A stretch of 64,000 nt of DNA from Salinigranum rubrum (GTDB lineage Archaea > Halobacteriota > Halobacteria > Halobacteriales > Haloferacaceae), in NCBI RefSeq assembly GCF_002906575.1, contig NZ_CP026311.1, positions 62,001-126,000 on the forward strand, written 5' to 3'. Shown one piece after another: positions 1 to 64,000 of the stretch. A program made the translations under genes and the position numbers. A model generated the notes under the pieces. It had not been told where the DNA came from, searched no databases, and saw only the letters and a program-made list of their open reading frames with translations. Position 1 is the first letter of the stretch. Every line of letters starts with the position of its first letter.

Positions 1-111
1 ACGGGCGATACGGTCAGAATCACCGTAGAGACACCACCTCAACTGGCGCGGCACGATGGCTACGAAACCGCGTTCCTCGATATGGAGCCGATTGAGTTCA
101 CTGTCGAGTGA
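1..111 (+). CDS. 3' end of an unidentified protein (truncated by window start)
   Basis: Frame 1 is open from the first base to a TGA at 109-111 and encodes about 36 residues ending in EPIEFTVE. Its acidic, well-mixed composition looks like genuine haloarchaeal coding sequence. The start lies outside the window. No motif allows a functional call. It converges with the minus-strand membrane protein gene that follows 62 bases later. Confidence 0.5.
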   Translation, partial: TGDTVRITVETPPQLARHDGYETAFLDMEPIEFTVE

Positions 112-173
112 TCCCTTTCTGGTCACGCTCTGACCATAGTGTGCGACCAGTGGTCCCCTCGAAACCACCAGAA

Positions 174-1685
174 TCAGGGTAGATAAGGGGGCGTCGCTCC
201 GGGAAGTGAGAGAATCCAGAGGCTAATGACGGTGTAACCGATCATCACAATAATGAACGGGTACTGGCTCCGGATCGCGACGAGACGACTCGAGAAGAGT
301 TCGTAGGCGGTCGCGTGCGCTGCCCAGATAGCGAGGAGATGCCCGACGAGCACGTAGGCGATACTCAAGCCCTCGAACCATCCAGGTGGAGATAATGTCA
401 GGGGATTCGCTGGGGGCGACAGTGGGGAGACAATCGCCATCCCTAGGGCTGGACTGAGGGATACGGCCAGTCCGGTGTAGTGAGCGAGGTGATATCCCGC
501 TGCGATGGCCAATAGCGAGGGTGCAAACCGAAAGGCGATGCGTTTTGCTGTAATGTATGTCCCAGTCCGTCGCCGAGAGAGTATACCAGCATACCAATAC
601 GCGGCGAAGAAAACGACGTAGCCACTGACGAAAAGGAGTGTGTAGATGAGAATCGCACGAATCTGTACGGCTCCCACTCCAATATTAGAGAGGCTGACGA
701 GTGCCTCGATAGTTGCTGCGCCCGTCTGCGTCGTGATGAAGCCGCTGTACGTGAGCTCCCAGATTAGCGCAATGACGAACGCGACATCGGAGGTGTCCGT
801 GATTACGTCTGAATCAGTCAGGTCGCTACCGGGCAGTTTTACGGTGAGCTTCCCATCCCGCCGTTTTACAGGAGCGACAGCCCCGAAAAATCGGAACAGG
901 ACGGATAACGGATCTGCGTTCCCGAACCATGCGTTGGGACCGACGAGTACAGCGCCTGCAATTGTGACGACACTGTAGCCGAGGATCGCAATCGAAAGAG
1001 TTGACGGAATCGTGCTGACAGGGAAAACCACCTCAATCCACACGAGAAGTAATAGGCCACCAACAGCTGGCCATCGGGCTAATTCTTCTGGATACGTCCG
1101 GTATCCAGTTGGGAGTAGCGAGACGATTCCTCGCCAGGGGTTCAGCACTGGCCAGAGATTGCCTCCGAGATACGTGAGCATCGGCAAGCCTGCACGAACG
1201 ACGACGAACGTGACGAGGATGGTGAAGCTCGCTGTCGGGAGTTGTGGGCCCGTCACTCCGAGGTACACTGCCAGTCCGAGGACGACGATTCCGAGTCCAC
1301 GTCCGATCCACACACTAGGTGTTCGCCAGTCATCAATTGTTGGACCAGGAAACGACCAGCTGTGGAGATAACGGATAAACGCCCGATCAGTGACGAAACT
1401 TGCAAGCAGGGCAGAGGCGCCAATCGTAGCGCCGCCAGTGGCGAGATACAGCCATCGGGGAATGGCAAGTGTATCCCGTGGCTGCTTCGAGAGCGTCATT
1501 CCGTTCCCGGCAGCGACTGTTTCGGCAAACAGCGTCAATACCGAGACCCAGGTTACAAACTGAACCAGGAGTCTGAGCTTTGTGTTCGATACGACCCAAT
1601 TATGGAGTCTCGACTCTGGCCCTGACTCTGTGTGCCCCTCTCTGCGTGCTCCAGAGTTCGTGTCTGAGTCAGGCGACGATGGCAT
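174..1685 (-). CDS. polytopic membrane protein of unknown function
   Basis: About 503 residues from the ATG at 1685 (MPSSPDSD). An upstream in-frame ATG at 1727 is possible but would overlap the neighbour more. The protein has an acidic N-terminal tail followed by roughly 11-12 hydrophobic segments, including VTWVSVLTLFAETVAAG near the N-terminus and a long C-terminal membrane bundle. It starts inside the last codons of the upstream zinc-finger/TM gene with a 17-base overlap, so the two are probably co-transcribed. No catalytic motif is evident. It resembles conserved haloarchaeal membrane proteins, but I cannot assign a family. Confidence 0.75.
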   Translation of the reverse strand: MPSSPDSDTNSGARREGHTESGPESRLHNWVVSNTKLRLLVQFVTWVSVLTLFAETVAAGNGMTLSKQPRDTLAIPRWLYLATGGATIGASALLASFVTDRAFIRYLHSWSFPGPTIDDWRTPSVWIGRGLGIVVLGLAVYLGVTGPQLPTASFTILVTFVVVRAGLPMLTYLGGNLWPVLNPWRGIVSLLPTGYRTYPEELARWPAVGGLLLLVWIEVVFPVSTIPSTLSIAILGYSVVTIAGAVLVGPNAWFGNADPLSVLFRFFGAVAPVKRRDGKLTVKLPGSDLTDSDVITDTSDVAFVIALIWELTYSGFITTQTGAATIEALVSLSNIGVGAVQIRAILIYTLLFVSGYVVFFAAYWYAGILSRRRTGTYITAKRIAFRFAPSLLAIAAGYHLAHYTGLAVSLSPALGMAIVSPLSPPANPLTLSPPGWFEGLSIAYVLVGHLLAIWAAHATAYELFSSRLVAIRSQYPFIIVMIGYTVISLWILSLPGATPPYLP

Positions 1686-1935
1686 ATAGGAATAAGAAAC
1701 CGAAGTACAGGAGCACAAGGGCTCCAAGTGCTTTCAGACGCAGCGTGCGTAACTCGTCTTCTTCGTCCGCTCGAGCAGAGAGGAATGCGTCTTCCTCGTC
1801 GACATCCAACTCTTGGGGATGTTCTAAGCCTTTGTGGAGGACGAGGCGGTCGGTCGTTGGGAACGGATGCCCACAGTAATCACACTCCCCTGCAGGTGAG
1901 TCACGCCGTGGAACCGTAGTGCCTTCGTATGACAT
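1669..1935 (-). CDS. C2H2-type zinc finger protein with C-terminal membrane anchor
   Basis: 88 residues. An N-terminal CDYCGHPF...HKGLEH segment gives a C-x2-C...H-x4-H zinc finger (around residues 18-40). An acidic linker follows, then one C-terminal transmembrane helix (ALGALVLLYFGFLFLYAIVA). This layout is common in haloarchaeal proteins that sit beside membrane or respiratory proteins (DUF7410-like, from memory). It overlaps the start of the following membrane-protein gene, suggesting a two-gene operon and a membrane-tethered cytoplasmic zinc domain. Confidence 0.7.
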   Translation of the reverse strand: MSYEGTTVPRRDSPAGECDYCGHPFPTTDRLVLHKGLEHPQELDVDEEDAFLSARADEEDELRTLRLKALGALVLLYFGFLFLYAIVA

Positions 1936-2055
1936 ACTCTCGAAAGCTGTTAATCGGCCGTAGGCCAGTCAGCGTTGAAACCGTTCTGGTTCGACGTTCG
2001 AACTACTCCGCTCGTGTATCGACTTCGTGGCGATATCAGTGGGCAGAATGGTCGG

Positions 2056-2205
2056 TTACAACAGATCTCCTAGCGAAGACCGAAGTTGTGCATACACTCC
2101 CTTTGACGGCGTGGAAGTAGCCTTTTGTTCAGAGTGGTTGTCCTCGACCGGAGACTGACTCTCCGCTTCTCGGTCTTCTTCGTAGGCGTCGCAGTAGATA
2201 CACAT
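2056..2205 (-). CDS. possible small protein with CxxC start
   Basis: A 49-codon frame, ATG at 2205 to TAA at 2056. It begins MCIYCDAYEED and is acidic in its first half, which fits halophilic coding bias better than the other frames here. C2 and C5 could be half of a zinc site. It lies alone in the roughly 480-base gap between 1936 and 2414, which otherwise shows only AT-rich promoter-like sequence. No homologue is recognised and the call is tentative. Confidence 0.35.
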   Translation of the reverse strand: MCIYCDAYEEDREAESQSPVEDNHSEQKATSTPSKGVYAQLRSSLGDLL

Positions 2206-2414
2206 AGAAAAGAGTAGGCAGAGCACCTTATAAAACCATTTGACCGTAAGATGGGATATCGCGGAGAATCGGGACTATGGAGCACTACCTGGTTAAGAGT
2301 GAGACGTTATATCGCGCGAATATTAACTAACGGCTGAATCACGGCCATATTCTAGTAACGATGAGGGGATCAATAACAGACGATTTATTATATCGTGAAG
2401 CTCAATTCGAGATA

Positions 2415-2819
2415 ATGAGCGATCAATCTGACTCGGACGCAACCTTCACCGGATCGAGTCCATGGCCACTCTTCGTCGCGATTGGATTTGCTCTCTCGGA
2501 GGTCGGTGTCGTCCTCGGGCTTCGGCCTGTCTCTGTTGCGGGACTGTTGTTGTTCGTCGGATCTGTCGCTGGCATTCTCACAGAGGCGGAGTATATCGCT
2601 GAACCAGCGAAAGCAGCAGGTGTTCAAGGACTCATCCTTGTCGGTCTCGGTGTCTTGTTGATCACACAGAACCAGACCGGGACGACAATCCGCGGTCAAT
2701 CAATTGCGATCGCTGGCATCCTGTGTCTCGTTGGTGCACTTGTCTGGGTAGGCTTCGTTCGGAGGGAAACCCGCGCCACGGTAACGACAGCGGAGACATC
2801 GGAAACAACATCTGATTGA
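2415..2819 (+). CDS. four-helix membrane protein, haloarchaeal 'cox cluster' type
   Basis: 134 residues from the ATG at 2415 (MSDQSDSD). An in-frame ATG at 2361 would add a less acidic 18-residue extension. A short acidic head is followed by four hydrophobic segments (FVAIGFALSEVGVVLGL, VAGLLLFVGSVAGIL, VQGLILVGLGVLLI, IAIAGILCLVGALVWVGF) and a Thr/Ser-rich tail. The size and layout match small haloarchaeal membrane proteins usually found near cytochrome oxidase genes (DUF7541-like, from memory). The function is unknown. Confidence 0.65.
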   Translation: MSDQSDSDATFTGSSPWPLFVAIGFALSEVGVVLGLRPVSVAGLLLFVGSVAGILTEAEYIAEPAKAAGVQGLILVGLGVLLITQNQTGTTIRGQSIAIAGILCLVGALVWVGFVRRETRATVTTAETSETTSD

Positions 2820-2908
2820 GGGACCGTACTACAGTAGAATTCGCTACAACAAGAGAGAGAGATCACGTTCGTGGTTCTACTTGCCATCAGAATCGGTAAG
2901 GGGCGATA

Positions 2909-3022
2909 ATGAGTCCGATGAGTACCAATGGTGATGTGGTCAGCGCCGGTCTCATCGTGTGTGGAGTCCGTACGCTTCTCCTCGAGATCAAACACGGCGA
3001 GTATCGACCAATCCGGACTTAG
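2909..3022 (+). CDS. possible short ORF upstream of the zinc ATPase
   Basis: 37 codons from ATG 2909 to TAG 3020-3022. It contains SAGLIVCGVRTLLLEIKHG, a plausible short amphipathic or membrane stretch. This could be a small protein or a decayed C-terminus. It is the only coding-like signal in the 330-base interval 2820-3149; the rest of that interval is promoter sequence for the ATPase. Confidence 0.25.
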   Translation: MSPMSTNGDVVSAGLIVCGVRTLLLEIKHGEYRPIRT

Positions 3023-3047
3023 GTCAGGGGAATGGGACGGATTATCG

Positions 3048-3125
3048 GCCGATTTAATAACTCGGCCCGAATACTTTATTAGATGCTGCCATAATAAGGG
3101 GTTTTGGTAGCAGCCGATTTAATAA
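3048..3125 (+). promoter_or_regulatory. AT-rich promoter region with a 13-bp direct repeat
   Basis: GCCGATTTAATAA occurs at 3048-3060 and again at 3113-3125. The downstream copy places TTTAATA about 27-33 bases before the ATG at 3150, as expected for a haloarchaeal TATA box of a leaderless transcript. TTATTA...TAATAA arms (about 3077-3097) lie between the two copies. The duplicated box may be a metalloregulator site or a tandem promoter; that is inference. Confidence 0.4.
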
Positions 3126-3149
3126 GTCTGTAGTAGCTAGCAGGACGTA

Positions 3150-5834
3150 ATGACCTCACCTGACGAGGAATCCCACGACGGGAGTGGTGAACCACCGGAT
3201 CACACCCACGACCACGGAGCGGATTCTCACGAGCAGGGTCATACACATGACCACGATCACAAGGATCACGAGCACGACAAGCACACTGGACAAGATGGTG
3301 ATGACATTGTCCCATCGATAGACCAGGGAGACGTTGCACAGTTCTCCGTCCCGGAGATGGACTGCCCATCCTGCGCAGGAAAGGTCGAAAACAGCGTCGA
3401 AAAACTGGACGGAATCCGGAGCGTCGACCCGCAAGTGACAACAGGGACGTTGACCGTCTCGTACGACGGCGAGCAAACGAGTGCCACCGCGATCGAAGAC
3501 CGGGTTCAAAAGGCCGGGTACACGGTGGAGGACACTGGCGAGGTCACCTCGAAATTCACGGTTCCGGAGATGGATTGTCCGTCGTGTGCGGGCAAAATCG
3601 AAAACGCCCTTGACCGGGTTGGTGGAGTGACAACATACGAGACGCAGCCGACGACCGGAACCGTCGTCGTCACGTACGACTCGTCGCGGGCTGGGGATGC
3701 TGACGTCATCGACGCGATCGAAAGCGCTGGGTACGAGGTCACGGATACGACAGGCGACGAATCGGGGCGTCAGGAAGCGAGCGGAGAGCGCGAGAGCATC
3801 TGGACGAGTTCGCGCGCACTCAAAACGTGGGTGAGCGGTGGATTCGTCGCCCTCGGCTTACTCTTCGAGTTCTTCCTGACCGGCCAGAATATACAGATCG
3901 CAGGTCTTCTCGGGACGGATCTACTGGTCGCTGACGTCCTGTTTCTGATTGCAGTGGCCACCGGCGGCCAGGAGATCCTTCGCAACGGCTACTACTCGGC
4001 GCGGAATCTGAACCTCGATATCGACTTCCTGATGTCGGTGGCTATCCTCGGCGCACTCGTTGCGAGTCTTGTCTTCGGTGAGGCACTCTACTTCGAGGCC
4101 GCCACCCTCGCGTTCCTGTTCAGCATCGCGGAACTGCTGGAGCGCTACTCGATGGACCGTGCCCGAAACTCCCTCCGCGAACTAATGGATCTCTCACCGG
4201 ATGAAGCAACCGTCAAGCGGAACGGGAGCACGGAGACGATTCCCGTCGACGAGGTCGCCGTGGGAGACATCGTCGTCGTCAAGCCAGGGGAGAAAATCCC
4301 GATGGACGGAAGCGTCGTCGACGGTGAGAGCGCCGTCAACCAGGCACCGATCACGGGTGAAAGCGTCCCTGTCGACAAGACGACGGGCGACGAGGTGTAC
4401 GCCGGCACTATCAACGAGGAGGGGTATCTCGAGGTCGAGGTCACCTCCGAGGCCGGCGACAACACGCTCTCCCGCATCGTGGAGATGGTTGAGGACGCCC
4501 AGTCGAACAAGACCGAACGCGAGCAGTTTGTTGAGCGCTTCTCGACGTACTACACGCCAGTCGTCGTCGGCTTCGCCATCCTGACGACGGTAGCAAGCCC
4601 GTACATCTTCGGCACGACCTGGTCCACGGCCGTCGTCTACGGACTGACGCTGTTGGTGTTGGCCTGTCCCTGTGCGTTCGTCATCTCGACGCCTGTCTCA
4701 GTGGTGTCGGGAATTACGAGTGCCGCGAAGAACGGCGTCCTCATTAAGGGCGGCAATCACCTCGAAGCGATGGGTGCGGTCGACGTCGTCGCGTTCGACA
4801 AGACGGGAACGCTCACGAAGGGTGAACTCACCGTCACGGACGTCGTTCCCCTGAACGGGAACTCAAAGGAGGACGTGCTCCGGTGTGCACGCGGGCTCGA
4901 GCAACGGAGTGAACACCCCATCGGCGAGGCAATCGTCGCCGAAGCCGGCAGCGCAGGGGTTGCCGAGCGCGAGGTCGATGACTTCGAGAGCATCACCGGA
5001 AAGGGCGTGCGTGCCGATCTCGACGGGACTCCTCACTTCGCAGGCAAGCCGGGTCTGTTTGAGGAGTTAGAGTTCGATCTGTCGCACGTTCACGCGACGA
5101 CCGACGGTGGCGTCGTGACACAGACAGCCCAGCAGATGTGTGACCGGAACAACTGTCTCGATCTTCTCGAAGAGACCGTCCCTGAACTCCAGGCTGAAGG
5201 CAAGACCGTCGTCCTCGTTGGGACCGAAGACGAGCTTGAGGGCGTCATCGCGGTCGCCGACGAGATCCGTCCGGAGGCGAAGCGAACGGTCACTCGATTG
5301 AAACAACTCGGTGTCTCCCGAACGGTTATGCTGACGGGGGACAACGAGCGGACTGCCCGCGCGATCGCCGAGCAGGTCGGCGTCGACGAGTACCAGGCCG
5401 AATTACTCCCCGAGGACAAGGTGACGGCGATCGAAGAGCTCGTCGAGGAGTACGACGGCGTTGCGATGGTCGGAGACGGAATCAATGACGCACCGGCGCT
5501 CGCCACCGCCACAGTCGGCGTGGCGATGGGGGCTGCCGGGACTGATACCGCATTGGAGACCGCGGACATCGCCCTGATGGGTGATGACCTCGCGAAGCTT
5601 CCGTACCTCTACGAACTCGCAAACGATGCGAACGGTGTCATCCGGCAGAACATCTGGTCGAGTCTCGCTGTCAAAGCCGGGCTGGCGGTCGCAGTCCCGT
5701 TCGGATACGTCCCGATTTGGCTCGCTGTCCTCGCTGGGGATGCCGGGATGACGACGGCCGTTACCGGGAACGCGATGCGACTCTCTCGAATCACGCCAGA
5801 CACAGACACCGAAACCAACGCTTCGGAGGGGTAA
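3150..5834 (+). CDS. zntA: zinc/cadmium/lead-type P1B ATPase with two HMA domains
   Basis: 894 residues, a full-length heavy-metal efflux ATPase. The first ~50 residues are His/Asp-rich (HTHDHDHKDHEHDKH) and may bind metal. Two heavy-metal-associated domains carry MDCPSC at C72/C75 and C143/C146. Eight membrane helices are expected. The membrane CPC motif (ACPCAF, about residue 505), the phosphorylation motif DKTGTLT (about 549) and GDGINDAP (about 773) are all intact. MDCPSC HMA motifs and the His-rich head favour Zn/Cd/Pb over Cu. An insertion containing CDRNNC before the P-domain return is unusual. One base separates it from the next gene, and the CDF exporter further down supports a zinc efflux operon. 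Confidence 0.93.
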   Translation: MTSPDEESHDGSGEPPDHTHDHGADSHEQGHTHDHDHKDHEHDKHTGQDGDDIVPSIDQGDVAQFSVPEMDCPSCAGKVENSVEKLDGIRSVDPQVTTGTLTVSYDGEQTSATAIEDRVQKAGYTVEDTGEVTSKFTVPEMDCPSCAGKIENALDRVGGVTTYETQPTTGTVVVTYDSSRAGDADVIDAIESAGYEVTDTTGDESGRQEASGERESIWTSSRALKTWVSGGFVALGLLFEFFLTGQNIQIAGLLGTDLLVADVLFLIAVATGGQEILRNGYYSARNLNLDIDFLMSVAILGALVASLVFGEALYFEAATLAFLFSIAELLERYSMDRARNSLRELMDLSPDEATVKRNGSTETIPVDEVAVGDIVVVKPGEKIPMDGSVVDGESAVNQAPITGESVPVDKTTGDEVYAGTINEEGYLEVEVTSEAGDNTLSRIVEMVEDAQSNKTEREQFVERFSTYYTPVVVGFAILTTVASPYIFGTTWSTAVVYGLTLLVLACPCAFVISTPVSVVSGITSAAKNGVLIKGGNHLEAMGAVDVVAFDKTGTLTKGELTVTDVVPLNGNSKEDVLRCARGLEQRSEHPIGEAIVAEAGSAGVAEREVDDFESITGKGVRADLDGTPHFAGKPGLFEELEFDLSHVHATTDGGVVTQTAQQMCDRNNCLDLLEETVPELQAEGKTVVLVGTEDELEGVIAVADEIRPEAKRTVTRLKQLGVSRTVMLTGDNERTARAIAEQVGVDEYQAELLPEDKVTAIEELVEEYDGVAMVGDGINDAPALATATVGVAMGAAGTDTALETADIALMGDDLAKLPYLYELANDANGVIRQNIWSSLAVKAGLAVAVPFGYVPIWLAVLAGDAGMTTAVTGNAMRLSRITPDTDTETNASEG

Positions 5835-5835
5835 G

Positions 5836-6273
5836 ATGGGTGCTGAGAACGAGGGAAACACAACGTCCCATACGGAGGCAGACCAGCAGCAATACCCGTT
5901 CGGACTCTCGTCTCCCCAGTTTGCCGTCCTCGTTGTGCTCGTTGGGCTCATCGGCCCCGGTTTGTTGGTATACACCCTCGAACAGGCGAATCTCTCTGGC
6001 GTCGCTGATCTCGTGTGGATCGTCGGCTATGGCACAACCGTATTTGTCGTTTGGTTCATCTGGCTTCGTCCGCTCGATTTCGCTGGCTCCTCCGCCCAAG
6101 ATACATCGCTCTACGAAGAGTCGGAGCGATCCGAACCAAAATCGGAGGGGGCCGATGGGGAGAGTACCTCTTCGGATAGCACTGAATCAACGGAGCAGGA
6201 TTCGATGGTGACGAGCGAAGACGGGGCCCAGGAATCTACCCAGGAACACCCGGAATCCTCAGATTCGAAATAG
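5836..6273 (+). CDS. small two-helix membrane protein in the zinc efflux operon
   Basis: 145 residues, starting one base after the ATPase stop, so almost certainly co-transcribed. There are two transmembrane helices (FAVLVVLVGLIGPGLLVYTL and IVGYGTTVFVVWFIWL, roughly residues 28-75), then a long Ser/Glu/Asp-rich cytoplasmic tail. There are no cysteines or metal motifs. The role is unknown; position suggests an accessory to the ATPase. The IS element begins just after its stop codon. Confidence 0.7.
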   Translation: MGAENEGNTTSHTEADQQQYPFGLSSPQFAVLVVLVGLIGPGLLVYTLEQANLSGVADLVWIVGYGTTVFVVWFIWLRPLDFAGSSAQDTSLYEESERSEPKSEGADGESTSSDSTESTEQDSMVTSEDGAQESTQEHPESSDSK

Positions 6274-6279
6274 AACCCC

Positions 6280-6287
6280 CTCTAATG
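6280..6287. repeat. target-site duplication, left copy (CTCTAATG)
   Basis: CTCTAATG at 6280-6287 is repeated exactly at 7219-7226, immediately outside the 15-bp terminal inverted repeats. The 8-bp length is what ISH1-type IS5 elements make. Confidence 0.85.
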
Positions 6288-7218
6288 TGCTCTGTTGAAT
6301 AGATGCTGAGTCACGGTTACAGCGGCTCACACAGTGGTTCTATGTTGATGATGGCGAACATCAGGACGATCTCACGAAACTGTCGATACCAGCCCAGCGC
6401 TCGCACGGCATCGCCGAGCGAGCGCTTGGTTGTCGAGTACGAGGTTTCGGCCATCCAGCGCTGAGAGTAGCCTTTTGCCCGAATGAGTGCGTTGTTTGTG
6501 GCTGCTTTCGGTGACGATCCGCGGTAGTGAACGAGGTACTCAACGTCGTGTGCGGCGACCTCGTACTCGGTGTGCCAGTCTTGAAATCCGTTGTCGGCGG
6601 CGACGGTCAGCAGGTCGTCCGCGTTCCGGCGGACGACCTGCGGCCCGGTCTTCGTATCGTGTTTCCACCGAGCTGTGATGTGGACGTCAAGAACAGCAAG
6701 CGATTCCACATCAGTCAAAGTCGTTACTTTCAGCGTCTGTACCGTGCTTCCTGCCCGCTGGCGGAAATACGATGACGCACGCCGGCGGTCGAAGAACGTG
6801 CTGTCCAGAGCAGCGTGTCCAGACTGCGGGTGCTGCTGCGCGGAAACGCGCAGCAGCGCCCGCCACACCCACATTTTCAGCCGATCGAACGACTTGTAGA
6901 TCGTGCTGTGGTCAGGAAGGTCGTCTCGACCGAGCCCGAGTACAGCACGTATCTCAGCCATGTACTCCAGCCGATTCGGCGTTTCACGGTAGCTATGGCC
7001 CTCTTCGAGCCGAAAGCAGTGTAGAACGACGTGGATCCAGCGGGCGAACCCGCCGCTGGCGGGCTCGCCCGCGTGCTTCCCCAACGCTTGTTTGGCTAGG
7101 TGACGACACCGTTCAACGAAGTCGAGGAGGTCGACTTCCATAAGTCAGAATCGAGTTCCTCGGCTTCACCCTTCTAAAGCAGCGATATCGACAGATTAGA
7201 TCGCTATTCAACAGAGCA
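6288..7218 (-). mobile_element. complete ISH1-like IS5-family insertion sequence, 931 bp
   Basis: Perfect 15-bp terminal inverted repeats (TGCTCTGTTGAATAG at 6288-6302, complement at 7204-7218) bracket one transposase gene on the minus strand. Identical 8-bp flanks (6280-6287 and 7219-7226) show a simple, recent insertion with no later rearrangement. The element sits between the two-helix protein and the CDF transporter, dividing a zinc efflux operon. Confidence 0.92.
6317..7141 (-). CDS. IS5-family (ISH1-type) DDE transposase
   Basis: 274 residues, intact. Candidate catalytic acidic residues are in ALDSTFFDRRRAS (D), AADNGFQDWH (D) and RWMAETSYSTTKR (E), the last matching the Y/R/K-rich DDE_Tnp_1 C-terminal signature. 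The N-terminal EMAEIRAVLGLGRDDLPDHSTIYKS-like region is typical of ISH1 transposases. It fills almost all of the bracketed element, so the IS may still be active. Confidence 0.9.
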   Translation of the reverse strand: MEVDLLDFVERCRHLAKQALGKHAGEPASGGFARWIHVVLHCFRLEEGHSYRETPNRLEYMAEIRAVLGLGRDDLPDHSTIYKSFDRLKMWVWRALLRVSAQQHPQSGHAALDSTFFDRRRASSYFRQRAGSTVQTLKVTTLTDVESLAVLDVHITARWKHDTKTGPQVVRRNADDLLTVAADNGFQDWHTEYEVAAHDVEYLVHYRGSSPKAATNNALIRAKGYSQRWMAETSYSTTKRSLGDAVRALGWYRQFREIVLMFAIINIEPLCEPL

Positions 7219-7226
7219 CTCTAATG
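7219..7226. repeat. target-site duplication, right copy (CTCTAATG)
   Basis: Exact repeat of 6280-6287, adjoining the right terminal inverted repeat. It ends 7 bases before the start codon of the CDF gene. Confidence 0.85.
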
Positions 7227-7233
7227 TGGACTC

Positions 7234-8169
7234 ATGACCTTTCACGAGCATACCGATGAGGAGACCGCAGAGCACAACCTCCCGTCTAAATCAAGTGGCA
7301 GTACGCGCCGGCTTGCGCTCGTCGCGGTCGTCAACTTCCTCGGATTCGTCATCGAACTGGCTGGTGGACTCCTGTTCGGGTCGGTCGCTCTCATCAGCGA
7401 CGCCCTCCATATGCTGTTCGATATGCTTGCGTACGCGATGGCGTTCGGGGCGAGCTACACCGCCGAACGGTTCGAGGGTGGCGAGGCGTGGTCGTACGGT
7501 CTCCACCGACTGGAGCCGGTTGCGGCCTTCCTGAACGGCGTCTTGCTCCTTCCAATGGTCGGATACATCGTCTGGGAGTCCTACCAGCGGTTCCTCGAGC
7601 CGGTGGCGATCAATCCAGAGTTGACGCTGATCATCGCGACGGGTGGCCTGCTGGTAAACATCGGCTCCGTGTACGTGTTGCAGGGTGGTGAGATGAGTCT
7701 CAACGAGCGCGGGGCGTTCTACCACCTGCTCGGTGACGCCGGTGGCTCTGTTGCGGTAATCGTCTCGACCGCCGCCGTCGCAGTATTCGATCTCCCCATC
7801 GCAGACCCTGTGGCGGCCGTACTTATTGGGCTGCTGGTACTCGCATCGGCTGGGAACGTCCTCCGGGAAAGCACCTCAATCCTGCTGGAACGGAGTCCGG
7901 TGTCGTCCGAAGAACTCCGGGATGAATTGACGACACTCGATGGCGTGGACCAGATTGAGGATCTCCACGTCTGGCAGGTGTGTAGTCAACTCACCGTCGC
8001 AACCGTCCGACTGACAGATACGGCGACCACACTGGAGGAGCAACGGAGAATCCAGTCACGGGTTCACGATCATCTCACGGATCGAGGGATCGACCACGCA
8101 ACCGTCGAGCTCGTCGGGCGTGCCGACCCCAATACTGACCCTGTCGGTACGCCGAATCACTCCCACTAA
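7234..8169 (+). CDS. cation diffusion facilitator (zinc exporter, CzcD/ZitB type)
   Basis: 311 residues with six membrane helices. The transport-site motif HxxxD-type pairs are visible in ISDALHMLFDML (helix 2) and FYHLLGDAGGS (helix 5), as in Zn2+/H+ antiporters. A cytoplasmic C-terminal domain (about residues 215-295) includes EDLHVWQVCSQLTVATV, typical of CDF dimerisation domains. The N-terminus and C-terminus carry His clusters. The ATG at 7234 lies 15 bases from the IS end, so the original promoter or operon link has been replaced or cut. With the upstream ATPase it forms a two-pump zinc efflux system. Confidence 0.9.
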   Translation: MTFHEHTDEETAEHNLPSKSSGSTRRLALVAVVNFLGFVIELAGGLLFGSVALISDALHMLFDMLAYAMAFGASYTAERFEGGEAWSYGLHRLEPVAAFLNGVLLLPMVGYIVWESYQRFLEPVAINPELTLIIATGGLLVNIGSVYVLQGGEMSLNERGAFYHLLGDAGGSVAVIVSTAAVAVFDLPIADPVAAVLIGLLVLASAGNVLRESTSILLERSPVSSEELRDELTTLDGVDQIEDLHVWQVCSQLTVATVRLTDTATTLEEQRRIQSRVHDHLTDRGIDHATVELVGRADPNTDPVGTPNHSH

Positions 8170-8171
8170 CG

Positions 8172-8579
8172 ATGTCCCACACAGCACCCAATCGAATGTT
8201 CGAGGTGTTGGACGAGACGAACGAGAACCTCATTGCGATTCGCGTCGGGAAGGGCACGCGAACGGGCTATCAAGAGCTGTACTCGCTCCTCGTCGAAAAG
8301 AGCAACCAGTACGGGCACATCCACGTGTACGAGGAAGTTCCGAACTGGACGTTCGGGACGTTTCTCACACACCTCCACGGGGTGATTCCCGATCTCCGGT
8401 ACGGCCCCGACTTCGATATTGATCGGTACGCCGCAGTCGGCGATACACGATGGGCGAAACTCCTGTTCGACTGGTGGCGTACAATTCGACCGATCTGGCC
8501 AGTCTCGCCCGACAAGATGCGATATTTCGACATGAAAGACCACGATCAGGCCCTCAGCTGGCTTCGGGAGGAGGGGTAA
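8172..8579 (+). CDS. SpoIIAA-like (STAS/SEC14-fold) protein
   Basis: 135 residues starting 3 bases after the CDF stop codon, hence in the same operon. The pattern ...LIAIRVGKGTRTGYQELYSLL...HIHVYEEVPNW...RYAAVGDTRWAKLL...YFD...ALSWL matches the SpoIIAA-like/DUF3478 family, small alpha/beta proteins whose role is not established. The C-terminal LSWLREEG is the usual family ending. No signal or membrane segment is present. Confidence 0.75.
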   Translation: MSHTAPNRMFEVLDETNENLIAIRVGKGTRTGYQELYSLLVEKSNQYGHIHVYEEVPNWTFGTFLTHLHGVIPDLRYGPDFDIDRYAAVGDTRWAKLLFDWWRTIRPIWPVSPDKMRYFDMKDHDQALSWLREEG

Positions 8580-8647
8580 TGTCTGCCCGACAGATGGGAG
8601 TACCTTGAGCATCAATGCCAACACGCGAGTAGTCGACCTGCTTTGGG

Positions 8648-8881
8648 ATGAGTGGACTGGCTGGCCTTGTCATCGGGCTGGCAGCACTCGCCGCGCCAAC
8701 GACGACAGTAAATAGCATCGGCTACACGTTCGTTACGCCGGGTGGTTGCAGGGAGTTCATGACGTTCTACGGTGGATTCTATGCAGGAATTGGTCAGTTC
8801 CTTCTGCTCGCGACGCCTGGTGGGCTGTTCCGCCATAATAAAGCCCTCGGTACTAACGACAGCTATCGCCGGCTCCAGTGA
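8648..8881 (+). pseudogene. truncated DUF4345-like membrane protein
   Basis: 77 codons. GYTFVTPGGCREFMTFYGG followed by FYAGIGQFLLLA matches the first half of DUF4345 membrane proteins, which normally continue for about 120 residues with two more helices. Here the frame runs into HNKALGTNDSYRRLQ and stops. No other frame downstream restores the missing helices, so this looks like a real truncation rather than a single frameshift. Confidence 0.45.
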
Positions 8882-8915
8882 CGGTACAACAGAGTCGGTC
8901 AGTGACTATCGCCAC

Positions 8916-10007
8916 TCAGGCATGCCCTCCATGCTGTACTGTCCGCCCGATAGTGTATCCGGCTTCAAGGAGGGTATCAGAGAACGCAGCGCTACTGAAA
9001 AGCTCCTGTATATGATGGACACCAGACGGGTGTGACGGGCCCAACGTCTCCACGACGCGAGCGGTGACCAGTGCCGTCGCACGGGCCTGATCTGGTCCTC
9101 GAATCCACCGCTCGATATCCGTTACTCGGCCGTTTGCCCGACCACGAACCTTCGTTTTGACCACTGACTCGTCGGACCCGAACCAGACAGCCTCGGTCAA
9201 GTTAACTATTCTATCAACCCCGAGCAACGATACAGCTGGCTGATACAGTCCGGTACGACGTAATAGCGCCAGATACCGCGTGACGAGACGAGAGTCGTAA
9301 CACAGTCGACTCTCGATTATTGGGATATCCGTTGTCCGAGCAAGTACATGTTGATCAGCGAGATTTGCACGGTACGCTCGACGTCGACCCCACCCAGGAA
9401 TATCGACCTGCCGTGGGTCAGTCAAACCGGCCACCGACATAGACTCGCCGTCAACTCGAATCGAGAACTGGCCAAGGGCGTCCTCGACGGTCCATTTAAC
9501 TGTATCTGGACCGAAGGCCTCTCCGATACCTAACAACAGGGTGATGTCCGCTCGGTCGACGGAATCGAGTTCCGCTATTGCTTCAGCCACGAAGAGATTC
9601 GTCATTCCGGGGGAGAGTCCGACACTGAGTACGGCGGTCGCCTCCCGTTTGCGAGCGAGATCATCGAACGATTCGATCGCTTGGAGCAGTGCGTCCGTCG
9701 GCGAGATGTCGACGTAGTCGATGCCGCGCTCGAGACAGGCCTCCGCGAACCGTGGTGTATCTTGGTCCAAGCACATCACTACCATTCCCACGCCGGCGAG
9801 AGCGTCTGCATAGCCCGTCCTCTCACTGACATCGAGCGTCTGGGGTTTGACACCATGGACAGACGCTGAAAAACGGCGTGCCTTTTTTGGAGATCGGCCT
9901 GCAGCGAGAATTTCTCTCTGTGTACGGGCTGCGAGCTCAGTACAGACAGTCCGGCCGATAGTGCCGTAACCTCCGACGACAAGAACAGATGCGTCATCCC
10001 TGGACAT
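8916..10007 (-). CDS. saccharopine dehydrogenase-like NAD(P)-dependent oxidoreductase
   Basis: 363 residues. The N-terminal Rossmann motif VLVVGGYGTIGRTV (residues 8-21) and the following AAGRSPKKAR, ...MVVMCLDQDTPRFAEACLE and GIDYVDISPT segments are typical of the saccharopine dehydrogenase NADP-binding domain family. That family also includes trans-acting enoyl reductases and carboxynorspermidine dehydrogenases, so the substrate is unknown. A 14-bp palindrome lies 37 bases before its ATG; the same palindrome precedes the HTH regulator gene directly upstream, implying shared control. Confidence 0.75.
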   Translation of the reverse strand: MSRDDASVLVVGGYGTIGRTVCTELAARTQREILAAGRSPKKARRFSASVHGVKPQTLDVSERTGYADALAGVGMVVMCLDQDTPRFAEACLERGIDYVDISPTDALLQAIESFDDLARKREATAVLSVGLSPGMTNLFVAEAIAELDSVDRADITLLLGIGEAFGPDTVKWTVEDALGQFSIRVDGESMSVAGLTDPRQVDIPGWGRRRAYRANLADQHVLARTTDIPIIESRLCYDSRLVTRYLALLRRTGLYQPAVSLLGVDRIVNLTEAVWFGSDESVVKTKVRGRANGRVTDIERWIRGPDQARATALVTARVVETLGPSHPSGVHHIQELFSSAAFSDTLLEAGYTIGRTVQHGGHA

Positions 10008-10043
10008 AGTGGAACGCCGTGACGTGGAAGTGTAGCGTCAACG

Positions 10044-10057
10044 CCGAGTATACTCGG
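10044..10057. promoter_or_regulatory. perfect 14-bp palindrome, candidate operator
   Basis: CCGAGTATACTCGG is fully self-complementary and lies between the regulator stop and the oxidoreductase ATG. An identical copy occurs at 10762-10775. Its TATA core overlaps the expected promoter position. Confidence 0.65.
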
Positions 10058-10067
10058 GGGAGACTCA

Positions 10068-10730
10068 TTAGATAGCCTCTTTGTCGAGATAGCGTGGGAG
10101 CAGATTGGCTTCGATTCGTTGGAGTTGTTCCGAGACCGTCGCGGGGGCTCGCTCAACCGCCTCGGCAATCTCTTCGTGTGTCGCTTCTCGTGGAACCTCG
10201 TAGTAACCTAACTTGACGGCGGCTTCGAATACGTCGCGTTGCCGCTCGGTGAGCAGGTCCTCAAGCTGGCCACCGCCAGGAACGTACTCACCGACGCGCT
10301 CTGGATAGAGGTCGATTCCGGGTGGGATGTCCGCAGTGATTTGTGTGATTGCGGAGTCCGTTCCGACGACGGTGAGGCGTATGCCTCGGTCGGTGTATTC
10401 ATCGGTGTATTCGATCGGTGGAGCAAGGACGAGTGAATACGCCGTGAGGATGTAGAACAGGCTCGTCATCGATGGTGACTGGCTGTACACCATATACGCG
10501 AGCCCAGTCTCGCGTGTCACGGCAAAATCTTGGACCGACTCTTCGGCTGCGAGAAGTCGTTCAAGCATTTCCATATCTCCCGAAAATGCACTCAACTCGA
10601 CGAACTGCTCGCCAATTCGATTGATTTGGTGTGTCGTGTCTATCGTTACGGCAGGAGTGTCTTCGATGGCAGTCTCAAGTGGATGGAGAGCCCCATCGTT
10701 CCAGACCAGAACTCCAGAGGCGAATCGCAT
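10068..10730 (-). CDS. bacterio-opsin-activator-type HTH regulator
   Basis: 220 residues from the ATG at 10730 (MRFASGVLVW); the longer open frame would run across the palindrome and is less likely. The C-terminal LTERQRDVFEAAVKLGYYEVPREATHEEIAEAVERAPATVSE-type region is the HTH_10 domain (last ~60 residues). The N-terminal ~150 residues form the poorly characterised ligand or sensor part. Its own promoter and that of the next minus-strand gene share the 14-bp palindrome, suggesting autoregulation plus control of the oxidoreductase, and possibly of the divergent SRPBCC gene. Confidence 0.8.
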   Translation of the reverse strand: MRFASGVLVWNDGALHPLETAIEDTPAVTIDTTHQINRIGEQFVELSAFSGDMEMLERLLAAEESVQDFAVTRETGLAYMVYSQSPSMTSLFYILTAYSLVLAPPIEYTDEYTDRGIRLTVVGTDSAITQITADIPPGIDLYPERVGEYVPGGGQLEDLLTERQRDVFEAAVKLGYYEVPREATHEEIAEAVERAPATVSEQLQRIEANLLPRYLDKEAI

Positions 10731-10761
10731 AGTGGTCCGTGGGCTGCCGTGAGTATTAACC

Positions 10762-10775
10762 CCGAGTATACTCGG
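10762..10775. promoter_or_regulatory. second copy of the 14-bp palindrome in a divergent promoter
   Basis: CCGAGTATACTCGG, identical to 10044-10057. It sits about 32 bases from the regulator ATG (minus strand) and 39 bases from the SRPBCC ATG (plus strand), so one bound dimer could affect both directions. Confidence 0.65.
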
Positions 10776-10813
10776 ATACACTCCCAATCGCATCGGCCCT
10801 AAACTGAGAGAAT

Positions 10814-11320
10814 ATGATCGAAGCAAGCGCCGCGGTCAGAATCGATGCGTCACCGGCAACAGTCTGGTCGTTTCTGGAGGAGTTCGAAACCCTCTGGGAA
10901 AAGTCTAATCCAGATCACGACGGGACATGGGTCGTCATGGATCCGAAGAAGCCACTCCGGGACGGGCTCCGATTCTATCAGCGGGAGTGGGTCGGACCGG
11001 TTAAAGGGATAATCAAGGCAGATCTCCGTGATGTCGTCGAAGAGAGGCGGTTCAGTTGGATCGGTACGTGTACGTATACCCTGCCCCCGTTCCCGCTCGC
11101 GTTCACCGTCGAAGAGGGAGGGACCATACAACTCGAGCCGACAGACGGACAAACACGCCTCTCCCACCGCGTCTGGGCCCGCGTACCACCGACAATCCTC
11201 GGGAGAGTTCTTCAGGGGGTGCTACCCATCCTTGGAGACATCGAACAGGAAGCCTACGAACACACCCTCGTCGAGTTGGAATACTTCAAGGACGTGATCG
11301 AGAATGATACCGGGAATTGA
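10814..11320 (+). CDS. SRPBCC (START-like) ligand-binding family protein
   Basis: 168 residues. The N-terminal EASAAVRIDASPATVWSFLEEFE is the standard opening of polyketide cyclase/SRPBCC proteins. The C-terminal helix GVLPILGDIEQEAYEHTLVELEYFK fits the fold. There is no signal peptide. It is divergent from the HTH regulator and shares the palindromic intergenic region, so it probably belongs to the same regulon. The ligand is unknown. It ends one base before the convergent arylsulfotransferase-like gene. Confidence 0.7.
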   Translation: MIEASAAVRIDASPATVWSFLEEFETLWEKSNPDHDGTWVVMDPKKPLRDGLRFYQREWVGPVKGIIKADLRDVVEERRFSWIGTCTYTLPPFPLAFTVEEGGTIQLEPTDGQTRLSHRVWARVPPTILGRVLQGVLPILGDIEQEAYEHTLVELEYFKDVIENDTGN

Positions 11321-12643
11321 TTAGCTTCGAATACTGTCAATTCCCCCGCCGACGATGAGCAGTGTCGAAACAACCGTCACTCCGAGTTGTGGCTCTCGAA
11401 ACCAGAAGGGTGTCGAGGGAATGATGGCTCGAAGGCCGACCAGTAATAATGAGAGAACCGGCACGTCGGCATCAGGACTAGCGACGTCACCACCCTTATT
11501 CGTGTACATCGGCCCACCGACAGATTCACCGACCGGGAGCCGGTCCGCTTCGTACGGAATACGCTCGGTTTGGAAACTCCAAACTACCCTTCCAGATTCG
11601 TTGACTTCGACGAGCCGACGATTCAATGTGTCTGTGATTAACGTGTTCCCGTTCGAGAGGCGGTCCGCATCCCGAGGCCAGTTCAAGGGAATATCTCCCG
11701 CACTGTCGAGAATCCAAGCAGGTTCCCAATTCCCGTCCTCGGTTTGGTGCAGTTCGACGACACGGTCGTTCTCGCTATCAGCGACGAGGACGGCATCATC
11801 CCCGAGCCACTGAGGGTTGTGCTGGTGGTTGAGCACGTCGGGGTCACCACATCGAATATCGCCATCACTGTCATAGTCGGCTAACTGGCCTGATTTCCGA
11901 CAGTTGGCATCGTTTGAATCGGTCGTGTCCTCGTTGATGACGTCGACGACACCCTCACCGCGCTCGATGACGAGAAGTTGGTTTGCATTCCGTACTGAGA
12001 CAAGATAGCGCCCGGTGCTGATGACATCCACGTCGTTGATGTGCAGCCAGTCGGTCGTCGTCGGATCTTGTGGGGCGTCGTAGAACGAACTCGCATTCCA
12101 CTGCCACGTGACTTCGCCGTTCCTGACAGTAAATATACGCTCGTACTCCATATCCGTCACGAGGTATTCTCCTGTCTGAAGTCGTTCGACATCGTGGACT
12201 TCGCTGTTCTTGTTCGTTCGGACCGGGAAGCTATACTCCGAAAGCACCTGTGGCTGTTGCCCGGGGTCAATGACTCGGAATCCCGTCCGGGTACAGGGAG
12301 ATTCGTACGGTCCGCACGAAGTATATCCGCTGTCCATGAACCCAGCTAAGACAGTCCCATTCTCCGTTTTTGTCACGTCGAAATAGCTTTCAGCGCTAGA
12401 TTCACGCCATGTCGTGTTCGTACCGTTGAGGAGGTAGACGCTCCCGTATTCGTGCCAGCCTGGGCCACCTCCCTGAGACCCGACCAAGGTTCGGGCTGTT
12501 TGATCTGTTTCCGAGGCCGTCCCAATCGCCGGGGCGAGCAGTGCGCTGCTAACAACGGTGAGAGCAAACAAACCCACGCCGAGAAGGATTAGATAGCTAC
12601 CCCGATGGAGATCGGGCACAGTAAAGTTCGGGACGAGGTTCAT
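11321..12643 (-). CDS. arylsulfotransferase-family (ASST) beta-propeller membrane protein
   Basis: 440 residues. An N-terminal hydrophobic segment (YLILLGVGLFALTVVSSALLA) acts as signal or anchor and a C-terminal helix pair follows the propeller. Repeats such as EVHDVERLQTGEYLVTDM, WLHINDVDVISTGRYLVSVR, VLNHQHNPQWLGDDAVLVAD and WPRDADRLSNGNTLITDT match archaeal arylsulfotransferase (PF05935/PF14269) blades, with His residues in HDV/HIND/HNP contexts. Haloarchaeal members are of unproven activity. It overlaps the next upstream gene by 4 bases, forming an operon with it and a winged-helix regulator. Confidence 0.75.
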   Translation of the reverse strand: MNLVPNFTVPDLHRGSYLILLGVGLFALTVVSSALLAPAIGTASETDQTARTLVGSQGGGPGWHEYGSVYLLNGTNTTWRESSAESYFDVTKTENGTVLAGFMDSGYTSCGPYESPCTRTGFRVIDPGQQPQVLSEYSFPVRTNKNSEVHDVERLQTGEYLVTDMEYERIFTVRNGEVTWQWNASSFYDAPQDPTTTDWLHINDVDVISTGRYLVSVRNANQLLVIERGEGVVDVINEDTTDSNDANCRKSGQLADYDSDGDIRCGDPDVLNHQHNPQWLGDDAVLVADSENDRVVELHQTEDGNWEPAWILDSAGDIPLNWPRDADRLSNGNTLITDTLNRRLVEVNESGRVVWSFQTERIPYEADRLPVGESVGGPMYTNKGGDVASPDADVPVLSLLLVGLRAIIPSTPFWFREPQLGVTVVSTLLIVGGGIDSIRS

Positions 12644-12918
12644 CTTTGGATATACAGCGAATACATAATGACCGCGAGGCCAAGGGCAACGAATAGACTG
12701 TTGATGAGTACGCCAAGTGCCAATCCGACAGAAAAGAACTGATTGGCCACACCAGTCAAGATTGCCCCGAATGTGATGATACCGAACCCAACACCAAGAA
12801 CGCGTAGCGAATGCTCACCAGTCCGTCGATAAGCTTTAAACGCGATATAGGTAATCCCACCACCGAGAAGCAGGATGATTAATTTGACAGCTGCAATGGC
12901 CGTGATAACGCTGTTCAT
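12640..12918 (-). CDS. small three-helix membrane protein (DUF7521-like)
   Basis: 92 residues with three helices (AAVKLIILLLGGGITYIAFKAY, LGVGFGIITFGAILTGVA, ALGVLINSLFVALGLAVIMYSL). ATG/stop overlaps of 4 bases with both neighbours show tight translational coupling with the winged-helix gene upstream and the ASST-like gene downstream. From memory it matches the haloarchaeal DUF7521 membrane family often found next to such regulators. The function is unknown. Confidence 0.65.
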   Translation of the reverse strand: MNSVITAIAAVKLIILLLGGGITYIAFKAYRRTGEHSLRVLGVGFGIITFGAILTGVANQFFSVGLALGVLINSLFVALGLAVIMYSLYIQR

Positions 12919-13292
12919 ACTTCGTCCCCCATCATCGACCAGATATCTGCAAGCCGTTCGTCGGTGGATTGCGGCGTCCGGTCGACATTCACAGTAAACA
13001 CACCTGTGTCGTCCATCGAAATCGTGACGTCCTCGAACGAACGTTCGTAGTAGGTGACCCGTCCACCGCCAGGATTGATGGTCTCCTGTTCCCGGACGAG
13101 GGAGGCGAAACTGAGGAGTTCTAATTTACGATACAGCGTCGACTTGGGGATGTCACATGCGTCGAGGAGTTCGTTTGCAGTCATTGGTTCGATAGTTTCC
13201 CGGAGAATAGCCCGACATGCGGGATCATCCAGTGCATCCAGGACGTCCTGCAACTCTGGGGAGTCCTCGGGTGACACTGAATTATCTCCCAT
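12915..13292 (-). CDS. winged-helix (ArsR-like) transcriptional regulator
   Basis: 125 residues from the ATG at 13292 (MGDNSVSPEDSP). The longer open frame to 13577 is basic and non-halophilic and was not used. A winged-helix domain spans LQDVLDALDDPACRAILRETI...MTANELLDACDIPKSTLYRKLELL; a beta-rich C-terminus follows (VTYYERSFEDVTISMD). This domain pair is common in haloarchaeal regulators encoded with DUF7521-type membrane proteins. It probably controls its own operon. Confidence 0.75.
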   Translation of the reverse strand: MGDNSVSPEDSPELQDVLDALDDPACRAILRETIEPMTANELLDACDIPKSTLYRKLELLSFASLVREQETINPGGGRVTYYERSFEDVTISMDDTGVFTVNVDRTPQSTDERLADIWSMMGDEV

Positions 13293-13443
13293 TATTCGAT
13301 AATAGGTATTCCACGGGATATGATGTCTGATTGCCAGCGAGGCACCCCGTCGATCCCACGGCGTCATCCAGGCTTGTGGTTTCAGAGTCATGACAGCCGT
13401 TCCATCCAAAGAGAGCGAACATAGTGACACAGTTGTGAAGTGG

Positions 13444-13671
13444 TTACGATTCGTACTGGGTTTTGAGTCGTTGTTCGCCCGCGTCGGTAATCTCGTAGAG
13501 ACCCCTCCCACGCGGAACAATACAGTCCTCACTATGGAGATGAGCACACGCTTGGTCAATGGTGATTGGGTGTCCATCGACGGCGTTCGTGATTTCCATC
13601 ACATGACAAGGTGATCCGTCAACGAGCAACTCTAATACCTCAATTTCGGTCTGTATTGAGAACTCACTCAT
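13444..13671 (-). CDS. small winged-helix DNA-binding protein
   Basis: 75 residues from the ATG at 13671 (MSEFSIQTEIEVLELL). An upstream ATG at 13734 would overlap the tfb stop but adds non-acidic sequence. HVMEITNAVDGHPITIDQACAHLHSEDCIVPRGRGLYEITDAGEQRL has the helix-turn-helix and wing pattern of haloarchaeal PhiH1-repressor-like proteins. It lies downstream of tfb in the same direction. Confidence 0.6.
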   Translation of the reverse strand: MSEFSIQTEIEVLELLVDGSPCHVMEITNAVDGHPITIDQACAHLHSEDCIVPRGRGLYEITDAGEQRLKTQYES

Positions 13672-13730
13672 GGTAGGTACTGTATCACTGGTAACTGTGT
13701 AGCTGTCCTCCGTCCGCAGAGACTTGCCGG

Positions 13731-14690
13731 TCACCCATGCTCTGCGTACACCTCAAGAAGCTCCTGATACCGGTTCCGGATTGTGACTCGACTCACATGA
13801 GCCACCTCACTCACTGTTTCCTGTGTGAGTTGCTCATTCGTGAGATGAGTCGCAGCGTACAGAGCGGCAGCCGCCAACCCGGCCGGACTCTTCCCACTGT
13901 GGACAGCATTATTCGTAGCTACCTCAAGCAGTTCTCGCGAGCGCCGTTCTGCTTCGTCGCTCACGTCAAGCGATGATGCGAATTGCGGGATATATTGCGT
14001 GGGGTCCTCCGGCTTGATCTCGAGGCCGAGTTCTCGAGACAGATATCGGTACGCTCGCTGGATCCGGATTTTTTCGACACGGCTGACGTCGGCGAATTCA
14101 CTCAGCGGCCGTGGCATACCGTGCTGTCGGGCAGCCGCGTACAAGGACGCCGTCGACATTCCTTCGATCGAGCGACCGGGGAGCAGGTTCTGCTCTACAG
14201 CACGCCGATACAGGACGCCTGCAGTTTCCCGAACCGATTCCGGAAGTCCCAGAGCGGACGCCATCCGGCTGATCTCCCCGAGCGCTTGTTTGAGATTCCG
14301 CTCGTGGGCATCCTTCGTCCGGAACCGCTCGTCCCACGTCCGAAGGCGCTGTAATTGAGCACGTTTGCGACCGGAGACGGCTTGTCCGTATGCATCTTTG
14401 TCCTGCCAACCGATAGTCGTACTCAGGCCCTTATCGTGCATCAGCTGCGTCGTGGGAGCACCGACCCGACTCTTTTCATCGCGTTCGTCCGACGTGAAAG
14501 CACGCCACTCCGGGCCGTGGTCGATTGGATCATCTTCAAAAACCAACCCACAGCTTTCGCAGGTCGCCTCACCGCTGTCGCTATTCAGGGTGATATGGCC
14601 CTGACACTCGGGACAGGTATTGTCGTTAGCAGACTTCACCTCACGGTCGCGTTCATCAATTGATCGTTTCTGGGTATGTTCTTGAGCCAT
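13731..14690 (-). CDS. tfb: transcription initiation factor TFIIB
   Basis: 319 residues, full length for archaeal TFB. The N-terminal zinc ribbon (CPECQGHITLNSDSGEATCESCG, two C-x2-C pairs) is followed by the B-reader region and two cyclin-like repeats with the usual SIEGMSTASLYAAARQ and KSPAGLAAAALYAAT signatures. TFB recruits RNA polymerase to TBP-bound promoters. Haloarchaea carry several tfb paralogues, often on plasmids, that specialise in stress or niche gene sets. The start may be either ATG of the MM pair (14693 or 14690). Confidence 0.93.
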   Translation of the reverse strand: MAQEHTQKRSIDERDREVKSANDNTCPECQGHITLNSDSGEATCESCGLVFEDDPIDHGPEWRAFTSDERDEKSRVGAPTTQLMHDKGLSTTIGWQDKDAYGQAVSGRKRAQLQRLRTWDERFRTKDAHERNLKQALGEISRMASALGLPESVRETAGVLYRRAVEQNLLPGRSIEGMSTASLYAAARQHGMPRPLSEFADVSRVEKIRIQRAYRYLSRELGLEIKPEDPTQYIPQFASSLDVSDEAERRSRELLEVATNNAVHSGKSPAGLAAAALYAATHLTNEQLTQETVSEVAHVSRVTIRNRYQELLEVYAEHG

Positions 14691-14865
14691 CATACTATCG
14701 GCGTATAGGGGGTTTCCCTACAAACCGTGGGTCTTCTTAACAGTGCCGTGGGACGGCTCCTCAATGAATAGCAGGCGGTGTCCCACTCACTGGGAATCCG
14801 GCCTAACACTTTGTTTCCAAGACATCAACTCATCACATCGCGAATCGGAGTCCCTACCCAATATT

Positions 14866-15381
14866 ATGTCTCAAGCCCGAGCTCGCTGGCACTACTTGCG
14901 AACCACGATTTCACGGATTCCTGTCGAGTACAGGCATATCGCCGGTTTCACGCTACTAGTGACGTATATCGTGATGCTTCTCGGGGCCTACACTAGTGCA
15001 ATCGGTGCTGGACTTTCCTGTCCCGATTGGCCGACCTGCTACGGGACGTGGGTTCCCTTCCTTCAACCCGAGATCATTGCTAACTCGCCATACTCTGCAC
15101 TCCAAATCTTCGCAGAGTGGGCTCACCGTGGACTGGCGATGACGGCCGGAGTTCTGATCGTCGGCACGACCTTTGGAGCGTGGGTGACACACCGTAATAC
15201 CCCGATTGTCAAATGGTCGGCCACGGCCGCTCTCGCCCTCCTTCCGTTACAGGTTATCCTCGGAGGATTGACCGTCACGGAGGATCTCCAACCAATCATC
15301 GTGACGACCCATCTCGGCGTGGCAATTCTTATTCTCCTCTGTCTCCTGACGACTTTCCTCGTCGCATATCTCCGCCGCTAA
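14866..15381 (+). CDS. ctaA: compact heme A synthase (CtaA/COX15 family)
   Basis: 171 residues from ATG 14866 (MSQARARW); the preceding open frame to 14743 looks non-coding. There are about four to five helices. The family signature YTSAIGAGLSCPDWPTCYG follows the first helix, and EWAHRGLAM and TTHLGVAIL supply candidate heme-ligand histidines. At half the length of bacterial CtaA it resembles the compact archaeal heme A synthase. It would convert heme O to heme A for a terminal oxidase. The DsbA/DsbB-type genes that follow fit respiratory-complex assembly. Confidence 0.8.
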   Translation: MSQARARWHYLRTTISRIPVEYRHIAGFTLLVTYIVMLLGAYTSAIGAGLSCPDWPTCYGTWVPFLQPEIIANSPYSALQIFAEWAHRGLAMTAGVLIVGTTFGAWVTHRNTPIVKWSATAALALLPLQVILGGLTVTEDLQPIIVTTHLGVAILILLCLLTTFLVAYLRR

Positions 15382-15486
15382 TGACACCTTGCGTATAAAA
15401 CAATGCCACAGATACCGACGATTGAGCTTACTACGAGAACACAACACGAGGCCTATGAAATCTGCCACTTGGAGTAGTGATCACGA

Positions 15487-16473
15487 ATGACTGCCCATAC
15501 TTGCCCGATCTGTACAGATCAATTCGAAACAGCTGGAGCAGCGCGTGACCACACATGGAACGTTCACAGCGCCTGCCATTATTGTGGCGAACAACTCGGT
15601 GACGAGACTGACGAGCACCTCTACAGACATTGGCTCGCCGCTCATCCCGACGACCTCTCACGTGTGGACTACAAACGGGCGGACGCAGCCGTCGATTCAC
15701 GCACGTTCTCAGAGCGGCTCTCCGAGGGAGGTGTCGGAGCTGCTGTCGGAGGACTGACCCGCCGACAGCTTCTCCTCGCCGGCGGTGGTGCCGCCACTGC
15801 CGGTTTCGTGATCGGCGCCACCGCTCTCTCTAACAATACGAGTACTGAACCGGAGGGCGGTGCGAATGCTGGAGGTGATATGGGTGCCGTTACCACTGCC
15901 CCGATTCCCGACTCGCCTGGAGACTTCCGTTATGCGACGATGGGGTCTGCTGATGCCGATGTCACGGTCACATACTTCGGGAGCTGGAAGTGTCCGTACT
16001 GCGCCCAGTTCAGTACGGAGATGCTTTCACAACTCGTGACGGACTACGTGGAACCAGGAACGATCGCGCTTGAGTTCCGCAATCTCGCATATATCGGTGG
16101 CGACCCGTTTTTAGGCCCCGATGCACCCGCAGCCGGCCAAGCCGGGTTAGCCGTCTGGAACACCAACCCAGCCTCGTACTGGGCGTTCCACGAATACGTG
16201 TTCCGGAATCAGCCACCCGAAGGCGACCAGTGGGCGACCGCCGAGAGACTGGTCGAGTTTGCTCAGGCCGCAGGCGTCTCCGAGACAGCGTCGATCCGCA
16301 CGGCGATCCAAGAAAATCAGTACGACGACGCGCTGCGGGCGACTGACAGGGCTGCGAGCGATACCGATGTCGACGCCACACCCACGCTCCTCATCGATGG
16401 CACGACGGTCAATCCACTCGGAAACGAAGAGCGAACAAGACAGATGATCGAAGATGCAACTGGGTCAAACTGA
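15487..16473 (+). CDS. DsbA-like thiol oxidoreductase with N-terminal zinc fingers and Tat-like signal
   Basis: 328 residues. Residues 1-60 hold Cys/His zinc fingers (CPICTDQF...HTWNVH and CHYCGEQL...H). A twin-arginine-like segment, LTRRQLLLAGGGAATAGFVIG, begins near residue 90, giving an unusual cytoplasmic-finger plus exported-domain order. The C-terminal thioredoxin-fold domain carries the active site WKCPYCAQF (about residue 169) and the cis-Pro region DATPTLLIDG, as in DsbA/DsbG. It overlaps the DsbB gene by 20 bases, so the pair should form an oxidative protein-folding system outside the membrane. Confidence 0.85.
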   Translation: MTAHTCPICTDQFETAGAARDHTWNVHSACHYCGEQLGDETDEHLYRHWLAAHPDDLSRVDYKRADAAVDSRTFSERLSEGGVGAAVGGLTRRQLLLAGGGAATAGFVIGATALSNNTSTEPEGGANAGGDMGAVTTAPIPDSPGDFRYATMGSADADVTVTYFGSWKCPYCAQFSTEMLSQLVTDYVEPGTIALEFRNLAYIGGDPFLGPDAPAAGQAGLAVWNTNPASYWAFHEYVFRNQPPEGDQWATAERLVEFAQAAGVSETASIRTAIQENQYDDALRATDRAASDTDVDATPTLLIDGTTVNPLGNEERTRQMIEDATGSN

Positions 16474-16897
16474 GTCATGGATGTCCGACGGACGATTCTG
16501 GCTTGCAGGTGGGGCAGGCGTCGCGGCGGTTGCGACCTTGGGAAGCCTCTGGTTCAGTCTCGGCCTCGGTCTCGTTCCGTGTACCCTCTGCTGGTACCAA
16601 CGTATCCTCATGTATCCGCTCGTCGTCGTTCTCGGCGTTGCCGCCCTCGAAAGTCACAACACAGTCTGGCGAACAGTCGTGCCACTATCCGTGGTGGGAG
16701 CTTCAATCGCGGGATATCACTCCGTACTCCAAGCAACGAAGGCCTCATGCACCTTTGCTGGTCCCTGTGCAGTCGTCCAGTGGCAGGCTCCGGTACTCGG
16801 ACTCACGATTCCGAATCTCTCACTGATCGCGTTCGTACTCGTGACGATTACAGTCCTCGCTGGATCGAACCTCGTCGAACCTGAACATCAGCTATGA
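16454..16897 (+). CDS. dsbB: DsbB-type disulfide bond formation membrane protein
   Basis: 147 residues, four helices. The first Cys pair lies in VPCTLCWYQR, the canonical DsbB motif, and the second in ASCTFAGPCAVVQW. It re-oxidises DsbA and passes electrons to quinone. The first ATG at 16454 overlaps dsbA by 20 bases; a second in-frame ATG at 16481 (MSDGRFW) lies just after the dsbA stop and could be the real start. Confidence 0.9.
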   Translation: MQLGQTESWMSDGRFWLAGGAGVAAVATLGSLWFSLGLGLVPCTLCWYQRILMYPLVVVLGVAALESHNTVWRTVVPLSVVGASIAGYHSVLQATKASCTFAGPCAVVQWQAPVLGLTIPNLSLIAFVLVTITVLAGSNLVEPEHQL

Positions 16898-16963
16898 ACA
16901 AAATCACTACCGCGGGAAGTCTTGGAATGAATAGCGCCGGAGTCGACCTATCGAAGCCAGCTT

Positions 16964-16980
16964 GTAGGGTGGAGCCCTAC
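16964..16980. terminator. small hairpin after dsbB
   Basis: GTAGGG (16964-16969) and CCCTAC (16975-16980) form a 6-bp stem with a 5-base loop in the dsbB-CPBP intergenic gap. No T-run follows, so a terminator role is a guess. Confidence 0.25.
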
Positions 16981-16995
16981 GCTCACATCTGATTA

Positions 16996-17721
16996 ATGTC
17001 GTCGATATCTCGTTTCCGGTCTGTCGCCTCGGCGATTGGTCTCACGTATGGATCATACGTCGCAGGGGCTCTCGTAATCCTTGCCGTCGCGACGGTCGTC
17101 GGGTTGTTCGGAGTCGACCTCGCGTCACGTCCAGCCCTCAGGCTGGTTTTGAGTACGTTCTTCCTCCAAGGAGTGACGTTTGGGGGCATCACCATCCTCT
17201 ATCTCAAAGGCCGTGATCTCGGATTCGGATTCGTTCCAGTTCGTCTGCCTGACAAGCGTGATGGGGCGGTGATTGTCGGGGGGAGTATAGCGATCCTGGG
17301 GTTGCTCTTTTTGGCGTCCGCAGTAATCACGGCCCTCGGTCTGAACTCGGCTCAGAATCAAATCGTCGAGGTCGGGCGACAAAATCCGAGTGTCTTCCTT
17401 CTATTGATCCCGCTCCAATTTCTGTTGGTCGGCCCAGGAGAAGAGCTGTTGTTCCGGGGCCTCGTCCAGGGCACCCTCCGTGAAAGTCTCCATCCGGCCC
17501 GTGCAATCGTTCTCGCAAGCGCTCTGTTCGCATCGATCCATCTCTTCTCGTTGTCAGGGGAAGGCAAACTGGTGTACATCGGTATCGCATTCGTCCTGGC
17601 CTTAGTACTGGGAGCAGCGTACGAGTACACGGACAACCTCACAGTGCCGGCTGTGATTCACGGGACGTATAACGCGGTGCAGTTCGCAGGAGTCTATCTG
17701 TCGTCCACGGGCGGACTCTAA
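16996..17721 (+). CDS. CPBP-family intramembrane glutamic endopeptidase
   Basis: 241 residues with six to seven helices. The catalytic motif PGEELLFRGLVQG (EExxxR) is near residue 150; the later motifs SALFASIHLFS (FxxxH) and VIHGTYNA (HxxxN/D) complete the CAAX protease/bacteriocin-processing active site. Haloarchaeal members have unknown substrates. It is separated from dsbB by about 100 bases and may be independently expressed. Confidence 0.88.
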   Translation: MSSISRFRSVASAIGLTYGSYVAGALVILAVATVVGLFGVDLASRPALRLVLSTFFLQGVTFGGITILYLKGRDLGFGFVPVRLPDKRDGAVIVGGSIAILGLLFLASAVITALGLNSAQNQIVEVGRQNPSVFLLLIPLQFLLVGPGEELLFRGLVQGTLRESLHPARAIVLASALFASIHLFSLSGEGKLVYIGIAFVLALVLGAAYEYTDNLTVPAVIHGTYNAVQFAGVYLSSTGGL

Positions 17722-17821
17722 AAATCTGATCGCTTTCTAGCCCCAATCTCGGGCTCCTAACGGCGAACAAGTATAGGTGAAAAGCCGCCATCTTCATTCA
17801 CCTTTTGCCGAACATATCCAC

Positions 17822-17848
17822 GCGATGTCCCGTGAATCGGGACATCGC
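17822..17848. promoter_or_regulatory. 27-bp perfect inverted repeat upstream of the multicopper oxidase
   Basis: Arms GCGATGTCCCG (17822-17832) and CGGGACATCGC (17838-17848) are separated by TGAAT. The repeat ends 41 bases before the ATG at 17890, and TATATTTA (about 17857-17864) lies between them, placing the repeat immediately upstream of the TATA box. This fits a dimeric regulator site. Confidence 0.6.
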
Positions 17849-17889
17849 AGTCTCCCTATATTTAGGCCAACCAAACTGCCGAGTGTATC

Positions 17890-19044
17890 ATGACTACACG
17901 TTTCGGCGCACCCGGAACCGGACTGTCCCGGCGTGAGTTTCTCGCGGCAACTGGCGCGACCGGTATCGCTTCGTTAGCAGGCTGTTCTGCGGGCGGAGCC
18001 AACGAGCCAGCAGCAACGAGCGGTACCCCCACGCAGGCACAAACTGACTCGCCTGATCTCCCCTACACCAGTCCCCCAACAGTCGTCAACGTCGACGAGC
18101 AGGGCGGCGAAGTGACGATGCGGACTCAGCAGGCCCGCCATGCCGTCCACCCGCTCGATACAATGGGTGGGCCCGTCGAATTCCCACGCGTCTGGGCGTT
18201 CCAGGCTGACGACAACGACCCCAGCGTCCCCGGCCCAATTCTCAGAACGACCGAGGGTAACGCGATGGAGGTGACACTCGACAACACCGATGGCCGACGT
18301 CCCCACACGATTCACTTCCACGGTGTTCGCAAGACGTGGGAGAACGATGGCGTCCCGACGACGACCGGCATTCAGGTTCCGCCAGGGGAGACACACACCT
18401 ACGAGATTCCCGCGAACGTCCCTGGAACGCATTTCTACCATTGTCACTTCCAGACCCACCGGCATATCGACATGGGCATGTACGGGATCTACCGAGTCGA
18501 TCCCGAGGGCTACGAACCGGCGGACCGCGAATACTTCATGACGATCAAGGACTGGGATTCACGGGTTCCACGGAAGTGGGCCGGTGAGGCGGACTTCACC
18601 TACAATTCGGCAAGTCGAAATCCGGACGTGTTTACCGTCAACGGGAAGAGCGCGCCCCGGACGCTGCATCCCGAAGAAGGGTCCCCGATCATCGTCGACG
18701 AGGGCGACTCAGTTCGTATCCATCTCGTCAACGGCGGGTACATGTCGCACCCGATGCACATCCATAACCACCGCTTCCAGCGCGTCGAAAAGGACGGCGG
18801 GACGATTCCGGAGGCTGCCCGACACGACATGGACGTCACGAACGTTGCCCCTGCTGAACGACACACGATCGAATTTACTGCCGATGCAGACCCCGGCATC
18901 TACCTGATGCACTGTCACAAGGTCAACCACGTAATGAACGGCACATTCTATCCCGGCGGGATGCTTACTGGTGTGGTCTATCGGTCAGTCATGGATACGG
19001 ACATCTTCAACCAGCTTATGGAGTACGCCGGCTACTCCACGTAG
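17890..19044 (+). CDS. two-domain multicopper oxidase (small laccase/nitrite-reductase-like), Tat lipoprotein
   Basis: 384 residues. A twin-arginine signal (LSRREFLAATG) runs into a lipobox (LAGC), so it is exported and lipid-anchored. The first cupredoxin domain has HTIHFHG and HFYHCHFQTHRHIDMGM; the second has HPMHIHNHRF and YLMHCHKVNHVMNG. Both domains carry apparent type-1 ligands (H, C, H, M), and HxH pairs could build interdomain type-2/3 sites. This is the two-domain laccase layout, although copper nitrite reductases are relatives. Its substrate could be Cu(I), phenolics or nitrite. A strong inverted repeat precedes it. Confidence 0.85.
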   Translation: MTTRFGAPGTGLSRREFLAATGATGIASLAGCSAGGANEPAATSGTPTQAQTDSPDLPYTSPPTVVNVDEQGGEVTMRTQQARHAVHPLDTMGGPVEFPRVWAFQADDNDPSVPGPILRTTEGNAMEVTLDNTDGRRPHTIHFHGVRKTWENDGVPTTTGIQVPPGETHTYEIPANVPGTHFYHCHFQTHRHIDMGMYGIYRVDPEGYEPADREYFMTIKDWDSRVPRKWAGEADFTYNSASRNPDVFTVNGKSAPRTLHPEEGSPIIVDEGDSVRIHLVNGGYMSHPMHIHNHRFQRVEKDGGTIPEAARHDMDVTNVAPAERHTIEFTADADPGIYLMHCHKVNHVMNGTFYPGGMLTGVVYRSVMDTDIFNQLMEYAGYST

Positions 19045-19245
19045 AGACGCTCTACACGACGACCAAGACTGGATCTAACTGAACGATAGTGGTTAACCGC
19101 CTCTAGTGGATTACCAGTAGGTCAAAGTTTGGTTCTTTGACGGATAGGTGGTGTTGATATTTAGTGGAGCGACTATACCGGCGACTTTGAAATTCAGTCT
19201 GGATGACCCGAAGGCATATGGTCATACGAGTGGTACTTTTGACAT

Positions 19246-19661
19246 ATGAACGCCCTGAACAACCTCCACAAGGCAGGTAAGCCCCCTCGAATTGGCTATC
19301 GTGGGCTCTCTGCAATCTTAGGAGTTGTAACGCTGGTAACATTCGGGACTGAACGGTTCCTGTTTGAAACGGCTGGTCAATCACTTGGAGAACTACCTGC
19401 GTATGTGATGGGGGGTGTCCTCCTCGTCGTCGGGGTGAGTGCCTTCTACGCGTCAGTAAACGGTCAAGACATCAGAACGGCAGTTCTCCTCTCGTTAGGG
19501 CCGGTTGGTGGACTCTTGGTGTATTTAATCGGGTATCATCTCGTCTTGCCCCGAGTACTGATTCTCCGACGTGGCTCATATTCCTCGCTTTTGCCGGGGG
19601 ACTCCTTGCGATTGGGACTGTTGCACACCTCTGTGGTCGTTTAGCCAAAAGAGTGTTCTAA
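19246..19661 (+). pseudogene. membrane protein gene split by a one-base frameshift
   Basis: The frame from ATG 19246 encodes several helices (GLSAILGVVTLVTFG, LPAYVMGGVLLVVGVSAFYA, AVLLSLGPVGGLLVYLIGY) and then becomes Arg-rich. From 19551 the neighbouring frame continues with DSPTWLIFLAFAGGLLAIG, then CGRLAKRVF, to TAA 19659-19661. Restoring one C to CCCC at 19549-19552 joins both into a 139-residue four-helix protein. The function is unknown. The loss could be a mutation or a base-calling error. Confidence 0.6.
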
Positions 19662-19769
19662 ACCGTTTGGAGTGTCCTCCTTTAGTTCTCCAGCAAGATT
19701 CATCGCCGTCAGCGACATAACACGGCTCTTCCAATATTAGAAGAGAAGACCACGACGCGCATCTTCCAA

Positions 19770-20207
19770 TCAACCAATCGTGCTAGTCTGCGAGAATTCA
19801 CGACCACGAAGCCAGTATTCTACCGCCGCCAGAATACCGTAGGCAACAAGATAAAATGGTGCCCATACAAACACGAAGAGGAACCCGGGAGAATCCCCTT
19901 GTCCACTTCCAATTGGTGGGATGTAGACGAGGATATGCCAGAAAACGAGGATACCTACCAACAGAGCCCCCGGGCTACGAATTTCATACCGAAGCCAGAG
20001 AAAAACGGGAATCCCTATCGTCACGAGCCCGAAGGCCATAGATAATGCGAGTGCGTCCCAAAGTGTTCCTGAGATTGAAACATTCGAGGTTGGAAGGAGG
20101 CTATACACGAATACACCGATTGAATAGAGGACGGTGATTGCGATGCTGATGGCGACGGGACGCTTCCAAGTTTCCGACGCCGAGAACCACCGGTGGAGGG
20201 CCGACAT
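19770..20207 (-). CDS. four-helix membrane protein, unknown
   Basis: 145 residues with hydrophobic segments at AISIAITVLYSIGVFVYSLL, ALALSMAFGLVTIGIPVFLWL, ALLVGILVFWHILVYIPP and FLFVFVWAPFYLVAYGILAA. No motif is recognised. It converges on the broken membrane-protein gene and lies upstream of the second insertion sequence. Confidence 0.6.
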   Translation of the reverse strand: MSALHRWFSASETWKRPVAISIAITVLYSIGVFVYSLLPTSNVSISGTLWDALALSMAFGLVTIGIPVFLWLRYEIRSPGALLVGILVFWHILVYIPPIGSGQGDSPGFLFVFVWAPFYLVAYGILAAVEYWLRGREFSQTSTIG

Positions 20208-20252
20208 ACCGCACTATTGTACTTGACCGGATATTACTCTTTACTCCACATA

Positions 20253-22067
20253 TGCCAGACACCGTACGCTCAGGTCGATGTCAAAATACATACTATCTTA
20301 TAGGGGATTTCTCGTACCTCAAAATGAGTGACGGACAGAGAGCATCTTCACCCTCCACAAGAACTCTTCAAGCCGGAGTACCCGGGCGGCGAAACTCACC
20401 CGTCCGTCCGCCGCGACGAGCGTATCGAACCGTGGGTCGTCGCCACCGCTGGCTTCCTCGGAGACCACAAGTTCACTCACGACTTCGCCAGCGGGCGGCG
20501 CTACAACGCGCCAACGATGATGAAAGCGTTCGTCTACCAGCGCATCGTCGGCGTCGAGTCGTTCCACCGGCTCGCCTCGCACCTGAATGGACGCCCAAAG
20601 GTCGCGGCACTCCTCGGGTTTACTGAAGGCGTCCCGAGCGGCGACACGTTCCGCGAGTGGTGGCAGAACCGCCTCGGAGACCGCGAACGAGACGCTACCG
20701 AGACTGTCATCGCGGAGTACTTCCGACCCGAACTGGCTGACCACCTGCTCAGCATGGGCCTGCCCGCTGGCGGAAGCCTGCTTGACGTGGAACTCCCCGA
20801 CCAAGACCCGAAGGACATCAGCGCCACCGAGAAGTGCGAGGCCATCCAGCACATCCGTCCGCTGATGTACGACCTCCTCTCCCTCGGTCGCGCGGATAAC
20901 ACGACGTTCCACGACAACTGGTTCTTCGACTTTCAGGCACTCATCAGCCGTGAGCGTGACTTCGCGGAGAAAAACATCGACGAATTCCACGCCGACGGCG
21001 AAACCGCGCCGAGCGCCCCGACGCACTTCAACGCCATCTCGTCGCGTGAGGCGACCGAGTGGATGGGGCAGTTCGAGGGCGTCTTTGAAACTGTTGTCGA
21101 GGTGGCCAAGGGCGCGGGGATGCTCAACCGGCCCGTGGAGGTGATGATTGACGGCACCGACCTGCCGTTTTACCCGCAGTCGAAGGATGACGACGGGAAT
21201 CTCATTATCCCCGAAGGTGTCGTCGGCACGAAGAAGAGCAAAAACACCACGTGGGCGTACAAACACATCACCATCAGCGCCCGTACCCGTGGTCGGACGG
21301 TCAAGCTCGCTTCGTTTACGCTGAAAGACCGAGGGAACCTCACCACCGCCACGATGTATCTCGTCCGTCGCGCGAAGGAACTTCTGAGTGTGAAGCGACT
21401 GTACATGGACTCGGAGTTCCTCGATGTCGGCTTGCTCTCGTGGCTTGACCGGCAAGATGTGCCATTCATCGTCCAGTATCGCAAGGCTGGGAAGAAAATC
21501 AAGCAGTGGGTGGCGTCGCTCGAAGGCGACGCGGGGGCGAAGTCCCACATCATCAACCCGAACTCGCGGGACGAGAGTCTGCGTGTGACGATGCTCGCCA
21601 AACGTTCCTCGTGGGGCGAGGAGAAGCAAGAGGACGACGCCGAGCAGACGGCCCTCACCGACTTCGTGGACAGCACTACGCCCGATGAGCCCGAACCCAC
21701 TGGAGAGTGGGTCGTGTACGTCACAAACATCGAGGAGGCGGGGGACGACCCGAAGACATGGGCGGAAATTTACGCGCGACGCTGGGCCATCGAGACGAAC
21801 TACCGCGTTGTCAAGAACGATTTCCTCGCTAAGACCACAAGCCGGAAATTCAGCGTACGCGTGTTCTACTGGCTGTTCGCGGTGATGCTGTATAACGCGT
21901 GGGTGCTGTTGGACGTGTTCCTGCGGGCCGACCACCCGGAAAAGGCCCCTGATGACCGACCAGTTATGCCCGCGAGGTCGTTCGCCAAGGCGTTCTACTC
22001 GTTCGACCCCGGATAGGCACGTTCTGTCGCCTGAGAACACCCTTTCCTGAGCGACGGCTGTCGTTCA
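20253..22067 (+). mobile_element. IS4-superfamily-type insertion sequence with candidate imperfect terminal repeats
   Basis: A single large transposase gene is flanked by 22-base sequences, 20253-20274 and the complement of 22046-22067. They agree at 16 of 22 positions and share CGCTCAGG at the inner end and TG at the outer end. No target duplication is obvious directly outside these repeats, so the exact ends are uncertain. Confidence 0.55.
20328..22016 (+). CDS. DDE transposase, large haloarchaeal IS4-like type
   Basis: 562 residues, uninterrupted. DDE candidates: D in VMIDGTDLPF, D in LYMDSEFLDVGLL and E in RWAIETNYRVVKND, the last being the Y-(2)-R-(3)-E-like signature of the IS4 superfamily. 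The N-terminal half carries the helical DNA-binding region (PTMMKAFVYQRIVGVESFHRLASHL). The antisense frame is also open for 573 codons; that is a GC-rich shadow. I cannot name the IS. Confidence 0.82.
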   Translation: MTDREHLHPPQELFKPEYPGGETHPSVRRDERIEPWVVATAGFLGDHKFTHDFASGRRYNAPTMMKAFVYQRIVGVESFHRLASHLNGRPKVAALLGFTEGVPSGDTFREWWQNRLGDRERDATETVIAEYFRPELADHLLSMGLPAGGSLLDVELPDQDPKDISATEKCEAIQHIRPLMYDLLSLGRADNTTFHDNWFFDFQALISRERDFAEKNIDEFHADGETAPSAPTHFNAISSREATEWMGQFEGVFETVVEVAKGAGMLNRPVEVMIDGTDLPFYPQSKDDDGNLIIPEGVVGTKKSKNTTWAYKHITISARTRGRTVKLASFTLKDRGNLTTATMYLVRRAKELLSVKRLYMDSEFLDVGLLSWLDRQDVPFIVQYRKAGKKIKQWVASLEGDAGAKSHIINPNSRDESLRVTMLAKRSSWGEEKQEDDAEQTALTDFVDSTTPDEPEPTGEWVVYVTNIEEAGDDPKTWAEIYARRWAIETNYRVVKNDFLAKTTSRKFSVRVFYWLFAVMLYNAWVLLDVFLRADHPEKAPDDRPVMPARSFAKAFYSFDPG

Positions 22068-22345
22068 CTGTCCTGATTTTCATAGAGAACCGAATTCGTT
22101 CAGAAGGGCGTCGCCGCGTCCTCGCCATCGCCGCCAGAACAGCCCCGAGTTGAGATTTCGTTTCACCGTGTTGGACGCCGTGAGTTACTCAAACTTTGGC
22201 GTACTGTTACCGTTGGTTCAACACCAATCTGTTGAATCAGCCGTCGCCAGGACTGCGAATCGGTCATCGAAATGAATCGGAATCAACACAGCTGGGGGCT
22301 GGCATGGACCGCAATCTGGCGAATTTCGGCTACTGGGTCAGCCTG

Positions 22346-22531
22346 TTACGGACTGGCGCGGAATTCGCCGTGTTTCATCCCGAAGAAGAACGCGATGACT
22401 GAGAAGACGATCATCGAGGGCAGAACCATCATGAAGACTGTCGAGGAGGTCATCACGGTCGTGAGCGCAATCGCCGCGATGGCGACAATTACGACGAGGG
22501 GAGCCACCGAGCGCACAAAGTCGAATTCCAT
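22346..22531 (-). CDS. small two-helix membrane protein (DUF7333-like)
   Basis: 61 residues: MEFDFVRSVAPLVVIVAIAA, a short polar turn, then VFMMVLPSMIVFSVIAFFFG followed by MKHGEFRASP. From memory this is a widely conserved haloarchaeal short protein (DUF7333). The function is unknown. The interval 22068-22345 before it holds the tail of the insertion sequence region and no convincing gene. Confidence 0.7.
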   Translation of the reverse strand: MEFDFVRSVAPLVVIVAIAAIALTTVMTSSTVFMMVLPSMIVFSVIAFFFGMKHGEFRASP

Positions 22532-22623
22532 ATGTACTGTTGTGACCGGATAGACAAAACCGTTAACAAAGTAGATTTGCTGGAAACCGGCACTGACGAC
22601 TGAGTAGGTGGTGAAAGAGGGAA

Positions 22624-23376
22624 CTACTCATATTGGGAAATGATTTCCAAGATATCGACAAACGTCCCCAATACCGGATAATCAACCTCCAGATCCTCAT
22701 AGAGATACGAACAGAGATCAGTGTAGGCATCCGCATCTGCTGACCGATCGATTCGATGAGCGTGGATTTCCTCCTGCCGTTGCTGGATCCAGCTCTGACA
22801 TTTATCATTCAACGTGTGAAGGGTGTCGTATCGGTCGATCAGTTCAGTATCTGAGAGGGCCTGTAATTCCGTCGAATCAAGTTCTGCTATCGCCTCTCGA
22901 ATCTCCTGAACTGTGGATTGCGCGTCTTTGAGCGTGGTGAATTCGTCTTCGAGAGTTTCTAGAAAGACCCGCCGGTTGTCAATACACTGCTGTGTGGCCT
23001 CGAGGAGTCGTTGTTTGATGAGCGGTGAGAACGTAGTCGCTTCTGAGATCAGGAGCAACACATCCATCCCGAATTCGGCACTGAGGCTCGCCTCAAACGA
23101 ATCACCGTACACGTCGCCGTAGTGGTCGACTGCCATCACAGTCTCACGATACCACGGCTCGATGGTATCGCGAACCGACTTCTCTGCGGATGTAAGGCTC
23201 TGATTCACTCCAACAACTGACCGTTCGAACCGTGGAGCCTGTGTTTCGACGGTCTGAATACACTGGCGAAACCGTTGGAACGCTCGACATTCGCGTTCGA
23301 CCTCGCGTCGTTCTCGCCGAACACTATCGAGGACAGCATCTGTGTATGTCGGCCACGAGCCTTGTGCGAGCGTCAT
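22624..23376 (-). CDS. coiled-coil hypothetical protein (DUF7260-like)
   Basis: 250 residues, mostly helical. Strongly charged heptad-like stretches are RRERREVERECRAFQRFRQ, RVFLETLEDEFTTLKDAQS and ELIDRYDTLHTLNDKCQSW. The family is common on haloarchaeal chromosomes and plasmids (DUF7260, from memory) and has no known function. No signal, membrane segment or metal motif is present. An isolated transcription unit. Confidence 0.6.
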   Translation of the reverse strand: MTLAQGSWPTYTDAVLDSVRRERREVERECRAFQRFRQCIQTVETQAPRFERSVVGVNQSLTSAEKSVRDTIEPWYRETVMAVDHYGDVYGDSFEASLSAEFGMDVLLLISEATTFSPLIKQRLLEATQQCIDNRRVFLETLEDEFTTLKDAQSTVQEIREAIAELDSTELQALSDTELIDRYDTLHTLNDKCQSWIQQRQEEIHAHRIDRSADADAYTDLCSYLYEDLEVDYPVLGTFVDILEIISQYE

Positions 23377-23479
23377 CGGAAGTGTATCTCTCCATACTGG
23401 AAGTCCGAAGCAGAATCAATGTCGGCCATATGGTGTACAAGCGATTCCGGAGCGCACAGCTCGCAGTATACGCGTCCGT

Positions 23480-24069
23480 CTACCCGGAGAAGGAACTGTA
23501 CGAAACGCTGCCTTGATCGACGATGGTCTGGCTTTCGGGAACGTCTCCGTCCGGCGGCATACTCCCCTCCGCGGGACCGCCGGGTTCGCCAACGACAATC
23601 CGACCAACCATCCCCAGGGACTTGTGCGGGATACAGAAATAATCGTACGTGCCCGTAGTCTCGAACGTATGCTCGTACGTTGCGCCCTGTTCACTCAGGA
23701 TTTCGCTATTGAACGTTTCAGCTCCCTCGGGGATCCGCGTCACCTCTGCTGAACTCGTTCCTTGTTTGTAGGCAGTTGCCGAGTGACTCCCACTCTGGAT
23801 TTCGAACGTGACTGTCTCCCCGGATTCGACGAACAGACCGATGGGATCGAAATAGTACTCGCTCCCTTCGGTGACCATCATAACCGTGTTCGATCCCCCG
23901 AGCCACCGGCCGTTTCTCCTCCCGAACCGCCGGTCGTCTCCTCTGTCTCAGTCGTAGTCGGCTCACCGCTACCATCACCATTTCCAGAACTACAACCTGC
24001 GAGACTGGTTACGCCACCTGTTGCGAGAATTCCGGCTGTCTTGAGGACTTGTCGACGCTCCATACCCAC
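23480..24069 (-). pseudogene. halocyanin/plastocyanin-like cupredoxin split by a one-base frameshift
   Basis: The ATG at 24069 starts a Tat lipoprotein head (MERRQVLKTAGILATGG...SLAGCSSG) with a Gly/Thr linker that stops at 23878. The overlapping frame carries the mature copper domain: YYFDPIGLFVESGETVTF, SGSHSATAY, then GTYDYFCIPHKSLGMVGR with ligands His, Cys, His, Met. Adding one C to CCCCC at 23895-23899 fuses them. Type-1 copper carriers of this kind shuttle electrons outside the membrane. It resembles the intact cupredoxin at 61937-62701 and is divergent from cydAB. Confidence 0.7.
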
Positions 24070-24094
24070 TTATCAAACTCCCCAATATAAGGGT

Positions 24095-24131
24095 CGAAGG
24101 CGGATTCCCAATACATAGGACACCGCCTTCG
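24095..24131. promoter_or_regulatory. spaced inverted repeat between the cupredoxin gene and cydAB
   Basis: CGAAGGCGG (24095-24103) is complementary to CCGCCTTCG (24123-24131), with 19 bases between. It lies in the divergent promoter region and could be a regulator site for either gene. Confidence 0.35.
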
Positions 24132-24250
24132 TTTGACGTACCGAAGTCGCAAAGTCGGAGTGATGGCATTCTATCCGACAGCGGTCCATTTTTCACCCAA
24201 TCTACGAATCATCGTTCAAACCAATAGCGCCATCTGTCGAGGTGAGACCG

Positions 24251-25675
24251 GTGGTTGATCCGGTTCTAGCGAGCCGACTCCAGTTTGCGCTCACCACGAT
24301 CGTTCACATCATCTTCCCAGTGATGAGTATGGGACTTGCACCGTTTCTCATCTATTTCACATGGAAAGAGATTCGCACCAAACAGCCAGTGTATGAACAG
24401 CTCCGTCGGTTCTGGACCCGCATCTTTGCGGTCAGCTTCGTCGTTGGAACGGTGACCGGACTCGTCCTCGAGTTCGAATTCGGAACGAACTTCGCCGCGT
24501 TCTCGACGACCGCAGGGGAGCTGTTCGGTGGTCCACTCGCTCTCGAAGGGATGATGGCGTTCATGCTTGAAGCGACGTTCCTCGGTATCTTCGTCTTCGG
24601 CCGCGATCGTGTTTCGGACCGGCTCTACTTCTTGTCGAGTATCGCCGTCGGGCTCGGCACCTGGCTCTCAGCCGTCTGGATCCTCATCGCAAACTCGTGG
24701 ATGCAGACACCGCGTGGGTTCGAAATCGCCGTGGAGAACGGCCAGCGAATTGTGAAGCTTACCGACCCGCTCGCAGCCTACCTCAATCCGAGGTTTCCGT
24801 ATATGTTCATCCACATGCAGAACGCGGCCGTCGAGTCGGTCGCGCTCTTCATGGCCGGCGTTGCCGCCTACTACGTGTTCCGACACCACGTCTGGGGATA
24901 CCCGATTGAACACATCGATTTCTGGGAGAAGTCACTGAAAATTGCGCTCGTCGTCCTCCTAATTACGGCCCCACTACAGGTGATTCAGGGCGATGAGTAT
25001 GCTCGCCATGTCTCTGAAACCCAACCCCAGAAATTCGCCGCGATGGAAGCCGTCTGGGAAACCGACTCCTACGTCCCCGAGTATATCGTTGCGTTCCCGG
25101 CGAACGTCAATGACCTGCTAAACCCACGCACGAAAGAACTCTTCGGCATAGGCATTCCGGGTGGCGCATCCTGGCTTGCGAGTGGCGGAAACCCACAGGC
25201 AACAATACGTGGCCTCGAATCCTTCTCAACGAAATCTCCACCAGTGGCGATCGTCTTCTGGGCGTTCCGGATTATGGTCGCCCTCGGCTTTTGGTTCATT
25301 CTGCTGGCCGTCTGGGGGGGCTATCGGTGGTGGCGTGGCGAACTCTTCGAGGATGACCTACTGCATAAGGCGTTAATGGCATCGTCTCTCTTGGGATTCG
25401 TCGCCGTGGAGGTCGGCTGGATTGTCACCGAAGTCGGGCGACAACCGTGGGTCATTCAGGGGGTGATGAAGACGAGTGCCAGCGTCTCTCCGAATCTCAC
25501 AGGCGCCGAAGCGACGTTCACACTCCTCGGATTCGTTACCGGGTACATCATGTTATTGAGTCTCTACACATATGTCGTTGGTCGTATCATCCGAGCGGGG
25601 CCGCCATCGAAAGACGAGCTCACGCAGAGTGATACTGTCCACGTCCGAGAGTCGGAGGTGACGTCCGGTGACTAA
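24251..25675 (+). CDS. cydA: cytochrome bd-type quinol oxidase subunit I
   Basis: 474 residues from the GTG at 24251 (VDPVLASRLQFALTTIVHI); a GTG at 24242 is also possible. Conserved features: the N-terminal heme-ligand His in TTIVHIIFPV, EFEFGTNF, MMAFMLEATFLGIFVFG and the GRQPWVIQG motif. The quinol loop is short, as in the CioA/cyanide-insensitive and archaeal forms. It reduces O2 to water at a heme b/heme d or b/b centre without pumping protons. It overlaps cydB by 8 bases. Confidence 0.93.
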   Translation: MVDPVLASRLQFALTTIVHIIFPVMSMGLAPFLIYFTWKEIRTKQPVYEQLRRFWTRIFAVSFVVGTVTGLVLEFEFGTNFAAFSTTAGELFGGPLALEGMMAFMLEATFLGIFVFGRDRVSDRLYFLSSIAVGLGTWLSAVWILIANSWMQTPRGFEIAVENGQRIVKLTDPLAAYLNPRFPYMFIHMQNAAVESVALFMAGVAAYYVFRHHVWGYPIEHIDFWEKSLKIALVVLLITAPLQVIQGDEYARHVSETQPQKFAAMEAVWETDSYVPEYIVAFPANVNDLLNPRTKELFGIGIPGGASWLASGGNPQATIRGLESFSTKSPPVAIVFWAFRIMVALGFWFILLAVWGGYRWWRGELFEDDLLHKALMASSLLGFVAVEVGWIVTEVGRQPWVIQGVMKTSASVSPNLTGAEATFTLLGFVTGYIMLLSLYTYVVGRIIRAGPPSKDELTQSDTVHVRESEVTSGD

Positions 25676-26672
25676 CGTCGGATCGCTGGCTACGAAGCCG
25701 CTCTTCGGATTACCGCTCGCCGAGCTTTGGTTCGCGCTGCTGTTTTTCATCTTCGGGATGTTCCTCTTTCTCGACGGCTTCGATTTCGGCGTGGGCGTCC
25801 TGTTTGCGACCCGTACCGATGATCACGAGAAAGAACAGCTGTTGGCGGCTGTCGGGCCGTTCTGGGACGGGAACGAGGTCTGGCTCGTCGTCTTCGGTGG
25901 TGCACTGTTCGCAGCGTTTCCGTCCGTCTACGCGAATCTCTTCAGCCGATACTATCTGTTGATGTTCGCGATTCTCGCCGCACTCGGCCTCCGGGGGCTC
26001 GCCCCAGAGATGTACGAGGAACGCGAAGACGACCGCTGGCGGACACTCTGGGGCTACTCGTTCGTTATCGGGAGTACCGTGACGCCGTTTCTGCTGGGGC
26101 TGTTTGTCATGAACTGGCTGATCGGAGCGACTGGGCTCATCACCCCCGTGGGGGTCCTCGGGGGTCTCACAGTCCTTGTCCTCACGGTTGTCGACGGGGC
26201 AGCCTTCCTCGGGTTGAAAACTCGCGGCGCGCTGCGAGACGACATGCGGAACCGCGGTGTCCGGGCTGCCGTAGGGTATCTTGGGGGAGTGATCATCACT
26301 CTCGGGTCGATATACGTGACCGAACCAGCACTACGCTCCTCGTTCCGATCACCCCTCATTGTCGCACTTGTGATCCTTACTGCCACCTTGATAGGAATCT
26401 ACGTCGTCGCGCTCCGTAGAAACCGATACTACGCCGCGTTCGCGGCGACAGCCGCACTCGTCTTCGGACTCGTGGCACTCGTCGCAACCCTTCTGTTCCC
26501 CTACGTCGATCGGACCGCCGGCCTCACGATCCGAGATGCGATTATCTCCACGCTTCCGCTCAATCTCATGTCGATCATGACGAGTGTATTGCTCCCAATC
26601 GTGTTGATGTACTTCGTCGTACTCTACTCGGCGTTCAGCGGTCCGATCGATACCGAGGAAACCTACAGATGA
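25668..26672 (+). CDS. cydB: cytochrome bd-type quinol oxidase subunit II
   Basis: 334 residues from a GTG start overlapping cydA. Typical CydB opening ELWFALLFFIFGMFLFLDGFDFGVG, then VGPFWDGNEVWLVVFGGALFAAFP, RYYLLM and RGLAPEMY. About eight to nine helices. It pairs with CydA to form the oxidase. No cydCD or cydX-like gene is evident next to it, but the short protein at 26766 follows in the same direction. Confidence 0.93.
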   Translation: MTNVGSLATKPLFGLPLAELWFALLFFIFGMFLFLDGFDFGVGVLFATRTDDHEKEQLLAAVGPFWDGNEVWLVVFGGALFAAFPSVYANLFSRYYLLMFAILAALGLRGLAPEMYEEREDDRWRTLWGYSFVIGSTVTPFLLGLFVMNWLIGATGLITPVGVLGGLTVLVLTVVDGAAFLGLKTRGALRDDMRNRGVRAAVGYLGGVIITLGSIYVTEPALRSSFRSPLIVALVILTATLIGIYVVALRRNRYYAAFAATAALVFGLVALVATLLFPYVDRTAGLTIRDAIISTLPLNLMSIMTSVLLPIVLMYFVVLYSAFSGPIDTEETYR

Positions 26673-26765
26673 GTCACACCATCAGACAACAGCGTGTCGT
26701 TAGATTGCGAGGACAGAGTCAGCTGGAAAATCAACATCGATTCGTGAATATGGTGGTCTGAGACA

Positions 26766-26996
26766 GTGACATCAGCACAGTCCAATTCGGAGCCTCGATT
26801 GCTATCCCGAATCGTAGTGACGTGGGTTGAGCTCACGGTTGTCGGGTTTGGAGGAGGTGCAATTGGTACATCGATTGGTGGTCCAGCAGGGTTGATTATT
26901 TATTTCATCACAACCCTCGTCTCAGTTGGAATCCTCTTCTACAACATGAACGAACTCATCAAACAGTGGGTTGCTCCCGATGGAGACACCACGTAG
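26766..26996 (+). CDS. short membrane protein downstream of cydAB
   Basis: 76 residues from a GTG start. Two hydrophobic segments (VELTVVGFGGGAIGTSIGG and GLIIYFITTLVSVGILFY) are followed by NMNELIKQWVAP. It is in the same orientation as cydAB, 93 bases downstream, so it may be an accessory or an unrelated small gene. No family is recognised. Confidence 0.5.
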   Translation: MTSAQSNSEPRLLSRIVVTWVELTVVGFGGGAIGTSIGGPAGLIIYFITTLVSVGILFYNMNELIKQWVAPDGDTT

Positions 26997-27066
26997 TGTC
27001 GGTGTGTGGCGAGTTCAGTTACGCGAAGGGAGTAGGCTTAACTGGATTCGCTAGCAATTACAAGAT

Positions 27067-27141
27067 GTTCCGTTAGTGTAGCTCGGCCAATCATCTCGGC
27101 GTCTCACGCCGAGGACCGAGGTTCAAATCCTCGACGGAGCA
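27067..27141 (+). tRNA. tRNA-Glu (anticodon CTC)
   Basis: 75 bases. The acceptor stem GTTCCGT pairs with ACGGAGC (one G-T wobble), followed by discriminator A at 27141. The anticodon stem TCGGC/GCCGA encloses the loop GTCTCAC with anticodon CTC. The T arm CGAGG-TTCAAAT-CCTCG is perfect. CCA is not encoded. The layout matches haloarchaeal tRNA-Glu. A tRNA gene inside a region rich in mobile elements is a possible integration site. Confidence 0.92.
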
Positions 27142-27269
27142 TCCCTGATCCGTTCCACTGCTCTTCTCATACCCCTGATAGATGTCTACCGCACAACAAG
27201 GAACCGAGGAACACATTTTAACCCGCTATACCTCCGTAGAGATCGGTACAATCACCAGCCCATGTCTGA

Positions 27270-27602
27270 TTTGTTCTTGCCACCGCCACGGTCGTATACA
27301 GCTGGCCACCGGCTGTACTCGGATGGTTTGTATCCGGCTTACTCGGAATTCTTGTCGCAGTAGCTTCCGGCCGGACATCAGCAGTCAAGCCCAGTCTCAT
27401 CAAGTGGCCCCGGCCTGAGTCAAGAGGTGATTTAGCGGTGAATGCGATCGCATACAACGGCGTTTTGATTATCGGAACCGTACTTGGACAGATCATGTGG
27501 ACAGCATCAAATAGTCTCCTACTCGCTGCAGGGATTGGAGCCGTTCTTCCGGTCTGGTTCCTCAAGCATATACAGTTCCTCGTGTTTCTGGACGGCGAGT
27601 GA
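27270..27602 (+). pseudogene. remnant of a membrane protein lacking a start codon
   Basis: A frame open for 110 codons to TGA 27600-27602 with good membrane character (WPPAVLGWFVSGLLGILVAV, YNGVLIIGTVLGQIMW, LLAAGIGAVLPVWFLKHI) but no usable start after the in-frame TGA at 27267. A different frame starting at 27182 precedes it. Probably a frameshifted or 5'-truncated gene. The remaining 27142-27269 and 27603-27730 show nothing convincing. Confidence 0.35.
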
Positions 27603-27730
27603 ATTCACTGTGCCGGTCATACTTTCGGAGGAGGATATTTCCACACCCAGCATGATCCAACGACAGTCAAATCCAGGATGTAAGAAGTGAATCAGTCAGG
27701 TAGAAGTGGCTCCCTGTCCAAGACTGAATA

Positions 27731-28941
27731 ATGTCTCCGGAAGAGCGTCCACCACGGGAGGAAACCCCCCGTGGACAGACCTCTCGAATCGGATCTATTC
27801 GGCCACTCTCTGTACTTCTCGCAGCGATTGTTACGCTCACTCAGGTTCCCGTCGCGTCCGCCCACGGTACAACCGGAAGCGGTGGACTCTCGCAAGGACA
27901 CGGTGTCATTCTTGCTCTCGTCGGTGCCGTTATCCTCGGCGGATTCATCCTTCTCAAACGGACGGATCGTATCACGCCAACAACGGCTCTGTACGGCGTA
28001 TTCGTTGGGATCGCAATCACTGCACTCGGAGCTGTTCTCTTCGAAGGACTCTCGCCGGATCCGACATATACTGCGAGTTCGATGCCGTTCCCCGAGCGTG
28101 GTATCAGCCACTGGCGCTGCTGAGTGGCTTGGGCATCATGGTCGCGAGCTTCGTCGTTGGGTGGCTCCGCTGGCCATCCCGTCCACGGTACACGTTCCTC
28201 GGCATCCTCATGGGATTGTGGATCTCGTACCCCTACCTTCTCCCAGAACTGGCAGGGGATACACATCCACTTGGGTACGCTATCGTCCTCGGAACGCCAA
28301 TTCTGATTGGCTATGTCATCTGGAAGGACGCAGGGGGTGTCATTCGCGCAGTCATGCGTGATCCGGTTGCGCGTCGCTTCGGCATCGGCGTCGGTGTCGT
28401 GTTAGCGCTCTTTTTTGTTACCGTGACGGGCTACCTCTCGTTTTTCCCCGAGGAAGGATTCCCCCAGAAGGTGACGGTCGTCGTTCTGCCCGCAATCTAT
28501 CAGCTGGTATCGTGGCCCACCCTCGAAATCGCGATTCCGCATCTCCCGCTCATACATATCCCGTTCTTCCTGGCCCTGTCACCTGGCCAGGTCATCGTCG
28601 TCGGGATGCTGAGCGCACTCATCGGGCTGAACGCCGCTCTCATTGCTCGTCACTGGCGCGTCGAGGAACGAGCCGGCATGACCGAAGGGACCGCCGGAAG
28701 TGCTGCAATCGTCGGGACGTGTACCTGTGGGTGCTGTGGGCCACTCGTCGCAAAGATCGCGGTACTTGCTGCCGGGCCATCGATTGCCGCCCCCCTCTAC
28801 TGGGTGTTCGTCGATTCGGCCTCGCCGCTCAGTGCAGTATTCATCGTCGGGAGCCTGCTTCTGTTTACTGGCAGTCTGCTCTACTCGGTCCAAACAGCCC
28901 GACAGCCCGATCAATCGGCTGCCATCATCCCGGCCGACTGA
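27731..28941 (+). pseudogene. multi-helix membrane protein split by a one-base frameshift
   Basis: The ATG at 27731 gives a signal-peptide-like head (PLSVLLAAIVTLTQVPVASAHG) and two helices, ending at 28123. The other frame takes over with RAWYQPLALLSGLGIMVASF and continues with about six more helices and a CTCGCCGPL cysteine cluster to 28941. Adding one C to CCCC at 28090-28093 joins them into one protein of about 403 residues. The function is unknown. The cysteines and neighbouring copper-type ATPase suggest a metal or redox link (inference). Confidence 0.6.
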
Positions 28942-28989
28942 AATGCCGGATCTGCCGTGAGAACGGGGGTTGAGCGAACGTCTCACAAT

Positions 28990-29172
28990 ATGAAGGGGCA
29001 ACGTCGACAGTACGTGTTTTTGGGACTAGCAGCGGTACTGATCGTTGTCGGCACACTCGGAACCGGCTTCCTCCCGTCGACCCCGTTCTACCAAATCCTC
29101 TCTGGAGGCATCATCGTCGCGGGCTTTGCGGTCGGGTACGCGGGCCTCGGTACCTTCGAATTTCTCGAATGA
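28990..29172 (+). CDS. short two-helix membrane protein
   Basis: 60 residues from the ATG at 28990 (MKGQRRQYVFLGLAAVLIVV), with a second segment GGIIVAGFAVGYAGLGTF. An upstream GTG at 28957 would add 11 residues. It follows the multi-helix gene closely and converges with the P-type ATPase. No family is known to me. Confidence 0.5.
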   Translation: MKGQRRQYVFLGLAAVLIVVGTLGTGFLPSTPFYQILSGGIIVAGFAVGYAGLGTFEFLE

Positions 29173-29235
29173 TTCGATAGGAACCGTCTTCACCCGGCTA
29201 CAGCAGGAATCTACCGCTTCGCGGGGTTGGAGTCG

Positions 29236-31770
29236 CTACTCGGTAAGCAGGGCTCGAAACGAATTCGCCGCGAGAAGACCACCGGTCGCCACGACTGCTC
29301 CCATCGCGAACACTGGATTGAGCAACCCCGTCGCCGCAAGAGGGATCGTGATCCCATTATAGAGCAGTGCTAGCCCGTTGTTCTGTTTCACACGTCGACG
29401 AGCCGCATCTGCGAGGTCGAACGTCGTCTCCACCGCCGCAAGGTCGTCATCGACGATAGAAATATCCGCGGCATCGGAAGCGAGCGCGGTCCCACCGCCG
29501 AGCGAGATACCCAGATCGGCCGTCGCAAGGGCCGGAGCATCGTTCGTTCCATCACCGACCATCGCGACCTGTCCACGGGACTGTAGCCGCCGAATCGTCG
29601 CAGTCTTGCCCGCCGGCGGAACCCCTGCAAACACGTGGTCGACTCCGGGGTGAGTGCCGAGGAAGTCAGTGGCGGCCTCGTCATCGCCAGTCAGGACGAC
29701 GATCTCCATGTCACGAGCACTCAACTGCGTGAGCGTGTCGTCCCAGCCCGCTCGTGGCTCGTCGCCCACGACGATGACACCCTCCGCACGACCATCACGA
29801 CCGACGATGACCGGAAGCCGCCCGACGTCACGAGCAGCTGTCGCCCGGGTTTCGATGCTGTCGCTCACCGACCACTCCAGATCCGTAAAGAGATCAAGAT
29901 TGCCCACGAGAACTCGCGTATCGTCAACAACCCCTTCGACGCCGGTCGCGTGGCTCGTGAACTCTGAGATGCGCCCTGCTCGCTCGCGGTCGTCCTCATT
30001 CGCGATCCCACCATCGGCTCTGGGATCCTCGCCGGCTTGCTCCTCTTGAGCGAATGCGGTCACGATCGCGTCCGCCGCCGGATGCGATGCTCGCTGCTCC
30101 AGGTCTGCGACGGCGGCCAACAGATCTGCCGGTGCATCCGCCTCAAGAACTTCCATCCGACCGGTCGTGATGGTGCCTGTCTTGTCGAAGACGACGACGT
30201 CGACGTTCCGAAGCCGCTCGAAGACGGTTTCGTCGAACACGACGATGCCGCGGTCTACTGCCTCCTCGATACTCGTTGCGACGGAGAGGGGCGTCGCGAG
30301 CCCGAGTGCCCATGGACACCCGACCAAGAGCACTGACAACGCCGTCAGGACGGCGATCGGGACGCCAGCCCCCTCCACGAGTGACCAGCCGCCGGCGAGA
30401 ACAGCCCCACCCACGACGACTGGAATGACGAACGACGCGAACCGGTCGGCCTGTCGCTGGACGCCGTGGTCCCCACTCTGGAGATTCCAGACCGACGTGA
30501 TGAGGCGGTCGATACTGCTGGATGCACTGTCACTCACCGTGAGGACAGCGGCGCCGTTCGTGACGACCGCGCCGCCGACGAGGTCGTCACCCGCTCGCTT
30601 CAGCACCGGGAGCGATTCGCCCGTCACGACCGCCTCGTCTACCGTACACTCGCCCTCGGCAAGGACTCCATCGACCGGGATACGTTCGCCCTCACGGACG
30701 AGCACGCTCTCTCCTGGTTCGAAATCGCTCACGTCGACCGTCGTCGTGGTCCCATCGGCGTCATATCGTCGGGCGTCAGTAACCCGCGAGATGGTGAGGT
30801 CCGTCAGGCAGTCCATCGCCCGCTGCTTGCTCAGTGATTCGTAGAAGATCGCAGCGACCACACTCGCGGCAACCACGATCGTCAGGTCGTAGAAGACGTC
30901 GATCCGCCCGAGGAGAAACGCGATCGTGCTGTACACGTAGGCACTCACGACGGGGAGTGCGACGAGCAGATCCGTATTCGGCTGTCGCATCTTCAGACTG
31001 ACATACGCACCCTGTAAAAGCGGAAGGCCGGTGAACACTAGGACCACACCCGTCAGGACAAGAAAGAGCGGCAAGATCAACAGGCCATCTCCACCGCCAA
31101 TCCCGGATGCACTCGCGTATATGTCTAGCGTCCCATCGCCGAAGAACGACGAGAGCTGCGCTGGATAGAGGAGCACCGCGTACGGCAGGAGCATGAACGT
31201 CCCGAAAATAACGCCCGCTGCGTAGCGAAACCCGAGCACTTCGTCGATGTCTCGGCCACCTGTCTCGTCTTGCTGCCGCGACTGGCCAACAGCAGTTATC
31301 GGACTATCACGACCACCGTCACGACGCGTCGCCGTATAGCCCAGCGGGCTCAGCGCGTTACAGAGGTCGTCCACCGAGATGCTCGTGGGATCGTACTCGA
31401 CGCGGATCGTCTCGGTTACGTAGCTCGCTGCAGCGTGGGTGACGCCCGCACGGTCTTCGGCAATCGATTCCAGAAAGGCTTCACACGTCGCACAGTGCAT
31501 CCCATCTACCTGGAGAAAGACCCGTGACTCGGCCCGCTCTCCGAGTGTGTTTGGTTCGCGTTCACCAGCGTCACCGTCAGTGTCGATTCCGCCCGTGGGT
31601 CCGTGTATCGTCTCCGAGCGACTGGAACGCTCCTCGTCACCGAGGACGCGTTGGACATCCCGACACCCCGTAGAACAATAGACGCCGCCGTCTTCAGCCG
31701 CGACTCGATCATTGGGGACGACGCCACCACAGAGCGTGCACGTGGTAGGTGAAGAATGAGATGGAGGCAT
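29236..31770 (-). CDS. P1B heavy-metal ATPase with CPW membrane motif, FixI/CcoI-like N-terminus
   Basis: 844 residues. The N-terminus has CTLCGG...YCSTGC (C11, C14, C32, C36), as in the metal-binding domain of FixI/CcoI-type ATPases, then one HMA domain with MHCATC (C93/C96). The DKTGTITTG phosphorylation motif and GDGTNDAPAL are intact. The membrane motif reads GCPWALGLATP, so the second Cys of the usual CPC is Trp. The N-terminal layout suggests copper delivery to an oxidase rather than bulk efflux, but the altered site makes the cargo uncertain. Confidence 0.85.
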   Translation of the reverse strand: MPPSHSSPTTCTLCGGVVPNDRVAAEDGGVYCSTGCRDVQRVLGDEERSSRSETIHGPTGGIDTDGDAGEREPNTLGERAESRVFLQVDGMHCATCEAFLESIAEDRAGVTHAAASYVTETIRVEYDPTSISVDDLCNALSPLGYTATRRDGGRDSPITAVGQSRQQDETGGRDIDEVLGFRYAAGVIFGTFMLLPYAVLLYPAQLSSFFGDGTLDIYASASGIGGGDGLLILPLFLVLTGVVLVFTGLPLLQGAYVSLKMRQPNTDLLVALPVVSAYVYSTIAFLLGRIDVFYDLTIVVAASVVAAIFYESLSKQRAMDCLTDLTISRVTDARRYDADGTTTTVDVSDFEPGESVLVREGERIPVDGVLAEGECTVDEAVVTGESLPVLKRAGDDLVGGAVVTNGAAVLTVSDSASSSIDRLITSVWNLQSGDHGVQRQADRFASFVIPVVVGGAVLAGGWSLVEGAGVPIAVLTALSVLLVGCPWALGLATPLSVATSIEEAVDRGIVVFDETVFERLRNVDVVVFDKTGTITTGRMEVLEADAPADLLAAVADLEQRASHPAADAIVTAFAQEEQAGEDPRADGGIANEDDRERAGRISEFTSHATGVEGVVDDTRVLVGNLDLFTDLEWSVSDSIETRATAARDVGRLPVIVGRDGRAEGVIVVGDEPRAGWDDTLTQLSARDMEIVVLTGDDEAATDFLGTHPGVDHVFAGVPPAGKTATIRRLQSRGQVAMVGDGTNDAPALATADLGISLGGGTALASDAADISIVDDDLAAVETTFDLADAARRRVKQNNGLALLYNGITIPLAATGLLNPVFAMGAVVATGGLLAANSFRALLTE

Positions 31771-31894
31771 AGCTGATCACCACCGGCGAGAAGAGGTACA
31801 GCATCGACCGCGGAACATGGGTACCGACCTCAGTCGAACGGCCATTACTGGCGGTACAGATGCATCGATATTAATGCTGTTCGGAGAAGCCGCT

Positions 31895-32305
31895 TCAATC
31901 CAGAGACTTCTCGGAGAGTTCCGGTTGGAGGAACATGACGTTCACGCGGCCGACCGCATCGAAATCCCGGAGTCGGTACACTAATTCCCGGATTCGTGCT
32001 GCTGAACCTTGACAGAAGATCGTCTCGAGACACCACTCCCCCTGGTGCATGTGTTGCGTTGTGCTGATGACATCCTCGAATTCGTGCTGGACGGTATGGA
32101 GCTGGCCGATGACGAGAGTGTGCTCGTAATCGAACGCCAGTGCCGCGACTGCGGGGCCTTCTAAGCCTTCGAGCTCCGTATGGCGCTCGATGTATTCGTG
32201 AATCGCCTCGCGGACGGCACGGGAGCGCGATTCTAATTCTTCCTCTTGCCACGTCGCATCGAACGACTCGAGAACCTCTTGAGGGATATTCAGACTCGTT
32301 CTCAT
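31895..32305 (-). CDS. NikR-like ribbon-helix-helix metalloregulator
   Basis: 136 residues from the ATG at 32305 (MRTSLNIPQEVLESF). The N-terminal ribbon-helix-helix is followed by an ACT-like domain. H74, H85, H87 and C92 (GQLHTVQHEF...QHMHQGEWC) match the spacing of the nickel-binding H-x10-H-x-H-x(4-5)-C set of NikR. It is divergent from the NicO-type exporter with a 101-base shared region, so it probably controls that gene in response to nickel or cobalt. Confidence 0.85.
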   Translation of the reverse strand: MRTSLNIPQEVLESFDATWQEEELESRSRAVREAIHEYIERHTELEGLEGPAVAALAFDYEHTLVIGQLHTVQHEFEDVISTTQHMHQGEWCLETIFCQGSAARIRELVYRLRDFDAVGRVNVMFLQPELSEKSLD

Positions 32306-32406
32306 ACGGAAGCCATAGACGGCGCTCCTCAAGAGTATCATTATTACGCACACCCGGATCGGACCATAACAACCTGTATGAATCAGTCAGTACCCTTATC
32401 GAGTAT

Positions 32407-33234
32407 ATGGCGAACGGAGTTCTCGGACTCGCACTCGGGGCAAGTGCTCTCGGTCTCACTCACGGACTCGCCCCGGGCCACGGATGGGCGATCGCGGCGA
32501 GTTACGCGCTCGACAAGCCGAACAAATGGTTCTACGCGGCCGCATCGAGCCTCATTCTCGGTATCGGACATCTCATCAGTAGCATCGCGATGGTGCTCGT
32601 GTACTTCTGGGCACTCTCGTATTTCGGCCTCACCCAGATTCCCTGGATGAACTACGTCGCCGGGACGTTACTCATCGCCCTCGGGATCTGGCAATACTTC
32701 AATGGACACGACCATGCTGCCCCGGATCACGGTGACGACCACAGTGGCCATCACGACCACAATGATCACGCTCACGAGGGCCACGACCACGATCACACCC
32801 ATCACAGTCACAACGATGCTCACGCCTCCGACCACCATCACGACCACGGCGACGAGAGCCAAGGATGGATTGCTCGAGTCCGGCGAATAGTTCCGTTCGT
32901 GGGCCACTCCGACCATTCACATTCCCACGATCACATCGATGAGACGGCAGATCGTGGGCTCTACGGAATGGCAGCTCTCGCGTTCGCCCTCGGGTTCACG
33001 CACAACGAGGAGTTCGATATCATCGCGATTTGCACCGGTTCGACCTATTGTCTCGAGCTGATGCTCCTCTACTCGCTGGCCGTCATCACGTCACTCGTCG
33101 GTGTGACGCTGGTACTCGTGGCTGGTTACCAGCGATACGAAGACCGCCTCGAAGACTACGCAGAATACCTGCCAGCGTTCACCGCCACAATTCTCATCGT
33201 TATGGGATTCGGGTTCATCCTGGGCATCTTCTAA
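32407..33234 (+). CDS. NicO/RcnA-type nickel-cobalt exporter
   Basis: 275 residues from the ATG at 32407; upstream open frame is non-coding. HGLAPGHGWAIAASYAL in helix 1-2 is the NicO signature (HxxxPGH). A long central loop (about residues 98-180) is extremely His/Asp-rich with many HDH repeats, as in RcnA. The C-terminal half, ALGFTHNEEFDIIAICTG and following helices, completes six to seven membrane segments. It is divergent from the NikR-like regulator. Confidence 0.85.
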   Translation: MANGVLGLALGASALGLTHGLAPGHGWAIAASYALDKPNKWFYAAASSLILGIGHLISSIAMVLVYFWALSYFGLTQIPWMNYVAGTLLIALGIWQYFNGHDHAAPDHGDDHSGHHDHNDHAHEGHDHDHTHHSHNDAHASDHHHDHGDESQGWIARVRRIVPFVGHSDHSHSHDHIDETADRGLYGMAALAFALGFTHNEEFDIIAICTGSTYCLELMLLYSLAVITSLVGVTLVLVAGYQRYEDRLEDYAEYLPAFTATILIVMGFGFILGIF

Positions 33235-33311
33235 CCAGCTGAGAGCTTTCCCGGTATTGGGAGGCCAGATTTCTCACGTCGGGGATAGATCTCTCTCTAC
33301 ACTAACGGTCC

Positions 33312-33905
33312 CTACGAGCGAAGGAGATCTTTCAGCGACTCCAGGCTGAAGAATCGAGGCGTCTGTTCACAGTATTCGACATAGGTCTCGCCGTATTGGT
33401 CACGCAGCCATGGCTCTTCAGCGTACGGGAACAATACGTAGATGACGATGGTCAATATGCCGTGGATGGCGAGTTTCCACGAGTTCGTCGCGAGAATTGT
33501 GCCGACGACGAACGGGATGAATCCCACACTCTGCGGATTTCGGGTGTACTCATAAATGCCGTCAGTACGGAGCTCACCTTCTCGCCCGCTGCTCTCCATC
33601 CATCCGAGTTCGAAGAGCGCGGAAAGGGCAAATCCCATCCCAAGCGTTGCGATAACACCTCCAGCAAGCTTGCTTCGAAGACTATCGAACACGAACGGAT
33701 CGCGGTCAAGTGTAGCCAGCACAGGGAACCCAGCAAACACGACCGAGAGTGCAGACCAATTGAACCACCACCTCCACGAATGCTCACCGATCGGCCACAC
33801 GCGGTAGTCGGGACGGAGGGCACTCACGATATATCCGACGATTAAGCTGACATCCGCGATGACGGTCGCGAGGAGAGCGCGATCTGCACACGAGGACATA
33901 GTCAA
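33312..33905 (-). CDS. isoprenylcysteine/phospholipid (PEMT/ICMT-like) membrane methyltransferase
   Basis: 197 residues with about five helices. The C-terminal pattern GIYEYTRNPQSVGFI...FPYAEEPWLRDQYGETYVEYCEQTPRFF contains the RxP...EE...YxxY signature of PEMT/ICMT-family SAM-dependent methyltransferases. The substrate is unknown; in haloarchaea it could be a lipid or a quinone-like compound. It lies at the left edge of the mobile-element block. Confidence 0.75.
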   Translation of the reverse strand: MTMSSCADRALLATVIADVSLIVGYIVSALRPDYRVWPIGEHSWRWWFNWSALSVVFAGFPVLATLDRDPFVFDSLRSKLAGGVIATLGMGFALSALFELGWMESSGREGELRTDGIYEYTRNPQSVGFIPFVVGTILATNSWKLAIHGILTIVIYVLFPYAEEPWLRDQYGETYVEYCEQTPRFFSLESLKDLLRS

Positions 33906-33997
33906 TTGTTTTGCAAAGAGTCAGATAAATCCCACCCAGATGATGAGAACAACGCAGTTCCCGGCAGCTCACTAGCGGGCTACGGCTCCCAACGGCA

Positions 33998-34483
33998 TTA
34001 ATCGACGATACGATCCACATCTTGGAGGGCCTCAGTCGCCACATCCCCGAGTTCCCCAGCCTCAATATGTGAGTACCGCTCGTGAACCCATCACGGCACT
34101 CCCCGATGTCATCCGGTTGTAGCCCTCGGTTAGCAGGCTCGTCTTACGTGTGTCGCAAGTGTCCGCTGATCGAACGTCGGGAACACTGGCCAATGGTTCA
34201 CTGGTGAATCCATCAGTTTCGATAGCTCCGTAGTGTAAGATGACCGGGTCGGGGACACTGGCAGCGTCCCATTGCTGTTTCTTGCGGTAGATGTCCATAC
34301 TCCTCTGTCGATGGAGAGGAGCTCCCAGCGGACACCGCTCCGGCGCGGGTTGTTCGGACCTCGGAAGAGTTTCCCCCCCACTGACAGCAGTGTACGCAAG
34401 AACGAACACAAGAGGCAGGTCAGGAGCCGTCTTCAACGAATCGAAGTGGGCTCGCAGCTTAGTGATATCGTGATCGGCCATCA
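33998..34483 (-). pseudogene. shattered tyrosine recombinase (integrase)
   Basis: Pieces of a haloarchaeal integrase appear in order but in changing frames: VFVLAYTAV, NNPRRSGVRWE, YRKKQQWDAASVPDP, HWPVFPTFDQ, SLLTEGY and finally ERYSHIEAGELGDVA, which holds the likely nucleophilic Tyr, ending at TAA 33998-34000. Most of the catalytic domain between the last two pieces (R...HxxR region) is missing. Multiple frameshifts plus an internal deletion show real decay. It marks the left edge of the 34-51 kb block. Confidence 0.75.
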
Positions 34484-34513
34484 GGAGGGGAGAATCGCGG
34501 TGGTCACGTCGAG

Positions 34514-35098
34514 TTAGTAGTGGACGTCGACAGGTGTGACGAACCACTCCTTGTCGTCATCGGTGTCGTCGATCGCGATGGTTTCGAGGAGATTGCGGTA
34601 TTCCGAGGGGGTGCGAATGGCCGTTCCATACTCGTCGTACAGGTAGTACATCGGGCCGCTGAATTCCCCGACGCCGTACATCGCGTACCGGATATCGCCG
34701 GTGTACGTGTCGATGTAGTCGTCTTCGTCGGTTGCGAGCCCGAGTGGATTCCAGGGCTCGACACTGGCTTCGACGCTCGCACCTTCGAGGATTTCTTCAT
34801 CGGAGAGTTGCTCGAAGCCGGCGCGGATGACGGCGAGTTTCCGTGAGAGTTCCTTCATCGTCGAGTGCCACGCCTCCTCGATGAGTCCGTTCCCGGTGTC
34901 GCTGTCTGCGGGGACGGAACCGACGTCTCGGAGTATTTGGGGGAGAGAGTCGCTCCATCGACCACCGTCGGTCATGAGCGTGCCGTAGTCGAATGTGGGA
35001 TACAGTGGGGCGTCGTAGCCATCGAAGAGGCCACGAGCGATTCCGGTTGCGTCCTCGGCGCAGTGGGCCTGCGAGACGACGCGGATGAGCATGTGCAT
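34514..35098 (-). CDS. hypothetical protein of the mobile block
   Basis: 194 residues, acidic. No known domain. The C-terminal MYYLYDEYGTAIRTPSEYRNLL...WFVTPVDVHY resembles the end of the protein at 40606-41352 (WFYLYDEAGAPVTTASDFVDLL...WIVPGLAY), so the two share a C-terminal module despite lying 6 kb apart. The ATG at 35098 or 35092 could be the start. Confidence 0.65.
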   Translation of the reverse strand: MHMLIRVVSQAHCAEDATGIARGLFDGYDAPLYPTFDYGTLMTDGGRWSDSLPQILRDVGSVPADSDTGNGLIEEAWHSTMKELSRKLAVIRAGFEQLSDEEILEGASVEASVEPWNPLGLATDEDDYIDTYTGDIRYAMYGVGEFSGPMYYLYDEYGTAIRTPSEYRNLLETIAIDDTDDDKEWFVTPVDVHY

Positions 35099-35140
35099 AG
35101 GGAGCTGGAAGTGGAATTGGGATTGGATTTGAGAGTCGGG

Positions 35141-35374
35141 TCAGGGCGAGATGAAGAACGCTTCATCGTCAGCGCCGATACCGAACAGTGCGCCGGGGCC
35201 GTTTCCTTCGGGGTCCATCGACGGATAGAGGATGGCCCCGGAATCGAGTTCGATGACGGGCGGAGAGTTCCCGCGACGAGCAGTCCAGCCTACGCGTTCG
35301 AGTTCTGTATCGCTCATCTTGCGGATGGCGACGATTCGCTGTCCTTCGATCTGGTCGTCTGTGTTGGGTTCCAT
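35141..35374 (-). CDS. short hypothetical protein
   Basis: 77 residues. The pattern MSDTELERVGW...PPVIELDSGAILYPSMDPEGNGPGALFG recurs, from memory, in small haloarchaeal plasmid proteins. The true start may be the internal Met (MSDTELERVGW) at 35317. The function is unknown. The interval 35375-35597 may contain one further tiny frame but nothing I would call. Confidence 0.6.
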   Translation of the reverse strand: MEPNTDDQIEGQRIVAIRKMSDTELERVGWTARRGNSPPVIELDSGAILYPSMDPEGNGPGALFGIGADDEAFFISP

Positions 35375-35597
35375 TTGGGGATGGCCTCCGCTACGCGGGG
35401 CCGGAAAAATGAGCCCAAATTAGGCGTCGCCGTCGGGGAGATGCACAGTATCGTGGCGGGAGCGGTTGTCTCTCTTGAGATACGGGTGTCGACCGTGAAC
35501 GGGGTCGATGTGCTGTTCCACAGTATCGCGTAGGGGTCGTCAGAACCGAGTTCAGTCCGACAGCGGTTTGTGGCATGGTTGCCGGAACCCTTATCAC

Positions 35598-35613
35598 GAA
35601 TTATCCATAATTC
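35598..35613. promoter_or_regulatory. 16-bp palindrome at the HTH-PIN promoter
   Basis: GAATTAT-CC-ATAATTC: 7-bp arms around CC, ending 9 bases before the ATG at 35623. It overlaps the expected initiation region of a leaderless transcript, so binding would block transcription. A likely autoregulatory operator of the HTH gene. Confidence 0.55.
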
Positions 35614-35622
35614 ACAATTGAG

Positions 35623-36159
35623 ATGGCGCACTCTCCCTCCCGATCGGGCCGACCGCCTATTCAGCAGTTGCAGACGGTCGCTGACCTTCTCGACACCCCA
35701 GCTCTCGCCCGGCTGTATGCCCACATCTTACAACATGGCCCAGTTACCGTGTCTGAGATCGTCGACACGATCGACATCCCCCAAGGGACTGCTTACGATT
35801 ACGTCCAGAACCTCGAAACCGCTGGTCTAGTGGAGAAATCCCGCGAGCAACGTCCCTATGAATACGACGCGGAGGCGATTGCACTCACACTCTCGACGGA
35901 CGGCGAAACCCAGACGATTACCCCTGCCCTTATCGCAGCTGTTGCCCGCCGCGATGAGGACGAGGACATCGATGTCTACATCGAGCGACATGGTCTTGAC
36001 GGCCTCGCTGCCGCCCTTGAGTACGCCTACGAGTACATAAACGGTACAGTCAATCATCGAATCGCGGCTCGGGAACTTGACCTCTCACCGCTCGAGGCCG
36101 AAATCATCCTACAGGCGCTGGAACCAGTCGCCGCTGAATATGCCGACGCGGCTGCATGA
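35623..36159 (+). CDS. winged-helix regulator/antitoxin of an HTH-PIN pair
   Basis: 178 residues. A winged-helix domain (TVADLLDTPALARLYAHIL...TVSEIVDTIDIPQGTAYDYVQNLETAGLVEK) is followed by a helical C-terminus (DUF7437-like, from memory). The stop overlaps the ATG of the PIN gene by 4 bases. Together with the adjacent palindrome this looks like a self-regulated toxin-antitoxin-type module. It is one of only two plus-strand genes in the block. Confidence 0.8.
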   Translation: MAHSPSRSGRPPIQQLQTVADLLDTPALARLYAHILQHGPVTVSEIVDTIDIPQGTAYDYVQNLETAGLVEKSREQRPYEYDAEAIALTLSTDGETQTITPALIAAVARRDEDEDIDVYIERHGLDGLAAALEYAYEYINGTVNHRIAARELDLSPLEAEIILQALEPVAAEYADAAA

Positions 36160-36689
36160 CGACGGTTTATCTCGCTGATACCGGTGTGTTCGTCCGATGT
36201 GGTGGCCCGGATAACGACAAATTCCAACGGCTTCGCCGAGCCGTTCGACAGGCAGGTATCTCGCTCCGTATTCCACAGCGGGTTTACGAGGAACTCGGCG
36301 GCGATCCCGCGGCGAACGAATACCCGTCAGGGAGCATTCCGTATCCAAAGGGATTCGAAGAGGGATGGATCGTTGTCGCCGATGATCTCGACTACACCAA
36401 CCCACTTGTCTCGACTGTGATGGATGAGGCCCGCCGCTTCATCGCGAACGAAACCGACCGCGAGGAAGACCTCATCGAGAAAGCGGATACGGCGCTTGTT
36501 GGCCTTGCTGCCCAGATACTTGACGCTGGAGAGGCAGATCATATTGTTCTCTTGACGACCGACAAACCAGCAGGCAAGGCGGCCGAGGCGATAATCCCTC
36601 GACACGGCTTCAGCGATTGTATCGAATTTCGGTATGTCAGTGTCGAGTACCTCGAAACGCTCACTGCGGGCGAATTCCGTACGCATTAA
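36156..36689 (+). CDS. PIN-domain-like nuclease (probable toxin)
   Basis: 177 residues. It starts VYLADTGVFVRCG, with the first PIN acidic residue in ADTG. Later acidic positions in EEDLIEKADTALVGLA and VLLTTDKPAGKAAEAII fit the D/E-D-D arrangement of PIN ribonucleases. It is translationally coupled to the HTH gene. Expected activity: metal-dependent RNA cleavage held in check by the partner. Confidence 0.75.
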   Translation: MTTVYLADTGVFVRCGGPDNDKFQRLRRAVRQAGISLRIPQRVYEELGGDPAANEYPSGSIPYPKGFEEGWIVVADDLDYTNPLVSTVMDEARRFIANETDREEDLIEKADTALVGLAAQILDAGEADHIVLLTTDKPAGKAAEAIIPRHGFSDCIEFRYVSVEYLETLTAGEFRTH

Positions 36690-36707
36690 TCCTCGCGATG
36701 GGATTAG

Positions 36708-37766
36708 CTACACTTGCTCTTCGACGACGCTGTCCCACAGTCCCTCATAGTACTCGACATGGTCGCGCTCGGTTTGCGAGCGATATGCGAGAGTTCGACC
36801 GTCGTCGTAGGAGACGACGATGGCCTGCTCAAGTGGGGAGGTCTCGTCGTCCTCGTAGTCGACGCGTGTCTCCCACTCGTCCGGGCCGGGGAGCGCGTCG
36901 GGTTCGTAGATGTCACCGCCCGTCGCCGCCCACACGGGGTCGTCTGGTTCTCTGACGGCGGGTCCGTAGCGGTCGCGGAGCGTGGGCGTCGTGGGCCACA
37001 CGCCCCGGTCTGTCCAGTAGGCTCGCATCTCTCGGAGGCTTCGTCGGACGGTGCTGCGAATGGAGAGTTGGTCGGCGCGTTGCCACCCGTCTCGCGACCA
37101 GGACTCCCCGTTGTAGGCGACTTTGTGCGGGCCGTTCCAATCGAGCCCGACGATATCAGCGGGTGGATCGCTGGTGAGCGTCGGCTGGGTGAGTTGCTGG
37201 ATGACGTTCCACTGCTTGGGTGGACTTGCGCCGAGGAGATGCACACGCTGGCCGCGCCAGTCAGCGTAATCGGAGAACTCGTTCGCGAGGATATCCGAGT
37301 AGCCCATCGAGTAGCCGAGGACAAGCGGGGTTCCTGGGACCTCGGCCTCCCCGATGATGGCGATTGCTTCGTAGCACTTCGGGACGACGATGAGCGTCGC
37401 GTCTGGGAAGTCGGCTTTGAGCTCGCGGGCGGCGTCGACGTAGCGATGAGCGGCGTCGGGCGTTGGTGCGTCGCCGATGACGCCGATTTTGGGTTCGTGG
37501 GTCCGGAAGGTTTCGAGATACCGCTTGAGGTCGGGGTTTTTGAAGTCGTTGTCGAGCATCCCGAGTGGGATGTCGACGTTGCGGAGGTGGTCGGTCTGGA
37601 GGCGACAGTCCTCGCGGATGCCGGTGACGAAGCCGAGTTCATGGGCGTCGGTCGCGAAGGGATGTCGCGAGAGGAAGGCGACGTACTCAGCACGTCGAGC
37701 AGTCTCGATATCTTGGACGTGTATCGACGAGTCGGGGCTCGTGTGCTGTGGTTGGGCGTGTGCCAT
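36708..37766 (-). CDS. DUF6610-type protein, possibly related to tRNA/DNA-guanine transglycosylases
   Basis: 352 residues. I recognise the haloarchaeal/viral DUF6610 pattern: DIPLGMLDNDFKNPDLKRY, KIGVIGDAPTPD, ATLIVVPKCYEA, PLVLGYSMGYSD, QRVHLLGASPPKQW, DIVGLDWNG. The order of short strands ending in Asp/Gly-rich turns looks like a TIM barrel, and LGASPPKQ resembles the LGVGTP turn of TGT enzymes. No zinc-binding Cys set is present. A base-exchange role on DNA (DpdA-like) is my inference, not an established function. Confidence 0.6.
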   Translation of the reverse strand: MAHAQPQHTSPDSSIHVQDIETARRAEYVAFLSRHPFATDAHELGFVTGIREDCRLQTDHLRNVDIPLGMLDNDFKNPDLKRYLETFRTHEPKIGVIGDAPTPDAAHRYVDAARELKADFPDATLIVVPKCYEAIAIIGEAEVPGTPLVLGYSMGYSDILANEFSDYADWRGQRVHLLGASPPKQWNVIQQLTQPTLTSDPPADIVGLDWNGPHKVAYNGESWSRDGWQRADQLSIRSTVRRSLREMRAYWTDRGVWPTTPTLRDRYGPAVREPDDPVWAATGGDIYEPDALPGPDEWETRVDYEDDETSPLEQAIVVSYDDGRTLAYRSQTERDHVEYYEGLWDSVVEEQV

Positions 37767-37799
37767 ATCTCGAATCTGCGGTGAGAAGGTGGTGATCGG

Positions 37800-38174
37800 C
37801 TAGCGGCGCACGGCGCCGCCGCGAACAAACGTGCTCCTGGTGGTCACGCCGACGAAGACGTTGTCGGTGACGCGATTTCGATTGGCTTGGCCGAGTCTGC
37901 CCCGGCCTCGACGGGCGTGGTGAGGCCGTTGAAGGCGTTGATTGCGATGGGATTCTCGAGGCGGGTTTCGACGGTGGCGTATCCGTGGAGGGATGCCCAC
38001 TCGACAGCGTCGGCGATGAGCGCACGCAGTGTGTTCACGGGGTAGGCGAGCAGCGACGTTTGTACGGCCACAGATGCCAGCGTGACGGCCGCCGACTTGT
38101 TGCGAGGGTTCGGCTCTCCGGAGTGATCACGGACGGCGAGCGCGGCTACCAGGGCGTCCTCGGGGTTCGATACC
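37800..38174 (-). pseudogene. frameshifted continuation of the GNAT-like protein or a separate broken gene
   Basis: Reading from VSNPEDALVAALAVRDHSG through VQTSLLAYPVNTLRALIADA and HGYATVETRLENPIAINAF to a final VTDNVFVGVTTRSTFVRGG before TAG at 37800 needs two one-base corrections: an extra base in CCC at 38173-38175, where it joins the upstream frame (TPAPLVACFG), and one in CCCC at 37900-37903. With both, it is a continuous tail of the gene at 38146-39246. Alternatively it starts independently at ATG 38071. The function is unknown. Confidence 0.5.
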
Positions 38175-39246
38175 CAAAGCAGGCGACGAGTGGGGCAGGG
38201 GTGGTGTCCCCAATGGTCTCGTCCACGCCGAGGCTATATTTCTCGAAGAGCACCTGCGCGCCCAGTGAGAGACTGCCTCCTCGACGGCCGAGCGTGTCTT
38301 CTCGGGTTTGGATCAGGTCGCCCTGTGGGATATCCTGCAGTGAGGTATCCCCACCACCGTGTGCTGTGCCCCGGTCGGTAAGGTGGGATTGTTCGGCGTC
38401 GACACGACCGGCGGGCCGCCGGGCTTCGAGTGAGTGTTTGGAGAGGCAACATCTGTAGCGACGTCTCCGGTAGGTTCCTCCACCGACGCGCCCGCTTCGA
38501 GAGTGCCACTCGCGCAGGTCTGCGGTGGTGGTATTGAGGTGAGTGAATCCGGCGGCTCGGTACATCGTCCCCTCGTTATCGTTTTGGACGCCTGCGTAGG
38601 TGAGGAGCCGGTCGTAGCCTTCGAGCGTGGCCCACCGGCAACACCGCGAGAGGAGCCACGACCCGGTGTTCGCGGGCCGGTCGGGATGGGCGGCAAAGCG
38701 GTACAGTTCGAGGGTCTGTCCATCGGCGTTGTGTCGTCCACTGGGACGGCCGAGGACGGCCATCGCAACGTCTCGCCCCTCGTAGACTGCGGTGAGCGCG
38801 ACTCGGAACGGCTTGGTGACGGGGTCGTGCTGGTATTGGACGGTCGGATGTTTAAGGAAGCCGTTGACCCGTTCGCGAGCCCCGCGTCCACGTTCGGCGC
38901 GGAGTTCGAGGTGGTTGGTAGTGGGTGCTCCGCCGGGCGCGGCGAGTCGGGGGTCGCAATCGCGATAGGTCCGATGGGCGTGATAGGAAGCCAAGGAGTC
39001 GAAGCCGGTCGCGACGATGACGACTTCACCGGAGTCGACCATCGTGTCAATCTCGCCGACGTCGGCAGTGGTGAGAGCAGAGGGATGCCCAAGACAGAGT
39101 GGGCCTCCTGGTGGGACGTACCACTCGATAATCGGAGTGGCGTCGTCGCCGACGTAGCGACCGACGGCATCGAGGTAGGGAAAGGCGACGATATCGCCGG
39201 GGCGAAGCGGTCGTATCACTCTGGACTCGGGGTGAGGGAGATGCAC
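38146..39246 (-). CDS. GNAT-fold, Mom-like putative acyltransferase
   Basis: 366 residues from the GTG at 39246 (HLPHPESRVIRPLRPGD). The central part, FRVALTAVYEGRDVAMAVLG...LELYRFAAHPDRPANTGSWLLSRCCRWA...DRLLTYAGVQNDNEGTMYRAAGF, has the GNAT order also seen in XF1762-like and phage Mu Mom-type DNA-modification proteins (N-x-S/T..LL..., YA...G..Y.AAGF). The C-terminal ~100 residues are a different region whose frame breaks near 38174. It follows several small zinc proteins in one long minus-strand array. Substrate unproven. Confidence 0.6.
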   Translation of the reverse strand: MHLPHPESRVIRPLRPGDIVAFPYLDAVGRYVGDDATPIIEWYVPPGGPLCLGHPSALTTADVGEIDTMVDSGEVVIVATGFDSLASYHAHRTYRDCDPRLAAPGGAPTTNHLELRAERGRGARERVNGFLKHPTVQYQHDPVTKPFRVALTAVYEGRDVAMAVLGRPSGRHNADGQTLELYRFAAHPDRPANTGSWLLSRCCRWATLEGYDRLLTYAGVQNDNEGTMYRAAGFTHLNTTTADLREWHSRSGRVGGGTYRRRRYRCCLSKHSLEARRPAGRVDAEQSHLTDRGTAHGGGDTSLQDIPQGDLIQTREDTLGRRGGSLSLGAQVLFEKYSLGVDETIGDTTPAPLVACFGYRTPRTPW

Positions 39247-39292
39247 AGTTTCAGGTCGGGTGGTGAGGTGTGTTGTTCGCGGGCCGGGGGCG

Positions 39293-39589
39293 TCAGGCGC
39301 TCGCCCAGCCGAAGAAGAGGTACGTATTGTCGCCGAGGTGGATACACCCGGCGGGTCCCCATTTGCTGTCGATACGCGGGTCCTGGTCACGGATGAGCTG
39401 GCTGGCGTATTCGCCGGGGTCGGTATCTCCGACTTCATCCGGGGGTATCTCGGTGAACGACGTCTTCTCGGCTATCGTGCCGGTGTAGCCGGCGTGTCCG
39501 TGGCGGTATTGCGCGTCCTCGACAGCGTTCTGGAAGGCACTTTTTGCGTCTTCTCCGCTCGAACGGGTGTAGAACGTGTGTGCTCCCAT
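39293..39589 (-). CDS. small hypothetical protein
   Basis: 98 residues, MGAHTFYTRSSGEDAKSAF at the start and CIHLGDNTYLFFGWASA at the end. The ATG overlaps the preceding stop (TAATG). From memory it is a recurrent small haloarchaeal plasmid protein; no known function. It lies in an operon with 39589-40053. Confidence 0.65.
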   Translation of the reverse strand: MGAHTFYTRSSGEDAKSAFQNAVEDAQYRHGHAGYTGTIAEKTSFTEIPPDEVGDTDPGEYASQLIRDQDPRIDSKWGPAGCIHLGDNTYLFFGWASA

Positions 39590-40053
39590 TAATGGGCCTC
39601 CTCGGTATCTTCGGGAGTGGAGCCGACGAAGAGTCCGGCGGCGTCGTCGGGCGGCCAGTTGTCGCGGCGTGCTTCGCTGGTGGCCCAGAGTGCGAATTCG
39701 ATGTCGGAGACGCGTTCGCTCCCGGCCACGTGATGTTCGTGGCTACGGCCTATCGTTTCGAGATCACGGCTGAGGTGGAACCAGGCGTATTCGGTGACGA
39801 CTCGTTCGGGGTTGTTGAGGACCGCTGGCGGGACGGCGAACGCTTCGTGGTCCCAGAAGGCCCACATTTCGTCGCCGGAGCGTATCTCGTGGTCACCCGT
39901 TGACTGGTCGGTGAGTCTGATTTCGTCGGCGGCTTCATCGACGCGGATGACGCGGACGATGTGGCCCCCGCCTCTGGTGACGAAGACCATTCCCGGATGG
40001 AGTTGCGCGTAAATGGGTTCCTCGTCGTCGAAGACGTGGCTGGGGCGGGTCAT
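39589..40053 (-). CDS. hypothetical protein
   Basis: 154 residues from the ATG at 40053 (MTRPSHVFDDEEPIYAQL); the ten residues upstream in frame are non-acidic. The N-terminal half is beta-rich (MVFVTRGGGHIVRVIRVDEAADEIRL) and suggests a small barrel. The start codon abuts the stop of the upstream zinc-ribbon gene. No function is assigned. Confidence 0.65.
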   Translation of the reverse strand: MTRPSHVFDDEEPIYAQLHPGMVFVTRGGGHIVRVIRVDEAADEIRLTDQSTGDHEIRSGDEMWAFWDHEAFAVPPAVLNNPERVVTEYAWFHLSRDLETIGRSHEHHVAGSERVSDIEFALWATSEARRDNWPPDDAAGLFVGSTPEDTEEAH

Positions 40054-40229
40054 CAGTGGAACTCCACGTTGTGGCTTCCACACTCGTCACACCAGCAAGC
40101 TCGCGTCTCAAGTTGTTGGTGCTCTACGCTGTCCAAGTAGCCTTCCCCGTCGTAGATTCGGGTTTCGGTTCCTTCGACTTCTTGGTTGAATGCGACTGAC
40201 TGCCCGCAGTCGAGACACTCAGGCATCAT
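40053..40229 (-). CDS. small zinc-ribbon protein
   Basis: 58 residues, MMPECLDCGQSVAF...ACWCDECGSHNVEFH. Two CxxC knuckles (CLDC and CDEC) make a zinc ribbon. The ATG overlaps the upstream stop (ATGA). It is one of several cysteine-rich mini-proteins in this array. Confidence 0.65.
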   Translation of the reverse strand: MMPECLDCGQSVAFNQEVEGTETRIYDGEGYLDSVEHQQLETRACWCDECGSHNVEFH

Positions 40230-40516
40230 CGCTCCCCCGTGGTGGCGACGCGGTCCGCAAGCACAAGGTCGTCGTAGGTGCGGTCTTCGCCACACTCGAC
40301 GCAGAAGACGCCGTTCTCGCCGATGTCTGACCCCGTGACGGGGCCGTCTTTGCTGGCCTCGACGTCCACGTGGCCGTTCTCGAAGCGATGCACACCGCCG
40401 AATTGGACCTGGTGGATGATCCAGGAGAAGCGCTCCCCGCCGCACTCGGGGCAGGCGAGGAAGCCACGTTCGTGTTCGTTTGTGTTCATATTTCCGATGC
40501 TGTCGCTGTGTGTCAT
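40226..40516 (-). CDS. zinc-ribbon protein
   Basis: 96 residues from the ATG at 40516 (MTHSDSIGNMN); a GTG at 40534 lies inside the leader hairpin and was not chosen. CPECGGERFSW and FCVECGEDRTY give two CxxC pairs about 50 residues apart. Coupled to the next small zinc-ribbon gene. Probably nucleic-acid or protein binding; the partner is unknown. Confidence 0.65.
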   Translation of the reverse strand: MTHSDSIGNMNTNEHERGFLACPECGGERFSWIIHQVQFGGVHRFENGHVDVEASKDGPVTGSDIGENGVFCVECGEDRTYDDLVLADRVATTGER

Positions 40517-40527
40517 CTCGTGGTTGT

Positions 40528-40555
40528 CCTCCACCGGCTACGGGGAGCCACAAAC
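40528..40555 (-). promoter_or_regulatory. GTTTGT-hairpin leader, copy 1
   Basis: On the minus strand GTTTGTGGCTCCCCG is followed by TAGCCGGTGGAGG, a C-run/G-run hairpin, about 12 bases before the ATG at 40516. Five similar leaders occur at 41958, 44801, 46075, 48525 and 51420. Confidence 0.55.
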
Positions 40556-40605
40556 AGGCGGTGACTTCGCGGCCGGAGACGGGCAACGTGGATTCGCAGA
40601 CGGCT

Positions 40606-41352
40606 TCAGGACGCCACGATTGGCGTGATCGTGTAGGCTAAGCCGGGCACAATCCAGAGTTCTGGTTTTGTGCTCCCGTATTCGGGTGGCGTGTACTCCT
40701 CTGGACTGTCGGGGACGTGATACCCATCGAGGAGGTCGACAAAGTCGCTGGCCGTAGTGACTGGTGCGCCAGCTTCGTCGTAGAGATAGAACCACGGTGC
40801 GGCTGGGCGGTCCTCGAGTGGGTCGTCGAGCCAGTCCGTCCGTCTCCGCGCTTTATTCAACAGGCGAAGGCCGTCTTCGCTGGCCACAGGCAGGGCATCG
40901 GGGAGCGCGCCCCATCCGACGGTGAACGGTCGGATGTCGGACTCTGGGGCTTCGTGGATGAGGATGAACGTCCGGCCGTCGAATCCGGTCGGGAGATCGG
41001 GGGTCTCGCGGTCGTGGAACGCGTGAGTGGCCTTGATGATGGCCTCATAGCGCGAGCAGGCGGGGACGACGGCGAACGCAATGTCGTCGACGGTGGGTTC
41101 GTAGCCGACGGCAATCTCGTCGAAAACGGGCGCGTAGGCGTCGGGGTGGGCGTTGGCTTCCGCGAGTTCGCGTTCGCAGTCTGCACAGAGGTCGTCGCCT
41201 GCGGTTATGGGCCGGTCGCACTCGCTACATTCAATCTCGGTGTTATTCGGGTCCGAGTCGGCATCGGGAGTTCCGGGCCCGTAGTGTTCGTTCTCGTAGT
41301 AGGTGTCGCCGAAATCCTCGGGGCTGTAGTAGTCGCGGTCGTCGGTGGTCAT
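40606..41352 (-). CDS. hypothetical protein with zinc-ribbon N-terminus
   Basis: 248 residues. IECSECDRPITAGDDLCADCERELAE (about residues 40-65) is a CxxC...CxxC zinc ribbon. The middle is acidic and Ala-rich. The C-terminal WFYLYDEAGAPVTTASDF module is shared with the protein at 34514-35098. Function unknown. Confidence 0.65.
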   Translation of the reverse strand: MTTDDRDYYSPEDFGDTYYENEHYGPGTPDADSDPNNTEIECSECDRPITAGDDLCADCERELAEANAHPDAYAPVFDEIAVGYEPTVDDIAFAVVPACSRYEAIIKATHAFHDRETPDLPTGFDGRTFILIHEAPESDIRPFTVGWGALPDALPVASEDGLRLLNKARRRTDWLDDPLEDRPAAPWFYLYDEAGAPVTTASDFVDLLDGYHVPDSPEEYTPPEYGSTKPELWIVPGLAYTITPIVAS

Positions 41353-41408
41353 AGGAGGGTGTATCTCACCCTCTATACACCGCTGTCGTACTTAATCCAG
41401 ATTGGCGG

Positions 41409-41879
41409 TCAGGCTTCGTCGTCCGGGGAGTCCCCGTGTCCGTGTTGTCGGCGCTGCCGGACCTCGAACAGGAAGCGGGCGTTGGCTTGCTCACCGTTGA
41501 GAGTTCGCTGGTCGAGTGCGGTATCGGCGAACAGCGTCCCCTGCTGACCGGGGGCGGCCTCGAGGGGGTCGGTGGTGGCTCGTCTCGAGCGGATGGCCGA
41601 TAGCGGCCGGTCGTCGATAAACTCGTCGCTCCCGCCGGTCTCGATTCGCGAGGTTCGCTGGCGGGTATCGACGTCGACGCCGTGATGGAAGAGTGTGGTC
41701 TCGAACGGTTCATCGTCGAACGCGAGCAGTCCGTGTTCGTCGACGGTCTTGGTCTTCGTATCGACCGTGTAGTCGGTATCACCGTCGCTGTCAGCGTCGG
41801 CGCCGATGACGAAGACGGATTGGTGATGGACGGTGAACGAGCGGTTCTTCGGGCAGGCACTGGCTGTATCGGAGCTCAT
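41409..41879 (-). CDS. hypothetical protein
   Basis: 156 residues from the ATG at 41879 (MSSDTASACPKNRSF); the upstream open frame runs through the leader hairpin. Acidic, no membrane segment, no known motif. Preceded by the GTTTGT leader at 41958-41985. Confidence 0.55.
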   Translation of the reverse strand: MSSDTASACPKNRSFTVHHQSVFVIGADADSDGDTDYTVDTKTKTVDEHGLLAFDDEPFETTLFHHGVDVDTRQRTSRIETGGSDEFIDDRPLSAIRSRRATTDPLEAAPGQQGTLFADTALDQRTLNGEQANARFLFEVRQRRQHGHGDSPDDEA

Positions 41880-41957
41880 GGTATCGGTCGAGTTCGTGGG
41901 TGGTGGTCGTCTCACCGGGGCGAGACAGAACGGGAGGGGAGTGCCGTCGGTGACTGA

Positions 41958-41985
41958 CCCCTCGCTTTCGACGGGGGACACAAAC
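41958..41985 (-). promoter_or_regulatory. GTTTGT-hairpin leader, copy 2
   Basis: Minus strand GTTTGTGTCCCCCG, then TCGAAAGCGAGGGG, forming a CCCC/GGGG stem. It lies 79 bases before the ATG at 41879. Confidence 0.55.
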
Positions 41986-42025
41986 AGGGTGCGAGGGGTA
42001 ACCGCGCCCCTCGAGGCGTGGTCGG

Positions 42026-42958
42026 CTATATGTGGAAGTGCCAGTTTGCGACGGAACGCCACGGACCGCCCCAGTCGCCACCTGATTCTTCGAGTTTGTA
42101 GGCGTGGACGCCGCTGAGGAAGGTAACGATGAGGTGGTCGGCGTCCATGCTCGGATCGAGTTTCCCGGTGATGGTGATGGGCCCGTATCGTGCGCCGAGA
42201 CGTCCGGGGTGTTCAGGCGTACAGGTGGCCTCGTCGATGGTGTACGCGAGGGCGATGATGGCTTCGCCGTCGACCACATCGAGATAGTTGATGCCGTAGT
42301 AGCCGCAGGCGTGGGTGTAGTGTAGCGCACCCGTGATAGTGAACGTCCCGTTGGATTCGATGACGGGCTCGTCGAGGTAGTCAAGATTGAGGCGCGCGAG
42401 TAGCGGACTGTTTTTCCGGTTGTCGTGGGGGGTATTCGTGATGGTGACGTCTTGGAGGCCGTGATTCGCGGCGGTTAGGGGCCCCACCCAGGCGCGGTAG
42501 TCGGGCTTTTGCCACTGCTCGGAGCCACCGCGTCCCTCTTCTGGTTCGACATCGGCGGGAAGGACGCGGGGGCCGACAAGCGACGTCGGTGCCTCGGGCG
42601 TCGACGTCTGGTCGGCGTCGGGTGTCGATGGTCCACCGGGGTCGTGGTAATCGTCTCCGTCACTGCCTCCCGCCCCCGGGACAGTGCTTGGCGTGGGAGT
42701 TGCGGTTCCGGGGGTGGTCCTCGGTTGGTCTGCGGCGACGGGTTCTGCGCCGAGGAGTCCGAGACAGCCGGAAAGACTGCTTGCTGCGAGGAGGCCAACC
42801 CCGGCGAGGGCGCTTCGGCGGGTCAAGTTCCTTCTCAGCGTTCGAGGTCGCTGGTGATCTCCAGCCGGAGCTGTATCTACATCGCTTGTCGATGCGGTCG
42901 CTGGCGTCCTGGTGTGGTCGGTCGGTGGTTCGTTGCTGGTGGTGGTCGGGTCAGTCAT
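42026..42958 (-). CDS. exported lipoprotein (Tat type) of unknown function
   Basis: 310 residues. An unusually long acidic/Thr-rich head is followed by LTRRSALAGVGLLAASSLSGC (about residues 45-65), a twin-arginine signal ending in a lipobox Cys. A Pro/Thr/Asp-rich spacer (about 80 residues) precedes a beta-rich C-terminal domain (VTITNTPHDNRKNSPLL, GTFTITGALHYTHACGYYG). This is the only clear exported protein of the mobile block and could be a surface component of the element. Confidence 0.7.
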   Translation of the reverse strand: MTDPTTTSNEPPTDHTRTPATASTSDVDTAPAGDHQRPRTLRRNLTRRSALAGVGLLAASSLSGCLGLLGAEPVAADQPRTTPGTATPTPSTVPGAGGSDGDDYHDPGGPSTPDADQTSTPEAPTSLVGPRVLPADVEPEEGRGGSEQWQKPDYRAWVGPLTAANHGLQDVTITNTPHDNRKNSPLLARLNLDYLDEPVIESNGTFTITGALHYTHACGYYGINYLDVVDGEAIIALAYTIDEATCTPEHPGRLGARYGPITITGKLDPSMDADHLIVTFLSGVHAYKLEESGGDWGGPWRSVANWHFHI

Positions 42959-43024
42959 GGAAGGGAATTCTTTTGATTTATTGATGCTGAGGCACGGCGT
43001 CGGGTCCTGGCAGGCAAATACTGG

Positions 43025-43399
43025 TTAGATCGCTCCGGTGCTGTCCTCGGTGTTCTCTTGGCCGGATTGGTCTGCCCGCTCGCTTCGGTTGGCGCGGAGC
43101 TCTCGTTCTTCACATTCTGAGAGGGCCTCCTCAGGAACGCTGAGGTATTTGAGCGCCCACTCCTCGATTTCTGGGAGCGTCATCGGATGGGGGAGTTCAT
43201 GATGCCCGACGGGGCGTGCTAGAAAGGTTCCGTCAGCGTCACGGAGGTCTTCGTTGAAGTACCCGAGAAAGTACCTCTCGAGCCCCTTCACACCCGGGCC
43301 ATCCATGATCGTAATCATATCAAATGAGTCGAGAGACACCTCAGATTCCAAGCTGAGTGTCGGGTACGTGGAGGGGATATTCACACCTATGTTAGGCAT
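43025..43399 (-). CDS. hypothetical protein
   Basis: 124 residues. FDMITIMDGPGVKGLERYFLG and LARPVGHHELPHPMTLPEI look structured; the tail is Glu/Ser-rich and probably disordered. No known family. Separate from the lipoprotein gene by about 65 bases. Confidence 0.5.
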   Translation of the reverse strand: MPNIGVNIPSTYPTLSLESEVSLDSFDMITIMDGPGVKGLERYFLGYFNEDLRDADGTFLARPVGHHELPHPMTLPEIEEWALKYLSVPEEALSECEERELRANRSERADQSGQENTEDSTGAI

Positions 43400-43508
43400 A
43401 GTTCAAACATAACTTCGCGCAGTCCACATTTCCACATTGAATGTGGTGGTTGTGGCGACTTCACTAGGTCAATCGGTGGCGTAGTGGGTTGTCTGGTGTC
43501 TCGGTCTC

Positions 43509-44019
43509 GTCAGGCGGGGACGTGTGCGAGGAGTTCTTCGACGGCGCTGACGGTGTCGTCTTCGCCGGCGTCTTGGAGGGCGTCGATGGCCTCTCCGAGG
43601 TGCCAGCGGGCATCGGTTCGGGTACTGTGCATCCCCCGGCCATGCGCCTCGCCGGAGAATTCAGCGGCGACGGCGGCCTCGAGGTGATGCCAAAGGATGC
43701 CGGCGCGGAAGGTTTCGACGAGCGTGGTGGCACAGTCGGGGAACTGGGCAGGTTCTTGGATATCCCGAAGGCCGTATTCTGCGCTGAGTACCTGAAGCGT
43801 GTGGGCAATTGCGACGAGGTCCTCACCGAAGGGATCGCGGTCGGTGTGGAGGAGGTCGTCGATAGCGTCGGCTCGGGCCTCGAACAGTTGATCGCTGTCG
43901 GCGGCTCCGAGTGAGGTTCCCTGCTCATCGAGTCCGTCGAGAGTGTCGTCGACGAGGCTATGAACGATGTTACGGGGGTTCAGTTCGCGAGAGGGCGGTC
44001 ACGTCATTGGGTGAGTCAT
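43509..44019 (-). pseudogene. helical hypothetical protein with an in-frame TGA near its start
   Basis: The ATG at 44019 overlaps the upstream stop (ATGA), as in all neighbouring gene pairs. It reads MTHPMT, then TGA at 44001-43999, then stays open for 162 codons: PPSRELNPRNIVHSLVDDT...SDQLFEARADAIDDLL...SAVEELLAHVPA to the stop at 43509. No alternative ATG or GTG occurs near the front of the open part. Either a nonsense mutation, a sequencing error or an unusual start. Helical, acidic, function unknown. Confidence 0.55.
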
Positions 44020-44267
44020 GGCGAATCACTCCGGAGTACCTCGAGGGCGGCCAGGACGCCGTTGCGTTCGGCGAACTCGAAACAGGAAGCGTGTGCTTCT
44101 CCACTACCGACGGTTGCAACAAGTGCGTGCGCGGTCTCGAGCATCGTGGAGGATGCTCCGGGTGCGGGCTCGTCGAATGCGTCCCAGGAGAGCGTCTCCC
44201 GCTCATCGGCAAGCTCACCACAAAGGGCACACGTGACGGAGTGGACGTCGATCCAGCGGTCAGTCAT
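44016..44267 (-). CDS. small zinc-binding hypothetical protein
   Basis: 83 residues from the ATG at 44267 (MTDRWIDVHSVTCALCGEL). CALC near residue 13 and GEAHASCFEF later could form a treble-clef-like zinc site. Coupled by 4-base overlaps to both neighbours. Function unknown. Confidence 0.65.
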   Translation of the reverse strand: MTDRWIDVHSVTCALCGELADERETLSWDAFDEPAPGASSTMLETAHALVATVGSGEAHASCFEFAERNGVLAALEVLRSDSP

Positions 44268-44449
44268 GCGTCTGGATCCGTGGACGCGGGGTCGGTCGTG
44301 TCGGCGTCGTCTTCGATATCGACCACGATGGCATCGTAGGCGACGTAGGGGTCTGTCCCGAGCCGCTCGAGGAGGACTCGTTCGGCGGCTGCTTCCGTCG
44401 GCGCGTCGACCCGGAACAAGTCGTCGATGGCGAGGATGTACGTCGGCAT
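44264..44449 (-). CDS. small hypothetical protein
   Basis: 61 residues: MPTYILAIDDLFRVDAPTEAAAERVLLERLG then an acidic tail. It looks like a short alpha/beta domain. Stop and start codons overlap with neighbours, so it is part of the 44775-43509 operon. Confidence 0.6.
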   Translation of the reverse strand: MPTYILAIDDLFRVDAPTEAAAERVLLERLGTDPYVAYDAIVVDIEDDADTTDPASTDPDA

Positions 44450-44775
44450 TAGTAGCCACCCGCATTTGAGTGAGCGACCGGCTCATTCCCGTACGTGACG
44501 GGGATGAATTCGATGGATTCGAGCGCTTCCCAGTCTTCGAGACGTTCATCGGGGTTGCTGTCGAGCCCGAGGTCAGTCGCGGTCTCGAAGGTGAGGCCGA
44601 TACCGAGCGTGGTCGGATTGGACTCGGTGCCCTCTGCACTCTCGACGTCGCCGTACACGTCGACGCGCCAGATATGGGCGTCGGGGATGACGGTGAGGAG
44701 TTCTGTCGTTGCGTCTGCGATTGCGAGGTCGCAGCCGACCACGCATGTCGTGAGGATTGCTTCGTAGTCGTTCAT
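44449..44775 (-). CDS. hypothetical protein, first gene of the operon
   Basis: 108 residues. CVVGCDLAIADATTELLTVIPDAHIWRVDVYGDVE suggests a ferredoxin-like alpha/beta fold; the C-terminal EFIPVTYGNEPVAHSNAG is unassigned. Preceded by the GTTTGT leader, the CTACGCAAC inverted repeat and three direct repeats, the most elaborate promoter region in the block. Confidence 0.65.
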   Translation of the reverse strand: MNDYEAILTTCVVGCDLAIADATTELLTVIPDAHIWRVDVYGDVESAEGTESNPTTLGIGLTFETATDLGLDSNPDERLEDWEALESIEFIPVTYGNEPVAHSNAGGY

Positions 44776-44800
44776 GGGCTAGTGGCGGCTTGGGCCGCTC

Positions 44801-44823
44801 TACCGCTCGCGGAGGAGACAAAC
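44801..44823 (-). promoter_or_regulatory. GTTTGT-hairpin leader, copy 3
   Basis: Minus strand GTTTGTCTCCTCCGCG, then AGCGGTA. It lies 26-48 bases before the ATG at 44775 and 17 bases from the inverted repeat at 44841. Confidence 0.55.
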
Positions 44824-44840
44824 CGAGGCGTCGATTCACT

Positions 44841-44886
44841 CCTACGCAACAACTGGAGTGTAAGCGAATCAACTCTGTTGCGTAGG
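44841..44886. promoter_or_regulatory. CTACGCAAC inverted repeat, copy 1
   Basis: CCTACGCAACA (44841-44851) and TGTTGCGTAGG (44876-44886), perfect 11-bp arms with 24 bases between. A matching element with the same distance to a GTTTGT leader occurs at 46117-46167. Confidence 0.65.
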
Positions 44887-44918
44887 AAGCCGACTGGGGA
44901 GGGATACAGTCTACCGCA

Positions 44919-44997
44919 CACACCCCTATTTCGAGTTGTAACTAGCTCCTGACCCCCCTTTTTCGTGTTGTAACACACCCCTATTTCGAGTTGTAAA
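44919..44997. repeat. three direct repeats with G-string (iteron or ORB-like)
   Basis: On the minus strand the unit is TTACAACTCGAAATAGGGG(TGTG). Copies at 44974-44996 and 44919-44941 are identical over 23 bases; a divergent middle copy (TTACAACACGAAAAAGGGG) sits at about 44953-44973. The dyad-plus-G-string style recalls haloarchaeal origin recognition boxes, but no orc1/cdc6 gene is in the window. Confidence 0.6.
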
Positions 44998-45026
44998 TGT
45001 ACTGTATATGTGCGCCAGAGGGTTTG

Positions 45027-45386
45027 TTACTTGGATTCGGTGTTTTCGGCGTCGTGTTTGCGACGTCGATGCTCGCGATAGACTTGGCAGAAGCGTCGGC
45101 GTTGACTCCGAAGATTCGATTGGGCGGTGCGGGCCCGGCGTGCGCGGTCGAACGCGAACGGATCGCGATACTGTACGTGCGTCGGGATTGAGACGCGGAC
45201 GAGGTCGCCCCCGGTTGGGACGCCGAGTTCGCGAAGATAGCGCCTCAGAATCGCTTCGCTGGAGTCGATTTGCGAACGGAGCGAGCGCAGTGTTCGTTCG
45301 TGGCCGCTCGGGTTCCCATCGTGGGCGTCGTAGTCGATATCGTCGAAGTCAATGTCTTCCCAGCAGAGGGTGTCGTGGGGCGGCAC
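45027..45386 (-). CDS. basic-tailed hypothetical protein
   Basis: 119 residues. An acidic head (CWEDIDFDDIDYDAHDG) is followed by a helical middle (LRSLRSQIDSSEAILRRYLRELGV) and an Arg-rich C-terminus (RSQRRRFCQVYREHRRRK). The basic tail is unusual for a halophile and suggests nucleic-acid binding. Two bases separate it from the preceding gene. Confidence 0.6.
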   Translation of the reverse strand: MPPHDTLCWEDIDFDDIDYDAHDGNPSGHERTLRSLRSQIDSSEAILRRYLRELGVPTGGDLVRVSIPTHVQYRDPFAFDRARRARTAQSNLRSQRRRFCQVYREHRRRKHDAENTESK

Positions 45387-45388
45387 AG

Positions 45389-45697
45389 TTACCGTGGTGT
45401 GTGCTCGTTTCCGGTCTCGGTCTCGACCTCGATCTCATCGACGAGTTCGTCGACAGTCACGTAGAAGGGGCCTGACCAGTTCCGTGCGATATCGGGGGCG
45501 TCGTCGACGCGAGCGAGTTTGTCCGAGCCGTCCGTATCGTCGGCGACGAGTTCACCGTCGGGAGTGAGCGCGTGCTCGATGGGTACAAGATATGTTTCGG
45601 TGTCGTCGCTGGTGACGGCCCGGCCGTGGTGCCAAATTTGCGGGTGGAACGTGACGCGAACGTGCGTGGCGTCCGGGTGGTCCTCGAGGACACCCAT
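45389..45697 (-). CDS. hypothetical protein
   Basis: 102 residues, acidic and beta-rich (ATHVRVTFHPQIWHHGRAV, TYLVPIEHAL, GPFYVTVDELVDEIEVETE). Same operon as its neighbours, with 2-base gaps on both sides. No family recognised. Confidence 0.6.
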   Translation of the reverse strand: MGVLEDHPDATHVRVTFHPQIWHHGRAVTSDDTETYLVPIEHALTPDGELVADDTDGSDKLARVDDAPDIARNWSGPFYVTVDELVDEIEVETETGNEHTPR

Positions 45698-45699
45698 CG

Positions 45700-46065
45700 T
45701 CAGGCTCCGGCCTCGGCGGTATCAGTGGTCGCGTCGGCCGACGGACGGGGAACGGTTGCGCCGACGCCCGGTGGGTCCGGGTCACGGTCCTGGTCGTGGA
45801 ACGTGTCGTCTCGAGCGTTCATCGAGGCCTGTTCTATCTCGTCGTTGGCATCGGTGTCGGCGCTGTCGTCTCTGTCATCGTGTTCGTAGTCGTGGTAGTC
45901 GCCGGCGACGTAGAGTGCGATACGGCCGGAGATCGTGCCGTCGGCGTGGGCGGTGAACAGGACGTGTTCCGTGTCGTATCCGAAGTGGTTGACGGCGAGT
46001 TCGTGGAGCTGTTCGGCTTCGTAGCGGACACGCTCGGGCGAGTCCGTCTCGATATCGAAGGTCAT
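45700..46065 (-). CDS. hypothetical protein, first gene of its operon
   Basis: 121 residues. The N-terminal RVRYEAEQLHELAVNHFGYDTEHVLFTAHADGTISGRIALYV is a compact alpha/beta unit; the rest is Asp-rich and disordered. Preceded by the second GTTTGT leader plus CTACGCAAC element, so it should be co-regulated with 44449-44775. Confidence 0.6.
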   Translation of the reverse strand: MTFDIETDSPERVRYEAEQLHELAVNHFGYDTEHVLFTAHADGTISGRIALYVAGDYHDYEHDDRDDSADTDANDEIEQASMNARDDTFHDQDRDPDPPGVGATVPRPSADATTDTAEAGA

Positions 46066-46074
46066 GTTTCGAGT

Positions 46075-46100
46075 CCCTCACCGACTCGGGGGCGACAAAC
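46075..46100 (-). promoter_or_regulatory. GTTTGT-hairpin leader, copy 4
   Basis: Minus strand GTTTGTCGCCCCCG, then AGTCGGTGAGGG; an inner GAGTC/GACTC stem also forms. It ends 10 bases before the ATG at 46065. Confidence 0.55.
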
Positions 46101-46116
46101 GGAGGCGGGATTGCGT

Positions 46117-46167
46117 GTCCTACGCAACAAAGTGAAGTCATCCGACGGCCCAATCGTTGCGTAGGAC
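46117..46167. promoter_or_regulatory. CTACGCAAC inverted repeat, copy 2
   Basis: GTCCTACGCAAC (46117-46128) and GTTGCGTAGGAC (46156-46167), perfect 12-bp arms with 27 bases between. Sixteen bases separate it from GTTTGT, almost the same as in copy 1. Confidence 0.65.
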
Positions 46168-46186
46168 GAGCCGAACTGTCTGCCGG

Positions 46187-46552
46187 TCACAGTTCCTCGA
46201 ACGTGAGCTGGCTGGTCGAGTCTGCGGTCTTGTCTTCACGTTCGTTCTCACTCTCAGTCTCACACCCGGCTTCGAGCGTGGTGTTGCTGCTCTTTGAGCC
46301 CCGGGTAGCTCCTCTGCTGGGCATTTGCGCAAGCGACTCGGCGCAGATTCCCAGCGGGCAGTCGCCGTAGTGTCCGTCAGCGACGGCGAGCCGGTCGCGA
46401 GCGGCGTGTGGGTGGACGAAGTTCCCGCCGTGTCCGGAGGGGCGCTTGCACTTCGTCCCGATGTCGGCTCCACACGTGGGACACCGGATTTCGAGGACGG
46501 GATCGCGAGGCCAGGTTCGGTCGCACTTCTTCCGATTGCAGGAGACGGTCAT
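46187..46552 (-). CDS. zinc-ribbon hypothetical protein
   Basis: 121 residues from the ATG at 46552 (MTVSCNRKKCDRTWPRD). CNRKKC, CPTCGADIGTKC and GDCPLGIC provide at least two zinc knuckles. The GxxCxxPxGHGGNFVHPHAARDR segment resembles a zinc-finger seen in DNA-processing proteins. It follows the methylase-like gene in the same direction by 7 bases. Confidence 0.65.
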   Translation of the reverse strand: MTVSCNRKKCDRTWPRDPVLEIRCPTCGADIGTKCKRPSGHGGNFVHPHAARDRLAVADGHYGDCPLGICAESLAQMPSRGATRGSKSSNTTLEAGCETESENEREDKTADSTSQLTFEEL

Positions 46553-46559
46553 CGGGGTG

Positions 46560-47486
46560 TCACGCGAACTCGTCGAAGCCGACCTGCGCGGTGTTCTCAC
46601 CGTCGAGGGCGACATCGAGGTCAGATTCAATACTCGACGTGTGTGCCGTGGGCGGTTCGGTGACGCGCTCGCCGTGTTCAGCGTCGGCCTCGTCGTCAAC
46701 GTCGTCCACGGCGTCGTCGTCTACCGACGGTTTGGTCGCGCCGTCGTGGAGTGGCACACCGAAGAAGCGGGCCAACACGCGGTCACGCCCGTCGGCATCG
46801 AGGGCTTTCACTGGGTGGTCGCCACGGGCGAGTTGGGCGACGCTGACGAACCAGACGCGGTGAGCCTCGAGTGTCAGGGCATCACCGAGCAAGACGTACC
46901 CGGTGAGGTCGTTGAGGACGAAGTTCAGAACCGCCATTTTCGCGCAGATCGGGTCTTTGTCGTAGCCCAGGAAGACGGAGGGGGCCTCCGGAGCAATTTC
47001 GCGGAGGTGGTTCGCGGTATCGACGATGAGTCGGCCACTTCCACAGCCGGAGACGTCTCCGATGACGAGCGGGTCTTCGGGGGTGGCGTCGCGGAGGTCC
47101 TCACCATTGGGGAGGTTCATCGCTGCCATCGCGCGGCTCACCGCCCCCGGCGTGAAGTACTGGGCGAAGTGACTGCTCGTCAGGCCGTAGTGTTCGTACA
47201 CGCCGCCGAGAACGTCTTCGTTGGTCTGTTCCATCGCGAGGACGAGTCCCCCGAGGGCGTTTGCATGCTGAGTTGCGAGCTCTCGGACAGTGTCTTCATC
47301 GCGACCGTCGTTCGCATACCGGGTGAGCGGTTTTTGATACGCGTCTTCGTCGCCGCTGAAACTGGCGAGGGCGAGGTCGATCCAATCCGAGAACACTTGA
47401 TACGGCGAATCGCCGGTCTGCTGGCTGATGGCATCGAGTGGGTCGGTGACGAGTTTCCGATGTTCGCGTTCGAGCAGCGTCGTCAT
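46560..47486 (-). CDS. N6-adenine methylase-fold protein lacking a visible NPPY motif
   Basis: 308 residues from the ATG at 47486 (MTTLLEREHRKLV). HFAQYFTPGAVSRAMAAM is the HsdM-type lead-in. VIGDVSGCGSGRLIVDTANHL is motif I (SAM binding), and SVFLGYDKDPICAKMAVLNFVLN motif II. The catalytic (D/N)PP(Y/F) motif expected near GYVLLGDALTLEAHRVWF is absent, so methyl transfer is doubtful and it may be a SAM- or DNA-binding adaptor. Coupled to the SWIM gene by a 4-base overlap. Confidence 0.75.
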   Translation of the reverse strand: MTTLLEREHRKLVTDPLDAISQQTGDSPYQVFSDWIDLALASFSGDEDAYQKPLTRYANDGRDEDTVRELATQHANALGGLVLAMEQTNEDVLGGVYEHYGLTSSHFAQYFTPGAVSRAMAAMNLPNGEDLRDATPEDPLVIGDVSGCGSGRLIVDTANHLREIAPEAPSVFLGYDKDPICAKMAVLNFVLNDLTGYVLLGDALTLEAHRVWFVSVAQLARGDHPVKALDADGRDRVLARFFGVPLHDGATKPSVDDDAVDDVDDEADAEHGERVTEPPTAHTSSIESDLDVALDGENTAQVGFDEFA

Positions 47487-48493
47487 CGGTGATAGCCCTC
47501 CGCTCGGGATTGGTGTGAGACCGCGATTTCGGGGCTGACGAAGCGCCGCGCTCGGTGCGGGACGTCGATGCCCCGGGAAACGGGGAGGAAGATCGAGTCG
47601 CGGCCGCCGCAAACGACGGTCGCGAGCAGTTCGTGTTTGCACATCACGCGCCACGGTGCGGACTGTTTGTACGGACAGGCGCAGGTCAGGGCGTCGCCCC
47701 ACGGGATGAGTGGGTACTGGCTGCCGCTTTGGTATTCGCCGACCAGGAGCGGGGCGGGAAGGTCGATGCCGTAGTCAGCGAGTCGGACGGGGTCATCGGT
47801 CTGGGTATGCGAGAGCGCGGATTCTCGGAGGACGTACGTGGAATCGAGGGTGCGGTCACGATCGAAGGCGTCGGGGTCGGTGTCGTCGTCGACGAGAACC
47901 ATTCCGACGAAGGCGTTGTGTTCGAGGAGGCGATCGGCGTCGGGTGCGGGCCCGATACACGCCTCGATGAGCGAGCCGTACGACGAGTCCTTGAGGACCT
48001 GACTGAGGTTTGGCCCGGGGATGAGTTCGCGATACCATTTCTCTCGGCGCTGGCGTTCTTCCTCGAGAGCCTGTTCTGGGTTGGGTTGTTCGCGAGCGAT
48101 TCGGAGGCGCGCTGCTAGGAAGGCCGGGGCATCTGCGAGGACGGTGTCGTCGTCGACGTGGCCGTAGAATCGCTTCTCCTCGTGGATGCGAGCGGCACAG
48201 GAGGTTTCGGTGTAGGTGAGGCCGAGTGGTTTCTGCTTGACGCCCTGCCAGGGGAGGGTGGCGGGGTCGGTCGGGTCGTACTTCCACGGATTGTAGCTGC
48301 CGAGAAGTTGGTCGCGGCGGACGGGGCCACCGCGGATGAAGTCGAGGCGGATCTGGTGTTCGATCGGTTCGACGTTGGCCGGATCGCGTTCGACGTCGTA
48401 CTCGTATTCTCGGTCGGTGTGGGCGAGCGCCCCCGGCGGGAGGACGAGGCTGGGCACGTTGCCGTCGGCTGTATAGAGTGTTCGAGAGGACAT
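47483..48493 (-). CDS. SWIM zinc-finger protein
   Basis: 336 residues. The C-terminal CACPYKQSAPWRVMCKHELL (CxC...CxH) is a SWIM-type zinc finger used for DNA or protein binding. The N-terminal ~250 residues are unassigned and acidic. It is the first gene after the GTTTGT leader at 48525 and overlaps the methylase-like gene by 4 bases, so the two probably act together. Confidence 0.75.
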   Translation of the reverse strand: MSSRTLYTADGNVPSLVLPPGALAHTDREYEYDVERDPANVEPIEHQIRLDFIRGGPVRRDQLLGSYNPWKYDPTDPATLPWQGVKQKPLGLTYTETSCAARIHEEKRFYGHVDDDTVLADAPAFLAARLRIAREQPNPEQALEEERQRREKWYRELIPGPNLSQVLKDSSYGSLIEACIGPAPDADRLLEHNAFVGMVLVDDDTDPDAFDRDRTLDSTYVLRESALSHTQTDDPVRLADYGIDLPAPLLVGEYQSGSQYPLIPWGDALTCACPYKQSAPWRVMCKHELLATVVCGGRDSIFLPVSRGIDVPHRARRFVSPEIAVSHQSRAEGYHR

Positions 48494-48524
48494 AACTCGG
48501 TGGCTGGTGCGAGCGTCGGAGGGA

Positions 48525-48554
48525 CGCCCCGCTACCGTTTCGGGGGCGACAAAT
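48525..48554 (-). promoter_or_regulatory. GTTTGT-hairpin leader, copy 5
   Basis: Minus strand ATTTGTCGCCCCCG, then AAACGGTAGCGGGGCG: a strong CGCCCC/GGGGCG stem. It lies about 32-61 bases before the ATG at 48493, just after the stop of the vWA gene, so it could also act as a terminator. Confidence 0.6.
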
Positions 48555-48570
48555 TGGCTAGGAGTGACCC

Positions 48571-51402
48571 TCAGAGACCGGCGAGGAGACTGGCGAACTG
48601 GTCGAGTCTATCGTTGAGACGCTCAGGCGAATAGACTGTCTCCTGGCGCTCGTAGTAGGTCGCGAGTTCTGAAGCCGAGCCTGAGAGCGTGCCGGGGTCG
48701 GTGTCGGTCGCGATGGTGAGCGAACACACGGGGGCGTACGCTCGGCGGATGACATCTTTCACGGCGTCTGCCGAGGTCTGATCATCGCCAACGCTGATGA
48801 TGAGCGGGTCGTCGCGCTGGGCTTCGATGAGGTCGTTCGCGAGGTCGATAGCCTCAGCGAGTGGCGTCCCGCCGCCACAGGAGGTATCGAGAAGGGATGA
48901 CTGGACGTGTCGCGTCTCGATGCTGAACGGCTTGACGAGGCGGGCGTTGCCGTGGATGAAGTCGATGACCGCGACGCGGATACCGAGATTCTCGGCGGCA
49001 AGGGCCAATCGAGTGAGCGCTTGGGTCGCGACCTCGATCTTCGCGGGTGACCCGCCTCGCATTGACCCCGAACGGTCGAGGATGAGGACGAGGGCGTACT
49101 GTTTCTCGTTACCAACCGTCCGGCTCTTACAGACCCGAGGGTCACCGATGGCGAGGCGGTGGCCGGCGCGAGTATCGTAGGCTCCGGCGGAGAGTCCGCG
49201 TCGGGTACTCTTGCGGCGGTCGAGTCGGAGATACATTTCGAGCGTGTCGGCGACCCGACCGGCCCCGTCTTCGATGGCGGCCCACTCACGGGGTGGAACA
49301 AGATCGTTAGCCAAGGGGAGGATGTCGAGGTCGGTGAGACTCCCCGGTGAGTATCCCGTCCCTCCACGCTGTCCGCTGTTCTCCTCACTCCTGGTGTCCG
49401 GTGTCTCCTGGCGGCGTTGACGGTCGAGGTGGTCGGCGAGCGCGTCGAGTTCGTCTTCGAGCGCCCGTTCGTCGATGTGTTCGCGGTCGGCTTCGGTACG
49501 GGCTGCACGCTCGTCGCTGGCGAGGGCGTTTTCGTACGCCGCCTGCTCTTCGCGCTTCGACCGGGAGGAACTCTGTGCGTGGGCCGGGCCATCGGGAAAC
49601 TCCGGCGTCTGGTCGGTCACACTACCCGCAGAACTCGTCGACCCCGTGTTCTCTGTATCTCCCGTGTCCCTGGTCTCCTCACCACCCTCGTCATCGACGC
49701 CGGGGGAACCGTTCTCGGTTTTACCCTCACTCTCTCCTTCACTCTCATTCCCACTGGACGAGGGCGATTCTTCGATTTCGTCCTCGGTGCGGGGTTGATC
49801 TTCTTCGTCGAAGTGGCCGAGCGTGAGTTGGTTACTCTGCTCTCGGGGACGGTCGCCCGCCGCCGGGCCGCCTGCTTCGGATGAGTTAGCGGGATTTGGG
49901 TGCGCTTTTGGCTCGTCTCTATCGCTGGGAGCTGTTTCTGTCTCCGTTCCGTTAGCGGCTCCCGCGCTCTCGCGTTCTCGGGCCCGCTCGGTGGCTTGGG
50001 CAATCGCCTGTGCCCGAGTCGATGGTTCAGGTTCAGGATCGCAACCGGAGGGGTCGCCCTCGGTGTCATCGGCGTCGTTGGGGGTCGGCCTGGAGGACTC
50101 GGCGTCGACGTCGTCGGGATTGGGGTCAGCCGTGACTTGCGGTTGCTCGAAGATATTCTGATGGGGGTCGTCGGTTGCCTCTCGTGAGAGTGTGACCTCG
50201 CCCGGGTCGAAGTCTTCGGGCAGGGATGGCTCGGCGTTCTCACCGGGCGTGGCTGAGGCGTCCACTGTGGCGTTCTGAGGCTGTCCGTTTCCACTGGAGA
50301 TATCACCGCCGCTGTCGGCGTCGGACGCCGGCTCGGGGCGGCCTGTGGCGTCTCCGCCTGACTCCTGCTGTTGACTCTGCTCGTCGCCGTCACGCTCCTG
50401 AGATTGCCCCTGGCCATCTTCCCCGGTTTGTTCATCGTCCTGAGCCTGCTGTCGGGCCTGTTGGTGGTCTTGAGTGTCGGCCTCGAGGACGGGCTGGATA
50501 TGGTCGGTCCAGGTTTGAATAACGCGACGGGCGCGGCGGACGGAGGCGGTCTTGTCGTGAGCGTGGGTCGTGTCGTCGCGGTCTGCACTCCGAATCGCGA
50601 GTGCGTCACGCGAGAGTGCGCACAACTCGGCGTGAATGGCCTCGAACGCGTCGCGGTCGGCTTCGCTTTTGAAGCGGACTCGGTCGTCGTCCTCGTCGAG
50701 GAGGACATCCGTGATGCCGGTCGGATAGATGGCTTCGTCGTAGAGACACGAGGTGACGGCGTCCCAGAACGAGTAGCGAACCTCCTGTCCGGTGGGGATG
50801 TCGTCGGGCGTCTGCGAGTGGAGTCGGCGGGTGAGTTCGAGGCGGATGCCAGCGTTGTCGCTGAAGTTCTCGCCGTGCATGGCTTCGCTCTCGATTGCGC
50901 CGTCTTCGATGATGTTGATGAGGTCGTGGACCTGCGCGTGATACTGCGAGTCGATTTCGGTATCGAGTAGCTCACCGATGGCGGTGATCGCCGTTTTGAG
51001 GATGTGGAGGAGTTCGTGGAAGGCGAGGCCGAATTGGTGGGCGTGGTCGGCGGTGAGTTGGTCGTTGAGCGGGATTCGCGTTAGGTCGGCTTCGTTCCCG
51101 GTGACGAGCACGAGATAATCAGCGTCGACGCCGGCGAGGAACTGTTCGGCCTGAGCGCGTTCGATGTCGGTGGCGTCTGAGGAGACGATGGCGTCGACGT
51201 CGGCCGGGAGGACGGCGGCAGTCTGGACGCCGGATGTGATGACGACGTCGACGGTCACCTCATCGGGGAGATGACCGAGGATGAACTCGCGGAGTCGGTC
51301 AGCGCGCTGTGTGGAGATGCGGGCTCTGGTCGCGGCCTGTGGCGTGAGGTCGTCGGCGATCTGTTGGTGATTGCGGTCTCCGTGGCGGTGGCTGAGTGAC
51401 AT
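48571..51402 (-). CDS. large HELLH (metallopeptidase-like) plus vWA domain protein, CobT/NorD-like
   Basis: 943 residues from the ATG at 51402 (MSLSHRHGD). The N-terminal ~280 residues are folded and contain FHELLHIL, an HExxH zinc-protease motif. A ~330-residue middle is Glu/Asp/Gln/Ser-rich and surely disordered. The C-terminal ~220 residues form a von Willebrand A domain with the MIDAS sequence LILDRSGSMRGG, and later ...GGGTPLAEAI and ISVGDDQT. The order resembles CobT/NorD-type proteins, which work with MoxR-like AAA+ ATPases, but none is encoded nearby. Confidence 0.8.
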   Translation of the reverse strand: MSLSHRHGDRNHQQIADDLTPQAATRARISTQRADRLREFILGHLPDEVTVDVVITSGVQTAAVLPADVDAIVSSDATDIERAQAEQFLAGVDADYLVLVTGNEADLTRIPLNDQLTADHAHQFGLAFHELLHILKTAITAIGELLDTEIDSQYHAQVHDLINIIEDGAIESEAMHGENFSDNAGIRLELTRRLHSQTPDDIPTGQEVRYSFWDAVTSCLYDEAIYPTGITDVLLDEDDDRVRFKSEADRDAFEAIHAELCALSRDALAIRSADRDDTTHAHDKTASVRRARRVIQTWTDHIQPVLEADTQDHQQARQQAQDDEQTGEDGQGQSQERDGDEQSQQQESGGDATGRPEPASDADSGGDISSGNGQPQNATVDASATPGENAEPSLPEDFDPGEVTLSREATDDPHQNIFEQPQVTADPNPDDVDAESSRPTPNDADDTEGDPSGCDPEPEPSTRAQAIAQATERARERESAGAANGTETETAPSDRDEPKAHPNPANSSEAGGPAAGDRPREQSNQLTLGHFDEEDQPRTEDEIEESPSSSGNESEGESEGKTENGSPGVDDEGGEETRDTGDTENTGSTSSAGSVTDQTPEFPDGPAHAQSSSRSKREEQAAYENALASDERAARTEADREHIDERALEDELDALADHLDRQRRQETPDTRSEENSGQRGGTGYSPGSLTDLDILPLANDLVPPREWAAIEDGAGRVADTLEMYLRLDRRKSTRRGLSAGAYDTRAGHRLAIGDPRVCKSRTVGNEKQYALVLILDRSGSMRGGSPAKIEVATQALTRLALAAENLGIRVAVIDFIHGNARLVKPFSIETRHVQSSLLDTSCGGGTPLAEAIDLANDLIEAQRDDPLIISVGDDQTSADAVKDVIRRAYAPVCSLTIATDTDPGTLSGSASELATYYERQETVYSPERLNDRLDQFASLLAGL

Positions 51403-51419
51403 GGATGGGATGGAACGAA

Positions 51420-51448
51420 CGCCCTCGTCGACGCGGGGGCGCACAAAC
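51420..51448 (-). promoter_or_regulatory. GTTTGT-hairpin leader, copy 6
   Basis: Minus strand GTTTGTGCGCCCCCG, then CGTCGACGAGGGCG: a CGCCC/GGGCG stem. It ends 18 bases before the ATG at 51402 and is the outermost copy at the right edge of the block. Confidence 0.55.
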
Positions 51449-51668
51449 CGAGTCACGAGAGACGCTCTGGGCGGGACAGACTCTGATGCTTTGCCACGTG
51501 TTTATAAAGGTCAAGGCGAATACCCCGAGGCGATTCACCCCCCAATTTTATCTCACAAATGAATATAGAAGCGACGCACACCTTGATACTGTTACACCTT
51601 GTAATGCTCTAGCACACCTGCTGAACAGCCCTGCCATTCGGAACCAAAACCAACAATTCAGCGTACCT

Positions 51669-52307
51669 ATGCCAGTTGACCCCGTGTGTGGGATGGAAAT
51701 CCCAACAGAGACCGCCGAAGCGACTACCGAGTACGAAGGCGATTCATTCTATTTCTGCTCGAACGACTGCCGAGCGTTGTTCGCTAGCGCGCCCGAGAAG
51801 TACGTCGAGACACCCCACCCACACCTTATCGAGGCAGGCGGGGCTATCATCCCCCGTCTGCCATACGGCCGTGCGAAAGGCGAATTCGACATCGAGATCA
51901 CAGATCCCACAGCCCTCCAGGAGGGCGACAGCGTCACCTTCTCGAAGGAGATTACGGATGACGACGTTCGGAAGTTTGCCGAGGCGACCAGCGACACGAA
52001 CGCACTCCATCTCAACGACGCGTTCGCGGAGAAGACCCGGTTCGGCCATCGGATCGTCCACGGAACGCTCGTCTCGGGACTGATTAGCGCGGCACTGGCG
52101 TGCTTCCCTGGATTGACTATCTACATCTCGCAAAATATTGAGTTCCGTCGCCCGGTCGATATCGGCGATTCACTGACGGCCCAGTGCAAGATCGTCGACG
52201 AGCTCGAAGGCGATCGCTATCGACTCACGACGCGCATCGAAAACTACGCTGGCGAGATCGTCCTCGACGGAACAGCGACGGTCTTGATCGACCCTCTCCC
52301 GGAGTGA
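51669..52307 (+). CDS. YHS-domain/MaoC-like hydratase fusion (PhaJ-type)
   Basis: 212 residues from the ATG at 51669. MPVDPVCGMEIPTETAEATTEY... with FCSNDCRALF is a YHS metal-binding domain (residues 1-50). Then SKEITDDDVRKFAEATSDTNALHLND...TRFGHRIVHGTLVSGLISAAL is a hot-dog MaoC/(R)-hydratase domain with catalytic D...H. MaoC hydratases supply (R)-3-hydroxyacyl-CoA for PHA synthesis; the phaC gene 24 bases downstream fits. The YHS head is an uncommon addition. Confidence 0.85.
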   Translation: MPVDPVCGMEIPTETAEATTEYEGDSFYFCSNDCRALFASAPEKYVETPHPHLIEAGGAIIPRLPYGRAKGEFDIEITDPTALQEGDSVTFSKEITDDDVRKFAEATSDTNALHLNDAFAEKTRFGHRIVHGTLVSGLISAALACFPGLTIYISQNIEFRRPVDIGDSLTAQCKIVDELEGDRYRLTTRIENYAGEIVLDGTATVLIDPLPE

Positions 52308-52331
52308 TTCGCTACAATACGTGAGACGAAG

Positions 52332-53661
52332 ATGAACATGAATCCATTTACAGTGGGGCTAGAGTTCCAGCGTCGGACACTCGACCAGGGGGCAGACACC
52401 GTCGAGACGATGCGCCTCCTTCCGGCGCGACTCGGAGATCTCGCTTCCGTCGAGGTCGGGCAGACGCCAAGTGAGGTCATCTATTCGGAGAACAAACTCG
52501 ATCTTCTCCGCTACGAGTCACTCACAGACGACCCGCACGACACGCCCCTGCTCGTTGTTTACGCATTGATCAACCGTCCCTACATTCTCGATCTCCAGCC
52601 TGACAAGAGCGTCGTGCGACGCTTCCTCGAGGACGGCTTCGACGTCTATCTAATCGACTGGGGCGAGCCGTCTCGACTCGACGCGTCGCTGACGCTGGGC
52701 GACTACGTGAATCGATACATCGACAACTGCGCCGACGTCGTCCGAGAGCGGACGGCGACTGACGAGATCAACGTCCTCGGTTACTGCATGGGTGGGACGC
52801 TGAGTACGATGTATGCGGCACTCCATCCGGAGAAGGTCAGCAATCTCGGCCTCATGGCCACGGGGCTGTGTTTCGACGACACAGGTGGTATCCTCGAACA
52901 GTGGGGGAGTGCGGAGCACTTCGACCCGGGAGCGATCACCGAGACCTATGGGAACGTCCCGGCGGAGTTTCTCGCGGCTGGCTTCGCTCAGATAAATCCC
53001 GTCGATACGTACCTCGGGAAGTACACGATGCTGTTTGACAACCTCGATAATAAGACCGCCGTCGAGAACTTCGGCCGGATGGAACGCTGGGTGCGTGACG
53101 GGGTCGACATCGCGGGCGAGGCATACCACCAGTTCATCGAGGATATCTACCAGGCGAATGCTCTCTACCGGAACGAATTGGTCTTGGATGGCGACCCCGT
53201 CGACATCGAGAATCTTACGATGCCGGTCTTACAGATCATCGGCTCGTTCGACCACCTCATCCCGCCCGACGCGAGCAAACCATTCACGGACGTTATGCCG
53301 AGCGAGGACACCGACATCTACGAGTTTCCGACCGGGCACGTCGGGATGGCTGTCTCAGGGAAGGCTCATGCGGAGCTGTGGCCTCGCGTGGCGACGTGGT
53401 TTCGGGAGCGGTCGGAGACCCCGATCGAGGACCCGGACACGACTAACCGAAGCAATGTTGCGGAGGGGGACCGACCAGGAACAGTCGCTGCAGACGCTCA
53501 ATGGCATCGGTCAGGCGTACGAGGAGCGTCTCCACGACGCAGGGATCTCCACGATGAGCCAACTCGCAGCCATGGACCCGACAGCACTCCCTGATCGGCT
53601 TAACATCAGTAGCTCTCGTGTGGCAGCGTGGATCGAGCAAGCCCAACAGCTCACCAGCTAG
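52332..53661 (+). pseudogene. phaC: poly(3-hydroxyalkanoate) synthase subunit C, C-terminus frameshifted
   Basis: The ATG at 52332 gives a class III PhaC: lipase box GYCMGG (nucleophile Cys), IDWGEPSR, then the Asp of GSFDHLIPP and the His of [11 protein letters not shown] complete the triad. After NRSNVAEG the frame turns Arg-rich and stops at 53594. The next frame continues [17 protein letters not shown]...[12 protein letters not shown] to 53661, a helix-hairpin-helix-like tail. Removing one G from GGGGG (53465-53469) joins them (about 443 residues). The catalytic part is intact, so activity may persist. No phaE is next to it. Confidence 0.8.
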
Positions 53662-53718
53662 TTCGACCGTCTCACTGTCCCACTCGACGGGTGGCTCGTC
53701 ACAATCCAAAAACGACTC

Positions 53719-54309
53719 TCATGTAACAACGATGCCACCGTCGATTTCCATATATGGGTGCCCATAGCCACAGTGGGTCAGGCAACTCAGCGTGTAACCG
53801 CCCCGTTGCGTCGCCCCTAACTGTCGAACGATGGGTCTCGTGGCATTTTGCGGAAGTGAAACCGGGTGCATCATCATTCCGCCACCCATGTGGACCTGTC
53901 TCGAGGGCATGATCGCGAGGCTGTGGTCGGGATACTGCTCGTTCGCTTCTTCAAGCAGCTCGTGGAAGTCGCCGTCGGACGGGGCTGGGATGTGCTCCTC
54001 GTTTCGTTCTTCGAGCGCCTCGTGGTCAGGGACGGCTTCACGGATCGATGCTGGAAGGGACTGGACGGCTTCGCTCGCGAGTGTGTTGAACGAGACGACG
54101 CGGAGAACATCGTTCCGTTGCAGGCTGATGCGGTCCTGTTCCTCGCCGGATTCGTTGACGATGATGAACCCCCAGTGATACGCGCCGACGTATATTGTCC
54201 GATCGACGCCGCCGCTGCTTCCCGGGAGATTGCCGACGCAGCCCGAGAGACCTGCGATACCGGCTCCAACTGCAGTGAGGAACTCGCGTCGCCGTACTGT
54301 CGGGAACAT
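53719..54309 (-). CDS. stand-alone CuA-type cupredoxin lipoprotein
   Basis: 196 residues. The Tat signal VRRREFLTAVGAGIAGLSGC ends in a lipobox Cys. The C-terminal CLTHCGYGHPYM gives C-x3-C-x3-H-x2-M, the CuA spacing of oxidase subunit II and nitrous oxide reductase. The upstream YHWGFIIVNESGEEQDRISLQRNDVLRVV is the matching cupredoxin strand set, with an inserted Met/His-rich loop (QVHMGGGMMMH). No membrane helices or oxidase subunit I lie nearby, so it may be an electron carrier or copper chaperone. Confidence 0.8.
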   Translation of the reverse strand: MFPTVRRREFLTAVGAGIAGLSGCVGNLPGSSGGVDRTIYVGAYHWGFIIVNESGEEQDRISLQRNDVLRVVSFNTLASEAVQSLPASIREAVPDHEALEERNEEHIPAPSDGDFHELLEEANEQYPDHSLAIMPSRQVHMGGGMMMHPVSLPQNATRPIVRQLGATQRGGYTLSCLTHCGYGHPYMEIDGGIVVT

Positions 54310-54317
54310 CTTGGAAT

Positions 54318-54686
54318 CTATTGTGACTCTTCTCGGCTGAGTTTCGCCCGCCGTTCTTCGAACTCCTCGTCGGAGAGATCGCCGCGCGCGTACGCGACCC
54401 GGAGCTCCTCGAGTGCCCTATCGCCTGTCAGCGACGACCCCACACCGCTGACGAGGCCGCGATAGAGGAGGTAGCCGATGCCGACGAGGACGACGAGCCA
54501 GACGAGCATCATCCCGATGCCCCATAGCGGCGAGAGGCCGCCAGCCGTGCCGCCGCCCCACCACCAGCCCATCATCCCCATCATCGGGGCGGCGAAGACC
54601 ATCATCAGCATCGGAAACAGGACGATCACCGCGAGAACGATCAGGACGATGCGGAGCAAGCCGTCGGAGGAGCGCTCAGTGGACAT
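54318..54686 (-). CDS. membrane protein with C-terminal SHOCT domain
   Basis: 122 residues from the ATG at 54686 (MSTERSSDGLL). Two helices (IVLIVLAVIVLFPMLMMVF and LSPLWGIGMMLVWLVVLVGIGYLL) flank a Met/Gly/Trp-rich loop. ALEELRVAYARGDLSDEEFEERRAKL is a SHOCT helix pair. Nine bases separate it from the CuA lipoprotein. It is one of four SHOCT segments within 9 kb. Confidence 0.75.
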   Translation of the reverse strand: MSTERSSDGLLRIVLIVLAVIVLFPMLMMVFAAPMMGMMGWWWGGGTAGGLSPLWGIGMMLVWLVVLVGIGYLLYRGLVSGVGSSLTGDRALEELRVAYARGDLSDEEFEERRAKLSREESQ

Positions 54687-54815
54687 GGTGTACCAGTAGA
54701 GAAGTTCGTTGACTACGGGCATAAAGTTGGTCGGCTGCCAGTACTGCTTCGGGAATGGCCTGGAAGTGAGAGTCAGGCAAGACGTTCCTCCGCGTCTGTA
54801 TCGAGGCGAAGCCAT

Positions 54816-55037
54816 TCAGCAGCAGTCGGCTCCGTCGGGCGACCACTCGCACGCATCGCCCGCCGTCAGGTCGTGTTCGTCGATGTACACGGAGAGGCAC
54901 GCGTAGTTACAGAAGTACGTCGGGGAACTGCAGTCATCGTTGCAGTCGCGAACACAGATCGGATCGTGGTCGAAGATGGGCGATCCGCAGTATGCACACG
55001 TCTCGTCACTTTCGGGACGTTCGACAGTCGTAGCCAT
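54816..55037 (-). CDS. cysteine-rich small zinc/copper-binding protein
   Basis: 73 residues from the ATG at 55037 (MATTVERPESDETCAYCG). Twelve cysteines: CAYC, CVRDCNDDC, CNYAC, CEW and a terminal CC. This looks like a compact metal-binding protein, TRASH- or metallothionein-like. It is adjacent to the small RING-like gene and several copper proteins, so copper is plausible (inference). Confidence 0.65.
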   Translation of the reverse strand: MATTVERPESDETCAYCGSPIFDHDPICVRDCNDDCSSPTYFCNYACLSVYIDEHDLTAGDACEWSPDGADCC

Positions 55038-55044
55038 CGTGTTC

Positions 55045-55209
55045 TCAGAATTCGATTGCACCGATCATCGGCTCACCCACGCACTTCGGACAGACGTCGG
55101 TGTCGTATCCCACCATACAGTGCCGGTGGCAGGTGATTCCACAGTGTTCACAGACGAACACCTCGTCGTCGCTGGCACACTGAGACTCACAGATGTAGCA
55201 CCGAACCAT
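55045..55209 (-). CDS. tiny RING/PHD-like zinc-finger protein
   Basis: 54 residues, ATG 55209 to TGA 55045-55047. Cys/His order: CYICESQC, CEHCGITCHRHC, CPKC. This is the cross-brace spacing of RING/B-box-like fingers. It ends 7 bases before the next small cysteine-rich start codon. Too short for most gene callers but well supported by composition. Confidence 0.6.
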   Translation of the reverse strand: MVRCYICESQCASDDEVFVCEHCGITCHRHCMVGYDTDVCPKCVGEPMIGAIEF

Positions 55210-55279
55210 GGTTCCTAGAACGTACGGTGGGGACCGGCATAAATCGCTGTGCTTGCCACTCTCAGCAGATAATACGTGC

Positions 55280-55605
55280 TCAGTCTTCTTGGTTTTCGAC
55301 TAACCGCTCCCGTCGTCTTTGGAACTCCGATTCACCGATGTCCCCGCGTGCGTATCGTCGCTGGAGAGTTTCCACGCGGCGAGACTTGACGCCACGAACA
55401 GCGTCGCGGCGGGGCTGTCGGGAACGAACGGCCACATCACGAGCGGAGTCCCCGCGAGTTGGAAACGTTAGTACCAGAAGCCGAAGGCAGTTCCAGCGAG
55501 GTTGATTGCGACGATGACCCACGCGTAGCGAAGTGCGAGGTTTTCGAGACACCGGGGAAGCGGCGCGAGGTACGCAGGAAGCGTCTCCCGTGAGACTGCG
55601 CTCAT
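55280..55605 (-). pseudogene. DUF1405-like membrane protein remnant joined to a SHOCT remnant
   Basis: The frame from ATG 55605 reads MSAVSRETLPAYLAPLP, ALRYAWVIVAINLAGTAF, GFWY then TAA (55470-55468), then RFQLAGTPLVMWPFVPDSP and ATLFVASSLAAW, matching DUF1405 apart from a TAC-to-TAA nonsense change. In another frame the 3' part reads VETLQRRYARGDIGESEFQ, a SHOCT domain ending at 55280. A chimera of two decayed genes or a gene with both nonsense and frameshift damage. Confidence 0.55.
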
Positions 55606-55621
55606 GGGCACGACCGATGGG

Positions 55622-56086
55622 TCACATTCCAGTCCCCGAACCGGACCGATTCGTCATGATGACGCCGCTGATCAGCATCAGTATCGCTAGGGCAACCATC
55701 CCGAGATCCCACCCCATCCCGGCGGTCATCGTCGATCCCATGCCGCCGCTCATCCCGCCGTTCATCCCTGAGCCCATGCCGCCACCCATTCCCATCCCCC
55801 AGTTCGCGCTGTCGGTGAAACCGACGAGCGCCTGATTGAGCAGCATCACCAGCGAGTAGCCGATCATCAGCGGGCCACTCGCGTTCCCGAGTCGGCTCGC
55901 ATAGGGGGTGAGCAGGACGACACCGTGGACGACGACCACGACGCCGAGCAGCGCCATGAGGAGGCCGCTGTTCGACCCCATCATCCCTCGACCACCCGTC
56001 GCGGACACTAGCGAGTAAATCCCGGAGACCAGGGCGATTGCCGCGCCGTACTGCCGTATCGTATCGGTCGTATTCATCGAATCCAT
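55622..56086 (-). CDS. Met/Gly-rich membrane protein
   Basis: 154 residues from the ATG at 56086 (MDSMNTTDTIRQYG); a second ATG at 56077 is possible. Four helices, with a loop of GMGMGGGMGSGMNGGMSGGMG type between helices 3 and 4 that could coordinate Cu(I) through methionines. It abuts the DUF63 gene by 2 bases. Function unknown. Confidence 0.6.
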   Translation of the reverse strand: MDSMNTTDTIRQYGAAIALVSGIYSLVSATGGRGMMGSNSGLLMALLGVVVVVHGVVLLTPYASRLGNASGPLMIGYSLVMLLNQALVGFTDSANWGMGMGGGMGSGMNGGMSGGMGSTMTAGMGWDLGMVALAILMLISGVIMTNRSGSGTGM

Positions 56087-56088
56087 TG

Positions 56089-57090
56089 TTAAACCCCGAG
56101 CATCATCCGGAGCGACCCTCTGACGCCCATCGGAAGCCCGATAGCCCCGATGAAGAACGTCATGAGCCACCACCACGTCCGATTCATCTCCGGTTTCGCA
56201 TCTGCGAGGTACCACACAATACCGCCGGTCACGAGCAGTTTGAGCACGAACGTCGACCCCGAAAAGCCGGTCGCCCGATACACGAACTGCGTCACGACCA
56301 GTTTCGGCGAGTAGCCGAGGAACGTAACGCCGATGAGGTTCTGTGCCCCGTCCCACGTCTGACCGAAGACGGCGAGCAGGAACAGTGGATGCCGGAGGCT
56401 CGCGACATCGATGACGCCCGCTCCCCAGTAGTACAGGCCGGTGACGCCGAGGGCGATGCCCGTCGTCGCGACCGGTACCCACAGTCGAAGCGGGGCGGGA
56501 CTCGTCGCGCCGTACAAGAACGCCCAGCCGACCGCTCCGATGGCCCAGACCGTCCCGACCGCCCCAACTACCTGCGGGATCGAAACGAGTCCCCGATCAC
56601 GGGCACGCGCCCCGACGCCGAGCGCGAGAACGGTGACGGCAGTGACGACGAGGTAGATAGAGGGCGTGATGAACAGCACGGCGTAGTCCCCGAGGATGCC
56701 GATGTCCTCGAGGGCGCGCATCGCGCCACCGGCGACGATGATCGGCGCGAAGCCGTACGCCAGTCGGGCGTCGAACGTGACGTCAAGCTGGTCAAGATAC
56801 GCACGCAGTCCGGGAAGACTGTACCCGACTGCGGCGAGGTACGTCACCGTGTTCACCGCGTTGTACCCGCTGACGGCACGAATCCCCTCGTGTGTCACGG
56901 GCTGACTTGCGGCGTCGGCGACAACCGGGCCCCACAGGTACTGCCAGATGAAGCGATCGTACACGAGCGTCGGAAACGCGAGGATTCCGAGCCCGACGAG
57001 AACGACTGGAGCGAGGAGATACAGTGCCCACCATTCGCGGGTGCCGGTGTCGGGGAGGACGGTTTCGACACGTTCGTTGACGGTACTCAC
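56089..57090 (-). CDS. DUF63 family integral membrane protein
   Basis: 333 residues from the GTG at 57090, which overlaps the preceding stop (GTGA). About nine helices; signature stretches WALYLLAPVVLVGLGILAFPTL, RFIWQYLWGPVVADA, YNAVNTVTYLAAVGYSL and QTWDGAQNLIGV match DUF63, a conserved haloarchaeal family without known function. Co-transcribed with the HTH protein upstream. Confidence 0.8.
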   Translation of the reverse strand: MSTVNERVETVLPDTGTREWWALYLLAPVVLVGLGILAFPTLVYDRFIWQYLWGPVVADAASQPVTHEGIRAVSGYNAVNTVTYLAAVGYSLPGLRAYLDQLDVTFDARLAYGFAPIIVAGGAMRALEDIGILGDYAVLFITPSIYLVVTAVTVLALGVGARARDRGLVSIPQVVGAVGTVWAIGAVGWAFLYGATSPAPLRLWVPVATTGIALGVTGLYYWGAGVIDVASLRHPLFLLAVFGQTWDGAQNLIGVTFLGYSPKLVVTQFVYRATGFSGSTFVLKLLVTGGIVWYLADAKPEMNRTWWWLMTFFIGAIGLPMGVRGSLRMMLGV

Positions 57091-57311
57091 GACTCGCTCA
57101 CCTCCAGTCGCCACGTCGTGCTCTTCGAGCGACTCCACTGTTCGAGCGACACGTCGGTGAGGTCGTCTTGGAGTTGGCTGAGATACTGAGCCACGGCTTT
57201 GGGCGACGCATCGAGATCGTCGGCGATGTCTCGGGCGCGGAGGTACGTCGGTTCGGTGTCGGCTGTCCCGACGAGGTACGCGCGTACCGTCTGGCGAGAG
57301 AGGGTAGACAT
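57087..57311 (-). CDS. small HTH protein (DUF7123-like)
   Basis: 74 residues. TEPTYLRARDIADDLDASPKAVAQYLSQLQDD is a compact helix-turn-helix; VSLEQWSRSKSTTWRLEVS is the C-terminal strand pair. From memory it corresponds to the haloarchaeal DUF7123 family. It lies between copA and DUF63 and may regulate them. Confidence 0.7.
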   Translation of the reverse strand: MSTLSRQTVRAYLVGTADTEPTYLRARDIADDLDASPKAVAQYLSQLQDDLTDVSLEQWSRSKSTTWRLEVSES

Positions 57312-57330
57312 TGGTCTGAGATGTGAGAGA

Positions 57331-59931
57331 TCAGCGGAGCCGGTCGAACAGTTTGTAGTCGTGATCAGGAGTGTACCGGCGGAACAGCAGGCTGTTCGTC
57401 AACACCGAGACGCTAGAGAACGCCATCGCGCCCGCCGCCAGCACCGGCTGGAGCAGCCCGAGCGAGGCCAACGGGATCATCGCGGTGTTGTACCCGAGCG
57501 CCCACACGAGGTTCTGCTTGATCTTCTGGAGCGTCGCGTCGGAGATGCGGATGGCCTTCACGACGTCGAGGGGGTCGTCGCGCATCAGCGTCACGTCCGC
57601 GGCCTCGATGGCCACGTCCGTCCCCGAACCGATAGCCGTGCCGACGTAGGACACCGCGAGTGCGGGGGCGTCGTTGACGCCGTCACCGACCATCATCGCT
57701 TTCCGCCCCTCGTCCTGGATGGCTTCGACCGCATCGGATTTGTCCTCGGGCAGTACTTCGGCGCGGACGTTGTCGGGGTCGATGCCGACCTGCTCGGCGA
57801 CGGCGCGGGCGGTCCGCTCGTTGTCGCCGGTGATCATCATCACGTCGACGCCGCGGGCTTTGAGCTGGCTCACGGCATCTTTCGCGCTCTCTTTGACCGT
57901 GTCGGCGTCGGCGACGACGCCCACGAGTTCACCTTCGTAGGCGACGAGCATCGCGGTCTTCCCTTCGTTTTCGAGTCGCTCCATCGTCTCGGCGGCTGGC
58001 TCGGGGTCGATGCCGTTGTCCCGAAGCAGTTTGCGGTTGCCCACGAGGACCTCGCTCTCACCCACCGTGGCACGGATACCGTGTCCCGGCACGTTCTCGA
58101 AGTCGTCCGGGTCCGTGACATCGATACCGCGCTCTTCCGCTCCGTCGACGATGGCGCGGGCGAGGGGGTGTTCGCTGCCGCTTTCGGCGGTCGCTGCGAG
58201 CCGGAGGACATCCTCTTTGGAGAGCTGATCGTGAGCGGTCAGTTGTCCGCCGTCGGCGGCTGTATCGCCGCCGTCGGTGACTGGTTGCCCATCGCCATCG
58301 AAGACGACGACGTCGGTCAACTCCATTGCGCCCTCGGTGAGCGTGCCGGTCTTGTCGAAGACGACGGTGTCAACGTCTTTGGCGCGTTCGAGGATGTCGC
58401 CGCCTTTGAACAGGACGCCGTTCTGTGCGCCGATGGTGGTACCGACCATCGTCGCCGCCGGGGTCGCCAGCCCGAGCGCACAGGGACACGCGATGAGCAC
58501 CGCCGACGCGAAGACGATGATCGCGAACTCGAAGACCGTGACCGTCCCGCCTGCGACCGCCGGGCCGCCGGCGACGAGCCCCCACGCCGGGAGCCAGTTG
58601 ACGAACCCAGCGAGCACCTCGGGGAAGGCGAACCACACGACAGCCCAGAAAACGGCGTTGGCGATGACCGCCGGAACGAAGTACGCCGAAATCCTGTCCG
58701 CGAGGTTCTGGATGTCGGGCTGGCGCGACTGGGCCTCCTTGACCGTCTGGACGATCTGCTGGAGCGCCGTATCCGAACCGACCTTCGTCGCCTCCACGAC
58801 GAGCACGCCGTTCTCGTTGATGGTCGACCCGACGACCTCGTCGCCCTCTTCTTTCTCGACAGGGACGGACTCGCCGGTGACCATCGACTCGTCGACCGCC
58901 GACTGACCGTCGACGACCACGCCGTCCGTGGGGATCTGCTCGCCGGGCCGGACCTTCATCCGGTCGCCCACCTCGACGTCTTCGAGGGGAATCTCCTCCT
59001 CGTTGCCGTCATCGTCGACGACGGTGGCCGTCTCGGCCTCCATCTCCAGGAGATGCCGAAGTGCCTCGCCAGCCTGCCCCTTCGAACGAGCTTCGAGGTA
59101 GTTCCCGAGCGTGATGAACACGAGGATGAGCGCGGCGGTGTCGAAGTACAGGCCGCCGGCGATCAGCCCCGAGAGAACCGCGACGGAGTAGACGTACGCC
59201 GTCGTGGAACCGAGCGCGATAAGGACGTCCATGTTGGCGCGGCCGTTCTTCACGAGTGCCTTGTAGGAGTTCTTGTAGAACGGCCAGCCGAGCACGAGCT
59301 GGACGGGCGTCGCGAGCGCGAATTCGACCCAGCCGAACTCGACGCCGAACACCGTCTCGGGGACGAAGCTCCCACCGAGGAGGAACTTATCGGCCAGGAA
59401 GAACAGCATCGGGACCGACAGCACCGCCCCGAACAGCGTGAGCCGGAGCTGCTTGCGAATCTCGGCGTCGCGGGCGGCGTCGCGGGCGTCCGTGTCCGAC
59501 TCGTCGCCCTCCTCGCGGACGGGCGAGTAGCCCGCGTCTTCAATGGCGTCGTACATCGCCTCGCGGTCCGCGTCGGCTGGGTTGTACGTGACTTGTGCCT
59601 CGTCGGTCGCGTAGTTCACCTCGGCGTCGACGACGCCGGGAACGGCTTCGAGCGCGGTCTCGTTGGTGTCCGCGCAGTTGGCACACGTCATATCGGAGAT
59701 GGCGATGGTGAGCGTCTCCGAGACGGCACCGTAGCCCGCGTTCTCGATGGCGTCGTAGATTGCTCTCAGCGTTACCTCGTCAGGGTCGTACTCGACGCTC
59801 CCTTCGTCGGTGGCGAAGTTGACGTTGGCTTCGCGCACCCCGTCGAGGGATTCGAGGGCCTCGCCAACTGTCTGTGAGCAGTTGGCACAGGACATCCCCG
59901 TAATGTCGAGGTGTGCAGTTCGCGTACTCAT
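57331..59931 (-). CDS. copA: copper-exporting P1B-1 ATPase with two HMA domains
   Basis: 866 residues. HMA1 has MSCANC (C15/C18), HMA2 MTCANC (C83/C86). The membrane motif [10 protein letters not shown], phosphorylation motif [14 protein letters not shown] locus ([11 protein letters not shown]) and [10 protein letters not shown] are intact. [10 protein letters not shown] after helix 6 is typical of Cu(I) CopA. Full-length. With CopZ and the TRASH-domain regulator 1-2 kb away this is a standard haloarchaeal copper efflux set. The 275 bases between copA and 60207 hold nothing I can identify. Confidence 0.95.
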
Positions 59932-60206
59932 GGTGGACTATAGTACGGGGTCCTCCCTTAGTGCGGTTACTGCTTCAAAGGCAATGTTAGATGGAGTAGA
60001 TGGCTTGGAATCGAAAGCGAATCGTGACAGCGCCCAACTATTCGTTTTAGCTGGCTACAAGATGGCGGGTTCTGGATCACAAGGCGAGTAGCCAGTAAAA
60101 AATCCCGAGACAGAACGACAATACGTCTCGGTATCCAACGGTGTGTCGTGATGACTCTCGCCATAGAGTATTCTTCGAACGCCGTCAGGGCACTCGTTCG
60201 CGGTGA

Positions 60207-60890
60207 GTGTTCGTGACTGCTCGCCACCGCGGTCAGCGGTTATACGACTGGTGGAGTAGACACGACAGGGCGTTCGGCCTGTTGTACGAGCTGGCGTTCC
60301 TGGGTGGAGAGCAATCGTTCAGAGACCAGAGCGTCGAGGCGTTGGCGCTCGATGCGGGCGATAACGTACTCGAGCTCGGCTGTGGTCCGGGGAACTCGTT
60401 CGCGGCGCTCCACGAGCGGGTCGGTGAAACGGGACACGTCGTCGGCGTCGACTACAGTGCAGGGATGGTCGGACGAGCGAGACGCCGGGTTCGACAGGAA
60501 GGGTGGAAGAACGTCGACGTCATCCGCGGTGACGCGACGACACTCGGTATCGAACCTGACTCGTTCGACGCCGTCTACGCGGCGATGTCGCTGACTGCTA
60601 TGCCCGACCCCGACGCCGCCATCCGAGAGGCGTTCACAGTCCTCCAGAACGGCGGGCGGATCGCCGTCCTCGACGCACAACCCTTTCAGGAGTTTCCGTG
60701 GACAGTCCTCAATTCGCTCATCGTCCCCATCTCGAAATGGACGACGAACTGGAACGTCGATACCGATGTCCAGCGGGCACTGCGGGAAACGTTCGACTCC
60801 GTCTCAATCAGCGCTTCGAACGGCGGGACGGTCTTCATCGCACGCGGCCTGAAACAACGAGACGACCGGACACCAACTAAACGAGAGTGA
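60207..60890 (+). CDS. class I SAM-dependent methyltransferase
   Basis: 227 residues from a GTG at 60207 (or GTG 60213). Motif I is NVLELGCGPGNSFAAL (about residue 53); the acidic post-I residue is in VVGVDYSAGMVGRA, and motif II in DSFDAVYAAMSL. UbiE/COQ5-like. The substrate is unknown. A related but distinct methyltransferase lies at 62714. Confidence 0.8.
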   Translation: MFVTARHRGQRLYDWWSRHDRAFGLLYELAFLGGEQSFRDQSVEALALDAGDNVLELGCGPGNSFAALHERVGETGHVVGVDYSAGMVGRARRRVRQEGWKNVDVIRGDATTLGIEPDSFDAVYAAMSLTAMPDPDAAIREAFTVLQNGGRIAVLDAQPFQEFPWTVLNSLIVPISKWTTNWNVDTDVQRALRETFDSVSISASNGGTVFIARGLKQRDDRTPTKRE

Positions 60891-60917
60891 CAAACTTCGG
60901 GACGGTACCCCGGTCTG

Positions 60918-61508
60918 TTAGGCGCCCTCTTCGAGGCGCTGATACTGCTCTTCGAATCGGCCGCGACACGAGCCACAACAGAAGTGATAGACGTCGTCGT
61001 CGATTCGGGTGGATTCACCTTCGCTGTCCACGGTGTTCCCACATTCCGCGCAGGTGATGGCGAATTCGGTGCCATCGAGCGAGGGCGTCCACTCGAGGTC
61101 GTCGACGAGCGTCACCGAGTAGTCGGTCGGTGGGAGATCGTCGAGCATACCGTCGATCCACCGCCGGACGTTCTGTCCCTCGGCGCGGCCGTAGACCCAT
61201 ATTTTCCCCTCTGCCGTGACGAAGAGATGTTCGACGCCGTCCGCACCGCTGAGTCGCTCGCGAAGCGCCTCGGTGGCGTCGGAACTGTTCTCGAACTGGA
61301 CGAACACCGGCACGCCGGCACGGAGCTGCGCACGGTTCACGTCGACGGTGAACCCGTTGATGATTCCAGCCTCCTGCAATCGTGTGACACGGTCGGAGAC
61401 GGCTGGCCCTGAGAGGCCGACCGTTTCACCGATGTTGCTGAACGGGCGACGGGCGTCTTCGGCCAACAGCGAAAGGATCTCCATATCGGTCTCATCCAAA
61501 TCGCGCAT
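60918..61508 (-). CDS. Lrp/AsnC-type regulator with C-terminal TRASH domain (copper-responsive)
   Basis: 196 residues from the ATG at 61508 (MRDLDETDMEILSLLAED). An AsnC winged helix (NIGETVGLSGPAVSDRVTRLQEAGII) is followed by an AsnC ligand-like domain and a C-terminal TRASH finger ITCAECGNTV...YHFCCGSCRGRFEEQY. This domain order matches haloarchaeal copper-responsive regulators. Divergent from copZ with a 131-base shared promoter region and near copA, so it probably activates or represses both. Confidence 0.85.
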   Translation of the reverse strand: MRDLDETDMEILSLLAEDARRPFSNIGETVGLSGPAVSDRVTRLQEAGIINGFTVDVNRAQLRAGVPVFVQFENSSDATEALRERLSGADGVEHLFVTAEGKIWVYGRAEGQNVRRWIDGMLDDLPPTDYSVTLVDDLEWTPSLDGTEFAITCAECGNTVDSEGESTRIDDDVYHFCCGSCRGRFEEQYQRLEEGA

Positions 61509-61639
61509 ATCCTCCGTAGGCGGCCCGCACCACAATACTGTTTCCCATATTTTACTTTCGAACAGCAGCTGCACCGGGGCAGATTCTTTGGATTCGAAGC
61601 AGTAACTGACAAAGACGTGCCGCTCATACGTGTGGCTGT

Positions 61640-61837
61640 ATGACGCAGACGATCACCGTGGAAGGCATGACCTGTGAGCACTGCGAGCAGACCGTCGAAG
61701 AGGCCCTCGAAGGCGTGAGTGGTGTCACGGCAGCGAGCGCCGACCGCGAGTCGGAGTCGGCGACTGTCGAGGGGACCGTGGATGCAGACGCCCTCGTCGA
61801 CGCGGTCAACGAGGCTGGCTACGACGCCTCGGCCTAA
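61640..61837 (+). CDS. copZ: CopZ-type copper chaperone (single HMA domain)
   Basis: 65 residues: TITVEGMTCEHCEQTVEEAL with the MTCEHC copper site, then LVDAVNEAGYDASA closing the ferredoxin-like fold. It delivers Cu(I) to CopA. Divergent from the TRASH regulator. Confidence 0.92.
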   Translation: MTQTITVEGMTCEHCEQTVEEALEGVSGVTAASADRESESATVEGTVDADALVDAVNEAGYDASA

Positions 61838-61936
61838 GAGTGGCCTCCCAGTCGTACTGGTCCCGAGTGGTACCGACTCGGGAGACATTCGAGAGCCGCC
61901 AAAGGAAGAGCTACGATGCTGGGTCGAGACGCAGCC

Positions 61937-62701
61937 CTAGTCTTCGAGTTGTTTCTTGCGTTCGTCGAACTCTTCATCGGAGAGCTCACCCCGTGCATAG
62001 CGTTCGTGGAGGACCTCCATCGCCGAATCGGTGGTTGATTCCGCGCCTCCGCGTTGCGTGAGCCAGTAGACGGCTCCGCCGGCGATGCCGAGGAAGCCGA
62101 GTAGCCCGCCGAATACGCCCAACAGCGAGCCACCACCGCCTATGCCGGTGCCACCCATCCCACCATCTCTTCGTCTACCCATTCCGCCGCCCATCCCGCC
62201 AGAGCCCATCATCCCGTCGTCGGAGCGGGGGCCGTCACCACTCGATGAGTCCCCGTACGGAACGGCGCCTCGTTCGACGATGGTGTCGCTCGATGGGACG
62301 TCACCGTCCGGGATGGGCCGCTCCTCGGCGGGGCCACCGGGCTGGCCGACGACGACCCGACCAACCATCCCGATGGTCTTGTGGGGGATACAGTAGTAGT
62401 CGTAGGTACCGGGCGTTTCGAACGTGTGTTCGAAGCTGCCGCTGGAGATCGTCCCGCTGTCGAACGGGGTTCCATCGGTTGGAATCCGATCCTCGTAGGC
62501 CGTCGCCGAGTGCGCACCAGCGGCGATTTCGAACCGGACGGTCGTCCCTGGCTCTACGTGCAACCCAATGGGGTCGAAATAGTTGTTGCCCATCTCCACG
62601 ACGGGCGTCTGCTGTGCGGTTGCCGTTCCTGTGAGCCCCCCGCTTGCGACGGCACCGGTGCCGAGCAGCGTGAGGAACTCTCGTCGATTGGATTCAGTCA
62701 T
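61937..62701 (-). CDS. plastocyanin-like cupredoxin fused to a membrane helix and SHOCT domain
   Basis: 254 residues. Signal NRREFLTLLGTGAVASGG (Tat). The type-1 copper domain is NNYFDPIGLHVEPGTTVRF...GAHSATAY...GTYDYYCIPHKTIGMVGRVVVG with His, Cys, His, Met ligands. A Gly/Met/Arg-rich linker (GGMGGGMGRRRDGGMGG) leads to one helix (LLGVFGGLLGFLGIAGGAVYWL) and a C-terminal SHOCT (AMEVLHERYARGELSDEEF). The cupredoxin faces out and the SHOCT faces the cytoplasm, linking an external copper domain to an internal one. An intact relative of 23480-24069. Confidence 0.85.
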   Translation of the reverse strand: MTESNRREFLTLLGTGAVASGGLTGTATAQQTPVVEMGNNYFDPIGLHVEPGTTVRFEIAAGAHSATAYEDRIPTDGTPFDSGTISSGSFEHTFETPGTYDYYCIPHKTIGMVGRVVVGQPGGPAEERPIPDGDVPSSDTIVERGAVPYGDSSSGDGPRSDDGMMGSGGMGGGMGRRRDGGMGGTGIGGGGSLLGVFGGLLGFLGIAGGAVYWLTQRGGAESTTDSAMEVLHERYARGELSDEEFDERKKQLED

Positions 62702-62713
62702 AGGTTTGCTGGG

Positions 62714-63445
62714 TTATCCCGGGATCGATACCAGCGGAAGGCTGTCGAACACGCGGTGCCACGGTTTCCGAGACGTTTCCTGAGAGACGAGTGTTCCACG
62801 GACGAACGGGGCCACCAGCGGGATCCCGATCTCCAGTGTATCGAACTCCGTCATCTCGAAGCGGTCGTGGTTCCGGAACATCGTTACTGTATCACGATTG
62901 AGGTTGCATCCCGCCGCGCCTCGACGCCAGATGGGGTTCACGATATCCTGAAGACGCGCGAGCAAGCCATCGGCGTGGACGTGTTCGAAGAACCGGAACT
63001 CGCCGCCTGGTTTGAGAACACGGGCAACCTCGTCGAGTGCGGTCTCGACATCCGGGATCGTACAGAACACGAGTGACGTGACGACGACGTCGAACGAGTC
63101 GTCGGCATACGATAACGACCCCGCGCCGTCGGAGCGAACCTCGATATCGAGACCGAGGTTCGTCGCTCGTTCGACCGCACGGCGACGCATATGTGCATCG
63201 GGCTCGATTGCGTGGAGGTCTATCGACGGGTTATGGGCGAGCGAGGCCTCGAAATATGGGAACATCGCCCCGGTTCCAGCGCCAAGGTCGAGGACGGCGC
63301 CGTGGAGATCCGCGGCGAGATACTCGCGGTGGTCTTCCAACAGCACTCGCTCGGCGTGAGCCATCACCGGATCGTAGACGGCCGCGAAAAACGGGTGCGA
63401 TGGGTTGGGTTTGGTGGTCGTCATCGTCGGCTTGTTTGGACTCAT
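62714..63445 (-). CDS. class I SAM-dependent methyltransferase (UbiE-like)
   Basis: 243 residues from the ATG at 63445 (MSPNKPTMTTTKPN); MTTTKPN at 63424 is an alternative. Motif I AVLDLGAGTGAMFPYF, then HAIEPDAHMRRRA, motif II DDSFDVVVTSLVFC and KPGGEFRFFEHV. Typical of methyltransferases acting on small hydrophobic molecules; arsenite and phospholipid methyltransferases share this pattern. The substrate is unknown. Confidence 0.8.
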   Translation of the reverse strand: MSPNKPTMTTTKPNPSHPFFAAVYDPVMAHAERVLLEDHREYLAADLHGAVLDLGAGTGAMFPYFEASLAHNPSIDLHAIEPDAHMRRRAVERATNLGLDIEVRSDGAGSLSYADDSFDVVVTSLVFCTIPDVETALDEVARVLKPGGEFRFFEHVHADGLLARLQDIVNPIWRRGAAGCNLNRDTVTMFRNHDRFEMTEFDTLEIGIPLVAPFVRGTLVSQETSRKPWHRVFDSLPLVSIPG

Positions 63446-63467
63446 CGAAGGTGGTCTTGGTCGTTGG

Positions 63468-63779
63468 TTATCGCTCTTCCAGTCGCTGTCTTCGCTCTTC
63501 GAACTCCTCGTCGGAGAGTTCACCCCGTGCGTAGCGCTCGCGGAGGGTTGCGAGCGCGGAGTTCGGCGACTCCGACTTCTCGCGATTTCTCGCTGCGTAG
63601 TAGAGGACGCCCACGACAGCGATCAGGAGCAACGGCCAGAGGAACATTCCTCCGCCGAACATCCCGAAGCCGCCATACCCCATCATCCCGCCACCCATCG
63701 CGAGGAGCGGGAGGACGACGAGCGCACCGATGACCAGGAGGATGATCGTCATCGTACTGGTCCCGTTGTTCGTGGTCAT
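63468..63779 (-). CDS. membrane protein with C-terminal SHOCT domain
   Basis: 103 residues. Two helices (MTIILLVIGALVVLPLLAMG and MFLWPLLLIAVVGVLYYAA) flank a Gly/Met/Phe-rich turn. The C-terminal ALATLRERYARGELSDEEF is nearly identical to the other SHOCT segments here. The ATG overlaps the stop of the DUF302 gene (ATGA). Confidence 0.75.
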   Translation of the reverse strand: MTTNNGTSTMTIILLVIGALVVLPLLAMGGGMMGYGGFGMFGGGMFLWPLLLIAVVGVLYYAARNREKSESPNSALATLRERYARGELSDEEFEERRQRLEER

Positions 63780-64000
63780 TCGCTCTCACCTCCGGTAGCG
63801 AACTGCTCGTTCACCGTTCCGAGCACCCGCTCGAAGCGGTCGTGGACATCCGCCCCGATGTCGTCGAGCTCCGGGTTCTCCGTGATGCCAACGAGCTGTT
63901 GTGGATCGACGGCGCTCACCACGATGTCTCCGTCGTCCGCCTCGTAGACGACGACGTTACACGGAAGCAGCGCGCCGAGGTCGGGTTCTGCAGTGAGGCC
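63776..64000 (-). CDS. DUF302 family protein, C-terminal part (cut by window end)
   Basis: 74 codons visible up to TGA 63776-63778. LGALLPCNVVVYEADDGDIVV followed by SAVDPQQLVGI is the hallmark end of the DUF302 domain, a small alpha/beta family often next to SHOCT, copper and cytochrome genes. Coupled to the SHOCT gene. The N-terminus is outside the window. Confidence 0.75.
   Translation of the reverse strand, partial: GLTAEPDLGALLPCNVVVYEADDGDIVVSAVDPQQLVGITENPELDDIGADVHDRFERVLGTVNEQFATGGESE

Follow-up and report, generated by a model that had tools for sequence, protein, structure and literature searches.

A conserved 14-bp palindrome as candidate operator of an HVO_0513-type HTH_10 regulator in haloarchaea

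Two exact copies of a perfect 14-bp palindrome, CCGAGTATACTCGG, occupy positions 10044-10057 and 10762-10775 of a 64,000-nucleotide stretch of Salinigranum rubrum DNA (hereafter the window) situated on the 198-kb contig C3 of the source genome, G000. They are probably (at about 0.85, in our estimate) the operator of REG, the transcription regulator encoded between them, which would thereby control its own gene, the gene of the oxidoreductase OXR and that of an SRPBCC-family protein. An earlier note on this DNA had given both positions, which are exact, and had proposed a three-gene regulon; that proposal stands as an inference from the HTH_10 domain of REG, the joint conservation of the gene cassette and both sites in five loci, and the way the site tracks REG from genome to genome. 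Comparison of sequences gives the site, its positions, its conservation and this association with REG directly.

REG (220 aa) is encoded at 10068..10730 on the minus strand, with a likely ATG start at 10730 chosen by reference to homologues. It consists of an HVO_0513_N domain (Pfam PF24278, 6.8e-36) followed by a C-terminal HTH_10 domain (PF04967, residues 160-211, E 4.8e-13, above the cut-off), a two-domain architecture identical to that of the HVO_0513 family of HTH_10 regulators. OXR (363 aa; 8916..10007, minus strand, likely ATG at 10007) is a saccharopine-dehydrogenase-like NAD(P)-binding oxidoreductase (PF03435, 1.1e-11), and the SRPBCC-family protein (168 aa; 10814..11320, plus strand, likely ATG at 10814) is of the polyketide cyclase / lipid transport type (PF10604, 2.4e-07); both are syntenic in the five loci. 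Neither candidate operator has a strand of its own: the one at 10762..10775 is common to the divergent REG and SRPBCC promoters, the one at 10044..10057 belongs to the OXR promoter, and the distance from palindrome to ATG is 31 bp for REG, 36 bp for OXR and 38 bp for SRPBCC. In the REG direction, a TATA-like TTAATA (10754..10759, minus strand) begins 2 bp past the palindrome, in a region where most relatives carry TTTAWA about 4 bp past the site; on the SRPBCC side, adenines at +5 and +11 past the palindrome (10780..10786, plus strand) fall in the presumed BRE/TATA region, A+11 being at -28 from the ATG. REG has no better box than TTAATA, and a clear TATA box is missing at OXR. A structure model of REG, built from four sequences, was of low confidence (mean pLDDT 66), too poor to assign a fold, and a structural search with it gave no useful match.

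A lone palindrome of this length is unremarkable: the window holds six perfect 14-bp palindromes of any sequence against 6.3 expected under a first-order Markov model. None of 400 simulated windows contained identical 14-bp palindromes within 1 kb of each other, so the significance belongs to the pair, and the suggestion that such a pair is unlikely by chance was borne out to that extent. A search of the whole genome (4,973,118 bases) returned only these two exact copies, both in cassette promoters; allowing up to two mismatches added 10 further, scattered places. The exact 14-mer also turned up in 22 viral contigs, copies that were judged unrelated since none of REG, OXR, SRPBCC or the P450 discussed below was present in the viral DNA retrieved. 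The degenerate pattern CCGAGYATNCTMGG occurs in genomes lacking a REG-type regulator as well, at least partly within a conserved coding stretch, and the widespread matches to CCGAGCATCCTCGG were set aside on the same ground.

The OXR - REG - SRPBCC cassette recurs with identical gene order in five haloarchaeal loci, namely the window, Natrinema ejinorense (L046), Halonotius terrestris (L047), genome G234 (L061) and plasmid pHME505 of Haloferax mediterranei (L247; E6P09_RS17275-RS17285). Across these orthologous cassettes, in which REG is 76-81% identical, both palindromes are kept in all five, with zero to two mismatches per site, and they stand out against diverged and poorly conserved intergenic DNA. 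Two loci carry substitutions in them, Halonotius terrestris (0+1) and G234 (2+1). The site lies 37-38 bp from the SRPBCC ATG and 36 bp from that of OXR, and OXR homologues outside the cassette (37-52% identity) have no such palindrome. The two palindromes are 718 bp apart in every cassette, despite compensating small gaps in the window lineage; this constancy may be due to chance or may reflect a constraint on spacing. In Natrinema ejinorense and G234, similarity to the window ends at the cassette borders, and the cassette thus appears to move as a unit. The window's flanks (4872-8572 and 11249-13046) are 87-94% identical to the Halonotius terrestris contig and the cassette only 77%, a pattern that would fit replacement of the cassette through recombination. 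A transposase-like ORF at 6317-7141, between the heavy-metal ATPase region and a cation efflux gene, is probably a recent insertion, since the same contig lacks window positions 6290-7218.

The strongest argument for REG as the protein that would bind the site comes from outside the window, where most REG relatives are divergent to a cytochrome P450 gene (PF00067, 1e-88). In these pairs the site falls in the intergenic DNA, immediately ahead of REG's own TATA box and at a distance of 37-42 bp from the P450 start codon, a geometry that the SRPBCC and OXR promoters also fit. It was present in all 37 counted P450 promoters with an adjacent REG and in none of 12 without one (L183-L194, 76-86% identical to the query P450); these counts are not phylogenetically independent, and the Fisher value of the table, which ignores kinship, is not to be taken literally. 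Because the 12 promoters without REG also lack the site, the site follows the regulator and not the target gene; because genera g41, g59 and g34 each contain both kinds of P450 locus, with REG and site or without either, loss of the regulator appears to bring loss of the site. In one of the 12 (L184, genome G132) the promoter retains GACGAGTATCGGATACAAAGATAGG, which may be the degraded remains of an operator half with the former core promoter after it. Drifted versions of the site occupy the equivalent position in more distant pairs (L202-L207). Read from site to target gene, all 44 counted promoters have A+11 and 42 of them have A+5; among the four cassette loci counted, two lack A+5 at OXR. 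If the transcripts are leaderless, as are 72% in Haloferax volcanii (PMC4983044), these adenines would mark the BRE/TATA region of the target gene. The invariant T-11 and T-5 upstream of the palindrome might suggest the site of a second factor; the better reading is that they are A+5 and A+11 in the BRE/TATA region of the gene on the other side, P450 or SRPBCC.

REG-family relatives (E<=1e-20) occur in 156 of 292 haloarchaeal genomes, and of 84 homologous regulators 45 are preceded by a related site. About 40 more distant relatives (34-45% identity) carry a drifted site with the consensus CCGAGCATSCTMGG. On the tree of the 84 regulators this site maps to one clade, requiring 3 changes versus 27.8 with shuffled labels, and many HVO_0513-family subclades have no CCGAGCATSCTMGG-type site. 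Within the clade, the nested subclade of L122, L138, L139 and L153 has its site changed to CTAGGATRCTAGA, palindromic in L122 as TTCTAG...CTAGAA, together with a recognition helix changed from EHLQRIE to DRLQRIE. In general, TVSEHLQRIE mostly accompanies CCGAG and SDRLQRIE the TTCTAG half-site, and regulators with EHLRKIE are mostly without a site. The recognition helix varies with the site, a correlation along the tree and no proof of contacts.

The earlier note called REG a regulator of the bacterio-opsin-activator type, which holds for the HTH_10 domain that it has in common with Bat and does not extend to orthology. Bat has GAF and PAS/PAC domains before HTH_10 and different target genes; REG is not its orthologue, as its N-terminal half is HVO_0513_N, with no GAF/PAS. 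The published Bat site, the bop UAS, lies upstream of a non-consensus TATA box (PMC1447603), a likeness by position. The description of HTH_10 operators as poorly known is apt in that few have been found, although this UAS and the palindrome CGAA-N4-TTCG of NarO/denitrification promoters (PMC5746218, PMC10062603) are both published; for the HVO_0513 family, no operator description was found in the open-access literature searched. The Haloferax NarO/denitrification motif, of the form CGAAYATDKTYG (PMC5746218, PMC10062603, PMC11218638), resembles the REG site in core geometry, upstream position and its link to HTH_10, and its mutation lowers promoter activity (PMC10062603, PMC5746218). As expected of an HTH_10-type system, the REG palindrome stands, by position and conservation, upstream of the target core promoter. 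Its core, CGARYATRYTCG (CGAG-TATA-CTCG), differs from CGAA-N4-TTCG by one base per half, with G for A at half-site position 4 plus an outer C and G; REG thus belongs with the HTH_10 regulators, its candidate operator having another letter at that position. It departs from the NarO type in operator and N-terminus alike and would serve only one local cassette, compared with about 80 promoters for the NarO-type motif. The NarO-type sequence CGAACATGTTCG is itself found three times in the source genome (contig C1: 44347, 2671622 and 2696694; L111, L115 and L116), two copies being close upstream of NarO-like HTH_10 genes, one beside a DUF2249 gene, so that denitrification-type regulators are probably present there. 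The P450s paired with REG are likened to haloarchaeal CYP174A1 by type, with no implication of orthology. Deletion of CYP174A1 changes pigments in Halobacterium, and no adjacent regulator is described for it (PMC6212597), unlike the P450s divergent to REG relatives with the site between them.

From these patterns we infer that each 14-bp site would be occupied by a REG dimer, immediately ahead of BRE/TATA. At the central site (10762-10775) it would control its own and the SRPBCC promoter at once, at the second (10044-10057) that of OXR, and the signal would be a small molecule sensed by the N-terminal domain; the repeated beta-alpha-beta units predicted there by the weak model would suit such a sensor. 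REG would act as a local activator and autoregulator, activating SRPBCC and OXR here and the P450 in relatives. Activation is the direction we lean towards, judging from site position and relatives, because the TATA regions of the targets are weak and keep a constant spacing downstream of the site, as would be expected of activator-dependent leaderless promoters, and because Bat, DmsR and NarO are described as activators (PMC1447603, PMC10062603). Repression is a less probable direction, in which bound REG would block TFB/TBP at the divergent promoters and at OXR until released by a ligand. The TATA box that adjoins the site in the REG direction is a good one, so bound protein could hinder BRE contact there, and autorepressors are commonly located between divergent genes; on the target side, however, the site is upstream of the TATA region and not over it, a weak TATA region would hardly need repression, and the described relatives argue for the opposite sign.

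It is very improbable that the site belongs instead to another protein, such as the HTH_20/ArsR-like one encoded nearby (12918-13577) or a NarO-type regulator, similar as NarO-type sites are (PMC10062603). Three of the five cassette loci (Natrinema, G234 and H. mediterranei) have no other shared regulator nearby, the NarO-like genes of the source genome carry CGAACATGTTCG and not CGAG...CTCG, and the absence of the site from P450 promoters lacking REG means that it tracks REG, the ground on which a nearby regulator was rejected. The two copies flank REG in differing genomic contexts and a transposase-like ORF lies in the window, as might be expected of a mobile-element trace, a recombination site or, for the palindromes themselves, a terminator hairpin. 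Such an origin is more doubtful still, given the near-fixed distance to the start codon in unrelated neighbourhoods (OXR 36, SRPBCC 37-38, P450 37-42 bp), the single copy, located in the promoter, at P450-type loci and the lack of a T-run after the palindrome. A chance repeat was rejected as having a negligible probability: about six single palindromes of this kind are expected per window, but the simulated windows yielded no such pair, the genome has only these two exact copies, and both are conserved in diverged loci.

The regulator-P450 pair with its shared site is widespread, and this wider pattern, which went unseen in the earlier note, is of more interest than the window's own two copies. 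At even odds, we propose that haloarchaea at large possess an undescribed family of one-component regulators, every member of which would be dedicated to activating a neighbouring P450, locally and by way of one central palindrome common to two divergent promoters; in the window cassette, the P450 would have been replaced by SRPBCC and the saccharopine-dehydrogenase-like reductase and the operator duplicated, and half-site bases and recognition helix (HLQRIE, DRLQRIE or the NarO-like ERLHRIE) would change together, giving a readable HTH_10 recognition code. The gene functions suggest a hydrophobic substrate for the SRPBCC protein, the reductase and the P450. All of this falls within known types of archaeal regulation. 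HTH_10 regulators are abundant in haloarchaea and few of their operators are known; the site provides a defined candidate for one large clade and links it to haloarchaeal P450 genes lacking known control, and specificity could be read from the paired changes in operator and recognition helix. The claim is directly testable, since the cassette is present in the harmless genetic model Haloferax mediterranei, where REG is E6P09_RS17280. Autoregulatory palindromes may be general in the HVO_0513-type family, going by a sister group of regulators (L045, L127, L130 and also L126) that have a near-palindrome of their own immediately upstream of a TTTATA box, with the sequence CGGCGTATCCGCGG in three members. 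In the source genome, a paralogous regulator with 31% identity (L157) has CCGGTTATAATCGG about 205 bp upstream (G000, contig C2:223110-223123), one mismatch from the relaxed operator, and cross-talk with REG is conceivable.
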